The notes beneath the pieces were generated by a model. The model searched no databases and was not told the DNA's origin. It saw nothing but the letters and a program-made list of their open reading frames with translations. A DNA stretch of 64,000 bases from Rosa chinensis. Lineage: Eukaryota; Streptophyta; Magnoliopsida; Rosales; Rosaceae. Below are positions 1-64,000 of the stretch, piece after piece. The position numbers were made by a program, and so were the translations under genes. How positions within the stretch are numbered: the stretch's first letter is position 1; the number at the start of each line of letters is the position of its first letter. Location of the stretch: the NCBI RefSeq assembly GCF_002994745.2, contig NC_037090.1, forward strand, positions 10,847,501 through 10,911,500, read 5' to 3'.

Positions 1-330
1 ATGTTTATTTTATGTAACATTCTACCTTAAAAACAACTGATGGAATGTCAATTAACCAAAAGTGGTTGTTAAGGTAAATGAGTTCACTCAAGTAACTGAG
101 TCGTAAAAGTGATAACAGCATATGTTTGTCATACACGCATGGTCGCATGTATATATTGTAGAAAAAATCGAAGGGAAAAGTGCAAAAGCAGCAATAATGA
201 ATGAACAGAAGATCCGCTTTTGGCTCCTTACGATTGCACATAAATCGTGAAAGCAGAAGCCTGATACAGATTACTTATCCGTACAGGATGAAACTTTAAA
301 CACATATAAATGACTAAATAATGAGAAGCG
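1..330. other. 3' flank of DUF247 gene, no gene seen
   Basis: AT-rich sequence downstream of the minus-strand DUF247 gene; it would hold that gene's 3'UTR and terminator. The short reading frames here have no recognisable domain, and I see no repeat or RNA gene. Confidence 0.5.
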
Positions 331-1722
331 TTAGCGAGGGCGGACAGTAAAGAATGTTTGCAAAGCTGTGAGAATGAAAAGTATAATGGCTGCAACAAAT
401 GATATCATACTCCATGCTGTGGAGAAATAAGTGCGATAAATGTACTTTATACCTCTGCGAAACCAGAACTTGCCATGGTAAGCATTCACTTTGTCACACA
501 AATCACCAAAGTAGAACTCCTTCACAACAACTTCATCAAGTATACTTTTGAGTTGAGACAAGTACTCTTCTTCTCTAATCCAATCGGAACTTATGATCCC
601 TCTTTGCTTAAGTAGTCTGATATCTCGCGGGGAACGAATGAGACTCTTCAAGAGAATTGCGTATGATGTCATGTGATGCAGGCTGCCAAGACTGCATTGC
701 TCGAAAGCAATCAAGTTCCTCAAGAGTGAATCGTCAATGAAAATCGGTGGAATTTTAATTACTCCCCTGCTGAAAGTTATGTTCAACAAATGGTCCGTCC
801 TCTGCTGCTTCTGAAACTCGATTCCAGCCGCCGAAAGCTCTGAAGCACAAAAATTGAATCCCCATTTTTTAGTACTGCCGAATACTGGTTCAGGTCTGGA
901 ATGATGTTTCATTTCGGTAATCATTTCAATTTCTACTGAGATGTCACAATTACTTGGGAGGTAAAATTTGTGCAAGACATCAAGCAAATGGTTGTACTGC
1001 GTGTCCCAATCTTCTAAAAAGGCCTTATAGTTCATGGGTTGAAAAAATGTAAGAGCAAGGCTAGCGACAGAGTTTGGTCGACTATTCTTTAGATGAGGCT
1101 TAATGGTCTCATATACACGTTCGAGAATCATAAAGGGGATCTGGTTTTCGAGTAGTGCTAGATCATGCTGAAGAGCCGCGATCATCCAGGCACTATTGAA
1201 TATTGGATCAGATTGATAATCCAGTGTCATATTCAAGTGTTCCTCATACCTGAGGAAAAGTTCCAGAATGAAGCATCCGTCAATTAATACAACTTCTGCA
1301 AGCTCCTTGTGTCCCTTGTCTTTGTGGCTCATCCTTTTAGCGTAGCATCCACGAATTTGTGAGTCTAAATCATAAACAGCACTCGTGCACTCTTTCCAAC
1401 ACTCTAGAAACTGCTGACGATCTTCAATTCTCTGAAATAAGTGATGCATGTAAGCCCATTTACGCTCTCTCATGGCTGCAAGGTCATGGTTGCCTAGATG
1501 CAAAGGACCAATTGAGACAATGCGACAGTTGTAGGCCTCATCCTTCACTCGTCGAAGTCTCGTTGGAACCGTGTGGATGCTCAGACATCCAGAACCACTT
1601 TCCACCTTGCGGTGAAGCTTTTCAGTAATCTCCCGATGCCACTCTTTCTTCTTGTCAATTTCTTCTACTTGCTGTTTGAATTTGTTTCGTGAGACAGAAT
1701 GTAAATATGACAGAATACACAT
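331..1722 (-). CDS. DUF247 (UPF0481-type) membrane-anchored protein
   Basis: Uninterrupted 463-residue frame from ATG at 1722 to TAA at 331, without introns, as is usual for this plant-specific family. Family signatures appear in order: VPTRLRRV (about residues 52-59), VSIGPLHLGN (69-78), VVLIDGCFILELFL (144-157) and LALLENQIPFMIL (188-200). A single hydrophobic segment near residues 435-457 ends three or four residues before the C-terminus, giving the typical tail-anchored layout. Molecular function is unknown for most members; some grass DUF247 genes are linked to self-incompatibility, which cannot be carried over here. The frame is intact, so the gene is probably functional. The start is less certain: a strong splice donor at 2138-2137 and an in-phase AG at 1673-1672 would allow an upstream exon joined near residue 18. 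A relic of the same family lies behind it. Confidence 0.9.
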   Translation of the reverse strand: MCILSYLHSVSRNKFKQQVEEIDKKKEWHREITEKLHRKVESGSGCLSIHTVPTRLRRVKDEAYNCRIVSIGPLHLGNHDLAAMRERKWAYMHHLFQRIEDRQQFLECWKECTSAVYDLDSQIRGCYAKRMSHKDKGHKELAEVVLIDGCFILELFLRYEEHLNMTLDYQSDPIFNSAWMIAALQHDLALLENQIPFMILERVYETIKPHLKNSRPNSVASLALTFFQPMNYKAFLEDWDTQYNHLLDVLHKFYLPSNCDISVEIEMITEMKHHSRPEPVFGSTKKWGFNFCASELSAAGIEFQKQQRTDHLLNITFSRGVIKIPPIFIDDSLLRNLIAFEQCSLGSLHHMTSYAILLKSLIRSPRDIRLLKQRGIISSDWIREEEYLSQLKSILDEVVVKEFYFGDLCDKVNAYHGKFWFRRGIKYIYRTYFSTAWSMISFVAAIILFILTALQTFFTVRPR

Positions 1723-1776
1723 ATACTTGTATTATTTGTTCATTTTTAGGTGTGCTTGAAATATGAGAGCTACAAA

Positions 1777-2101
1777 ATGAAACAGAGTGGATCGAACTAA
1801 CTTAGACTCGATCTTCATAAGTTTATATAAAAAGCACATAGAATAAGTATGTTGACTAGTAGCTAGCTTACTATTTACTATAATTAACTGTCAAGCAGCA
1901 GGAATTTTACTTCTGACCAGGTAAAATATTATACTCATTACAGAATGAAATAGACAGTGGATATAACTAAGACAGACTCGATCTTCAAATAAAACGCACA
2001 ATAGAATAAGTATGTTAACTAGCAGCTACCTTCGCTACAATAATCAACTGTGAAGAAGCAGGAATTTTGCGTCTGACCATATAAGCTATTACACTCCTAT
2101 A
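1777..2101. repeat. Diverged tandem duplication, about 165 bp x 2
   Basis: Two head-to-tail copies (1777-1944 and 1945-2101) share blocks such as GACTCGATCTTC, GAATAAGTATGTT, AGCAGGAATTTT and TCTGACCA, with scattered substitutions and indels. The pair sits immediately upstream of the DUF247 reading frame, in what would be its promoter, leader or first intron. Confidence 0.75.
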
Positions 2102-2138
2102 GACGACTCGAAATTAAGAGAAGCTTAGAAGTTCTTAC

Positions 2139-2447
2139 CTGGATTTCCTGCTGGAATTCAATCATCTTGGCAGGTTTTCCTTTGTCGTCGGACCACCAAT
2201 TTGAGCTTTTTCCCCAATCACTGCATATCGGCTTTGATTTGTAGCCAACTATGAAGATGGATATATGAGAATAGGAACACCCTGGAACAAGCGACTCCAA
2301 ATTAGTTGTATTCTGGCTCCACTTCTGATCTGTACCTATACAAAATTTATTAGATACATTTGACCAATTCTGAACCGCCACCAGTGGAAGAGGAAAAGAA
2401 TGATCATCTGTGCAACAAACTATTTCGTGAATGCTTTGCTTTCTCAT
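2139..2447 (-). other. Possible upstream exon of DUF247 gene (unrecognised)
   Basis: An open frame of about 100 codons (start ATG or alternative near 2447) ends at a good donor (CAG then GTAAGA at 2138). Joining it to the AG at 1673-1672 would keep phase 0 into the DUF247 frame. The encoded peptide matches no family I know, so this may be a chance frame or a 5'UTR exon. Confidence 0.2.
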
Positions 2448-2605
2448 CTGTCAAACTAAGCTCACTTAATTGACTTAGGTCGTTGAATGGTAGGCACATC
2501 TTCCTAAAATAGAGCTTTAATTAAGTTACTTTAATTTGCAAAAATTTCCCAAAAGAAATAAACTGAACTACATTAGTACTAATTAGGAATCCTTTGGTGT
2601 CAAAT

Positions 2606-3140
2606 TATGGCATTATTTAATATTGAATATTGGATCAGACAGATCTTTCGGCGCCAAATTTTGGCATGTGTTCATAATACCCGAGGAAAAGTTCCAGTAT
2701 CAATTATGAAACAGCCATATATCAAGCAACAATATATTTGCAATCTCAATAGAAACCTTTGCGCACAGATTATGGAAAAATAGTGTGTTAGTATTGCACC
2801 TAACGCTGTTTGAGCTCCATCACAGCTTCAAGGTTGTCTAGATGATAAGGTCCAATGCAGTGGCGGAGCTGCAGCTGGGTAATTAAGGTTCTGCCAAAAA
2901 ATATAGAAACTCCTAAAAGAATTCGAACCAGGGACCTTGCATATGGAAAAAGCTGGGCAAAAACACTGTCAACAGCACATATGAAACTGCTAACGACCAA
3001 ATGGTAATCAACCTTTAGCTCACTTCAAATTTTTTTTTTCCTTCCCCCACCACCGATGCAAAGGCAAGACTACGGGCATCAGCGTTAACTTTTCGAATTC
3101 TGTTTGGATCTCTAAAGATATTCACGCCAACCGACCATTT
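2606..3140 (-). pseudogene. DUF247 relic, fragmentary and interrupted
   Basis: Three blocks match the intact DUF247 gene in the same order and strand. 2606-2725 matches 1180-1275 (shared TTGAATATTGGATCAGA and GAGGAAAAGTTCCAG). 2805-2858 encodes IGPYHLDNLEAVMEL, equivalent to the gene's IGPLHLGN...LAAM block. 3080-3120 encodes DPNRIRKVNADA, equivalent to VPTRLRRVKDEA. Between the last two blocks lies a foreign sequence beginning GCAGTGGCGGAGC. Large internal parts are missing and no long frame survives. It is best read as a decayed tandem duplicate of the neighbouring gene. Confidence 0.75.
2859..3006 (-). mobile_element. Small insertion with tRNA-like B box (SINE-like?)
   Basis: This segment splits the DUF247 relic. 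Read on the minus strand it contains GGTCCCTGGTTCGAATTC, close to a pol III B box (GGTTCGANNCC), and ends with GCTCCGCCACTG. Boundaries are approximate and I found no clear target duplication, so a SINE or hAT-type MITE origin is only a guess. Confidence 0.3.
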
Positions 3141-4169
3141 TCCATGTCGGATGACGGGAGGCTGACATGATATGCTCAATGTTGTACTATCCACTGAACA
3201 TCTTCTATACCATGAGTTCATCTAATTGAAATTTCTCTTTCCTGTTTAAATTAGGAAATAATTTTTATATGAAATATACGTGAATGTCTAGTCCAGACTG
3301 AGAGTGTGGGTTTTGGCTGAATTTCACTCTTAACTTTGTTTCATATTATTGTTTTCCCTGACAAGCCTTTTGTGGTGAAACACTGACATGAAGAAAACCC
3401 GATCACCACAATTTCAATAGAGCTTCCTAAGCAAGAGCAGAAATCAATTGAATATAATATCAAGACTAAACATTTTCATATAAGAAAAAGGAAAAATGAC
3501 AAAATCAAAAAGGGCATTTTTAAAAACGTTAATGACGAAAAACTCAAAAAGAAAAGAAGAGCCAAGTTCATGAACTTGCCTAATGATCAACTTCTGCTCT
3601 TGATTCACTCATCTCAGCAGATCTTTTGTCCTCCTACGACAAGCAATCTTAAGCGACTGAGTAGGACTATTATCTACTCTGATAATACTTCCAATTGAAA
3701 ATGGAAGGAAAAAACCAAAAAAAAACCCTCTTGGGCCGTTCTTTCTCATTTGTTTGTATCTGCAGACTAGTTCTGAACCACCCCCAGCCACTCGGGTCTC
3801 AGGGAAGGAAGAAATTAACGAATCGATTGCTCACTTATTCGACTCCTCTCGCTTTGTAGTCTGTAGTGTATAGCGTTCGGCCGTTTGGGGCATATACAAG
3901 CGTCCCGATATTATCTCTGGGTTTGGGCCCAAAAAGCAAAAAACAAAGATATTACCTGGGAAAGAAAAAAAATTGAGCTGCAGGCCCGAATAGGAAATCA
4001 AAATGAGATTAGCCCATTTAGAATTCCTTTCCTCTTAGATCATTGGTACAATGAATTTTCTCATCAAATTGACTCTCGATGTAACGTATCCCCGCCAATG
4101 GATTTTAGACGGGAATTCCATAAATATACTCAAAGAAAGCAGAAACTCCTAAAAACTCTAGAAAATTAC
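3141..4169. other. Intergenic, no gene seen
   Basis: Ordinary AT-rich sequence with A- and T-tracts. An open frame starting at 3885 runs on into the tandem repeat below and is not supported as a gene. Confidence 0.5.
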
Positions 4170-4860
4170 ATACCTATCGCGGATAGGAAAGCCCTTCCAA
4201 CCTTAGAAACTTAGGTTCTTATACGTCAATGAACAAAATATCATTTATTCGACATTTGTTTTGCCTACCTACCCATAGTGAATATGCGTGGTCGATCCTG
4301 TGTTGATGTCAATCAAAGTATTTATTGTTCGATGAATTTCTAACCTTAGGGGCAGAGGTCATGTATGTCAATGAACCACAATATCATTTATTCGACATTT
4401 GTTTTGCTACCTACCCATCACGAGTTTGCGTGGCCGATCTTGCATTGATTACATATCCATCGCAGGTAGGGATACCCTTCTAACCGTACGTATGGACTTA
4501 GGTTCTTGCACGTCAACGAACACTATCATTTATTCAACACTTCTTTTGCTACCTAAACGTCGTGAGTATGGGTGGTTGATCCTACGTTGATGTCAATTAA
4601 AGTATTTGTTCTTCAATCAATTTCAATAGCTTAAAGTATTTGTTCTTCAATCAATTTCAGTAGCTTAGGTCATACATGTCGATGAATCACAATAGACAAT
4701 ATCATTTGCTACCTATATCCATTATGGATAGGGGTCGTGGCTACAAACCCATCACATGTAGGTATATGTCCTTCTAACCTACCTTTAGACTCATGCACGT
4801 CGATGAATTACGGTATCAAATGCACATCCATGAATCACAATATCATTTCAATTGCAAGAA
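4170..4860. repeat. Degenerate tandem repeat, about 145-bp units
   Basis: Recurrent blocks of the type CGTCAATGAAC-ACAATATCATTTATTCGACA-TTTGCTACCTA begin near 4213, 4359, 4502, 4671, 4791 and 4819. Spacings are about 146, 143, 169, 120 and 28 bp. The connecting parts (GTGGTCGATCCT, TTGATGTCAAT) also recur. The segment TTAAAGTATTTGTTCTTC is duplicated with a period of 37 bp at about 4594-4667. It is an old, diverged satellite-like array between the two genes. Confidence 0.7.
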
Positions 4861-5576
4861 ATTAGGACCTAATCATCGAGAGTATAAAAGACTCGACAAT
4901 TAAAAGTTTGATGTAATTTGTTAAAAGTATGACAGTAAACGAGTCAATTTTTATAGGTTTACTTCAAAGTTCAAACTTGAAAGAGGAGAGCAGCAGGTGA
5001 TATTCGGGGAATCCACGTGCAACCCATGTGGAAGTGAAGCGGGTCCACGATCCATTCTCTCACTCTCTAAAACTCTCAAATGGAAGGAATCTAAGGTCAA
5101 AGGGAGGCATTAAAACAAGTCCACATACACCCCTTGAGATAAAGCCACGTTACAAGACCCATACCTTGCCATTTTATAACCCACTTTGGAAACATGCCAA
5201 GTAATAATGACACTGAGGAGAGCCAAACCAAGCCCAACAACAAAATCTTAACAATATCCACCACAAAAGCTGGAACTTCATATTTATATATATATATAAA
5301 AAAGACAATACCTAAAAACATATATATTTCATTTAATTAATTAAACTATGCTGTGATAGGAAAAGAAATCATCAACACAACTCAACACACTATTCAAAAA
5401 CTAATTTTAAAAAATTGAAAAATAAATAAAAAAGAGAAAAATCCAACACACATCACATGTAGGGGGGCAAATATTACTATTTCCCCATGTATGGTACAAA
5501 ATATGAAGAGGAATCAGATCTGCTAGAGGATTTGATAGCTGAGAATCATCTTCAAGCTTTTGGGGTGATGGAACTT
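4861..5576. other. 3' flank of the AUX1/LAX gene
   Basis: AT-rich sequence downstream of the minus-strand auxin carrier. It should contain that gene's 3'UTR and polyadenylation signals; AATAAA-like words occur around 5410-5430 but none is decisive. It includes a short TA run near 5283-5300. Confidence 0.4.
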
Positions 5577-8500
5577 TTAGTTATGTGGGGCTGGTGCTAC
5601 TACTGGCTTTGGAGGCTTGCATTGATAGCACTTTGCAAACAGCCCAAATGTGTCCACTTGCCTCACAAAGTTGGTCATGCTAGCCCATCCACCGAACCCG
5701 AACCCGATTACCAGAACCCACACAACTATGAAGGAGTTGATCACAAACATGGCTGTCCAACTTGGTAAAAAGAATGGTGGCTTCTCCGCAGCATTCTGCA
5801 ATATACAGTAAAAACAAATTACTTAACATTACTATGTTTTGATTCAACAAAAAGTAACTTTAGATTCAACCTAAAGTAACTCAAATGACATTTGGTTTCA
5901 GAGTTTCAAGACACCGGATCACTATAAAACTTTTGTTCGGTATAAGCATGCCCAATTTAGAGAGAGTCAAATCAAAACAGCTCATCTTTAACACTTCCCA
6001 CCTGTAGTGTATAACTAAACGAAAGGGACTGGCCACCTATCTCAATTCTTCTCGTAACATTTCCAAATCAAAGCCATAAATGTTCTTTGTACATTTGCTG
6101 CTCCCATTCTCTCTCTCTCTCTCCCTCTCTGGACTCAACTCTGGTCTGTGGGAATCCCCATCAAACCCAGGTTCCACTCACCACAATGACCCAGACACCC
6201 CCACCAAATCAAGATAATTACACCTTGCCACTTGACAAACAGTATACTGCATAATTGTGCAGGAGCATACAGTAAGTTAGTTTGGAGATGGATATATTTA
6301 CCTGTCTGGCAGATGCTTTTCTGTATGTGAGCATATGAGCCAAAGATGGGATGATGTAGACTGTGAAACTAACCAAGAGAGCCCCAACCGCAGAGTTAAT
6401 CGGTCCGAAAAACGGAAAGATAATAGCCAAGAACCAAATTGGAATCACAACTGGAAGCCTAGCCAGTGCCCTCAAGCAAATGCTTCTTGTGTCATGCATA
6501 CCGATCACCTTCTCCCACACAAAGTACAATGGTGTGCAAGCAAACCCAAAAGTAATAAACTGTAACAGTTTCACCCAAAAATTACAGTGTCAGTTACTGT
6601 AAAAAGTAAACACAATGTCTGCTCAGGGTAAAAAAATGAATAGGTGAATAAGGACCTGGTGAATGAGCATGAGGATAACAGCAGCGTCACGCCACGCATT
6701 CTTGGGGAGGAGAGAGAAGGCGTTGGAATGGTTGAGAAGCTCATCGCCGAAGGCCCAGTAAACGACCGAAGCCGAAGGAATTGTCAATGTGAAAACATAG
6801 AGTGTGGCAAACAAGTAAATGTACTTGAATTTTTGTGGCTTCCACATGGCATGCATGATTTCCCTGCAAAAATATTTTGCACACTTCACTGATCAGAAAC
6901 TCAGAGTCCTTTCACATGAATAATTTAGTACCAATTGTATCTATTTCAAGGTCAACAAGAACATGGGGAGACATTTTATAATCAAGAAATTGACCAGGAA
7001 CACCCTATATGCCACATCTTTATATTAGATCTGTAGCTTAGAACTGTAGCTGATATGTGAACTGAATAATTAAGTCTCTAGCTTAAAACAAAGACAATGA
7101 AAGTCTCTATCATATAGAAATTATAATATGCCATCGTCTAAGACAAATTGAATGAGACTGCATAATGGTTAAAAGCCTGAAACACAGAACATGCATTCTT
7201 TTGGTAAAAAAAAAAAAACTAGGACCATTTTACTGAAATTCTAATGGGCTTGTGGGGAGGTTAACTGTTGCTTTCCAAGACCAAACAAAAGTGGATAGGA
7301 TTATCTTGTCTGGGTCTCGAAAATCAAGACGCCGGCAAAAGCTGCACGCAGAAGCCATGTAGAAGGCAGTGAAATTATAATAGTGGAAGGGGAAAAAGAG
7401 AAAGGCTTACACTGTAACAGCATGGCCACCAAAGGTGTATAGTATGTTGGTGGCGCCGGTGAAATACAGTACCATCTTGTGGGGAGCCGAGTGTGTAACA
7501 CCTTCAACCTGCAAAGGGCAATCATTCTCAGTTTTTCACCCCATAAAAGTTTACTTCTTACCCTAAAGTGAAAAATAAAGTATCTTATTTGAAAAAGGTA
7601 ACAACAGTGGATTAGTGGGTTTTTACCTGTCCATGAACAGCAGCTGCTATGGTCATGTACCAGGCTGTGTAAGTGGTCATTCCAAGTCCAAGGAAAGACC
7701 AAATCCGATAGTTATGGAAAGAAGGTATGAACACTGTAGTGGCACAGCAAGCTCCAAAGATATATGTCCAAGTCCTCTTGTCCAAATTGTCATTGATGTA
7801 ATATATGTTGCTGATGAACGAAACACGGACAGTTAAAATCCAGAAAACAGAGATGAAATATACCTCGTCAGATAGTAAAAATGGAAACAGGATTTACCTT
7901 GCACAAGCAATGAGCTGAATGACAGATCCAAATAGGAGGAAAGTACAGTTGAAGGCAAGCCCCACTGCTTTCCAGTAAGGACCAAGTAACCCATCAAGCA
8001 CTTCAAACCACTGGAACCAAAAACAGTGTCTGCTTTTAGTGGAGATCGATTTAAAAGGAATTTGGAGCACTGTAACTTCAGATATATTTTGCTTTAAAGA
8101 TTAGCCAATATCGTGGTGTTGGTGGTCCTCATAAGAAGCACAGTATCACTGACCTGGATAACATGGTTCTTGAAATTAACATTCTCCTTCTCCTTCCTGC
8201 TCCGGTACTCAATATAGAGCACACTGATTAGATAAGCCGTCCAGCTTCCGACGATCCCGTAGAACAGCTGAAGCAAGATACCGGATAAAAGTCCGAGCTG
8301 AGAGAATGAGTATGGAAGTGTCAATAGTACTTGCGCCACCTGCAAAAACCACAAAACGAATTAGACCAAAATCAAGAAAACACCGAAACTGTATCTTAGG
8401 TGGATTGGTTTTTAGCAAGTAGTACTTGATTGGAAGCACAGCTGAACCAGGCGTCCCAAGCAGAGCCACCATGCCAGAGAAAGTTCTTGACACTAAACAA

Positions 8501-8614
8501 TGAGGCGTTTTCTCCATCTTTATTCTCTTCTGCTCCCAATTCCTTTCCTTCATGATCTGCTCCCTCGCTAAAGTTGGAGACTATTGCCTCCTCTGCTTGC
8601 TTCTGAGGCAACAT
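5577..8614 (-). CDS. AUX1/LAX: AUX1/LAX auxin influx carrier, eight coding exons
   Basis: Plasma-membrane proton-coupled auxin (IAA) importer of the amino acid/auxin permease family. Exons (minus strand): 8614-8426, 8339-8154, 8010-7898, 7810-7627, 7508-7411, 6863-6656, 6559-6302 and 5795-5577. Every intron is GT-AG and phases join to one 484-residue frame; Arabidopsis AUX1 has 485. Diagnostic stretches include FLWHGGSAWDAWFSCASNQ, QVLLTLPYSFSQLG, AFNCTFLLFGSVIQLIACAS, CCATTVFIPSFHNYRIWSFL, FTGATNILYTFGGHAVTVE, EIMHAMWKPQKFK, FACTPLYFVWEK and FFGPINSAVGALLVSFTVY. About ten to eleven membrane segments follow a short acidic N-terminus. The C-terminal KCYQCKPP and the FLWHGGSAWDAW block fit the AUX1/LAX1 branch better than LAX2. 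ATG at 8614 gives the family's usual N-terminus. No defect is seen, so I consider it functional. Confidence 0.97.
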
Positions 8615-8641
8615 TGTGGTAACGACTAAATCCTGGTAGAT

Positions 8642-8901
8642 CTGAAACACATAAAAGGACAGTAAATGAGACAAAAGCTAGTATATATAAAATCAAATTA
8701 ACGAAGCCGGCAGCCCCAGAAAACGAAAGCCAATAAGACCCCAGATCCAAAAAACCCAGAGAAAATTCCTTCCGGAACTAAAAAAAGATTGAAACTTCCA
8801 CAGAAACCCACAAAGACTAAAAACAAAGACTAACATGGTTTTCGGGAACTAACCGACTAAAGAGTACAAACCAAACTCAACACCATCTTAAACTACCATA
8901 C
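8642..8901 (-). other. Probable 5'UTR intron of the AUX1/LAX gene
   Basis: On the minus strand a strong donor (CAAG then GTATGG, donor at 8901-8900) and a 3' acceptor (TTTCAG, AG at 8643-8642) bracket 260 bases. The acceptor lies 27 bases ahead of the initiator ATG. The segment is AT-rich and lacks coding character. Inferred from splice signals only. Confidence 0.5.
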
Positions 8902-9571
8902 CTTGCTTGAAATGTCACTTTCTCTCCCTCCCCGGGCTCTTGACTTTGATGTATCAGCTTTTTCCTTTGCTTTCAGATTGATAAAAATTAAAAAGCAGTA
9001 TACGGATTGGAAAGTGTTGTTGCTGGGTGTTGGAATCCTCCGTTCGAAGAAGTGCCAGTGAGAGTGTTCTTAAATGCAGCGTTGAAAGCTTTTAATAATT
9101 TCAAAAGCGCTTCTGCCAAAAGCAGGCTCTGCCAAAACCTTAAATGCGCCACCAATTTGCTCAGAGCCGAACCAGAAGGCGGCGAAAGGCCCAGAAAAGC
9201 AGGAAAAGGAGAGAAGAAAAATCTCTGAGTGGTGCTTCTTCAAAGGTGGGTGGTGGCAGAGCTTGAAGAAAAGAGCCTTTTCGCTCTTATTCTAGTAAAT
9301 GCAATATATATATATATAAATAAATTAAACAAAACAAAGCAACGAATTGCTAGCTCGATAGGTAGCTTGTGCTTTCGCTTTTCTCTTTGAGATGTGAGTG
9401 AATGAAGAAAAGGGTGAAAGAGACGAAGCCCTTCGTCGTCCCCAATTCCCTCTGTACTCCAACAAAAAGGATTCGATTCTTGGGTGACAGAGAGTTTAGA
9501 GATCAAGGCGAGTGGGACGTTGTTTATGATCAGTGAGGAAGGACTAAGGACTCAATTAAACAATGCATCTT

Positions 9572-9581
9572 CCCTTTTATA
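9572..9581 (-). promoter_or_regulatory. TATA box of the AUX1/LAX gene
   Basis: A good TATAAAAGGG lies on the minus strand. It would place transcription start near 9545 and give a long leader (about 640 bases before the 5'UTR intron). The leader region is pyrimidine- and purine-tract rich and has no competing gene. An additional start closer to the coding region is possible. Confidence 0.45.
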
Positions 9582-9861
9582 GCCCGGAGAACCGCTTCAA
9601 CGGCTAAGACTACTTTTTTGTTCAAAAACACAATAATTAATAAAAGAAAATTCAGCTAAGCATATAGTTATTTCTTAATTCATTGGAAAAATAATAATAA
9701 TAATACGCATTTTCAATATTCCGCCAGTGTATTTACTAGGTAAGTCAATTATGTTCGTATAAGAACAAAATTGACACTATTCACCAATGAAATTAATTAT
9801 CTGCTCGATTATTATCAAATTAATTATTTATTTTGTAGAGTTTTGCATGATATTATAAAAT

Positions 9862-10010
9862 GGAAAGTTTTACTATACACACATGTATAATATACATGCG
9901 GAATTTGACGATGTGTAACTCATAAGTAATCTTTTTATTGTCTGCTTAAGACTTTCATGCCGTCAAATATGTATGTCATACATATATAATGTGTGTATAG
10001 TACAAATTTT
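9862..10010. mobile_element. MITE, 149 bp, 10-bp target duplication
   Basis: Inverted ends (TACTATACACACAT near both termini, and GAATTTGACG opposite CGTCAAAT inside) make most of the element a foldback. It is flanked by an exact 10-bp direct repeat ATTATAAAAT at 9852-9861 and 10011-10020. The 9-11-bp duplication size suggests a Mutator-like origin. It sits in the upstream region of the auxin carrier. Confidence 0.85.
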
Positions 10011-10020
10011 ATTATAAAAT

Positions 10021-13000
10021 TATGAGAACGAACCTTTCACTTTCCTGAAAATGTCATTTTGTGAAAGAGCAAAAGACAACCAATCATAAAATTCACTTGT
10101 TTATTCGTGCTTGCTTACTTTCCTACTCTACGTATCAAAATGACTGCAGTCTTAATTTCAGTTTCCCATATTTACAAGTACAAATACATTAAATATTTAA
10201 TGATGGGCCCAAATATCAATCAATAATTCAATTTCCCAATTAATCCCATCAGCAATTAAAATCTGGGTTCCCTTGCTTTAATTTTCTAGATTTAACTCGT
10301 TCGAGGCTCTTCAACCAAGAAAAGTACCCCAAAAACCAGTCTCAATCTTCATCGAAGGGTTTAAAGACTGTGTGTAAAGATACTATAAAGATTAGGAATT
10401 ATTATTATTTTGGTATTAGTTTAACTGGGCCGCCCATTCTATCCAACCGGTGTAAAACCGGAGCCCCATTTATGACTTTGCTTCTTTCTTACGAAGCCTG
10501 CTGTATCTTTATGGCCAAGTTGGCTCGGCTCGAGCCATGATGGCCCGGTCGGCTTCCGGCACGCTTTTAAAGAAAACACGCGCGCATGAGCCCCAACCCC
10601 ACTTCCCGCCGGCTCATGATAGAACAAAACACTGCCCTCTTTTTTATCGGACGGCTCCGAGCGGCCCACTATATAACACACATCATCACCATTAGTTTTC
10701 AAGATGATTCAACTTTATTTGATTTCATGATGAAAATAGTGGTGTGAATATGTAATGATATGGGCATACTCCTGTATGGAATTTTGTTATAATTGAGGAA
10801 GCTTTATTCCTTGTTTGTGAAATCAGCTAGTTTGGTCAAAAGATTGTGATTATGAGTTTTCTATCACGTCATTTGATGTATTATGTTACAAGAATCTGAT
10901 GTAAAATATGTAAAAAAAAATTCTTTTAAATAGTACAATTTTTTTTAAAGTGATGTAAAGTATATAGTAAGGGCAAAGTCTGGCAGCAAGATCATTTGTT
11001 TGTCATCAAGCGTATCCAAATCAATATCATTCGTGTTGATCCTACATGCAAACACTACCGATAGTCGTTTTGACATTTCATTGTGAACAGTTATTTTGCA
11101 ATGATGCTTAAGCATGTTTTGCATTTGATTTCATTGTTCCAACCAACATTAGAGAGATCATTCAGGTTAGCCGGTTAAGATTGTTTTAAGTCTCATTCCA
11201 CATCGATGCATGAGATAGTTAAGATAGTCAAGAAAACACACATAATAGTAAATGCTCATGCAATAAGACATATATGCCAATACCATGAATATTGCAAATC
11301 AATTTGTTTAAACTTATTATTTCTTTTGTATAATGTTTTGCAACGTTTGTGTAGTCTAAGTTTCACAAATTCAAGTTCTCGAATTATACTTCGATAAAAA
11401 AAAATTAAAAAAAAAGTTCTCAAATTATACGTCAACTTGAAGAAGACTAAATAACTCAATCTTATCATAGCTCAAATCACACCTTAACATAATTCTCAAT
11501 AAAAAATTGAAAAATATTAAACCCTCCCCGAGTTGACAATAAAGTTCAATACAAGTCTCTGCATGTTTCATGCTTGAGTAATCATACTTAAAAATCTTAA
11601 ACGCTTCTTTTCTGCTTGGCCTAGCATTCTTAATTACATTCAGTTTGCTTTTGACTTGCAAAAAGAAAAAGATTTGTGGACGAAGGAAAAAAATGAAAGC
11701 AAGCACTCGGTGGCGGCCGCAACATAATAAGCAGAGGTGGAGGCGGTGGAGCCCCAAATGCACCACACCCTGTATATATAGTTAAACTGAGAATCCATGT
11801 AAAATGGGAAGGAAAAAAGTTGTTAGTCATATTCCGTACAGAACCCCCACGTCGGCCCGTTTAAACGGGGATTTGTCGGGTGGGTGCGGGTCACGGTTCA
11901 AACTCTTGGCCCGCGGTCGAGGCCCAAGTACTTCCCACTCAATTTTCATTTTTCCATTAATACCCTTTCACTTCCAGTAAGTCAGTAACAAACCCGAAAT
12001 AGAATTTTCCTTATTTTAACTAATAGGGATTAGTTAATTTAGTTTGTGGGTGAAGCAATGATTACACTAAGCTAATGAAATCCCCTTTGCCCAAAAAACT
12101 ATCAAAATTAAGAACCATGTTCCATCGTTACCCCTCACATGGGACCCGCAAATCCCGGGTCCCGTTCCCCAATCAGCATCTTCTCTTTCTTTAGAATTTA
12201 AAACCAGTGTTTCTAGGGTTTCTGTTCACTGCGAAACAAGAAGTCCATGCACAGCGGATTTTGGTGCTCTCAAAGATGATTTGTAGTATTGGCTTCCAGC
12301 TTAGTTTCATACTTTCATTGCAGCTACAAAAACCATCCAAGGGTAAATGCTTGATGTATCACCTTTTCAAAAAAAAAAAAAAATTGCTTTATGTATCTCA
12401 CTTACTGATGAGTTGAATATAAGGGGCTCCATGTCCTTAACATTCCTCCGGTTCTGCTACAAGGGGTATGGCGGTATGACATAATGAGAGGTTAATTCTG
12501 AACTCAATTTATGATAATTTGTCATGAACATGTAGATTACCCGAAAGTTTGGATCCCGATTTACAGTTAAAGTAGACGAACAAACCGGGATCTGACTAGT
12601 TGAGGTATTTTCATCATTCGATTAGTCAAATCGGAGAAGATCGACCGGATTACTATCGATCCGAAGTACTTACTATTCGTAATCCTAGCAATAGATTTAG
12701 TCTTTACATTGAGCAAAAAATATATATTAGTAAATTGAGGAGTCGTTTATCTACAGATTATTCAAGTGATTTCTTTTCCCTTTTCATAGTTCCTAATAAT
12801 TACTTCTTCCAAGTTCTAATCCATTGGTTTAAAGACTTGGAAGTCAATTAGGCACACTTGCCGTGCCACAATTTGCACACTCGTTTTAGTGATAATTGGA
12901 AGTCCTAGCTTTCCGTATCTCCCATATTCTTTTTGCTGTAGAGCCTGTTTTAAATTGTCCCAGCTCATACTTTCATTTGGATTAACAATGTAATTTTCTT

Positions 13001-14784
13001 TCTTATGGCGTTAAGTGAGTTGATAATGCAATGATCAAACTAGCTAGTGGAGCTAGCTTTGGACTAGTACTACTTAATTTGTAGGAGAATGCCTTTTTTC
13101 TTTCAAATGGAATCTTAAAAATATAGTTTTTTTTTAATAAAATAAATATAGTTAAAGTAGAGGGATTTAGGGTTTGGGTGGGGGTCAAAACATTTAGCCG
13201 AAGATGGAAAATGCCTTTAAGTTGGTCGATTAAAGAGGCACTCAATGACTCCACTTATCCTTTTGCCCTTAAACTTTTATGGAAGGTCATGTAGGAATCC
13301 CCTTTGCCACTTCACCCCGAAGCTTAGTCATAGGACTCATGAGGACCCTCGTGTGTTTTTTTTGAGGAAGATCCTATTCAAGTGCACTAAAATTAGGATA
13401 ATGTCTTTAATTTGAGATATTAAACAAATGGAATTATAGAACTAAAATTACAAGGTAATTGTAATGTCAAAAAATTACAAGGTAATATTATTCAAAAAAT
13501 AAATTACAAGGTAATTTCATTTTCTGAATCAATCTATCCAGTCATCACGTGCATTGCTAGAAAAAAAATTAAACATGGGTCATATACTCTTGGCATTCAT
13601 GAAATTTTCTTATGAGTTATAAAATTACAAAACAAGTCTACATCGGATTGAATAGATGATATAATATTCCTCAAACAAAAGCAATTTTGCAAAAATTGAA
13701 ACTCTTTTACGTATTTTAGAAATAATTTCAAGCTTTGAGAGTTTAGATTTATATATTATAACATCGCATAACGTATAGTCCCAATATCAATACAATTACT
13801 TTTTTTTTTTTAATTAGTCATAAAAATTAAATCAGAGGAAGAGGAGAAGCACCTCCTATAGCTAATCCCAATGATCTGCCCAAGAGCTCATTTGTACACT
13901 CATATTAACAATAATTTTAGAATCGTAAGTATATGTACCAAACTATATATCATATGAAGCAGCATATAGCCCTGGTCTGAATGATCAAATTTTAAATTGA
14001 ACCACATACTTTCACATCATTTATCATATAAATTTGACATATTCCTAAAACCCTAATAGTATTTATTGTTAACTAGCTCCTCTTTAGACTATAACTTGAT
14101 GTCCTCTTTAGACTATAACTTGATGTCTTGATCTACCTTTCATTAATTACGCAAAGTGATAGATTTAAAATGGGTTTATGAAGTCGCTAGGCAGTGTGGT
14201 TTAGGATCCGAAGTGTTAAGAAGAATATTACGTCGCTTTAATAATTGATGACAAATGACCACACGGATAAAGCGAATTCGGATAGGTGCGGAACCATTGC
14301 TGTATTATGCTCTAATGTTATATGGCTATGGACTATGGACTAGTCATGGACCCCTCTACAGAAATAGACCCCTCACGAGGATTGAGGCCACCATATATTA
14401 TTTTGTACCAAACTGTCTAGTCTTTTGGTCCCTCCTCACATCACATAATCACACATATGTACATTAGCCCTAATCTCACACCAATACCCATCAACCCCAT
14501 AAATGGCTATCTACCAAATTTCACCAATTCAGGATCACCACCCCTTTTCCACCCTAAAAATCTCAGTCATCTTAACCTAGGTTAAATATACATTATATTC
14601 CAATTTAAAACCACTCCAACCTTCAACATCATTTTCTGTTGGCAAACAACATAACAAATTTCATTTGGACTTTGTATATATGGTCAATGCGAGCATAGTA
14701 TATATGGTCTAGGCCAAGAATATGGGAGATACGCTAGTTTGAAGTAAAATTGATCTAGCTAAAGGCTAGATTTATAAACAATAA
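10021..14784. other. Intergenic, no convincing gene
   Basis: Mostly AT-rich. Two GC-rich islands stand out: 10430-10700 (with TGGGCC/GGCCCA words at both ends and CTATATAA near 10670) and 11840-11945. A short leader-like stretch at 12180-12320 contains CTAGGGTTT, a telo-box typical of plant housekeeping promoters, but no coding frame follows it. The motif AATTACAAGGTAAT recurs three times at 13445-13515. No transposon ends were recognised. Confidence 0.4.
14078..14125. repeat. Exact tandem duplication, 24 bp x 2
   Basis: TCCTCTTTAGACTATAACTT plus GATG occurs twice with no gap, probably recent replication slippage. Confidence 0.85.
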
Positions 14785-14793
14785 TTCTTTTGA

Positions 14794-15891
14794 GAGTTTT
14801 TCACTTTAATAGTGCATGAATTCTTTGATGACTTTTGAAATGATACCTGAACTTTCAAAGTTATCAATGTGATACCTGGACTCATTTTTTCGTATCAACA
14901 TCGTACATGCGGTCAATTTCCGTCACAAAGCCGTTAACTATGACCACGTGCCCAGCACGTGAGGCACTTAATGAGGTTAAAAGACTAATTTACCATCAAA
15001 CGTATTGTTTTTTTTTTGCTTTCTTTCTTTCTTTTTTTTCTTTTTCGACGTCTTCTTCCTTCTGATTTGTCCCCTCCAATTGGAAGCCATGGCCGCAAAT
15101 CAGATCTCACCTTCTCTCTCAACCACCCAACCATTTTCAAGCACTGCCTGACTACAACCACATTGAACTCAGCTAGATCGATATGGCTACCTTGCAAAAA
15201 TTCAAGCTTCTTGCCACTCAATGAAATTCATGAACTTATGCTATGATGTTAGTTGTGGTGAGGAAGCTGAGTGCCACGATGGCGTGGCCCGCCTCCATCA
15301 TATCTCTGGCAAGCTGCACAAGAAGGTCTGGACTGCCAGCCATATTCTCTCTCTGTCTCTCTCTCTAATCCCTCAGTCTGAAATCTCAGATAAATTCCAA
15401 GTCTCATTTCTGGAGGCCAAGAGTTGTGAAGCCGTCTACACCGCTCCGCCCTGCAATAAATTCAGAGAAGCAAAGCCGTCGATCAAGTTGTGCTTAGAGA
15501 ACTCCGACGAGATGGAGTCCTCGATGGTGTTCGTCCATCAGAGAATTGGATTCAAGTTTTGCTTTGGGTTTAGCATTTTGCTAGGAAATGTCATCATCCC
15601 ATCTGATTGCATTTTGCAGATGAAAAAGGAAATAGAAATGGAGAAGAAGAACTGAAGGTACGACAGGACACGTGAAAAACTGAAGGAAGTGGGAAATGTG
15701 ATTTTTACCCTTATTTTATACCTCACGTGCTGGGCATGTGGTCATAGTTAACGGTTTTGTGACGAAAATCGACCGCAGGTACGACGTTGATACGAAAAAA
15801 TGAGTTCAGGTATCACATTGATAACTTTGAAAGTTCAGGTATCATTTCAAAAGTACTCGAAGAGTTCAGACACTGTTGAAGTAAAAACCCC
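14794..15891. mobile_element. Pack-MULE-like Mutator element with captured sequence
   Basis: Two 171-bp terminal inverted repeats (14794-14964 and 15721-15891) share for example TGATACCTGAACTTTCAAAG and GTTAACTATGACCAC. The termini are GAGTTTTTCACTT and GGGGTTTTTACTT. An exact 9-bp duplication TTCTTTTGA flanks it (14785-14793 and 15892-15900), as expected for Mutator-like elements. No transposase is present. The 750-bp interior is GC-richer than its surroundings and looks like host exon sequence; one stretch resembles eIF1A (separate entry). This is the layout of a Pack-MULE. Confidence 0.85.
15260..15346 (+). pseudogene. Captured fragment resembling eIF1A core
   Basis: Within a 144-codon open frame starting at 15221, residues 14-42 read as a cryptic eIF1A OB-fold segment: ECHDGVARLHHISGKLHKKVW. 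The family pattern there is C-DG--RL-HI-GK-HKKVW-A, and nearly all its fixed positions are kept. The frame is not eIF1A-like on either side, so only a short exon piece was captured. Identification is from memory of the family consensus, without alignment. No function is implied, although the chimeric frame is open. Confidence 0.5.
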
Positions 15892-16096
15892 TTCTTTTGA
15901 TTCTAAGGTTTATAAGTCATATATGTACTTTGGTGTTCTGAAATTTTCTTAAACATGTGAAATGATTGAGGAGAACCTAAAAAAGAAATGTTTGATACTC
16001 CCTCTCCATGTGAAATGGACTCATTTTCTTTTATAATTAAAGGTGAGGGAATCTTCTTGACCATGTTATTCGGCGTTGCCTACTGTAAAACTATTA

Positions 16097-16513
16097 GGGC
16101 TAAATACTAGTTACTACCTTGTGGTTTAGGTCCAAAATCAATTCAGTCCCTGGATTTCTAATTTCATCAAAAACACCACTGCACTTTCAATTTTGATCTA
16201 ATAGGTCCAATTCGTTAATATTCTGTTATGAGTTCGCTATAGTTGAATTATTTGTTAAAAAAAAAACTATTTATTTTATAGTAGGACTCACTCCTAAATT
16301 GACTATGTAGGCCACCTCGACACCACATCATAAAACATAGGCCATATATGAGCCACGTTAACAAGTTAAATAACTTCAATTATTGGAAAACTAACAAATT
16401 GGACCTATTATATAAAAAAATGAAAGTGCATGGGTGTTTTTGATGAAATTAGAAGTTCAGGGACTGAATTGATTTTGGACCCAAACTACAGGGTAGTAAT
16501 CAGTATTTAGCCC
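16097..16513. mobile_element. Mutator-like MITE, 417 bp
   Basis: Inverted ends of about 130 bp begin GGGCTAAATACT on both strands and share CCAAAATCAATTCAGTCCCT and TTTCATCAAAAACACC. An exact 9-bp duplication AAACTATTA lies at 16088-16096 and 16514-16522. There is no coding capacity. Confidence 0.9.
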
Positions 16514-17789
16514 AAACTATTAATAATGTAGACAAATTATAAGTTTTAAGAACATATTATACTATTCTCAAAACAAAACAAAAAAAGAGAACATATTATA
16601 CAATTTATTTCATATATGTGATGCTATTATATCATCATATGCTGATGAAATTGAAACCATGGGAAAAAATTAGCAGAGCCGCCTGTCTCTTTTCCCTCTG
16701 AACTAGGGTTACAGTTTTTCTATGTAAATTTCAACAATGAGTTTTGTTGATGGCGGCTGCTCGCCTTGCTTCCTCTCTTGCTATCGTTGAGGGGAAAAAG
16801 TAGGTCAATTATGCGCTAGGCAGACGTCTTTTTGGTGGGAAAGCTTCTCACCACTCCAGTACAAAGTCAGATCCTTTTCACGTTGCCAGACGCGGCTAAC
16901 AGTGATCGAACTTGGAAGCAAGCCCCGTGGGGTTATAATCATATACCGATAGTCCTAGCCTACTACGGCAGCGTCGCTAATATTGAGTTTGTTCCTTTCA
17001 CTCCATCATCGTATTAGATGACGCTACAAGGCATCCCTCTATCTTTCCGATATGAAAGGGTGGTGACTATGATTAGCTATAGGCCTCATCAAAAAGCTCG
17101 CAGATCAAGTAGGCCGATGGAGGCCCGCCTGCCCTGAGGGCGAAAAGCCCAGCCCGGCCCGTCAAAAAGCCAGTAAAAACCAGATCCAACCCATAGGCCC
17201 GGCTAGCCAAAAGCCCGCTAGGCCCTACCGGTAAAAGCCCGCAAACAAAAAATATTATATAAATAACACAGAAACTATTGTGCAGAATACCTAACTTCGC
17301 TGAATTACTGAGAACTGCTCAAAAGGAATTATGTCACGCCCCTGATTTTACACACATGAAAATCAATATATATAATCTCATAATTATACATGCGTGAACG
17401 TTCAGTCATCAATACAAAATACCTGGAATCTTTTTTCCTTTAAACCAAGTACACACTGATGCCCTGAACCCTCAAAGTTAATATACACTCGCTCCATAGA
17501 GTTATATATTACACAAGCTTACGAATTAAATTGTCAACAACAAAATAAAACGTAAATGCTGCTCAGAGTAACTATACAACGGAAGTCCTTATCAACGGTA
17601 AGGTCACAAAGATAGCTTCCTACCGTAAAGCTGCAAAGGCGCTATCTCAGCTTCAGCCCCGATTATTCTAACCTGTAGGATTAACCCCTACACCGTTTGA
17701 ATAGTGTATCGGGTTGTCACACAACAAACCCGGTAAGCTTTTGCAAGCCCGTATGAGTAACTCAAACCACACACAACTCACGCCAATCA

Positions 17790-18296
17790 CGAGAATAACT
17801 CACATGAATCACGTCTAAATCAATAAATAAAGCACGAGATAAACTCACACGAATCACATTTAAATCAATAAACAAAGCACGAGACAAACTCACACAAATC
17901 ACGTTTAAATCAATAAACAAAGCACGAGATAAACTCACACGTTTAAATCAATAAACAAATCACGTTTCAATCAAGAAAAAAAGCACGGGATAAACCCACA
18001 CAAATCACGTTTAAATCAATAAACAAAGCAAGAGATAAACTCACACGTTTAAATCAATAAACAAATCACGTTTCAATCAAGAAACAAAGCACGGGATAAA
18101 CTCACACAAATCACGAGATAAACTCACACGTTTAAATCAATAAACAAATCACATTTCAATCAAGAAACAAAGCACATGATAAACCCACACAAATCACGAG
18201 ATAAACTCACACGTTTAAATCAATAAACAAATCACGTTTCAATCAAGAAACAAAGCACGGGATAAACCCACACAAATCACGAGATAAACTTACACC
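17790..18296. repeat. Minisatellite inside the solo LTR
   Basis: Recurrent blocks CACGTTTAAATCAATAAACA, CAATCAAGAAACAAAGCACG and GATAAACTCACAC alternate with higher-order periods of about 60-85 bp for some 500 bp. The related LTR at 59417 lacks this array at the corresponding place. Confidence 0.8.
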
Positions 18297-19945
18297 TTGT
18301 TCCCTAAAAATACGTAATGTCATGAGTTATCAATAACCAATTCTCGTTACCCCATGAATTACCTATATGGCAGACAGATTAGAGCTCTAACTGAAAACGT
18401 AACCACTCGTCCGGCCAAAGACGTGATAACCAGATATTTTGCCCAAGGTCATAGACCTTCGATCCTCGGGCCGCACAGTCCCTTGGAGCAAATCATTAAA
18501 GGAGTCACACTGGACCCAAAATGTTACACAAATCGCAACGCATTTGAAAACAATCGAAATCAACATTTCCATAATCATTGTTTTCCGAAAAGCCATAACA
18601 CAGAACAATAAAAAACATCAATTCATGCCTATTGTTTTCATACCCAAATCTCAACGTTTTTCTCAAATCTCAACGCTTTTCAAAACAAATCGAAATCAAT
18701 CATTTCCACAAATCATTTGTTTTCCAAAAGCCACAACCCAAAACAATAAAAAGCATCATTTCATGCATATTGTTTTCATAAATCCACACACCACCAAAAC
18801 ATATATATTTCACGTAAATATATATATATGTAGTCATCCGCTCAGAAATGCCTACTAATACCAACTATAGTTTGCAGTTACTAAATAACTCTCAAAACGA
18901 TATGGTAATCCCGTTCGTAAATGAACTTCGTGAGATTACTCACCTCGAAACTCCCGCTGCGTCTTCAATACAGAACAAAGTAGCCAATCGACAAAATAGC
19001 CATCCAAGGAGTACTACGTCACGTACCTTAGGAATTACAGCTCTGATTTAGTCAATGAAACACAAGGAATAACGTTCGAAACCCTAAATCGAATCAAAAT
19101 TCCCAAAGTGACGCCAATTGAGGCGAAACCACATCCGAGACCTCCCAAAGTCCCCGGAATTCGTCCACGATCAATGTGACCAAACCACAAGTCGATTGGA
19201 CGCTCGAATCCTCACGGATCGAATAAATCGATCGGTATGAAACTGTAAAAATCATAACAATTCCATACGAACTCCAAAATTTGCATATTATATATCGAAA
19301 CGCTCGTATCAACGAGTAGAACATATATAATACCAAAAATAGTTCCTTAAGTGGCTGGAACACCTCCAGAACGCCGCCACAGGAAGTGGAGCACCGCCGC
19401 CGGCCAAAACTCAATATTTCTCAAAACTCCCAACATCAAAAAGCTTCATCTAAGCATGCTTGTGAATTATCATAACTAGGTCAAAGTCAGAAAACAAGCT
19501 TAAATGGTCGAAAACTACCTCACAAGCCGTGAGCGGTAATCCAATCTGAGTTGAATCAAGTTTTACGTGAATCGATCCAAACAACCAACAAGGATCGATC
19601 AAGGAGGTTGCTCTGAGCTCCCCATGCTCAACTTGAAGCCCCGCCGACGTCGGAGATCGGAGAACAGATCGGGTCCGAAAACACTCAACTGCGCCGCCTT
19701 CTACCGCCGCCACCACCGAGAATCGGTGCTAGAGGACACCACAGGGACGACCAGACGGAGAAGACGATCCTATCTGGAAAGTTTCGTCGCCGGAGACCGC
19801 CGCAGTTTGCCGAAAAAGCTGGTCGGGTAGGCCGGGTCCGGGTCGAGTCAGTCGAAAAACTCAGATACTGAAAGTGCAGTCGAGAGAGAAGAAAGCTTTC
19901 CGAAAAAGGAAAGTGAAATTATGAAATGATTTTTCAGAAATTCCC

Positions 19946-19953
19946 TATTTATA
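19946..19953 (-). promoter_or_regulatory. Putative LTR promoter TATA box
   Basis: GGTATAAATAGGG on the minus strand, about 300 bases into the LTR, sits where a retrotransposon U3 promoter would be expected. Confidence 0.4.
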
Positions 19954-20840
19954 CCAAAATGGAAACTTCTTCCAATAGTCATAACTTCTTCATACAAACT
20001 CAAATTGACTCGTTCCATATGTCCACGAACTCGTATAGACGCGCACTACAACTTTTGTGATGGAAGTTTTCAGAGAATCTCAACGTATCAAAAGTCAACC
20101 TTTGCGCCACCCCTAAAGTCATATTTTCTGAATGAAAATTAATCTGAAACACTTCCGCTCATTCCACAAGCCATGAAACCGTCCAATAAACATAAAATTA
20201 ATTCCAGAAAATCTTCAGAAAATAATTACGAATTTTCTGGGTATCACAAATTAGGAGTTGTACCCTATATGTAAGGGAAGCCCCATGTGTCTAGTTTTAG
20301 AGGAATTTTTACGGTTTGCAATTCCGACTATTCTAGAAGGAGTTAAGGTAATTTAAGTGAAGGAACTTAAGCTTGAACGAGAATCTGCAACATAGAAACT
20401 GTTGTGCAGAACACCTAACTTCGCTGAATTACTGGGAACTGCTCTTATGGAATTAAGAGATGTACCCTATATGCACGAAAAGCCCCATGTTTATAGTTTC
20501 TGAGAAATTTAAGGTTTGCGATTCCGACTTTTCTAGAATGAGTTATGGCAATTTAAGTGAAGGCAGTTCTGCTTCGATGTGAATTTGCAACATCTTTTAC
20601 AAGTTCATGTCTAGAACCGAACTTCGCTGAATTACTGGGAGCTGCTCGGATAGAATTAGGAGTTGTACCCTATATGAACGGAAAGCCCCATGTGTCTTGT
20701 TTCTGAAAAATTTTACTGTTTGAGATTCCGACTTTTCTAGAAGAAGTTATGGCAATTTAAGTGAAAGCAGTTCAGCTTTGACAAGAATCTAGAAGGCCCA
20801 TCACATATATTTGGAAATATTCAGTGTGTCACATCATCAT

Positions 20841-20846
<6 letters not shown>

Positions 20847-20879
<33 letters not shown>
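20847..20879. repeat. (TG)n microsatellite
   Basis: About 16 uninterrupted TG units inside the hAT element. Confidence 0.95.
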
Positions 20880-20880
<1 letters not shown>

Positions 20881-20984
20881 TCTTTGTGTGAGTGTGAATT
20901 TGTTGTAATTTGGCTTATGGTGAAATTGGACATTCTCATACTTCTATATAGAATATGTGCATATATATTTTACATGTCATGACT

Positions 20985-22205
20985 ACGGTTGACCGGTTAT
21001 TCAATCGGATAAAAAAATATGGTGAAATTAGCTAAATATTTTACCACACTTATAATTTATTATAATAATCTCATCCAACGGTCGGTTTTTCCATTTTATT
21101 TGAATTGATAGAGGTTACCCTCTGGAGTGTATGATATATAAATATAGGTTTATAAGAGTAACTAAGTTTGACCTAGTTGATCGAATTCAAAACAAAAACT
21201 AAATTGGCTGAAATTTTTACAACCACCATAAAACATTACAATCTTTCCATTGAGCGGTTGGTTTCTCTAAATTCATTTTTCACTTCATGTTTGCTTTAGA
21301 ATGAACCTCAACAATTTAAATGCAATGTATAAGTTAATAACTTTAGGAGGCAAATTGGTATAGGCCAATGTCTTTGTAATTAAAATTGAAGTTTTTATTT
21401 TATGTTCACGCACATCCATCTATGGAATATTTACAGACTTGATGTGAAAAAATAAGCACATTTCGCAGTCGTTGTGTCATCGGTCAACTAAGAAAACATA
21501 CAAGTGACAACGGTTGACCAATTCGATCAGATTCAAAAATATAGTGAAATTGGCTAAATTTTTTACCATAGTCATAATTTATTGTAATAATCATATCCAA
21601 CGGTTGGTTTTTCCATTTTCTTTGAATTGATAGAGGTTGATCTTTAGAGTGTATGATATATAAATATAAGTTTATAAGAGTAACTAAGTTTGACCTAGTT
21701 GATCGAATTCGAAACGAGAACCAAATTGGCTGAAATTTTTACAACCACCATAAAATACTACAATCTCTCCATCGAGCGGTTGGTTTCTCCAAATTCATTT
21801 TTCACTTCATGTTTGCTTTAGAATGAACCTCAACAATTTAAATGCAATGTATAAGTTATACAACTTTAGGAGGCAAATTGGTATAGACCAATGTATTTGT
21901 AATTAAAATTGAAATTTTTATCTTATGTCCATGCACATCCATCGATGAGATATTTACAAACGTGATGTAAAAAAATAAGCACGTTTCGCGGTTGTTATGT
22001 CATCGGTCAACCAAGAAAACATACAAATGACTACAGTTGACCAATCCGATCGGGTTCGAAACAATAGTGAAATTGACTAAATTTTTAATCACACGCATAA
22101 TTTATTGTAATTATCACATCCAACGGTCGGTTTTCCCATTTTCTTTGAATTGATAGAGGTTGCTCTTTGGAATGTATGATATATAAATATAGATTTATAA
22201 AAAAA
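20985..22205. repeat. Tandem array inside hAT, about 524 bp x 2.3
   Basis: Units start at GGTTGACC (20988, 21513 and 22036), with spacings of 525 and 523. They share TCCAACGGTCGGTTTTTCC, TTGAATTGATAGAGGTT and CATCGGTCAAC. The third unit stops near 22205. Copies are around 90 percent alike by eye. Confidence 0.85.
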
Positions 22206-23517
22206 ATTAGTGTCTTTAAATATTTATTATAAATAAAGCCCACAAGACCCGTCCCGAAAAAGCCCGCAAGACCCGCTTTATATGTTTATATGGACGGGTT
22301 TGGATCCTTCGATTTACAATAAAGCCCGGCCCAAGCCCGCTATGAATGGGCCCGGCCCGTTGACGATGCCTAATTAGCTACACTATTGGAGATTTCCAAG
22401 AGATTGACAAACATGGTTAAAAAGTCAGAAAGCTCTGGATTAGGGTGGAGATCCCTTTCAAGCATCCTTTATCCTTCAAACGTTGGCATTGTGTTAAAGA
22501 CGAGGTCGAATTTCTTTGCAAGTTCAGGTTTGATAAGATATTTGGTAGATGTGCTACTTGTGGATTTTTCACTCATGTAGGACTCCCCTGCTCGGGTCCA
22601 TCTTTGGATGAAGATGATAATGAGGCAGAGTGCACTATTTTGGGTGCTCGGATGGAGGATGCTTCACCAGAGCTAACATTGCAAATGGTAGGTGTCTCAG
22701 TGTCTGCATCTGGTACGGCAATGAACGCAAGAGCTAGGGCTAAGGTTTCAGCCTCTGGTCCACATCTAGTCTTTTGTACTTCTATTCCAAACCAATTGCC
22801 GGAACGACTGCTCCATAATCTGGCAACTTTATTGTAGCGTCCTCGCCGTCAAACACATATCCCTGAGCTACCAGGAGGAGGGTATTTCTATATCTCCTAA
22901 GAAATTGAAATTGAGCCTTGTAGTGGGGAACAAAAATTTGAACTTGTAACTGGAGAATTTAGGACTAGTACGTTGGTGCAGAATGAGGAAAATAGTGGGC
23001 AATTGAAAAGGAAGCGAGGTAGACCTACTGGTAGCAAGAATAAGCTGTCGTATGGAGAAAAAAAAAAAGGCAACAAAGGTTGATGATGATACTATGAGGA
23101 CAAGGGCAACCAAGAAACAACTCTTTGACTAGGCTAATACAGATCAAGTTCCAACTCGAAAGGGAAGGAGCTGGTTATTTATTAGTTTTATTTCTGGTTT
23201 TCTTCAAGCATGTGTGAGTTTGGTGAAACTTCTATAAGTCTTTTATGACGTTTCTAGATTATTGTTTGTACCACAATTGTGTGTCTGGAAAGCGAGGGCT
23301 AGTTGAATGATTTCTTTTTTGTAGAATGCGAGGTTTTGATCATTCTTGTATAGGCTTGCTAAATAGTGAATGTCCCAGAGATTGTAATGCTTTATTTTAG
23401 CTTAGATAGAGCAATCTGTTGCTTTGGCTTTCTTATGTAAGCTTACTATAGCCTTTTGACAGTTGATCTAATAAATTTCAACTTCTATTTCAAAAAAGAA
23501 TATGATAATGAAATTGA

Positions 23518-24499
23518 CAACTTGCTAACTGTCTTCTAGTCTTAATTGTAATGCATCTTATATTTATGCTAAATAGGGCGGTTTTCTTCGGGCTACCATA
23601 TTGCATGCAATAAAATATCTTAAGCTGAGACTTTGCATTTTTATGGGTATATGATGTTTTCCAAAAAATGTACAAATTTCAAAATATGAAATGTTATTAC
23701 TTATATATCATTTCACAAAGCGTAACTTTTTTTTCTTGGCATGAAACATGAATACAAACTGAGAAATTTTATTCACACATTGCTAAATGATAGATACACA
23801 TCTCTTACTTAATACACAACCTATTAACCTTTTTATTTTAATATTTTACTAGAAACATAACCTCAAACTTCCTAAACTATCCTCATTTACAAATACACAA
23901 TATCTTTTCATTAAATACATATCTTTTTTTTTTTGCTGAAATAAATTGAGATAAATATCTGGTAAGAGACTATTTATTGTTTTTCTTATACAAGAGAGAT
24001 TACCTATTGCATTGCTGAAATTGAAAAAAAAAAAAATGAGACCCAAAGAATGGCATATTGCATTGGAAGACTTAGCCTCAATTCCTCAATGGCTCAATGT
24101 GAGAGTTTCGGTAAATCACATGGTCATCACTAAAGTTAATACAATGACACCCAAAGAATGTTTTAATTGCTTTTCACTTGTTGGGTTGAACATACTCAAA
24201 TGCCAATGGGAAATTGCTTGTCATTGAGGACTTGACCAAGACAATATTCATATGCCAATTGTTGAGATTTGTGAACTGCTGAGGATGAAATTGGAGCGAA
24301 ACAAAATAATACATCACAAGAGTTCTTGAGGAATTTTTCAACGGTTTTCACTTTCTCTTGTTTGTCCATATCATTTGGACAGTTAATACATTTTTGAAAC
24401 TAGATTGATAAAAATGCTCGATTCCATGCATGCTAAATTATTGAGAATCAAATTCATGATATCCATCTAAGGTAGACTTGGAAACAAAAACAAAAAAAA
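23518..24499. other. Intergenic, no gene seen
   Basis: AT-rich spacer between two L1-derived elements. An open frame at 24012-24227 has no recognisable domain and is followed by stops. Confidence 0.5.
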
Positions 24500-24587
24500 A
24501 CTGCATATATATATTTTTAAAGGGGTTTGGAACCCAGCCTAGCTGGGAGGCTCAGCCCCACACCCGGTTCCCTTTATTAAACTAATA

Positions 24588-27500
24588 TTAAAATTTTGCA
24601 TTAGGGGGGGGGGATATAAAACCTGAACCCCGAGCTACAGTAGAACTATTACAATAATCCTCGTAGAGTACATCCTGAATAATAGCAGGACTCTCATCTA
24701 ACCACACATCATCAATAAAAGATAAACTAGCAAGGTGTGCAAGCCTATGTGCAACACCATTTGCTTCAAGGTAAATATGTCGAATTTCCGCAGATTGAAA
24801 AGCTGTTAAGTACTCCTTACAATCATCAAAAACCCGACTTACCTCCGAGAAATTCTTCTCCTTATTCTTGAGTGTGGCAATCAGAAGGGCAGAGTCACTT
24901 TCAATTTCTACTTCCGTCCAACCTTGGTGAATACCAAGAAGAAGACCAGCTCTACATGCCTCAGCCTCCATATTAATAGTCGAGTGTGCATGCAAAAAAG
25001 GTCTAGCAATGGCTGCAATACCCGTGCCCAAATCATCCCTGACCACCACACCAATACCTCATTCATCACTATCCGCTCTATAAGCACCATCAATGTTAAT
25101 TTTGAGTCTACCGCGCGGAGGACATTTCCACTTGGTCAAAGGACGCTTCTTCTTGCTACTGGCCTTCGGATGATATTTCTGAAAGTCCTCCAAACTTTGT
25201 CTACACCACTGAAGAATATGCATGGGTTGGAAATTACCCCCCTTCCAAACTAGGTTATTCCTTTCACACCACACAATCCAAAAGGCCATGAAAAAAATAC
25301 TCAATCAGATCAAAGCATAACATGTCCATCATGTCTAGGACCCACCCTTTCAAAATACATGCAACGTGATTCTTGGCCTTTAGCTTCAAAGGACCTAAGG
25401 TCCAAAAACTTTGCAATACTTCACATTGTTTGAACACGTGCATTCCAGTTTCTACTTCCTTATGACAAAAGATGCAATTAATATCAACCATAGGAACTTT
25501 ACGAAGAGATAAAGTTGACCTTGTTGGAAGGACTCCATGCAAGAGACGCCACACAAAAACCTTGACTTTTGGAGGCAAATTAGTTTTCCAGAGTTGTCTC
25601 CAGTAATGACGCAAAGGACCCCCAACAACCTCAGATGACGTAGAAGCCACATCCACCATCTTCAGGGAATTACAATAAACATGGTACCCACTCTTGACAG
25701 AGTACAAACCCTTCGTATCAAAATGCCACACTAGTCTATCCGTTGCATGCCGCAAGCTCAATGGAATAGAAGCAATTTTACTAACCTCCATCTCTTTGAA
25801 TAATTCATTCATTATCTCTAGTAACCATTCTTTCTCATCTGCATCAATAATATCCACCACCTTCCAGTCCTCGGTACCTTCCATGGTAGGTGAAAACGGT
25901 CTAAACGAGCTGGGGAGAGGTAGCCATGGATCCCTCCACAGGGAGATCTTCGAACCATCACCAACCTGAAATCTAACCCCTTTCCTCAACACTTCCCTAC
26001 CAGCCATAATGCTCCGCCACGTATATGATGCACCCTTCTTTAACTCAGCCTCCATGAATGGGCAATGAGGATAATATTTCGCTTTCAACAATTAAGCAAT
26101 TAACGAATCCGGTCTATGAATGAGCCTCCACCCTTGTTTAGCTAGAAGAGCCAACTTGAAGCAATGCATATTTCGAAACCCCATACCTCCCTCCAACTTA
26201 GGCCTACACAACTTTTCCCACGAGAGCCAATGTATCCTCCTATCCCCTTCCGACCCTCCCCACCAAAAACGTGCCATAAGTTGGTGCATTTCATTACACA
26301 TATGTTTAGGTAACTCAAAACAGCTCATGACATATGATGGAATAGCTTGAGCCACCGCTTTAATCATCACTTCCCTACCAGCCATTGAAAGAGTCTTTTC
26401 TCTCCACCCTTGAGTTCTACCCCGAATCTTTTCATTCAAGAATACAAAAGCATCCTCCTTGGAATAACTAATTTCAGTAGGCAACCCCAGGTATTTGTCA
26501 TGCTTATCTACTCTTGTTACTCTAAGTATCGAAGCAAGCTCATCCTGGAACACTAACTCCACATTCTTACTAAAAGAGATACAACTTTTTTGGTAGTTCA
26601 CCTGTTGCCCCGATGCAAACTCATAATCTTTGAGGATTCCCTTTAATGCAATACAGTCTGACACCTCTGCCTTGAAAAAAATAAAAGAGTCATCGGTAAA
26701 AAATAAGTGACTGATGCTCGGTGCTCCCCTACAGATTTCCACCCCATGCAAAGTATCCAACTCCTCAGCCTTGACAATTAACCGTGAAAGAACCTCTGTA
26801 CAAAGAAGAAAAAGATAAGGTGATATGGCATCTCCTTGCCGTAAACCTCTAGAGGGAATAACACGTCCTCTAGGCTCCCCATTAACAATGAATGAATAAG
26901 AAACTGTACGTATACATCCCATAATCCAGCTGACCCAAACACCACAAAACCCCATTCTGACTAAAACCGCCTCCAAGAAATCTCACTCCACACGATCATA
27001 TGCCTTGCTCATATCCAGCTTCAATGCATAATATCCCTTCTTACCACTTCTCCTTCTCTTCAAACAATGGGAAACCTCAAAAGCCAACAAAGAGTTATCT
27101 GAGATCAACCTTTCGGGTACGAAAGCACTCTGGTAAGGAGAAATTAAGTTGTTCAAAAAAGGCTTCAATCGGTTGGCCAGGGCTTTCGAACCAATTTTGT
27201 AAACAACGTTACAAAGACTGATAGGCCTAAACTGGCTCATATATTGCGGAGCTTCCACCTTTGGTATAAGAGCAATAACCGTACTGTTAACAGTCTTCAA
27301 CTGGTCCACCGATCCAACCAACGACCTCACTGCCTCCACCACGTCCCCTCCAATCAACTCCCAAAAAGCCTGATAAAAACACGGGGCAAAACCATTAGGG
27401 CCAGGCGCCTTAGATGGATGCATAGCTTTAATGGCCCCAAAGATCTCATCCACACTATGCTCTCTGGTCAATGTGGCGTTATCATCTTCTGAGATCACCT

Positions 27501-28798
27501 GGGGCAAGACTTCTAGAATATTCTGGAAACATGTGGGTTGAGAAGAAGAAAAAAGCTTTTGAAAATAAGTTAGAACAATTCTCTCCAAGTCCTTATCCTC
27601 TGTACACCATGCACCGTCTTCGTCGAAAAGACCTAAAATAGTATTCTTCTTCTTTTGGTTACTCGCTCTTTGATGGAAAAATCTAGTATTCAAGTCTCCG
27701 TCTGACAACCAAAATATTTTAGCCCTATGCTTCCAAAAAGTCTGCTCACGACGAAGAAGAACATCTAATCTGGATTCGAGTTCCACTCTAACCATATCAG
27801 GGGGTGCAGAAAAGGAATTATCAAAGAATATCGCAAGCTGGGCTTTGACATTTTCAATCTCCCTCGTCAAATTCCCAAAGTGTTCTGCACTCCAGACTTC
27901 CAAGGCTGACCTTGTATTTTGCAGCCTGTTCCACAAAACCTGGAAAGGGTCACTCCCAGACGCACCATCCCACCCCACTCTAACAACTTCTCTACACGTC
28001 TCCTCTTTCAACCAAACCTCTTCAAACTTGAATTTTTTCTTCTTTTTTTTTCTTTTTCCGTTGGACCTGCTCTCTCACTTCTAGTACAATTGGAATATGA
28101 TCTGACTTGGAAGGATTTAAATGTCTTACCAAAGAACCTGGAAACATATGCTTCCAAGTGTCCGTCCCCACAAACTTGTCCAACCTAATTTTAACTTCCT
28201 CACCACCTCTTTTACCTCTCCATGTAAACCTAGGTCCAACAAATTTAATATCCCCAAGGTTGCAAAACTCCAAAGCCTCTTGAAAACCTGCCATCTGTCT
28301 AGCACTTCGCAACACCCCTCCCATCTTATCTAACGCAGAGGAAATTTCATTGAAATCCCCCCCAATAATCCACGGCAAATTTCCGTGCAGACTCAATTGA
28401 CGTAGCAACAACCAAGTCTTGTGACGATCTTCCAACTTAGGTTTACCATACAAACCTGTAAACTTCCACCTCTTCTGGTCGTTGTTCTCACCAACAACCA
28501 CATCGATATGATTGTCCGAATAAGTTTGGAGCTCCACTTTCACATCATCTTTCCAAAGTAAGCAAAGTCCCCCCGCTCTACTCAAACCTTTTCCCTTCTT
28601 CTTTTTAACAAATCTACAATCCACCGCAAAAGCATTCCTCCACCCTAGCTGAACCTTAACCTCAGCCATCTCCACCGAAGTGCACCTCGTCTCGCTAAGA
28701 AAAATTAAATCGGGATGAATTAGGGACGCTATCCCTTTGAGCCCTGTCACTGTCCAGGGGTTCCCGAGCCCCTGGCAGTTCCAACACAAGACATTCAT
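24588..28798 (-). pseudogene. LINE ORF2: endonuclease-RT-zinc knuckle-RNase H, broken
   Basis: 28798-28022 is an APE-type endonuclease (WNCQGLGNP, LSETR, IGGDFNEI, SDHIPIV). 28011-25264 carries reverse transcriptase ([54 protein letters not shown]) and then a zf-RVT domain (PPKVKVFVWRLLHGVLPT, CIFCHK...H-V-KQC). 25049-24588 is an RNase H-like domain (EAEACRAG, EIESDSALLI). Defects are a frameshift in the A-rich tract near 28030, TGA for W right after YDRVE (26985-26983), TAA at 26094-26092, a frameshift near 25290 and TGA at 25061-25059. The catalytic DD pair of RT is intact. Confidence 0.9.
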
Positions 28799-30462
28799 TG
28801 CTCGTGATGGGTCGTAACCGGACCCATCACGGATGAACGATTTCGAGTACGTCCCAAACTCACTCCTGACTTCTTTGTAGACCTACCACCAACCACGAAC
28901 CTTTTGAGCCTACCACCACCCAGCTGGATTGTCTTCCCCCCCATGTTATCCTTCTGACACTTTGGCCTACTTGACTTCGAGGACAGCCCGGCCTGTTGCT
29001 GACCTCCTTTCACATTCCTTTCCCCACCAACAGACGACTCCACCTTCTTCTTCTGTTTACCAGTAGCTCTTTCTCTGGGCTTCTCAGCATTCTTTGGTCC
29101 AGAATGTCCATCCACAAATCCCATCTCCAGCCTACCAGGTATAAAGGTGACTAACGAGCTGGGTCGGAGTGTTTCATCCCCATAACTAGCAGTCTTTTCG
29201 TGATTTCCCAAAATTATCCCTGACATGTTCCCAGTAGGATTCACAGGCTGAACTGGCGGGATAACATTCTCAAAAACCTCCAAATTTGAAACTTCCCTAT
29301 TAACCACTCTGTCTTCCTCGGAAATTCCCTTTTTCTTGCCATAATCAGAGTCAATTAGCATTAATGCGGTCAATAATTCAGGACTACAATGAATTTCCAC
29401 ATCCGGTAAATCAAGCTTCCCAACACCGGACTCCCCACCTAGGTCCGTCACCAGTCACCGCCGTTTCGGACCATGGCAGCCCTCCGCCTCGGCCATAGAC
29501 AATGCACCATCCACTTCCATATCCCCTTCCCCAGTAGGCCTTCCGTCTTCTTCTAATTCTCTACGATCCCTCACCATTCTAGATAAAGGAAAGTCTGGCG
29601 CCGACATCATCCACCCTGTGCACTTAGCCCGGTGCAAACCAAACCTAGTTCCGCCTCCAAACACCGCAGCCTCTGCCTCCACCTTCCGTAGCTGCTCTTG
29701 TCTCTCCAGCCAAGCTTCTTTTCTCTCGGCATTCAGTAGCACATCATATGTGGGCTCGGTAATCTCTCCAGACACTCTGATAGGGCAGCTAGCCCCAGTG
29801 TGAGAGAGCAATCCACTATACAAGCAGAAGTGTGGCAACCGCTCGTATTCTAGATCATATAGCTTGTTCCCCGACCAGGCTGCCCCTGGAATAGTCACAC
29901 CCTTCTTCAAAGGTGTTCTGACATCAATTCCAACACGGACCCTCAAGTACGTACCCAGACAACTTCCGTTCCTATCCTTCCCAGTTCTGACATACGTACC
30001 AACTTCCAGACCAATACCCTCCCCTGTAACCTCATCCATGTACAGAGGAGGAATCTCTCTGATTCGAATCCAGAAAAATTGCGTTTGTAGAGAAACTTTT
30101 AATGGATCCACTAATCCGTCAGTCACCTCTATCGCGAAAAGTGCCTTCTCAAACGACCACGGCGCACGCGATACCACCCACTTCAAATCAGATTCAAACG
30201 AAAATGAGAAGAGCAGTCTCTTCCTCCCCTCAAGTTGACACACAATTAATCGGGTTCTATCATTAGGATCATCTGGAACCCAGAGACCACGCAAAGTACT
30301 AATCAGCGATTCCATCCGATACTGCTTCTCCGTCATCAACTCACCAACCAGAAAGAAACGTTTAGGCTGCTGCTTTTGTTTCTTCTGTGGTAGAACCACT
30401 TCTACAACCTCCGAATCCGTGAGTGCAAGTTTCCGAGCCAATCCTCCAATTACTTCCTCCAT
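28795..30462 (-). pseudogene. LINE ORF1, DUF4283/zinc-knuckle-like, one nonsense codon
   Basis: The likely start is ATG at 30462 (MEEVIGGLARKLALTDSE). Residues then show the DUF4283 pattern (RLLFSFSFESDLKWVVSRAP, FFWIRIREIPPLYMD). A degenerate knuckle YERLPHFCLYSGLLSHTGASC follows, in which one Cys has become Ser. A TGA at 29457-29455 interrupts the frame, which continues in phase to 28795 through a basic tail. Its final TGA overlaps the ORF2 start as ATGA (28798-28795). The protein would be the RNA-binding partner of ORF2. Confidence 0.85.
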
Positions 30463-30663
30463 GTTGATAAGATGACCGGTAACTAGATCCCAGCCCTTCT
30501 TGAAGAAAGAAGAGCAACAGGACATACGAGCAGTCACCCAAGCCTCTGTCACCGAGGACACAGACGTCTGACACCCACCAGGCTAACCCTAACTCTCCGC
30601 AGAATGCTCTAGAGAGAAGGGACCTCAACTTCCTAAATTAGGTGAATGACATACTGCATATAT

Positions 30664-31071
30664 TTCTTAATTCCAATTATGTTTCTTTATTGTTAATATA
30701 AATATCTCTTTTGGTAATTTAACATACCCATAAAATGTGATGTTGGGTGTGTTAAAAAAGGGATGTGTATTTAGTATTTAGAGGTGTGTGAATAAAATTT
30801 GTCATACAAACTTCATGCATCTTTTGATAAAAAAAAATAAAATAAATAAATAAATAAAAATAAAAACTTCAGGCATCTGAAGCTTATCCAAAGATTTATC
30901 AAAACATGCATTATTACGAAGATTATTTGCCCATGCATTGACCTACACTACTAAAATGATTGTAACCATATTTGCTTTGATCTATGAAATCACAGTGCAA
31001 ACAAAATAAGAAATGCTTATATCTATTTGCAGTAGAAAATTGAATATACTTGATCATGGTAAAGGGGAGCA
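30664..31071. other. Short spacer, nothing seen
   Basis: AT-rich, with an AAATA-type simple repeat at 30828-30865. Confidence 0.5.
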
Positions 31072-31222
31072 TTTAGAGCACCGACGTGCACTTGTACCAA
31101 TATAAATAAACAGCTGAATAACATCAAGTTGACTTTTTAGTTATTAAGAAAAATGTTAACTATAAATATCATGGATTGAGATAATTTATTAGGTGTTAGT
31201 TCACTTGCACAGTCGATGCTGC
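31072..31222. mobile_element. MITE, about 150 bp, family A copy 1
   Basis: Inverted ends AGCACCGACGTGCACTTG and, from the other side, AGCATCGACTGTGCAAGTGA. The interior matches the element at 51987-52156 (GTTAACTATAAATATCA / GTTGATAATAAATATCA and GGTTGAGAT-type blocks). It abuts the truncated 5' end of the copia fragment. Boundaries are approximate. Confidence 0.6.
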
Positions 31223-31249
31223 CCTATTTTCCTCTTGCCCCATCACTCC

Positions 31250-33330
31250 CTCTTCTTACACACAAGTTTCAAAATTCAAAGAGTGGAATGATGCCATGCA
31301 AGAAGAACTTATTTCTCTCACACAAACTGAAACTTGGACTTTAGTTCCTTATCCCCGAACATGAATGTAGTTGGTTGTAAATGGGTTTACAAAATCATAC
31401 ATAACTCTGATGGATATGCGGACAAGTATAAAGCTCGTTTTGTTGCTAAGGGCTATCATCAGCAAGCCGACATCGACTTTCTTGAAACTTTTTCACCTGT
31501 AGCTAAGCCTAATACAGTCAGACTACTCTTTACCTTTGCAGTTCAGTTTTCATGGCCTATACTTCAAATTGACGTCAACAATGCCTTTCTTCATGGTCAT
31601 CTAAAAGAGGAAGTGTACATGGAGCAACCTCATGATTTTAAAGTTTCATCTCCTACAGCTATGGTCTGCAAGCTTCAATGTTCTCTTTATGGCCTCAAAC
31701 AGGCCCCTTGTGTTTGGCATGATGAATTATACAATTCATTACTTGATATTAGCTTCACACCATCTCCAAATGACACTTCTCTATTCTATCATACTACTGA
31801 AAATCATATCGCTTTCATGTTGGTCTATGTTGATGACATTTTAACCACAGCTTCCTCATCTTCTCTCTATGACACTATCATCAATCAAATCCAATCTCGG
31901 TTTCCCATCAAACAACCTACTCTAGTGTATTACTTCTTAGGTCTTGAAGTTCACCGCATTAAGGACAAGCTCTTTCTTTCAAAAATCAAGTATACTTTTT
32001 ATATTTTACAAAAGTATGACATGATTAGTGCCAAACCCTGCAACACTCCAACTTCTTTCTCTAAGCTCAACATGTCAGGCACACCCCCGACTAATCCTAC
32101 TGATTATAGATCACTTGTTGGTGCCGTCCAATATCTCACATGGACCAGGCCAGATATTTCCTTTGCTGCTGGTTAATTATGTCAGTTCATGCATTCTCCT
32201 CAGGACATCCACTTACAAGTTGCGAAACATGTTCTCCGTTATCTCAAAGGCACCTTTCATTACAGCCTTTAATTTTCAAAATGTAATCTTGTTTTACATG
32301 GCTATTCAGATGCTAACTAGGCAGGTTGCCCTATTGATCGTTATTCCATTAGTGGCAATTGCATTTTCCTTGGTCCAAATCTCATTTCTTGGTCTTCCAA
32401 TAAACAAGACACTATTTCACGCTAGGGTTGTCAATTTCGACACGACCTGATAACACGACTCGAAACCCACATGAAATAAAGCGGGTCGGCAATGGGTCAA
32501 CCCACCATGACCCATTTAATAAATGGGTCGGCCACAGATCAACCCACCAACACGAAGTAAACCTGTATAACCTGATTATATTATACTTCTTCTTGAAATA
32601 TTGGACGTTAGGAGTATTTGATCATAGGATTAGATAATTTGAAATATTTTGCTTTATAATGATTGGATTTGATTAGTTATGAATTACATGTAATTATTTA
32701 TATTCTCATCTTGTAGAGTTTTTAGTGAATTTAATCAATTTATGCATTTTTTTAGTTAAATGGGTCGCATTGTTAACCCTTAAATGAGTCATTTTGTCTA
32801 ACACGACACGACCTATTTATTAAATCGGTTATGTGGGTAGAAAACGGGTAACCCGTTTAATAAATCGGTTTAGTTTAAATTTTTGACACGATTATTAAAT
32901 GAGTTGGGTTTGGGTTTGTATCTTGTAACACGACAAATATCTTGACCTGACACGACCCATTGACAGCCCTATTTCATGCTCATCCATTGAGTATGAATAC
33001 TGAGCATTAGCTCAAACAGCTGGCGAGGTTATCTAGATTTGCAAACTGCTATGAGAATATCACTTTTCTCTTCCTAAGGCACCCTGCATCTGGTGTGATA
33101 ATATCAGTGCTCTTGCCCTTGCGCTTAATCCGGTCAATCACAGTAGAACAAAGCATATTGACATAGACTATCACTATGTCAGAACAATGGTACTTAGCAA
33201 GTTTTTGCAAGTCTCTTACTTATCCATAACTCAGCAACTAGTTGATATATTCACTAAATCACTCTCTAATGATCGTTTCTCTTTCTTATGTTGCAAGCTT
33301 TTGGTTCGTGCAACGCCTCTAAGCTTCAGG
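31250..33330 (+). pseudogene. Copia A polyprotein fragment (RT and RNase H)
   Basis: The frame at 31334-32176 reads VGCKWVYKI, YKARFVAKGYHQQ, ETFSPVAK, LQIDVNNAFLHGHL, CSLYGLKQAPCVWH, MLVYVDDIL and WTRPDISFAAG, i.e. a copia RT with intact YVDD. After a stop at 32174 the RNase H region continues in pieces ([11 protein letters not shown] before the hAT insertion, SSIEYEY-ALAQTAGE after it). Numerous stops follow. It is a non-functional remnant. Confidence 0.85.
32423..32971. mobile_element. hAT-type non-autonomous element, 549 bp
   Basis: Ends TAGGGTTGTCAA and, inverted, TAGGGCTGTCAA. Subterminal GACACGACC-type repeats occur on both sides. An 8-bp duplication TTTCA(C/T)GC with one mismatch lies at 32415-32422 and 32972-32979. 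It is inserted in the RNase H region of copia A and has no coding capacity. Confidence 0.85.
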
Positions 33331-33389
33331 GGAGATATTGAACCTATGCAAGGATCATGCACAGTAGACCATACCCTACAGCAGAACTC

Positions 33390-35367
33390 TATAAAACCAT
33401 ATACATGCTCACAATTATATGCATACAAGCTTGACAGTAATCACATAAGAATCAAGACTTACCTTCAGCAATTACTGGCATGGATTCCATCTCTACAACT
33501 GCACAACAACAATCACTAGAATATAGCCTTTTGTTGCTTGCCAACCTTGCTTCTCAATGGACAAAACTAATGCACTAATCGTCGGTGGCAACATGGACCA
33601 GTTAATCTTATTTATATAGGTGACTTAACCCTTAAGAAGCTTCCCATTAAAACATCCTTTATCGGATAGGTTTCCTAGTTAGATTCTTAATGTAACACTT
33701 CATTGTAGTCTTTCTTGCAGACCAAGAACTGGATTACTTACCTTAATGAATTGATACACTATTTCATTAAGTTACAAGTATTGATTTACAGTTTGTGTCC
33801 ATGTTGAACTAGTTTTGACATTAAGCTAAGGACTAAATACTGTTTAGTCCTTGGACTTTTGATCAAAAAACATTTCAGTCCCTGACCTTCTAATTTCACA
33901 TGTTTAGTCCTTATACTTCAAAATTTCAGACTAATAGGTCATTTCAGTCTAAAACTTCTGTTAAGTAGTTGAGGTGGCAATTTTTCGACATCAAAATGTC
34001 TATTATGCTCTTAGTTCTTTTTTTTTTAAATAATTTTTTTTCTCATTTTTCTGTTTTTTTTTTTCTTCCTTTTTTATCCCTTCTTCTTCCTTCTTCAAGC
34101 TCCATGAAATCTCCGTCATCAACTTTCGCAACTTCAAACTCAATCCGGCATCTCTTCCCCAATCTACATCTACCTCCGCCTCATCATCTCCTGCCCAGAT
34201 GACGTTCATGAGCAGAGTCATCTCCACTATCAATCAAAAATTCTAATTGATACAAATAACTGAAAAAGTATTGCAGAAAGATACAAAACAGATTTCATCT
34301 CATATACAAGGCAAAACAGATGCAATTAATTCAAACCAAGCTTGAAGAAAGTCGAACCCAGAAATCAAAGAGAGAAAGACGAGGAGCTTTTCATCAACAG
34401 CAGCTTCGTCAGCAACGAACCTACCTCTGTTCTTCATGTGAGAAGAAGCCCGAGCCCACCCACTTCGGCATCCACTCTCTCCTCCTCCTCAAACGCGGGG
34501 GCGACAATCCAACTTCTAACCAAGATCAAAACTTGACCACTCAAATCACAATCAAACAACAAAACCAAATCACACATTGCACAAGAACTCACCGGAGAAT
34601 AGAGGCGCCGGCCTCGAAGAACTCGCCGGAGGTACAAATCGAGAAGCAAAACGCCGCTGTATTTCCAGACTCGATCTGAGCGAATGCCATCAAGTCCCAG
34701 CCGGTTGCATTTCAATCTGGGTTTTTGATCAAGAAGATTGATATGGGTCTCGATCTTCAAGTGCTTCCGCAAAAACACCAAGTCTACAAATTTGTAAAAT
34801 CTGGCAATCTCCTGGTAATTTTTCTACTTCTCTGTCCTTTCCTTGCATCCATGTTCTTCGTCTCACCAATTCGAAGCTGTCGGTGTTGAGGATTCGAAGG
34901 TTGAGCTTGAAGGAGGTGGGATCGATGGAGATAAGGTCGAAGCTAGGCGGGTTCCTTGGGCTTTGAGGGGAGGTGAGATCGATCAGTGGCTTAGAGTTTG
35001 GGGCGGCGAGATTTGAGGGGTTGAGAGAGAGAAGTCACGATAAGTGAAAGAAAAAAGAAAAAAAAAGAGAAAAAAAAGAAAAAAGAAAAAAGAAATTAAG
35101 GAAAAAAAAGGAATGTGAGGGTATAATAGACTTTTTTATGCAGACAAATTGACACGTCAGCAATATAACGGTGTTTTTTTACGGAGAGTAACGGAATGGA
35201 TCTATTGGTCCAAATTATAAAAGCACAAGGACTAAACGTGTGAAATTAGAAAGTCAGGGACTGAAGTGTTTTTTGGTCAAAAGCTCAAGGACTAAACAGT
35301 ATTTAATTCTTAAGCTAATTATCAATTTACTATATGTTAATGTGTGACAAGTCCATATTGATTCTAA
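33390..35367 (-). repeat. 3' LTR of copia B, split by a MULE
   Basis: LTR sequence runs 35367-35310 and 33829-33390 with the Pack-MULE-like element (33830-35309) in between. The outer terminus is TATAAAAC against TGTAAAAC in the other LTR. Confidence 0.9.
33830..35309. mobile_element. Mutator-like element, 1480 bp, possible Pack-MULE
   Basis: Inverted ends of about 130 bp (GGACTAAATACTGTTTAGTC against GAATTAAATACTGTTTAGTC, both with CATTTCAGTCCCTGA-like blocks). An exact 9-bp duplication TTAAGCTAA lies at 33821-33829 and 35310-35318. The other LTR of copia B has a single TTAAGCTAA at 42371-42379, the empty site. The interior (34080-35035) is GC-richer, with exon-like stretches and a good donor (CTCCTG then GTAATTTT near 34813), but I recognise no gene. 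Confidence 0.9.
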
Positions 35368-35380
35368 CAATCTCCCCCTT
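35368..35380 (-). other. Polypurine tract of copia B
   Basis: CCAAGGGGGAGAT on the minus strand, directly before the 3' LTR terminus TGTTAGAATC; it primes plus-strand DNA synthesis. Confidence 0.8.
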
Positions 35381-36005
35381 GGACTGACACATATTAAGCT
35401 TGATAATTTGCACCAGAAAATGTCAGAAACTACTCAACTTACTGTAGTGTGCGCCAGACAACAAAATCAAACCAAAAATCCATTCCAACATGGTCAGATC
35501 ACAGTTACTTATGCAGAGCAAGAAACAGTATACATTTTAACAAAAATGTAGAGTTTCAAAACCACAAACATCAGCTCATGCAATCCACATATGTCAAACT
35601 AGAAGTGATACAATATATGTTAATGTGTATCAACAAGTAAACATATATTAGGTCCTTATTTATGTTTCTAAAACCAGAAACTCAAGCAAAATTTTCTGAA
35701 CACTAATGGCTTAAAATTATTGCTTGAACCTTAACATTATGCTATACATGATTTAAGCCATCTGATAGCAAGTATAACTTTAAGTACAAAATCGACAATT
35801 TTCAGAACATTTAATAAAAGCTGCAGCAATAACCAAAGTCGGAAAACACCTCAAAATTTTTTATTGATAATAATAAACTGCCATTACAAATAAGTTGTGA
35901 TAAATAAAGTCAAAAGATCACAACTGAAAATACAAGAACTCAAAAACCTTAGAAATTTAAATTGCTCCAACTGGACTAACTCTCTTCTAAACCTAAGCAT
36001 CTAAA

Positions 36006-39000
36006 TTAGCTAAAAATTCCAATGCTTGCTGTATGCTTCTGGAATGCAGCCACTGACAATGCCTTGGTGAAAGGATCTGCTAGCTGTGAATTTGTGTCAA
36101 TACTCAAAACAGCTATTTTACCATGCTTTACTCTTTCTCTTATACAGTAATACTTTAGATCAATATGCTTGGAATTATTTGATCTTTTACTGTTCTTGCT
36201 AAAGAAAATTGCAACCTCATTGTCACAATAAATCACAAGTGTGCCAGCCACAATGTGACTCAATACTTTGGTTTGCATGAGAAAATTCATAATCCAAAGT
36301 CCTTCACACACAGACTCATAAACTGCAATAAATTCAGCTTGCATAGTAGAAGTTGAAACAAGAGTTTGCTTCATGGTTTTCCAAGCAATAGCACCTCCTG
36401 CAAGCATGAACACATATCCACAAGTCGACTTCTTAGAGTCTGAATAATTTCCTGCAAAATCAGAATATGAAAATCCAACAAGTTTCAGATCCTCCACTTG
36501 CCTATACACTAGCATGTAATTCTTGGTTCTCTACAGGTACCTCAACACTTTCTTCCCAGCTACCCAATGCTCATGGCCTGGATTGGATTGAAACCTTGAT
36601 AAAATTCCTTCTGCAAAAGACAAGTCTGGCCTAATGCAGACTTGTGCATACATGAGACTTCCTACAAGTCTAGCATAAGGCTTTGACTCCATATTCTCCT
36701 TTTCAACATCATTATTGGGACTTTCCTTCTTGGTTAACTTATTTCCTTTAGACATGGGAACTTCTCCAGCTGCACACTTCTCCATACCAAATCTCTTTAA
36801 AATTTTGGTAACATAATTCTGTTGAGACAAACCAAGTAGTCTGTGTGCCCTATCTCTTTTAATTTCAATACCTAGTACATAGGATGCTTCTCCTAAGTCT
36901 TTCATATCAAAATTCTTTGACAAAAAATTCTTAGTGTCTTTGAGCAGTTTTAGGTTACTGCTAGCCAAGAGTATATCATCCACATAGAGAACTAGGAAAA
37001 TAAAATTGTTCCCAACTGTCTTCAAATAAACACACTCATCAACAAGATTTTCTGTAAATATAAAAGTAGAAATCACATAATCAAATTTCTTGTACCACTG
37101 TCTAGAAGCTTGTTTTAGGCCATAAATTGATTTTCTTAACTTACACACTAATTTTTTACTTCCAGCTTGTACAAATCCTTCTGGCTGCCTCATAAAAATC
37201 ACTTCATCTAGTTCACCATTCAAGAAGGTTGTTTTAACATCCATATGGTGCAGCTCCATATCAAAATGAGTCACTAAAGCCATGATTATCCTAAACGAGT
37301 CTTTTGGACTGGAGAAAAAGTCTCAGTAAAGTCAATGCCCTCCTTCTGTGTAAAACGCTTGGCAACTAATCTTGCTTTATGTCCCTCTACATTGCCATTT
37401 GCCTCTCTTTTGGTTTTGAAAACCCATTTACAACCTATAAGCTTCTGGTTGGGGTCAGGTTCAACTAATTCCCAAACTGCATGTTGACTCATGGAATTAA
37501 TTTATGCTTCCATTGCTAGCTACCATTGATGAGATTCACTACTTTCAATGGCCTGATTAAATGTAGTTGGATCATTGTCCTCTGCACAGTCCATTTCAAT
37601 TTCTGCTTCTTGCATATAAACAATGTAGTCACTCTCTTCCCCCCTATAAGTTGGTTTTCTTGCTCTCTGTGATCTTCTAGGCTGAGGATGTTCAGGATTA
37701 GGTTGAGCTACATGTACTTGATCAGTTATGTGGTTAGTTACTTGACCAGTTACAGTTACTTGGTCAGTTACGTGGTTTGTTACTTGACCAGTTACAGTTA
37801 CTTGACCAGTTACAGGTACTTGATCAATTACTTGACCAGATACAGCTACTTGATCAGTTACTTGTTCAGTTACTCGACCAGTGACTTGATCAGTTACATA
37901 TTGTTCTAAAGGCAATACTACACTTATATTCTCATCTGACATAATTTCCTCAAAATCTTAGGTTAAATCCTCAAGGTTTGTATTGTGAACTTTTTCACTT
38001 AGAAACTTTACTTGATATGTTTCAAAAATTCTAGGTGAATGATGAGTAGAATATAATTTATAGCTTTTAGATTTATCTGGATAACCTATAAAATTCTAGG
38101 ACACCTGTTAAAGTGCTAGTACTGTTAGTGTTATTTTCAACAAGTAAAATTTCTTGTTGAGCCATTGAACAATTTTACTGTAAATAATCATTCATAATAA
38201 CACCAGAACCAATTTGAACAGAATTTTTAGAAATAAGAATTCCATTACTATCCATAACAAGTCTATAACCAGATTTTACTAAAACTGAAACTGAAACCAA
38301 ATTCCTTCTCATGGAAGGTGCATAAAAAACATTGTCCAGAACTAATAATTTTCCTAATCCTAAATCGAGCTTTAAGGTTCCAATAGCCTTGACTGCCACT
38401 CTCATGCCATTGCCCACACACAGGTTCACTTCATCACTTTTTGGGATTCTCCTCCTTATGAATCCCTGCAAGGAATTAGTAATATGAATAGGTGAGCCTG
38501 AATCTATCCACCAAGACTGTGGTTCAACATTTATAAGATTAATTTCTAAGGAAAAAACTGTATTAGAAAAAATCTTACCCTTTTTGGCTAACCAATTTTT
38601 ATAGCCAGTGCAGTCCTTTTTCATGTGTCATACTCTTTTGCAAAAGTAACACTTGAACCTAAACGGTCTGTTTTCCTTGGCCACTGCAGCTGTTGAACTC
38701 ATAGTTATGGCTTTGGTAGGCTTGAGCTTGTTTTGGGACATTTTTCTTTTAGGCTTCTCTATGAGGTTTATGGCTGTAGCAAGTTCATTTTCTTCTTTGA
38801 TCCTAGCTTCTTCATCCACACAGATGGATATGAGTTCATCTAAAGTCCAGTTTCCCTTTTGAGAGTTGTAACTGGTCCTAAGATGACTAAAACTGTTATG
38901 GAAGGAATGTAGTGCATAATGCACCACCTGCTCATCCCTAACCCTCATCAAGAGCTCCCTGAGTTTGACATTTATATTGATCATCTCCATAATATGCTCT

Positions 39001-39374
39001 CTAACTCCCCCTGAACCCATGTACTTCAAATCATGAAACTCCTTGGTTAGCCTAGCTGCTTATGCTTTTTCACTTTCTTTAAACTTAGCACCTATCTGTT
39101 CCAAAAAATCTGATGCTAGTTCAGGCTCTTCTATACTTCCCCTGACAGTCTTAGACATAGATGTACGAATGAGGTTCTTAGCCATTCTATTGGATCTATG
39201 CCACTTCTTGTAAAGGTCAGTATCTTTCTTGGTGCTCTTTTCATTCAACTCTTCAGGCTTATCCTCAATAAAGCAATAGTTTATGTTCTCATGTATTCCA
39301 ATATAATTTTCCACAGATTCTAGCCAAGCTCTATAGTTGGTTCCAGTTAACATCAAGACACTGTTCAAGTTCAT
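36006..39374 (-). pseudogene. Copia B gag-pol polyprotein, decayed, integrase core deleted
   Basis: Gag starts at ATG 39374 (LTGTNYRAWLESVENYIG) and has a stop at 39062-39060. The zinc knuckle reads CYFCKRV-stop-HMKKDC, with TGA where Gly is expected (near 38630). A protease-like part (WWIDSGSPIHITN) runs to 38175. The integrase core is then missing; only its C-terminal tail (YPDKSKSYKLYST) is seen near 38070. A repetitive linker follows (37942-37520), then RT ([39 protein letters not shown]) with a frameshift near 37285. RNase H follows (DSKKSTCGYVFMLAGG, VIYCDNEVAI, HIDLKYYCIRERV, ADPFTKAL) to a stop at 36006. It cannot encode an active element. Confidence 0.9.
37715..37905 (-). repeat. Short tandem repeat in copia B coding linker
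   Basis: About a dozen copies of a 15-bp-like unit, plus-strand ACTTG(A/G)(T/C)CAGTT, encode alternating VTDQ/VTGQ on the minus strand between the integrase remnant and RT. The same unit recurs in the untranslated leader (39823-39897 and 40610-40666). Confidence 0.9.
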
Positions 39375-39822
39375 GTAAGAGTTACTTAAGCAGCAAAACA
39401 AAATTCATGTGAGTTCTCAATTTGTAAATAAAATAACTTTAAGTTTTCTGTGTTTTATTATGCTTTTAGCAATCAAAACAAGAACAGTTCAAGAAAAACA
39501 ATGCAAGAAAAGTTCATACAGAAAACCTAATCATCCATACTTGCATTCATGTCAGTCCATAACCAAAAATAAAAGCAACACTTTTGAGTAGAAGCATAAC
39601 ATCCTGGAGTTCTTTATCAATATGCCATGTTCAATGAAAACAAGTTATCCAAAGAAATTTATCCACATCTTTAGACAGAAGAAAAATTTCTAAGTATCCG
39701 TATTTATTTTCATCAAGCATGCATACTGTTGTTTTGTATTCTAAAACCATACTTGACCACTTCTTTGGAAGATAAAACTGAAGCACAGTTTTAAAACACA
39801 AAACACAATTTCAGTTTTGTTA

Positions 39823-40666
39823 CTCGATCAGGTACAGTTACTTGATCAGTTACTTGGTCAGTTACTTGACCAGTTACTTGGTCAGGTACCTGATCAGTGT
39901 TTTCTGCCAACATCAATGAAGAATGCTTTGTGCATCATAATCACTTATGCCAACAGAAAACCACAAAACTGATGAGCTTTTAACTTTATATTCTACCCAG
40001 ATTCATCCTTGTAAGAAAATTAAGCTCTTGTATCTGTCAACTTTAATAATGTGTAAACAATTTATGGGAGACTTTTGTTCTTCATGCAATTTTACACAAT
40101 CACAGATACAATACCATATCATCAATCAATTCATCATGCATATTCAAGTACAATCAAAATTGTTTCGATTCCAAGAAACCACAGAACAATCAAGAAATTG
40201 TAAATTTCATCCGGTCACCATCTACTCTAGCCTAACGCACGCCGGGAATGCAACCAGGATTCTTGAGCAAAATCAAAAACTTAATTATCATGCTATGAAT
40301 TGAAAACAATTTTCACAGAAAAACCTGTTTTTGCTTTTTCCCCAATTTGCTGCAAAAAATCTCAGCGGAAGCGTGAATTAGATAATCAGATGCAACAATC
40401 AACTTTATTGGCTTCTTGATTCACAGCAGTTGGGATTTTGAATCCCTCCTCGAGATGAAAACATCTCGCGCGTTTCCGAATCCAGTCCCAGACCTTCATC
40501 TTGATCAAAACTGACCGTTGTGATACAACAGTCACCTGTTCTTCATGTTTTGGTCGGGTTTGGGCTTGGATAGTCTGCGTGCTGTAACTGGGCCTTCAGC
40601 AATTAACTTACCTTGATCAGGTACCTGATCAGTTACTTGGTCAGTTACCTGCTCAGTTACTTGACC
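39823..40666 (-). repeat. Same short repeat in copia B leader, two clusters
   Basis: Clusters at 39823-39897 and 40610-40666 contain runs of CAGTTACTTG(A/G)(T/C) units identical in style to those in the coding linker, separated by about 700 bp of unexplained leader sequence. They lie between the primer site and gag. Confidence 0.85.
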
Positions 40667-40697
40667 TATAAAGCAAAACCCTTTTTATTTTTATTTT

Positions 40698-41321
40698 GGG
40701 AGAAATATCATTTTGGTCATCGAACTATGGCTCGCTCGACACTTTGGTCATGCAACTTTTAAAAAATTCATTTTGGTCATCGAACTATATCACCGTATAT
40801 CACTTTGGTCATTCCGTCAGTTTTCTCTGTTAACTCCAGGGGTATTTTGGAGATGAAATGTTTTACCCGCCATTTTTATAACTTAATCCAATTTTCCCCG
40901 CCTAAACATAAAACTCCATCCAATTTTGCCAACTTTTCCTTCCTTTTATTCATGCATTCATCATCAATAATCAAAGCATGCAACAAAGAAAAATATTCGA
41001 GTCAGAGAATGATTCAAAGTGAGGGAATATAAGAGGAAGAAAAATATTGATTTAATAAATTGAGGAATTATAAAAGGAGGGAAAAGTTGGCAAAATTGGT
41101 TGAAGTTTTATGTTCAGGCGGGAAAAGTTGGATTAACTTATAAAAATGGCGAGTAAACCTTTAAATCTCCAAAATACCCTTGGAGTTAACAGAGAAAACA
41201 GACAGAATGACCAAAGTGATATGTGATGATATAGTTCGATGACCAAAATGAAGTTTTTAAAAGTTGGATGACCAAAGTGTCGAGCGAGCCATAATTCGAT
41301 GAATAAAGTGATATTTCTGCC
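40698..41321. mobile_element. Mutator-like foldback MITE, 624 bp
   Basis: Nearly the whole element is an inverted repeat (arms near 290 bp; ends GGGAGAAATATC and GGCAGAAATATC; shared GGCTCGCTCGACACTTTGGT). A 9-bp duplication TTTTATTTT lies at 40689-40697 and 41322-41330. It sits in the copia B leader. Confidence 0.9.
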
Positions 41322-41348
41322 TTTTATTTTTTATGTTTGTTTTGCAAA

Positions 41349-41862
41349 GGGAAAATTTCGCAAACAGTACACCAAGTAAAGACCACTAATAACTGCTATA
41401 CACAAAGTTTCAAACCAAACATTTCGGTACACGAAATCTGAAACTCGACCCACTATCAGTACACGACGTCAATTTTTGACACCAAAATGTCTATTATGCC
41501 CTCAGTTCTTTTTTTTTTAATAATTTTTTTTTCTGTTATTTTTTTTCCTTCGTTTATAAATGACTCGAGTCATTTTTTTTCTGTTAAGCCAGGTGAGGAA
41601 GGCGGCGTTGGAAGCGAGGGAGTGAGCCCGGAAGAAGGAAGAAGAAAGAGATAAAACGAAGGAAAAAAAATTAACAGAAAAAAAAATTATTAAAAAAAAA
41701 AAGAACTGAGGGCATAATGGACATTTTGGTGTCAAAAATTGACATCGTGTACTGATAGTGGGTCGAGTTTCAGATTTCATGTACCGAAATGTTTGGTTTG
41801 AAACTTTGTGTATAAGAATTATTAGTGGCATTTACTTGGTATACTGTTTACGAAATTTACCC
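41349..41862. mobile_element. Mutator-like foldback MITE, 514 bp
   Basis: Ends GGGAAAATTTCGCAAACAGT and, inverted, GGGTAAATTTCGTAAACAGT. Arms share GTGTACTGATAGTGGGTCGA. An exact 9-bp duplication TTTTGCAAA lies at 41340-41348 and 41863-41871. It is inserted only 27 bp from the preceding element. Confidence 0.9.
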
Positions 41863-41923
41863 TTTTGCAAAACCCTAAAACGATTTTCATGCCAAGAAAA
41901 AACTGAATTCATATTTGTGAGCC

Positions 41924-41938
41924 TATGCTTTGATACCA
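41924..41938 (-). other. Primer binding site of copia B
   Basis: TGGTATCAAAGC on the minus strand, two bases inside the 5' LTR terminus, resembles the usual initiator-tRNA-Met complement TGGTATCAGAGC with one change. Confidence 0.85.
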
Positions 41939-41940
41939 AT

Positions 41941-42429
41941 TGTAAAACCATATACATGCTCACAATTATATGCATACAAGCTTGACAATAACCACATAAG
42001 AATCAAGACTTACCTTCAGCAATTACTGGCATGGATTCCATCTCTACAACTGCACAACAACAATAACTAGAAAACAGGCTGTTGCTTACCAACCTTGCTT
42101 CTCAATGGACAGAACTAATGCAATAATCGTCGGTGGTAACATGGACCAATTCATCTTATTTATATAGGTGACTTAACCCTCAAGAAGCTTCCCATTAAAG
42201 CATTCCTTATTAGATTAGGTTTCCTAGTTAGATTCTTAATGTAACACTTCATTGTAGTCTTTCTTGCAGACCAAGAACTGGATTACTTACCTTAATGAAT
42301 TGATACACTCTTTCATTAAGTTACAAGTATTGATTTACAGTGTGTGTCCATGTTGAACTAGTTTTGACATTAAGCTAATTATCAATTTACTATATGTTAA
42401 TGTGTGACAAATCCATGTTGATTCTAACA
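41941..42429 (-). repeat. 5' LTR of copia B, 489 bp
   Basis: Minus strand TGTTAGAATC...GGTTTTACA, uninterrupted. It matches the 3' LTR along its length and preserves the empty site of the 33830-35309 insertion. Confidence 0.95.
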
Positions 42430-42691
42430 AACTCTACTGGTGACACACCAAATTAGCGCCAATACAAGCAAGGAAAACGCGATCAAAACCCCAAAGCATA
42501 AGCGACTCAGTTTGTTATTATAACCTTCTAGAAACCTGTACATTTCATTAACCATCGAGCTAATTTTTAGCTCATTCATTAATGTGCCTTCTATATATAA
42601 AGGAATCTGTAACTGTAACAAAGCATAATGAAATGAAGTAGATTTTTCTCAAGCTCAATTCTTCTCTCTCAATTTTTTGTTTCTCATTACA
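42430..42691 (+). repeat. Second part of copia A 3' LTR
   Basis: Continuation of the LTR that starts TGAACC at 33339. After the AACTC duplication it runs to TTTCTCATTACA. It contains TATATATAAAGG near 42592, a likely LTR TATA box, followed by a pyrimidine-rich leader. Total LTR length is about 313 bp without the insertion. Confidence 0.75.
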
Positions 42692-44654
42692 GAGCAGATT
42701 TTAACGAAGTCGGGGATATATTGACCCAAATTATTTCATTATTTGTTTAATGATTACAGAAGTAAGTTATGATTATATTTGAGGGGGGGGGGGGGGAGTT
42801 TTTTGTTGATAAATGAACCTTAACCCTAATGTATTACCTCGCTGCAAAGATGTGTTGAAAGAAAACATAAACTGCAGTGACAGATGAAACACAACGCAGC
42901 ATTAGACACGATTCTAAAATCAACCTGCAACGATCAATTCAATTGACCACCAAAGACAGATGCCTCTACAACTTTGAAAACTGTATAAATTGTATTCATA
43001 ACCATAAGTAGTTTTGAGTGCATTTCTTACAAATTTGTTGTCAATCACTCACATGCATGAATTTGAAAATCAGGGATAAGTTCAAAGTGGTTGTTTTTTT
43101 TTTCTTATACAAATTAGTTCAAAGTTGTTGTGCGCATACACCTTATTTTCAAAGTTTCTATTGGGAATTAATGAGGCTCCTCCTCCGTAAATCTTGTATT
43201 GATCATGATGTATTTTCTTGATTTGTAACGAATGAAAAAATATTTATTTATCTAAAGAAAAAAAAAATACCATTACGTAATTTGTCAATAACCTGATTGT
43301 AATATGCATGAAACTTATTTAATTATTGTTTTATTTTTCAAATAATAATAATAGTAGTAATAAATAATAATAATAATAATAATAATAATCTCTATACTAT
43401 ATTAATTTTTTTTTATTTAGCGGCATGGTAAATAGCAAAATAAAAATTTTAAATAAAAAAAATTTCAAAAATAAACTATCCATATCTGCAGTAACCATTC
43501 ATCATTCAGATAACCTCCCACTAATAATAATAAAAATTTTACACATACAAAGCATTTAAGCATAAGACTATTAATAATAATGATTTTAGTTACACACAAG
43601 TAGTAGCCAATGCTAGAGCTCCATTTTCTTTTTCTTTTACATAATTTTTTAAGTAGTCTCAGGTAATGTCAAGTTGTCAAGTTGTCAACCATCCCCAAAA
43701 TTCCAATAGGGCAACTTCAATCTATTTCTATCAGAATCCATGGGGTCCAAAATTCTCATTACAAGCGTGTAATATGCCTGCCACTAAAGCAATCCTCACC
43801 AAAATTCTCCAAAAGCACAAAAACACAAAAAAAAAAAAAAAAAAAAAACCTCTTTTGCTTCTCGATCGTATGCTCATGCATATATCAGCATGACGATTTG
43901 GGCATGCATGCAAAGGGAATCACTTTGTTTTCATGTTATTAATGAAACAACAACAAGAAGCTTTGGAGATCATGATGATATATATGAAAAAATTATGAAT
44001 ACAGAAACAAAGAAGAGCAAGATTGACTAGAAAGAGCAAACTCAACGTAGTGCCTTGGCTAAGTGGGATGAAAAAGGTAAAGCTTATCCAAAAAGGCGTC
44101 ACCTTGGTTTTATTAGAACAATTTGTCAGAGAGTCGAGGTTTTGGGATAAGTATAGAAAATACATTAAAAGTGAAATATCAGAGTGGTATCAGGGCTTCT
44201 TCCATCTTTTTTATAAAGCTTTTTCCTTTTCTTTTCTTCCAAACCGTCTTTTAGAATCTGTTTTTCCTTTGATTAATGGTGGGGATAGGAAGAACCCTAG
44301 GACATGATTTATCTCCTAACGCCTGCTGCCCCGAAAAGACTACTTTGAATCGAGAAATGAATTTCTTCTAATAATGACAGATGTTCTTCATTGTCCTTGT
44401 GTCGACCAGGAGCATATAATGGGACAAGTGGAACACTGGTGAATTATTTGATGTGTTGAGAGCTTCTTTGGGAGGACTGCATGATTCATATAAATCATAG
44501 CAAATGTTCATACTCTGACAAATTAATACTACAAAATCATCATCACGGAAAACAAAAGCTATATTTATGAATCTTTGATGTCTCATTGTAGCATAAAAGT
44601 GTAGAGACTAGACACTTCTGCTAAATCAGCTTGGACGAGAGATTCAAACTGTTC

Positions 44655-44696
<42 letters not shown>

Positions 44697-44810
44697 GTTT
44701 ATAAAAGTTTTTAAAATAAAAAATCTAATTGCCTTTCAATTATATCAAACAAATAGATAATTTTAGAGAAAATTAACATTATACTATTGGTTTGAATTCT
44801 GCAAATAAGT
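42692..44810. other. Spacer, no gene seen
   Basis: AT-rich, with simple repeats: 14 G at 42783-42796, an AAT microsatellite at about 43338-43389, 24 A near 43828-43851 and a TA run at about 44657-44693. At 44185-44196 TGGTATCAGGGC resembles an LTR-element primer site, but no LTR or gag was recognised beside it. Confidence 0.5.
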
Positions 44811-44985
44811 AATGCTAGATAAATCATATTTTCAGGTACCACATGCATCCCACTTTATGTGGCGGTTGATGTGGTATTAAACTCAAACTATTACATAATT
44901 TCATTAAATGACCTGACTGTGCTACATCAGCTGCCACATAAGGTGGAAACATGTGGTATTCAAAAGTGTGCTCCACCTAGCATTA
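44811..44985. mobile_element. MITE, about 175 bp
   Basis: Inverted ends AATGCTAG / CTAGCATT and internal inverted blocks (ACCACATG, CTTTATGTGGCGGTTGATG against CAGCTGCCACATAAGG). The target duplication is not resolved. Confidence 0.6.
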
Positions 44986-45834
44986 TTCTTCGGCAAAATA
45001 CTTCAAATAGCCAATTCCGAATTACAATCATTTCTTTGATCTATAAGTATCATACAGAAGAATATCTTATTGTCAAACAAAAAAACACTCTACTTTAAAG
45101 AAATAAGACGTTAATGTTTTTTGTCAGCAAAAAGAATTCAAGTTATAAAAGATGAAAATGCTTATGGTGGTAAAAATTATAATTAAACACTGCTTAGCCT
45201 ACTCTAAAGAGTTTACCTACCATTATTCTTCGGCAAAATACTCCAAATAGCCAATTCCGAACCACAGCCGTTTCTTTGATCTACAAGTATCAAAAAGAAG
45301 AAATATCTTATTGTCCCAAAAAAAAAAATTACTCTACTTTAATGGTGCGTTTGGATGAGAAAATTATGAAATCCATAGGAATTTATAAATGATGGAATCT
45401 TTAACTCCATCAATCTAAAATTCCATTAATTGCAATTTCTGTTGTTTGGTTGTAACCATTTAGGATTTCAAATGTGTAATAAATTAAGAGAGTTTAAAAC
45501 AAATAAAAAAATAAAAAAAACCTTGTTTTGGAAATAAAAATTGAATACTGCAAGGGAATTCGTAAATGACACCTATTTTGGTGGAAATTGAAGTGGGAAA
45601 TTTAAATGATGAATTCCTTCGTTTTTTGCCACAGAGAAATTTAAAATTTCTAGTTTGATAATGCCAAACGAGAGAATTAGCTTGTAGGAATTATGAAATC
45701 CTCACTTTCAATTAAATTCTATCATATTTTCTCTCATCCAAACACACTCTTAGTAAATTTTTGTCAGCAAAAAAGAGTTCAAGTTATAAAAGATGAAAAC
45801 GCTTATGGGGGTAAATAATTAAACACTGCTTACC
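44977..45834. repeat. Tandem duplication, about 240-bp unit, second copy split by MITE
   Basis: Copy 1 is 44977-45207. Copy 2 starts at 45219 and resumes after the MITE at 45754-45834. Shared blocks are ATTATTCTTCGGCAAAATAC, CAAATAGCCAATTCCGAA and AGTTATAAAAGATGAAAA. Copy 1 lacks the 45342-45753 element, showing that it inserted after the duplication. Confidence 0.85.
45342..45753. mobile_element. MITE, about 410 bp (GTGCGTTTGGATGAGA ends)
   Basis: Left end GGTGCGTTTGGATGAGA and right end, inverted, AGTGTGTTTGGATGAGA. The duplication may be TAA, as in PIF/Harbinger elements, but this is not certain. It is absent from the sister copy of the surrounding duplication. Confidence 0.7.
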
Positions 45835-47622
45835 ATTGCTTAAGTTGATTCCACGTAAAGGTATGGTGGCGTCATTTACGTCACCAATCACCATTGTGTT
45901 TTTGTGTGCCAAAATTACACCGACAAAGCCTGTTCTGGATTTCACCAATGCGAAGCAACTATGATTAATTAATTTAATTACACAACCTAAAATATAATTA
46001 ACGATACCATGTTAGTATTTAGGACTTCGAGTAAAATCATAATAACATTTGACTTTCTCCCTTATCTCTTGAAATTCGATCTTGTAAGTCCATCAACCTT
46101 TTTATGCTTGCATTCTAAGCTCTTATCATTATGCATGAAACCAATTTGCAATCCACTAGTATGTTTTAAAATGAGGTTATAAAAATGTCTAAAAATTTGT
46201 GGGTTTATTTCGTTTTATTCCTTGCAAATCACGGTCTTCTAGATTTGCTATTATATGTTGCATGCAACACATTTAGTACTCTTTAATTAACAAAGTTGTC
46301 AACCTTTGAAGGCATTTGATTATACGCATCATTTTGATCATATGGGTTGGTAATGTGGACTTTACGCAGAAGAGGAAACCTATTTTGCAATCTAGAAGCC
46401 GGAATTGTAGAAAACAAAACTATGCTTTATTGGGGGTGTTGAAAGCACCCTATGACAGTACCCTTTTCCCCTCTAGAAGTCGAGGGTTCCCACAAGTACA
46501 CAACTACGCTAAATCCTTGCTAATCTTTTTACTTTAGTGCATGCAATACAACGTGATAAAAAAGTTTCTGAAGTATAACACAGAGGATATTATCAAAATG
46601 AAATTTAGTGTTTTGAAGGTCGTTGCTCTCTTAAGTTTGGTCATTAACCAGTTCGAGTAATATATCTAGGGGCGGATTCAAGGGGTGGCAAACCTAAAAA
46701 TTTTGAGATTCCATGGTTATATAACCTTATGCCCACAAAGTTGGTTGCAGAAATACTCCAAAAAGGGTAGAAAAGAGGAAGAAAATTCAATTCTTGGATT
46801 CGCCATTGAATAGTGAATATATTCATTTAATCTTAACTGCAGCAGGAGCACCAACAGGGAAAAGCACAATAAACTCTCATGTTAAATCTTATGTTTGATT
46901 TGTTAATTTTTTTTTTTTTTAAATTTCAGTGAAATTCACATATTAATTTCTACTAACGTGATAGTTTCAATGAAATGAAAATGTACATAAAAGCTTATCC
47001 ATTTAGCAAATTAGTTAACTTGACCTCATAAAACTAATCGGGATTTATCCTTTCTTAATTCAATCTGTTTAGTTAAATAGTTTAAAGCAATCGATAAGCA
47101 CTTATAAATTTTTAGTTGGATCACTTAAATAAATTCTCATTAGATAATACGATATGGAAACTCAAGCGAGTAAGCGTCTTCATGTCAAGTCCTTCCACTT
47201 AAACAGATGGAAAAATACAGCACAAAATGAAGTTTATTTGAGTGTTTCTTCATCCTCTATCGATCCGTATTTTTATTTTCACGTCTTTTGTTCACGTACT
47301 GCATAAATTTAAAATAAAAGCAAACATTGAAATAGTATCGAATCTCAGTTGGTAGTGATCAGTTCGTTTGTTCATATGCGAACCTCATACGATCATATTC
47401 CATCTCGCTCACCCTACTTTTTCGTCCCACCCCAATTAACCCTTGCGTGACAACTATTGCCTATAGCTAGAAGCACTGTTAGGCAATCACTCAATTTGAG
47501 GTCCATAAGTGTAAACCAAAACAGAGACCATGCCACAAGGAAGCCTATGAGAACCTTGTGGCGAATATATACGTATATGGTGGTGAGAGCTGGGAGGCAT
47601 TGAGCGAGCTGCGAGCCATGCC
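45835..47622. other. Spacer, no gene seen
   Basis: AT-rich. A possible small element at 46667-46816 has weak inverted ends (GGGGCGGATTCAAG against CAATGGCGAATCCAAG). No coding frame is supported. Confidence 0.4.
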
Positions 47623-47704
47623 ATTCAGAGTCTCGAGTCTCATAAATATACATGGGTGCTGTTATTCGGAGTCTCGAGTCTCATAAATATACATGGGTGC
47701 TGTT
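47623..47704. repeat. Tandem duplication, 41 bp x 2
   Basis: ATTC(A/G)GAGTCTCGAGTCTC followed by ATAAATATACATGGGTGCTG occurs twice in a row with one difference. Confidence 0.9.
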
Positions 47705-50700
47705 ATTCAAACCAGGAACCATTGCTTCCACTTGATCATATATCTCACTTGATTTGAAGCTCTGAAACCACGGTGCCAATTATGTTGGTGGGTCACCGGT
47801 CTTCTTCCACTCATTATTGCTAAACGCGGAGATGAAGCTGGATTTGGCGTCCTATATATTTCTAGCTATCTGAACCACCATATTTTACGTAGTACTGAAA
47901 ACATTGATAGCTAAAGCAAGCAAGGTGCGTATTGCGACAGATTCTCGATTATTTGGGACTAGTTATTGCAATTCATGATTATGGTACGTACTCCTGAAAT
48001 TTTCCAACTTTGTAATTTGGTCCCTCCAAAATTCAATGTTGACGTATACGGCTCCTATTAAATGTAGGATGTCAATAGTTACTATACATTGAGTGTTACA
48101 GCACAAAAATGTATACAAGCAAAACAGTATTTGAAAATGAGGATGTATGTATGTACAAGAAATGTTATTTGTATATCCTTAATTAGGTGACCTTATAAAG
48201 CGATCAGTGTTCAGTTCATGTGGCAAGTCATGTTGTAGTGTTTTAACATCTATCATCCCATTATAGTAATTGAATCTAAACAAGTATATGTGACTAAAAT
48301 AAAAATGTGATTATTTTCCACTAAACTATATATGCTCCAACCTCAGATTGTTAGTGAAGATCAAATATTATGAAATTGCGCCAAAAAAAAAAAATTTCAC
48401 AACGTTATAATATACTCCAAAACAAGATTCGTAGGTGAGATGAATTATCCGAAGATGAGATAAGTTTTGATCAGTAGTTATTCCATACGTTAAACTAGCT
48501 TTTACACTCCTTGCATGTAGGTCTTTTTCTACCATCATCGTCCAACGATTCTATAGCTTAAATGTAAAATTCAGAATTTCTAGCTTTGTTGATACCGCTG
48601 ATTAAAGTTTCTCAATGTAGACGCTGCGTTTGACTAATAGGAGAGGGTAAGCTAGTCAGAAGAAGTGAACTCTTGCAGACATGAAATATATCGAAAGGAG
48701 GTAATAAAAAGGCGTTAGATTAGGAGAATTGTTGATTCTGGAATGCTCAACTTTATGCGAACACAGGCATGTGAGTGAAGGTGTCGGGGATCGTGACATG
48801 GTATTAGAGGTAAGCTAGAGCACTTGAATTAATTTATATATGCATTTCGTGTGTGAGAGGGATCGATCGAGATGAGAGTGAGAGGAGCTTAAGTTGCGTT
48901 TGGCCCTCGTTCCACGCCGAAAAAGAGGCTGCCAAAATTGGATTAGCTTCGAGTGCTTCCTTCTTCTTAATTCATATCATATTAGTGAGAGAGACTGAGA
49001 TATTTGGTATGTGGCCAGAGATAGTTTTCCAGAGGGTTCAGTGTTTCTTGTTCTGAGACCATGTGGGACTCTAGCTCCACTTGCTTTTGAATTTGATTTT
49101 CTCAGCTTAATTCTTAATCTAAACTACTCCAAGCTGATAACCTTTTTCATTTACAATCTAAGCTCCACATGTTGGTGGTATCTATTTTAGTTAGAACAGA
49201 TCTGACAGCAAATTAAGACATAAATTATTCATGATCGAAACCTGCTATGCCAGACTAACAGAAAAACCGTTGGGGTTTATATAAAATTCGGACCAGGATC
49301 ATGGGTATGTTTACAGTCAGATTGAGCTCTTAATTAATTCTAGCTCTCTGATCTAGCTGATAATAATATGATTAACAAATTGATCTTAAACATGATTAGC
49401 TAATTAGACTAATTATTAATACGGAGCTACGTAGTCCATTAAACCTTAATGATGAAACTAACGTGCATGGATAAGTTCATATATATTGAGGAAATCCCTT
49501 AAATGCATCGTGATCTGCAAAAAGAAGTAAAGCTTTGTTCAACTATGAAATACTTGCGCGCGCGTGTGTGAGTGTGTATGTGTGTGTATATATATATATA
49601 TATATATGATAATCTACAGTACATTAATGTACCGATACATCAAGTAGATTAGTTCAATACAGATGTAAACTAACTCAGTACATGGGTAGACATGCATGGA
49701 GTTAGAAAAAATAATAAGTTTTAGTTATATATATATATAAATACTAAAACTTATATATATATATATATATAACTAAAACTTATTATTTTTTCAATTCCAT
49801 GAGAGAAAATTATTATACCAAAATTGAATGGTATTTCTTTTGCCAATTGTGAAATGAGATTATGGGTTTAAATTCTCTTTCTCCAAAAAAAATAAAAAAA
49901 ATCTCCAACTCTTTGGCAGGTGGGAATAAGAATTACAAGAAACAATAGTAGCAGGGAGAAAATATCTATCATTATAACAAAATTGATCAATCGTGAAAGA
50001 ATATATACAATTGTACACATGAAGCTACGTACGTACTTAGACAGTCTCAAGTCAAATATCCACTTGCATATATACAGTAATTCCGCTCATCTGATCTGAA
50101 AATTATTTAAGCACAGAAACTTGGATTGAACAGTCATTAACGTACATAATTAATTTGACTACTTGATACAAATGCTACATATATAACAAGTATGCAGACG
50201 CCACCTTTTTACCCATGTGGCCAAGTTCTCTGAAATGCATCTCGCCGAGCTTGTGCCACCTACAAGTTGCATCCATAGTGGTTAACTAGTTGTGGTCGTT
50301 AACTTGGATACCAAAAACTAGGACGATCGGAAGCTGATGATGAATAGGTTTTCATAATCCCAGATTCCCAGCTCTATATATATGAACTAGTAGTCTAGTA
50401 CTCAATAACGGCGGCGGAGTCAAAGAAGTAAGTTGTCTACATGGCAACCTGAATAGTACGATAAGACTCGCAAGGGTTGACAATTCTATTTCAGCAAATT
50501 CCTCACGAATTAAAGGGAGAAAAGCAAAGGGAGTCGGGCATTAAGTCACATCAGCCCTGTTTCTCTCTTAGTAATATATAGTTGGAATCAAAACAATGGC
50601 CTAAATTTTTATTTTTAAAGTAGGTGATCGTGTATGTGTTTATGAAGTATATATATGATGGTGGAGATAATTAAGGTCGAACTCTTTGGTTAAATAAAAT

Positions 50701-51986
50701 TTTCTTTTAACAATAAAAAAGTAAATTTTAATTTTGAACGAACAAATATTATATTATTATTTAGTAGACAATTTTTACCGCTCTAATTTGAAATTTGTGC
50801 ATTAGAAAACAACTATTTCTTTTTTAGGGCTGACACTAGAAAACCACCTATATGAACACAACGTTCTTTCAAAATGCTAAATATGACTTTGAGGTCTGTC
50901 CATGGCTAGTTGCCCAGCTCTCACTTATCTTCTTTGAAGAAAATTGAATAATTGATGGCACACGCCGCACATCCTTTCTCCAATTCGAATTAAGGAACAA
51001 CCAATGGTGGTGGTGAGAGGATTCGATCTCTAGCTTCCTATGAGCGCTATTTGATATGGGATCTCAGCATTCACCCAGTTGTTACTTCCCATCAATCTTT
51101 TCAGTGCCTCTCTATCTCATCTCGTCTCCTTCACAATAACAACTTGCATGTCCCGTCATGGGTGGAGCATGACCTAGCCTAGCTACAGCTACAGCTACGG
51201 CTACAACTACGGAATGCACCATTTGCACTTTGAATATTTATGTGGCTCTGAGAATCTAGCCCATTAACCAGTCCTCAGTTTGTGTCTCCCTCTCATTATC
51301 TTACAAGAGAAAAACACAATTTGGATTCTGAGCAGGGACTTACATTGTCAATATTAAGCACGGGCTCTGATGGATATATCGTAGCTAGGGCAAGATTGGG
51401 TGCTTGCGTGGGACCCGTAATCTTAAGTACAGGCATTGTCTATATTCATTGGGTCCATCTAAGATATCAAAAATATAATGGCCATTGTGATTTGTGAAGT
51501 AAATGCTTGCATACCACCCTCCCCAGCTTGACTGAGACCTTCACGTACCCTATCAAATGGCTCTGGCCCTTTGCTTAGCTGTTAAGGGATAATGGGGACA
51601 GCAACCCTCACCCTATCCTTATTCCTGGGTGTCGAGGGTCGAGGATGAGATGAGCTTACTCTTTCACCCCTGACTGGTGCGAGAGAGCTTCGAAGTCTGT
51701 GAGGGAAGCAAGGGGGGCAATTCTGGGACTCTATTACAGTGCGGCGAGGGTTGAATTCAGTTAACAGTTTGGACGGGAAGAAGACAGACATTCGAGGGGG
51801 ACCCTCGTGCAGCTCACGTGCTCCCCGTATTAAGACAAGAGACAGCTGCCCAACAAACCATCCTCTTCTTGCACACCCTCCTGCACCTCACCTCCTTACC
51901 CATCTGCACCTTTCATGTGCTGCCACTTCAACACAGTCCCGATGAACCCCACGTGACCTTGTATTTAGGGTTTAGAGATAGGAGAG
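47705..51986. other. Spacer, no gene recognised
   Basis: Mixed sequence, slightly GC-richer around 51540-51960. At 48789-48810 the string GGATCGTGACA-TGGTATTAGAGG looks like an LTR end joined to a degenerate primer site, suggesting a retrotransposon scrap. A compound GC/TG/TA microsatellite lies at 49556-49606. A TATATATA at 50375-50382 has no gene after it. Confidence 0.4.
49695..49801. repeat. Foldback, 107 bp, near-perfect arms
   Basis: CATGGAGTTAGAAAAAATAA...TAAGTTTTAGTTATATATA pairs with its inverse at 49760-49801, leaving a short loop. It could form a long hairpin transcript; it may be a tiny MITE or an expanded TA palindrome. Confidence 0.8.
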
Positions 51987-52156
51987 ATTATTCAGAGCAA
52001 CGCCGTGCACTTGCACCAACTGACCAACATAAATAAATGGTTAGATTGCATTAAATACACTTTTTGTTTATTAAAAATAAAGTTGATAATAAATATCAAG
52101 GGTTGAGATTATTTTATAAGGGTTGGGTCATTTACACCGTCGGTGCATAGAATAAT
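51987..52156. mobile_element. MITE, about 170 bp, family A copy 2
   Basis: Ends ATTATTC...GCCGTGCACTTGCACC and, inverted, ATTATTCTATGCACCGACGG. The interior is related to 31072-31222. The duplication is not resolved. Confidence 0.6.
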
Positions 52157-52177
52157 TTTCATTAGAGATAGTAGTAC

Positions 52178-53370
52178 TAGGGGTGGGCATGGTTCGGTGC
52201 AGATGGGTGTTAGACTAAAACTTCAACCGAACCGTTTCATTCGGTTGTGCTATATTTAAAACCGCAACCGCATTTTAAAAACCTACACCGCTTACTTCGG
52301 TTACACTCTTTTGCTATGAGGTGCGGATCGATTTAGGTTGTGTTCGATTTTTTTTTTCCACATATTTTTGACCAAAGTCGACAAATTTAGCTGTCCCAAA
52401 ATGAGTAACTATTACTATCAAAATATCAACAAAATAAACCACTCATAATCTATTCACTAAATCAAGTAATGAACATTTCAAATAACCTGTTCATGACACC
52501 AACATCTCAAGTTCTCAACTAGACAAATAACATTAACAATCTGTCAAACCTGCAAATCAACTATCAAATATAAACAATTTACTCCAACTGTTTAACATTT
52601 CAAACCAAAAAGCAATTTCCAAAACTAAATCAAAGTTCCAACACTCATGATCAAACACTCACTGTCAAAATCGAAGAGGCAAAACCAAGTAAAGGAAAAC
52701 AAACTGAATCCCAAAGCAATCAAACCAAAATCAAAAGCAATTCTCAAACAAAGAAACTGATGCTCTACTGAAATTGTCAAACTGATGCTCTCATGGTCAA
52801 AATCGAAGAAGCAAGCAAGTCTCCCTGCCGAAACATAAACAAAACTTCAAAATCGAAGCAAGCAACTCTCCCTACCGATTCCATCCAAAGACGAGATCAG
52901 ACGACGTCCTCGGCGACTTTAGTAGACGTTCTCAGTCGAAGTTCGACGGCGTCTTCTGTCGGAGTTCGACGGCGTTCGACGTTGTGAGAAGTGAGAAGGG
53001 AGAACTGATAAAGTGAGAAGAGCAGCTGTCGAGAGAGATGAGGCTCGAAATGAGGGGCTAACTAAGTCAGCTAGGGTTTTCTCTCATTGAGAGCAATCCG
53101 ATGCATATGAGAGTATGTGTAACATGTTTTGCACCAATAACAAATCGACAACCAATTAAAAATATTATTAATTTAAATAAAATAATATTTATTTTAATAA
53201 ATATTAAATATGTGGGCGGTCAGTTTTTTTCGGTCGGTTCACAAGGTGAACCCGGTCCGGTGCGGTCAAGTCAATTTTTCACCCTTGTTTCATCTGGTTC
53301 GGTCCCCGAATCTGTTTTCGGGCATATTCGGCCAGTTTTTGCCCTCCAGTTCGGTTTATGCTCATTCCTA
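52178..53370. mobile_element. Probable hAT-type element, 1.2 kb
   Basis: Ends TAGGGGTGGGCATGGTTCGG and, inverted, TAGGAATGAGCATAAACCG. CGGTTCGG-type words are dense on both sides, as in other plant hAT elements. A GC-rich patch (52850-52990, GAAGTTCGACGGCG repeated) lies inside. I could not find an 8-bp duplication, so the limits are provisional. Confidence 0.5.
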
Positions 53371-55780
53371 TTAGAGAGTATAGCTATGAGTGGAGAAAGA
53401 GTATGAAAGTAGGGGATGGGGATTATTTTCGGCTGCAGACATCAATTCTAGAAATAAAAGGATATATACTTGCAATGTCAATAATTAGCTACTCAGTTAA
53501 TGATTTATGTCCACGATATTGAATGAAATTTCATTGTTCAACCTAATAATAATTCGATCTATCTTAATGTAATTATAAAACATAACCGCATGCAAATACA
53601 ATTTTTCTTGATGAGATATTTGCTAATTATTAAACTAAGGATGTGTTTCTCTATAATATTTAGTAAAAATGTCATGTTTACTTGATTGAGATGAGCATTA
53701 AAAGATTAACAAAATAAGACAATTAAACTCGTTTTATACTTCTCAAAAAACATAAGAACAGTATGCGCAATTCATGTTCCCTATTACTTAAGAAAAGTTG
53801 TAATGAAGGTATCTTCTTGTTGGCCTTTTGCGAAAATGCCCCATAAAGTTTCACTTCGGCTAATGAGAACCTTGATTATGCAGCTGACACCTATTCAAAT
53901 TAAGCTTGACATGGAAACCAAAAGTTAATTAATCAAAATAACGTACAACGAACCAAAACAAAAACGACTTGTCAATTCTAGTAATAGGAACCGTCCAATG
54001 TGTAATCATCTTTTTTGACTCGAAGATACCATGAAAAGATGACTGGATCTTTCACTGAAGGAGTTGCTGCAAAGATTAGGCACTCAGAAATCAGAATGTC
54101 TCCACACGTGCAATATATGAGGCAAAAGTTATAGATGAGCCACGTACGAAGCTTCAGGTCGACTTCTTTTCCACTATGCTAGTCTTTTCTAAATTCCTGT
54201 AGAGGGTTTAAATGGTTTGGTATGGAACTTCGATGTGGCCAGGCCAACTTCGTCTTATGGCTTATGCATCTGGTTGCAAAAGCAGAACGGAAAGGAAATT
54301 TTGAACACTTTTTTTCTTTTTGCGACCTCTTTACACGCCAGAAACTCTATCCCTCTCAACTTTGGAGTAGGCTGCAATAAACTAAAACAAAATGAACCAA
54401 AGGGGCTCACTGACGTGGCAAGTTATCATCCACAGACACTACTGCTGAAAAAAAATTTGACTCTGAAGCCTCTGTTAACGTAATTCCATTGCAGTCATGG
54501 TGAAAGGAGTTGGGCAATTACGACATTTCCAAGCTTGGAAGAGTCTTTATCTGGTTTGTGAAAACTGAAAAGCATGGAGACTCTATTTCTCTCTTCCTCC
54601 ATCTTCATTGATAATCAACGCTCTGCTTTGCGTTCCCCTCACGTACTTGTTCCTCTATTCTCATCATTACTCTCTCCATCACTAAAGATCTGAACCGATT
54701 CAAGGCTTCTCGATCTCTATTTCTAATGTTTGGAGGACGAGGACATTTTGAATTTTGCCAATGTTTCTTTTGCCTGCTTTGTCTACTCTAACTTATTCAG
54801 CATATATGAACTTCACAAGGATGCATAAGTGTCTTAAACTTTCCAATTTGAGAATGAAAAAACAATGGGTGGGATTTCTTTCTTCTCAGATTGTTTGAGA
54901 AAAGAACCAGGAAGTTATTTAATTATCATCGTCGGAGAAACTCAGGCACTAGGTATACGTAATTCTAATGTTGTCGGATTTTGTAACAACCCAGATTAAA
55001 AAGAAGATAACGTTTTGATTGAGAGAGAGGAGCAGTATTGGAGACGCACGCGGTGGTCGTTTGAGAGAGAGAGAGAGAGGCAAACTTCACTGGGTTTTGA
55101 ATTGAGAGAGTGATTAGCACCCAACAACGTACAACCCATTTGAATTGAATTATTGTTGGATAAGTAGAGGAAGAAGCGAAGTGATCGGCTATAGTAGCCA
55201 AGTCCGATGAAAACCCGCTCTCCTCCTTGATGCACATGCCTTTCTCCTTCTTCCTTAAAAGCCCCTCTGGTAACAAGACGAATAACAGATTCATCTTCCC
55301 TATCCTATGCGCTTTGACCTAATCAATGTCATGGCTAAACTGACGTCATCTGTTGGTCTACAATAGTTATGGTTCATTGCAGAAACTCCCTCAACTTTTT
55401 CACTCTCTTTGCATTCACCTCAATCGTGCAAGAGTTCTGTAACTTTTTAAAGGTTTTACTGATCCTATAAACATACAAGTTAGTTGTGTTACTATTTTTT
55501 ATTTAGATCAAGACTAGTATATATGTAACAACATCTTTTCTTTTGACCATGATAAATCTTCTTAGAGTTTGTAGCGTCTAAAATGTGTTCAGACAACTTT
55601 GTTAATCATATTAGTACGTACATAAGTAAAAATTAAATGATTATAGTTATGAAATTATGGAGTAAAATAATGTTAGTTGGACGCTTTAGTCTAGTGATCA
55701 AATCGACATATATGCCAAATTGTAACTAATTTTGAACGGCAGACTGCAACGTAACAAAACAGAACAAAATAGAAGGATAA
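53371..55780. other. Spacer, no gene recognised
   Basis: AT-rich. A 40-codon frame at 54574-54696 (METLFLSSS...) has the Ser-rich look of a transit peptide but no supported continuation. A 109-codon minus frame at 54965-55294 matches nothing I know. A GA/CT-rich stretch lies near 55020-55080. Confidence 0.4.
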
Positions 55781-55789
55781 ATGATGAAA

Positions 55790-56199
55790 GAACAATTCTT
55801 AGGTTCACCCCTAGGGTGAATGAGCATATTCACCCCTATTGTCGATTAACATACTTTTATTTAATAAATTTATAATCCAACGGTCTATATCTTAAATTAG
55901 CCTTTAAAGATCATTTCTATAAAAAATCAATCGAATCAGAAATCGTTTAATTATCTAATTGAATCAAACAAATAGATGGTTCTAACAACACTTACTACTA
56001 TTATGATGAACCGTCCATGTATTTCATAGAAATGAATAACTGAAAGGTCTTCAATTTAATTGATTTTTTACAAAACTAATCTTTGTATTACATTATACAA
56101 CATGAATGGTTGGATTAGAAAATTATAAAGTTATTATGCTTTAATCGACAATGGGGTGAATATGCTCATTCACCCTAGGGGTGAACCTAAGAATTTTTC
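55790..56199. mobile_element. Mutator-like MITE, 410 bp
   Basis: Inverted ends of about 58 bp (GAACAATTCTTAGGTTCACC and GAAAAATTCTTAGGTTCACC, both continuing TAGGGTGAATGAGCATATTC). An exact 9-bp duplication ATGATGAAA lies at 55781-55789 and 56200-56208. Confidence 0.9.
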
Positions 56200-56208
56200 A
56201 TGATGAAA

Positions 56209-58307
56209 TGAAATTGTCACTAGATTACATGGCCCTAAATACGAATTAGCCTTGATGAATAGTCTGTAATAAATGAATTCATCTCTTCAAATCAAATATC
56301 AAGTTACAAATAAGAATAAATATTAACTTTATATTGTTGCTCTATTTCCATTTCCAAACAGCTTAAAGAGATAGCACCAGAAAAATATCTTAGGCAACTA
56401 GCAAGCATAGTTTTGCATTGGCTAACAACAATAGGGGAACGTGGCCTGTTTTGCATTTTAGAGAAATAAAATGAAGATTTAAAGTGTTCGCTGCCTCCAA
56501 CCCAAGTTGTTTTTCTTTGTCTTCCCACTACCATTTGCCTCCTTTCAGTTTCTAATGCAGCCTAGATTGTGGCAGACATCCAGAAACCCATAGGGGAGTC
56601 ACCTTAGAATTTGGGAACACAAAAAAGAATCCAAGCAGAGGGGTCAACAACAAAAAAACTGCATGGTGGAGAATCCAACCACATTTCAACATCTTTTGCA
56701 TAATTGGGTCACTTATCCTTTCTTTGTAGTGAATCAATAAGAGACTAATAAGTTGTGAATTCAAATTAATACATAAAGGTGGAAGACATTTCCCTCCATT
56801 TGACGAATCTAGTTGAAGTTCCATTTTGGGCTCCTTTGAAGTAGTTTTGATTGTTGGGCTCTTCATAGATTTTTCTTTATTGTGATGGGCCTTTATAATT
56901 TTGGTCTTTAACAAACGTACAAAAAAGCATTTCTTCATGTAGGTGTGCTGAAGTCCACTATGTATATTGTAGGTTGCAATCTCTCAGCTTGTTTAGGGGC
57001 CTGAATTTTTGGGACTATTACGTGAATAATGAATTGTTTTGGGTTACAATTCCTGGTTCTTGAATTCTTAGTGTTATAAGTTCTTAGGGATTTGAGATTA
57101 GTGTTTGTAATGAATAATAATATAGTGTTGTAATAAAAAATTAACAAATTACCACTACCTATACTTTTAGTCCATAAATTACCATCAGCAAGCCTGTTTT
57201 TTTTTTTTAAATTTCTATGCGCTAGTGCACAAGGCCCGTGCGCAAGGTCTAATACCTGCGGCAGATTCCTTCCGTTTTTGAATAATTTCTATTGACAAGT
57301 AAATTATGAAATTGTCCTTGTGGTTTGGATAATGTGAATTAACACTGCTAAATGTCAGTAGCATTATGAAGAAATAATATTCCATTCCATCCTTGTTTTT
57401 CTTAGAAACAACTCATTTATTTAATAATCTCAAAAACTATTTATACATATTATAATATGAAACTTAAACACTATATCATTTATCTCTGGGTTTGCTGCTT
57501 TCACATATAAGTTGCTTTGAATTTCACCTATTCTCATGGTGACAAAATTTCTCCAGCAGGATTTCCTGATGTGCTTGAGGCTCTCTTTGATTTCCTTTCA
57601 ATTTGTAGCACATTGTTTGCGTAAACACTTATATCATTGACTCCTTGGTTATTTGCAACTTGTTGTATGTATGTATGTATGCTCCACAGACAAACTACAA
57701 AATGATAGAGAAATCTAAGTGAAGGTATTCATTTAGTTAAAGCTACTGACATTCAGTAAGGTAAGTAAAAAGAAATCTTACAGATACATTGCTGCAAGCA
57801 TATTACATATAGTAGCAAATTAACATTGCGTCCTCTTCTTTTATTGCAGCAGCCTTCCTCTTTGTCGTTGCGATTAATCTAAGTATATGATATGTGAATA
57901 TATGAGTATTGCTAAAAACTAAAATTAGACCTTCAGTAGAACATCTTTATGAGCACTGACCCTTAGTAGCTTACATATGAAAGTCACATGTTATGTATTT
58001 ACACAATATGCAGTATAAAGAATAGGATTGTAAGGAGATCAAATGATGCATCCCACATTTTCAAAGCAATGAATTATATAAATGCTAGAAACCAACATCT
58101 TTAAGAAAATTCTGAAGCTATTAAAACACACCTTAGTAGGGTACTGACCCTCAAAAGCTAAATCAGTTCCACTCAAATATGAACTCTAATGTTGACCACA
58201 AAGGAACCAAGATATTAAGTGCACATATGTTAAACGAAACAATTTGAACTCTTCCATTTTATCAAGGAAAAGAAGAATACTGACCCTCAAGACCACATTG
58301 CACATTT
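56209..58307. other. Spacer, no gene recognised
   Basis: AT-rich. A 128-codon minus-strand frame at 56552-56938 has two hydrophobic patches but no recognisable domain or splice context, and I do not call it a gene. TGTATGTATG repeats occur near 57665-57680. Confidence 0.4.
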
Positions 58308-58660
58308 GAATGCTACTGACCAGCAAAACTCAGGTTTTACTCACTCCAAATAGATTGTTGCTACTCAATCATCACTAGTTTTAACTACAATTGAAATTTT
58401 AATGCTACTACCCTCAAAACTCAGGTTTTGCTCTAGCCAAATAGGCTACTACTACTTAATTCTCACTAGCTTGAACTGCAATTGAAATTTTAATGCTATT
58501 GACCTTCAAAATGATGTCCTCAAGCCAAAGAGGCTACTGCTACTCAATTCTTACAAGCTTTAACCGAAGTTGAAATTTTAATGCTACGTACTGACCCTCA
58601 AAACTCAGGTTTTACTCGAGCCAAATAGGCTACTGCTACTCAATCCTTACCAGCTTTAAC
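58308..58660. repeat. Tandem repeat, about 91 bp x 4
   Basis: Units contain AATTTTAATGCTACT, CTCAAAACTCAGGTTTT, AGCCAAATAGGCTACT and AGCTTTAAC. Units begin near 58311, 58403, 58494 and 58581. The array is cut by the hAT-like end at 58661. Confidence 0.8.
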
Positions 58661-59416
58661 TAGGCTTGGACTTGGGTCGGGCCGGGCCTGAAATTTGGTG
58701 AGACCGAGACCGAGCCCGAAACAATCGGTCCGGGCCGGTTCGGGTTTTTTTCAAAAATGGAAACCGACAGAAACCGACCCCAAACGGGCAGGTTATGTCT
58801 TCGGGCTTTTCGGGCCCAAATCCAGTTTCCCAGCTTTATGCAAAATACACACAAAATTGGGTCAGAGGCGGGGTTTGAACCCTTGACCTCCTACACGAAA
58901 GCTTTGCTCCCAACCACTGGAGCACGAGACACTCTTGGTATAATTTGTCCAAAGTTTATATTTATTTGATCCTAGGCGGGAGAAATGAAACAAAACAAAA
59001 CCTAGAATTGTAGAACCCTCTTTCACTTTCTGCTCTCTCTCTTTTCTAGCCGTATTCTTCTCTTCTTCTTCGTTTTTTTTCTTTCTTTCTCTTTTCTTCC
59101 TCCCCAATCCCCATTAATCCATTAGTTCTCTTTATTTACCATATCTTCTTCTTCTTCTTCTTCGGCGACTTCGATCTACTCCGCTCCGAGCTTCAAGCTG
59201 ATCAGGAGGCCATCAAGAAAAAAAAATTTGCAAGTGAAGGAGTTTCTCGGCTTCACTGGTTCCCAAGGTAAGATTACTCAAAGCAACAACTTTCTCTGTG
59301 TTCCCATGCCCTATGCTTAAATTTTAATACTTTGGTTTCTTCTGAAATTCTGCACATTTGAGTATGGAGAAGAAGGAGGAGGAGCTGGCTTGGGAGGAGA
59401 GCTTTGAGAGGCTGAG
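58661..59416. mobile_element. Left part of a hAT-like element
   Basis: Starts TAGGCTTGGACTTGGGTCGG followed by GGCCGGGCC and other C/G-rich words, as in the hAT element at 17080. The right end was not found; the LTR at 59417 interrupts it and it presumably continues past the window. It contains a tRNA-like module and a gene-like piece (59140-59340, with CCCAAG then GTAAGA as a splice donor near 59269). Confidence 0.5.
58861..58935 (-). other. tRNA-like module (A and B box)
   Basis: On the minus strand GCTC-CAGTGGTTGG-GAGC forms a D-arm-like hairpin containing an A-box match. AGGGTTCAAACCCC downstream is a strong B box. Acceptor and anticodon stems do not pair, so it is a tRNA-derived SINE head or relic, not a functional tRNA. 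Confidence 0.45.
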
Positions 59417-59721
59417 TGTCACGCCCCTGATTTTACACACATGAAAATCGATATATAATCTCATAATTATACATGCGTGAACGTCCAGTCATCAATACAA
59501 ATACCTGGAACATCTTTATCTTCAAACAAGTACTTACTGATGCACTGAACCATCCAAGTTAATATACACTCGCTCCACAGAGTTATGTATTACACAAATT
59601 TACGAATTAAATTGTCATCACAAAATAAAACGTAAATGCTCCTCAGAGCTTACTACATAGCGGAAGTCATATACTAGCAAAGCCAACAAAATTTGCTTCC
59701 TACCCGTTCTGCTGCCAACAA

Positions 59722-62223
59722 TGACAGGACCCGACCCAGGAATCACCCCAATTACCTGGATACGAGCTTGCGGGGCCCATGTTAAGCGAAATCCTACCGA
59801 AAATTCGACAGAACCTCCCCTAAAAATGGGCTACCCAAAAGTTTCACAAACCTGGACATGATTACAACTATAACTTCTACTCAACCTACAATATCAAATT
59901 TACAATCCAAGCACATATATTACATCCGGAAAGTTCAAATCCCAACATAATCCTCCTAGCAGCAACAACCCAAATAACAACATCCATCAAACTTAAAAGA
60001 AAAGGTTTATCAGAGTAACACTAAACTAAGCCGATATCATACAAGGTAGGTTAAGTAATAACCTACGGACAAAAACGGAAGCGCTGATTTCCAAAGTCCT
60101 TGAGTCTGGACACGATCTCGGCTAATCTGTAATCTGGGCATTTGAAAACGAAGGGCCCAGGGGAAAACATATAAAATCCATTAGAGTGAGTGGACAAAAC
60201 CGAAACGAGAATCAAAACAATTTATGGTATGCTTCCCCATTTCTCTTTTTAACAAAACCATCATGCAGCTAAACCCTTTGAAGTTCCAACTCAATCCTTT
60301 TCCAAGAAACTCATTTGATGACTAGGAAGGACTGCTTCCTAGGCATCTCATGCCATCGGGGAGTGACTGCCACCCGATGACGCATCGGAAGGGATTGCCA
60401 ACCGGAGTAGGAGGCGGTGATTAGTTGGGACTGCCAACTAGCCACATGTAGTAGACGGGACTGCCGACTAACTACCTCAAGTCATCTGGAAGGGACTGCC
60501 AACCAGATGACGCATCGGATGAGACTGCCAACCGAGCTGTAGTCTGGACGGGACTGCCGACCAGACTATTACCTAGAAGGACTGCCAACTAGGTAAGATA
60601 CGCATGCGCCAAAACTGGCCTCCTTGTCAACTGTTTCCTTTTTAATCATTTTCTTTCCATGAAATCACATTTACTCAAATAACAATCCATTTCGAAATTT
60701 AATACCATGCTGCATGCATTATTTAAATAAAATAAAGATCCACTCACAAGTGAGTCCAGCAGCTAACCCTGCTGCCTGCCTGTGTCCTCCTCGCTCGAGG
60801 GCTCAGTACGTCCTGTCACAATTGCATATGGTATAATTAACCATAATAAAAAAATACTCTAAAAAACAACTCATTTCCCTCGGAATAGGCATCCGTTGTT
60901 CATAAATGGTTATAAAACTCCCACACTTAAATTCGGAATTAAATTCTATACTTCCTTACAATCTCAATGCCCTCTAACTCATACTACTCAACCGATTTTT
61001 AATTCGATTTCTCAACCGTTCAAAGACTTCACTTAATCTAAACCTTCACAAGAACCGTTCGATAACTTAATCAATTTAATCTCACTTCCTTCATCACAAA
61101 TTACCACCAATTTATAATATAAATCCTTTCCAAAAATTTCCACATTCATTCTTAATTTTTCCCCTTTTCAAGTTCACAAATTCAACTCCAACAATCTCAA
61201 ATTCTCTCTACTTCCTAACAACAATTCATAATAGCCCTTTTTCCAAGAGTTTTCACCCAACACTACAAACATGACAAAACCATCAACCATGTTCAACATC
61301 ACAAACCAAAGAAAACTCAATATCCAACAAACCTCAAGTTTAACACAAACTCAAAGATTAAAACCGATACCAAACAACCTATCTATTCCAAAATCCACTC
61401 CACAACACACCCAACCAATTCTAAACCTGCAACAGTCAACAATTTCCAACAAAACAACCCTCACAAACAGTTAACTAGCTTAAAAACAACTCAATAATCT
61501 TCAACCCTGCAACAATAGCTGAAACTAGGCAGAGAGGGTCGAAAATTCAACCCAAATCGGAAAATAAAACCCGACCGCCACTGTTCATCAACCCTACCAC
61601 CTCCTCCGGCCAAATCAAGCTACAAGGAGGTTGATAAAGTGTTCCATCCTTCCCAGCGACCCAAAAGCACAAGGATTTCCGGCCGGAGACTGCCGGAAAT
61701 CGGAAACCCAACCGAGGTTATCAAACCCGACGGCACCCCTCCCCCAAAATCAAACAAATCCGGGCTACCCAGTAAAAAGCACTTACCTGAGATGACAGAG
61801 AATGAGGAGAGGAGGCTGTGGTGGCTGGAGACGAGCCCAACGACATCCGGAGGTGGGGAATTGGCCGGAATTTTGGTTCCGGGTGCGCAGAGAAGGAAAG
61901 AAGAGAAAGCAAAAACAGGGGGGGTCGATATCGGGTTCTCCCGATCTCTCTCTCTCTCTCTCCTTTTTTTATAATCCTATTTCCCTTTTCTTTAAACAAA
62001 ACCAATAATTTTAAAGGAAAAAAAATACCTTAGACACTTAAATCATAACTTCCCCGTAAAAACTCCAATCGAAACAAACTTCGTATCCAAAAACTCGATT
62101 TTTTTTTTTAATCTACGACAATCTCCAAGAAATTTCCTAATTTACCGGACTAAAGAAAAGTCACTTTTCGGTCAACCACAGTAAAAAGTAACTAGTAAAA
62201 ACTTTAAGGTACGGGGCATTACA
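59722..62223 (-). mobile_element. Solo LTR, 2502 bp, different family
   Basis: Minus-strand termini TGTAATGCCCCGTACC and GGGTCGGGTCCTGTCA. An exact 5-bp duplication AACAA lies at 59717-59721 and 62224-62228. No internal retrotransposon sequence is present. A TATAAAA on the minus strand near 61964-61974 may be its promoter. It contains the stem-loop array at 60322-60595. Confidence 0.85.
60322..60595. repeat. Array of nine stem-loops with constant GACTG loop
   Basis: Consecutive units of about 20-30 bp each form a palindrome around (G)GGACTGCC. Stems seen are CTAGGAAG (60322-60342), CATCGGG (60354-60379), TAGTTGG (60422-60440), TAGACGG with one mismatch (60452-60470), TCATCTGG (60482-60510), TAGTCTGGACGG with one mismatch (60540-60568) and TACCTAG with a mismatched inner part (60570-60595). 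Two further units (near 60383 and 60513) pair weakly. Stem sequences differ between units while each stays self-complementary. Confidence 0.85.
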
Positions 62224-62669
62224 AACAAGCTACCTCAGGTTCAACCACGATTTCCCTGACCTGCAGGATTAACCCCTACACCGTTTGAATGGTGCACCGG
62301 GGTTGCCAAACAACAAATCCGGTAAGCTTTTGCAAGCCCGTATGAGTAACTCATGAACATCAATCTACTTAAGGAACACATGCAACCATGATTCCTTCTA
62401 ACATTCCATATCCTTTCACCGAAAGGACAACATGAGTCACCGCTGTGACAATGTTCTATTTGCTAACTTAACCATCAAGTAGCAATTCAAGTCTCATCTA
62501 GACAGTTAAAGAAGAATACCATCGGAACTCTCCTTTAAACTACATACCTATAAGTCTCCAGCAACCTCGACCGTTACTCCCATAAGCTATCATGGCAGAC
62601 AGGCTATAGCTCTGTTGAAATCGTAACCACTCGTCCGGATACAGATGTGATTACCTATTTCCTGTCTTG

Positions 62670-62905
62670 GTCACCATCTGCGACCTGTCACCATCTATGA
62701 CATGTGGTTTCAGACCCAGTCTGGTCTCAAAATCAACATTAAGGTCACCATCTGTGCCTTGTCACCATCCGTGACACATGATCTTCAGACCCCATTTGGT
62801 CATGAAATCAACATCAAGGTCACCGTCTGCAACCTATCACTATCTGTGATCCATCACCATCTGTGACATAAGATCTTCTTAGACCCTATTTGGTCTTAAG
62901 GTCAA
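62670..62905. repeat. Minisatellite in LTR copy 2, about 80 bp x 3
   Basis: Repeated CACCATCTGTGAC, ATGATCTTCAGACCC, TTTGGTC and AATCAACAT-AAGGTCACC blocks. It is absent from the sister LTR at 17332, which has a different minisatellite instead. Confidence 0.75.
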
Positions 62906-64000
62906 TGTTAAGTAAGTCGCATCCGACCTAAAAACGTTACAAATATCTAGTTTCGGCTTTCCTAATCCATGCTCACCATCTGTGACCCTTGGTACAAAGA
63001 CCAATACATCTAAAATGAGTCACGCTTGACTCAAAAATGTAACATCAAGCTCAATACTTTTCAAACAATATAAAACATCTTTTTGCACAATATTGTTTCC
63101 TGAAAAGTCACATTCAACAATAATATGAACACCATCATGCATATTATTATTCATCACAATCATCCACAAGGATATATATATTTCATGTAAATATATATAT
63201 ACGTAGTCATTCACTCAGGAATGCCTACTAATACCAACTATAGTTTGCAGTTAATTAATTAACGCCAAAACGATAATGGTAATTCTGTTCATAAAGAACC
63301 TTGTGAGATTACTGACCTCGAAACTCCTGCTGTGTTTTCAATGCAGAATAAGTAGTCAAACCACAGAATAAACGTCGAAATACTTCGTCAAGTACCTAAT
63401 CACATACGGTTTCCACTTAGTAAAGATTCACATTTGATTTAAGTCTGAAACCCTTGTTTTGAACTAAAATCCCCAAAGAGGCGCCAATCGAGGCAAAACC
63501 ACATCCGAGACCTCCCAAAGTCTCCGGAATACGTCCACGATCGATGTGACCAAACCACAAGTCGATCGGACGCTCGAATCCTCACGGATCAAATAAATCG
63601 ATCGGTATGAAACTACAAAAATCATAACAAATCCATTCGAACTCTAAAATTTGCATATTATATATCAAAACGCTCGTATCAACAAGTAGAATATGTATAA
63701 TACCAAAAAAGTTCCTTACATGACCGGAAAGCCACCAGAAAGCCACCACAGACGGTGGTGCACCTCCGCCGGCCAAAACTCAATATTTCACAAAACTCCC
63801 AACATAAAAAAGCTTCATCTAAGCATGCTTGTGAATTCTCATAACTAGCTCGAAGTCAGAAAATAAGCATAAAGGGTCGAAAACTACCTCACAAGCTTTG
63901 GATTTTTGCTCAATCCGAGTTGAACCGATTTCCACGTAAATCGATCGAAACAAACACCATAAATCGATCAAGGAGCCTCCCACGAACCCAAAGATGGAAG

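Follow-up and report, generated by a model that had tools for sequence, protein, structure and literature searches.

Retroviral packaging signals (psi) are built from several stem-loops bearing like loops. To our knowledge, little has been established about how RNA is marked for packaging in plant LTR retrotransposons, and the mobilisation of non-autonomous families depends on such marking. Clustered, palindromic repeated motifs (RM) have been described in the LTRs of Sireviruses, which belong to the Ty1/copia superfamily; according to the excerpts available of Bousios et al. (2010; PMC2829016), RM copies within an element are 66.5–100% identical (mostly above 85%), share a CGG-CCG core and form a cluster located upstream of the promoter region. 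Work from 2016 on maize Sireviruses, as described in the excerpts of PMC10760457, also concerns palindromes that form a hairpin cluster in the LTR. On the excerpts of PMC2829016, the Sirevirus RM is the closest published relative found for the array reported here, which lies in a 64-kb stretch of Rosa chinensis DNA (hereafter the window, meaning the whole stretch analysed). An earlier note on this DNA stated that no known feature class explains the array, which is too strong because the Sirevirus palindromic repeat clusters described in those excerpts had been published. Among the open-licence papers listed, judged by titles and the starts of abstracts, none describes an array of this kind for a gypsy element; searches with the letters of the motif returned only unrelated topics at the same level, and PMC10578108, in the excerpts available, was not relevant to the array.

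As the earlier note had proposed, the array sits inside an LTR, and this LTR is a solo copy nested in the LTR of another family (Table 1). Self-comparison of the window showed that the 59.7–62.2 kb segment is missing from the homologous LTR at 17332, and the inserted segment starts with TG, ends with CA and carries AACAA on both flanks. Absence from the relative, the TG..CA ends and the target duplication together identify a nested solo LTR; for the same reasons, a wider set of LTR borders, 59417–62223, was rejected. No array was found in the outer LTR. A DUF247 gene, a LINE-like endonuclease and fragments of copia RT mark the window as plant DNA. Three separate arrays, at 37715–37897, 39835–39898 and 40608–40664, are built of the 12-bp unit CAGTTACTTGAT and variants of it, and the relative of the outer LTR at 17332–20790 contains an array of 45-bp units with related periods (17788–18295) and a 203-bp tandem repeat (20249–20790).

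Table 1. Features of the solo LTR, its stem-loop array and its surroundings (window coordinates).
Feature	Position	Strand	Remarks
Array of nine stem-loops	60316..60596	-	LTR positions 1628-1908
Unit U1	60569..60596	-	Stem TTACCTAG/CTAGGTAA; right arm one C shorter than in copy L184
Unit U2	60540..60568	-	Stem TAGTCTGG/CCAGACTA
Unit U3	60511..60539	-	Weak stem; TC 3' of the loop, CC in copy L184
Unit U4	60480..60512	-	Stem GTCATCTGG/CCAGATGAC
Unit U5	60446..60478	-	Stem interrupted by one bulge
Unit U6	60416..60446	-	Window copy without U·U
Unit U7	60382..60412	-	Weak stem; loop CAATC here, CAGTC in copy L184
Unit U8	60353..60381	-	One pair is G-C in 32, T-A in 5 and G·T in 3 of 40 copies
Unit U9	60316..60349	-	Window copy without U·U
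Solo LTR, 2502 bp, of a Ty3/gypsy chromovirus	59722..62223	-	Starts TGTAATGCCCC, ends GGGTCCTGTCA, in its own sense
Target-site duplication AACAA, left	59717..59721		
Target-site duplication AACAA, right	62224..62228		
TATA-like box TATAAAA	61967..61973	-	LTR position 251; function putative
CAG/GTAAGT splice-donor-like site	61781..61789	-	LTR position 435; function putative
Island of 73 nt, 89% identical in family A and B LTRs	60127..60199	-	
LTR 3' end, 74% identical in families A and B	59722..59840	-	
Outer LTR of another family, carrying the inserted solo LTR	59417..63975		Block homology to 17332-19606; far end not seen

The nine stem-loops counted in the earlier note are indeed present, arranged head to tail with 28–36 nt between neighbouring cores. 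Read as sense RNA, a typical unit has the form stem / U·U mismatch / GG-CAGUC-CC / U·U / stem, that is, an outer helix, two mismatched pyrimidines, GG, the CAGUC loop, CC, two mismatched pyrimidines and the other strand of the outer helix. The fixed centre that had been described holds for GACTG, which is exact in eight of the nine units (GATTG in the remaining one), but not for the full GGGACTGCC, which is exact in only four. Stems are good in seven units and weak in U3 and U7 (-8.5 and -6.1 kcal/mol). The fourth pair is U·U in five units; U6 and U9 are paired at this position, U8 is shifted and U1 lacks one base. Two parts of the array, 60329–60404 and 60458–60534, are 78% identical and resemble a block duplication.

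Chance can be excluded as the origin of the hairpins, since the array contains six non-overlapping hairpins with perfect arms of at least 7 nt, and 1000 dinucleotide shuffles averaged 0.17 and never exceeded 3. All 15 of the listed best 280-nt hairpin windows in the 64 kb overlap the array. Folding of both strands, which the earlier note had advised, gave z-scores of -7.0 (plus) and -6.3 (minus). Low folding energy alone is not distinctive in the window, because blocks at 39.6, 40.9–41.7, 44.8 and 49.6–49.9 kb fall further below their own shuffles than the array does. The strongest foldback blocks (39621–40040, 40881–41720, 44801–45080 and 49561–49980) are perhaps MITEs. Within the LTR, other parts also fold below their shuffles (z of -4.3 at the 3' end and -3.3 at LTR positions 2051–2200, with the array reaching -4.1). 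A covariance model built from the nine units recovered six of them in the window at E <= 1 and matched nothing beyond them there, and Rfam 15 gave no covariance-model match at E <= 1 on either strand of 58000–64000.

The arms differ from unit to unit (mean column identity 62%), and the claim that they nonetheless stay complementary to each other stands for the array as a whole, although not for the weak stems of U3 and U7. Mean hairpin energy over the nine units is -11.4 kcal/mol with each unit's own arms and -4.9 kcal/mol with other pairings; only one of 200,000 random permutations of the arms paired as well as the real arrangement, and that one may be the true pairing itself. A unit's own right arm is the best partner for seven of the nine left arms. 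With longer arms, 5 of 100,000 permutations did as well, and with the outer arms alone 33 of 100,000, the own arm then being best in five of nine units. Aligned, the nine units show changes on both sides at 10 of 12 pair positions, a count that 12 of 500 shuffles attain, and 21 further pair types, attained by 40 of 500, with a covariation score of 0.433 against 0.244 +/- 0.033 in shuffles, none of 500 scoring as high, and 0.206 for the best version with slid partners. Against these shuffled and slid controls, which do not model phylogeny, the array behaves as a structured RNA with compensatory evolution.

A DNA search of the 515-Mb assembly, in which the window is C3:10847501-10911500, returned 1259 candidates, of which 40 copies, the window's included, were scored; they are 92–100% identical, and each has 8 or 9 exact GCAGTC cores. 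With site classes set by the hairpins of copy L184, the rate of minority bases rises from 1.0% (loops) through 2.0% (stems) to 3.7% at other array sites and 3.9% in flanks; after stratification by base class, 7 of 20,000 permutations gave a difference between stem plus loop and spacer plus flank as extreme as this. Among the pair cells of the 40 copies, 3493 are unchanged, 58 remain paired despite a one-sided change, 5 are changed on both sides, 73 are unpaired and 11 are gapped. The both-sided cells all belong to a single pair of U8 (Table 1). One-sided changes break pairing in 72 cells and keep it in 58, and the unpaired cells indicate that copies decay as well.

Beyond these copies, two GGCAGTCCC cores 12–40 nt apart occur 2332 + 2412 times in the genome (4,744), against 0 + 2 for the reversed control. 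Twenty further arrays, all on C1, were read at the places that head the list of occurrences, and 7–12 units were detected in each, some arrays being clipped at their ends. Together with the 40 copies they make up 60 arrays; these hold 550 unit instances, of which 203 are distinct. The covariation score over the 203 units is 0.159, above the maximum of 0.061 in 300 shuffles and above slid partners (0.02–0.05), these controls taking no account of phylogeny. The loop is exactly CAGTC in 176 distinct units, U·U stands at the fourth pair in 148 and at the third in 110, and 17 have the C-G third pair that a CGG-CCG core would require. One array (L279) has C·C at the third pair and U·U at the fourth in most units, and cores of its type, GGCAGTCCCCTC, form 247 adjacent pairs in the genome, with none in the control. 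Among the units seen at least twice there are five different, fully Watson-Crick outer helices of 8 bp: TTACCTAG, TAGTCTGG, TCATCTGG and GTAGTTAG, with their complements, sit on GG-CAGUC-CC with U·U as the fourth pair, and the fifth, ATGACTAG, sits on AG-CAGUC-CU. About 18% of stem cells are unpaired in the 50 units seen at least twice, the third and fourth pairs excluded. G·U (30) is not clearly above A·C (27) in these 50 units, so wobble pairs leave unsettled which strand is read.

Several further observations concern these copies. The first unit of L269 and the second unit of L271 look chimeric, with the left arm of one class and the right arm of the next; such units, whose stems do not match, may reflect array contraction through recombination between cores. 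On C43, three same-strand arrays (112113, 119389 and 126666) lie 7.28 kb apart, a spacing that suggests a tandem LTR-internal-LTR-internal-LTR arrangement. When one minus frame of the array was translated and searched against proteins, it matched two "hypothetical proteins" of Rosa chinensis (P0001 and P0002), which read as translations of other, non-coding array copies and are therefore probably spurious genes; two further translated frames had no protein match. Pattern scans for relatives outside rose found none in viral contigs and none among the matches listed for genome contigs; two candidates (L001 and L002) look unrelated on reading, the loci gathered had no blastn match to the LTR at E <= 0.01, and plasmids and phages gave no match.

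How the covariation arose can be addressed by comparing units at different distances. The earlier note raised an unusual replication product or a palindrome-making mechanism as one explanation, and template switching during reverse transcription or replication, copying one arm to the other, would indeed yield functionless palindromes with changing yet complementary arms. Such copying would, however, be expected to erase the U·U mismatch, which 148 of the 203 distinct units retain at one and the same position; stems and loops are also less variable than spacers and flanks. Moreover, among unit pairs differing at exactly two arm sites, the two changes fall on partner sites in 20 of 466 against 20.3 expected, and none of the 20 is compensated. 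This chance-level outcome gives no sign of mutational coupling between the arms, and the lack of compensation between near-identical units makes a palindrome-making mutation unlikely; we regard template switching as very improbable.

Deeper comparisons differ from the shallow ones. The 50 units recorded two or more times may include both LTRs of one element, and pairs of them are non-independent. Among these pairs, partner-site changes show no clear excess at two, three and four differences (1, 1 and 5, with 1.3, 2.7 and 3.3 expected), and rise to 17 and 48 at five and six differences (7.6 and 20.7 expected); standard pairs are retained in 53 of these 65. Changes of recent date, most of them in dead copies, appear unconstrained, and the deeper differences may be taken to reflect slow compensatory evolution in active elements. 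Drift of the arms without compensation, which had been named as the outcome that would count against structure, is therefore what near-identical units show, but the deeper differences are compensated above chance. Selection on active elements fits the covariation better than a palindrome-making mutation does. The recent, mostly dead copies provide a built-in neutral control for the deeper differences, which are under constraint, and the thousands of hairpin units in one genome clearly exemplify compensatory evolution among paralogues in nature.

The sense of the LTR and the class of the element were read from a complete relative on C1 (family A), whose LTR ends are like those of the solo LTR and whose target duplication is CTAGG. 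Its primer-binding site (PBS), TGGTATCAGAGC, begins two bases past the 5' LTR and is presumably of the initiator-Met type, and its polypurine tract (PPT), AAGGAGGGGAGAT, directly adjoins the 3' LTR. The element, examined in pieces, encodes a CCHC zinc knuckle, RVP_2, RVT_1 with RNase H, and Integrase_H2C2; the last is above its cut-off, rve, at 23.9 bits, falls short of its cut-off (32.6), and the terminal chromodomain (Chromo, 25.2) just exceeds its own (25.1). The order is protease, reverse transcriptase with RNase H, integrase, chromodomain and then PPT. These features together fix both the LTR sense, which is the window's minus strand, and the class: with every defining feature found in this one element, family A is assigned by its predicted domains to the Ty3/gypsy chromoviruses.

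In this sense, the LTR presents in order a TATA-like box, a CAG/GTAAGT site (the sole [AC]AGGT[AG]AGT match on either LTR strand) and, about 1.35 kb downstream of the box, the array. Because of this order, the array is probably transcribed, within a leader part of the LTR, if transcription starts near the TATA-like box. From 60924 to 61523 (minus sense) the leader has 1–7% C, 25–34% G and 31–45% T per 100 nt, and the array follows it as a C-rich island (25–34% C). The structured-RNA reading offered in the earlier note gains from the fixed loop, the U·U fourth pair in most units and the covarying stems, as well as from the sense-strand place downstream of the TATA-like box and the fewer substitutions in stems and loops. 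It is conceivable that such a structure would act at a host or nuclear step, such as splicing control, export, stability or leader translation, instead of in packaging by Gag. A C-poor, intron-like leader in which the array comes after both the TATA-like box and the CAG/GTAAGT site would suit this role, and its occurrence in an autonomous and an apparently non-autonomous family (see below) would be expected of any RNA-level signal; the splice and promoter sites are, however, consensus matches only, and we consider a host-step signal a rather doubtful though serious alternative.

Position also bears on whether the hairpins are DNA-level palindromes, that is, cis-regulatory transcription factor sites of the kind proposed for Sirevirus LTR motifs. 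By analogy this has some appeal: in the excerpts of PMC2829016, motif-bearing Sirevirus elements carry 8 to 32 palindromic copies in the LTR and linker, and one consensus includes GGCAGTGCC. In the rose units, however, the arms vary and a non-palindromic centre is fixed, the opposite of a dimer site; the TATA-like box precedes the array instead of following it; and a position-fixed mismatch makes little sense in double-stranded DNA. Binding sites of this kind are thus an unlikely explanation. A further suggestion, again by analogy and argued for maize Sirevirus palindromes, is that the array might chiefly be a source of small RNAs or a silencing trigger. With the threshold of -40 kcal/mol per 110 nt taken from the excerpts of PMC10760457, 26 of 479 110-nt windows of the LTR fall below it, 19 of them over the array. 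The lowest-energy window, however, lies at the LTR 3' end and not at the array, and a silencing trigger would be expected to be lost, not conserved. Stems of 8–13 bp with internal mismatches, such as these, are moreover short for Dicer-like enzymes, and we hold this to be the least probable of the alternatives.

The sharing of the array between families is more informative about its possible role. The 5' flanks divide the 20 further arrays into 6 that are window-like and 14 in another cluster, possibly of several families; the 3' flanks join all 20 (19 of them with enough flank) and the window in one cluster, with matches of 70–77 nt between some of them. A second family (family B) is represented by an element on C1 with LTRs 99.9% identical in the pieces compared, a CTGTG duplication, a PBS-like TGGTATCAAAGC, the PPT AAGGTGGGGAGAT and an array of 10 units. 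Its LTR aligns to that of family A only at the array, a 73-nt island and the 3' end (Table 1), and the 1.8 kb of LTR 5' of the array had no blastn match to family A. The first 172 nt past the LTR, PBS included, are 82–83% identical to family A, and the 36 nt before the 3' LTR are 97% identical. Within-piece reading of its 3.3-kb internal part, in three pieces, found no ORF longer than 117 aa, and the element, on this evidence, looks non-autonomous and recently moved. About 100 nt past the LTR, in both families, GCCCGACTGCAGC (L224, L280, L282 and L284) includes GACTGC, the complement of the loop GCAGTC; this would allow pairing between loop and leader, and as a 6-mer inside a conserved block it is weak evidence.

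What families A and B have in common, as judged from this one family B element, is thus the LTR end, the PBS leader, the PPT and the array, which are the parts that a passenger element needs. The interpretation of the array as a signal to the element's machinery rests chiefly on this sharing. The linking 3' flanks mean that the array is not the sole shared part, and its presence in both families could stem from LTR-LTR recombination.

From these data we propose that paralogous RNA stem-loops make up the array, in the LTR leader of a chromovirus, and that they are kept by selection and bound by Gag for packaging or dimerisation, a sequence-based reading that we consider evenly poised between right and wrong. 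A typical unit presents a CAGUC loop on two closing G-C pairs and a pyrimidine mismatch zone, mostly U·U at the fourth pair, and its outer helix tolerates nearly any sequence provided that pairing holds. The units would have arisen by duplication, singly or in blocks. Selection on active master elements would preserve the helices as their sequences drift, giving rise to covariation, and the decay of dead copies would go uncompensated. Folded in the cellular RNA on different stems, seven to twelve like motifs could then form a multivalent landing site, and the differing stems may recombine less readily than exact repeats. The element's own Gag, with its encoded CCHC zinc knuckle, would bind the array, so that genomic RNA is chosen for packaging or dimerisation. 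Gag appears the likeliest binder, given that the array persists, along with other cis signals, in an apparently non-autonomous family; we accordingly infer that the array acts in cis as a multivalent RNA signal, with packaging by Gag as its most likely role.

A bolder version, offered tentatively and with clearly less confidence, is that like loop motifs in tandem, on stems of scrambled sequence, constitute a multivalent code for packaging or assembly in plant LTR retrotransposons, which the autonomous family's Gag would read and which the non-autonomous family, little of whose LTR is otherwise alignable, would exploit. If so, scrambling would allow many copies of one binding site to be held with fewer lost to recombination between repeats. 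The chimeric units in some arrays and the weak outer stems of unit classes U3 and U7 count against the proposed explanation. In either version, a compact, repeated RNA motif, examined here through its evolution, yields an exact binding hypothesis: a CAGUC loop, two G-C pairs and U·U.

Placed beside known systems, as far as the excerpts of PMC2829016 describe them, the rose array resembles the Sirevirus RM in having at least eight clustered, short, dyad-symmetric motifs with a short unpaired centre in a plant LTR. Unlike the RM, it belongs to a Ty3/gypsy chromovirus and not to a Ty1/copia element; its arms differ and covary around a fixed GG-CAGUC-CC centre with a mostly U·U mismatch, in place of near-identical copies with a CGG-CCG core; and it is found downstream of the TATA-like box (a consensus match), not upstream of a promoter region. 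As superfamily, the make-up of the motif copies and position all differ, the rose array is not a Sirevirus RM, although it may share a structured nature with it. To the maize Sirevirus palindromes, as the excerpts of PMC10760457 present them, the likeness is that of an LTR hairpin cluster that passes the same energy threshold, set in another superfamily and with another motif. The retroviral psi, for its part, also comprises several shared-loop hairpins in the RNA leader of a retroelement. The rose array differs from it in its 7–12 tandem units with paralogous stems, and homology to psi is not claimed; its retention in an apparently non-autonomous element would nevertheless fit a packaging signal of the retroviral type.
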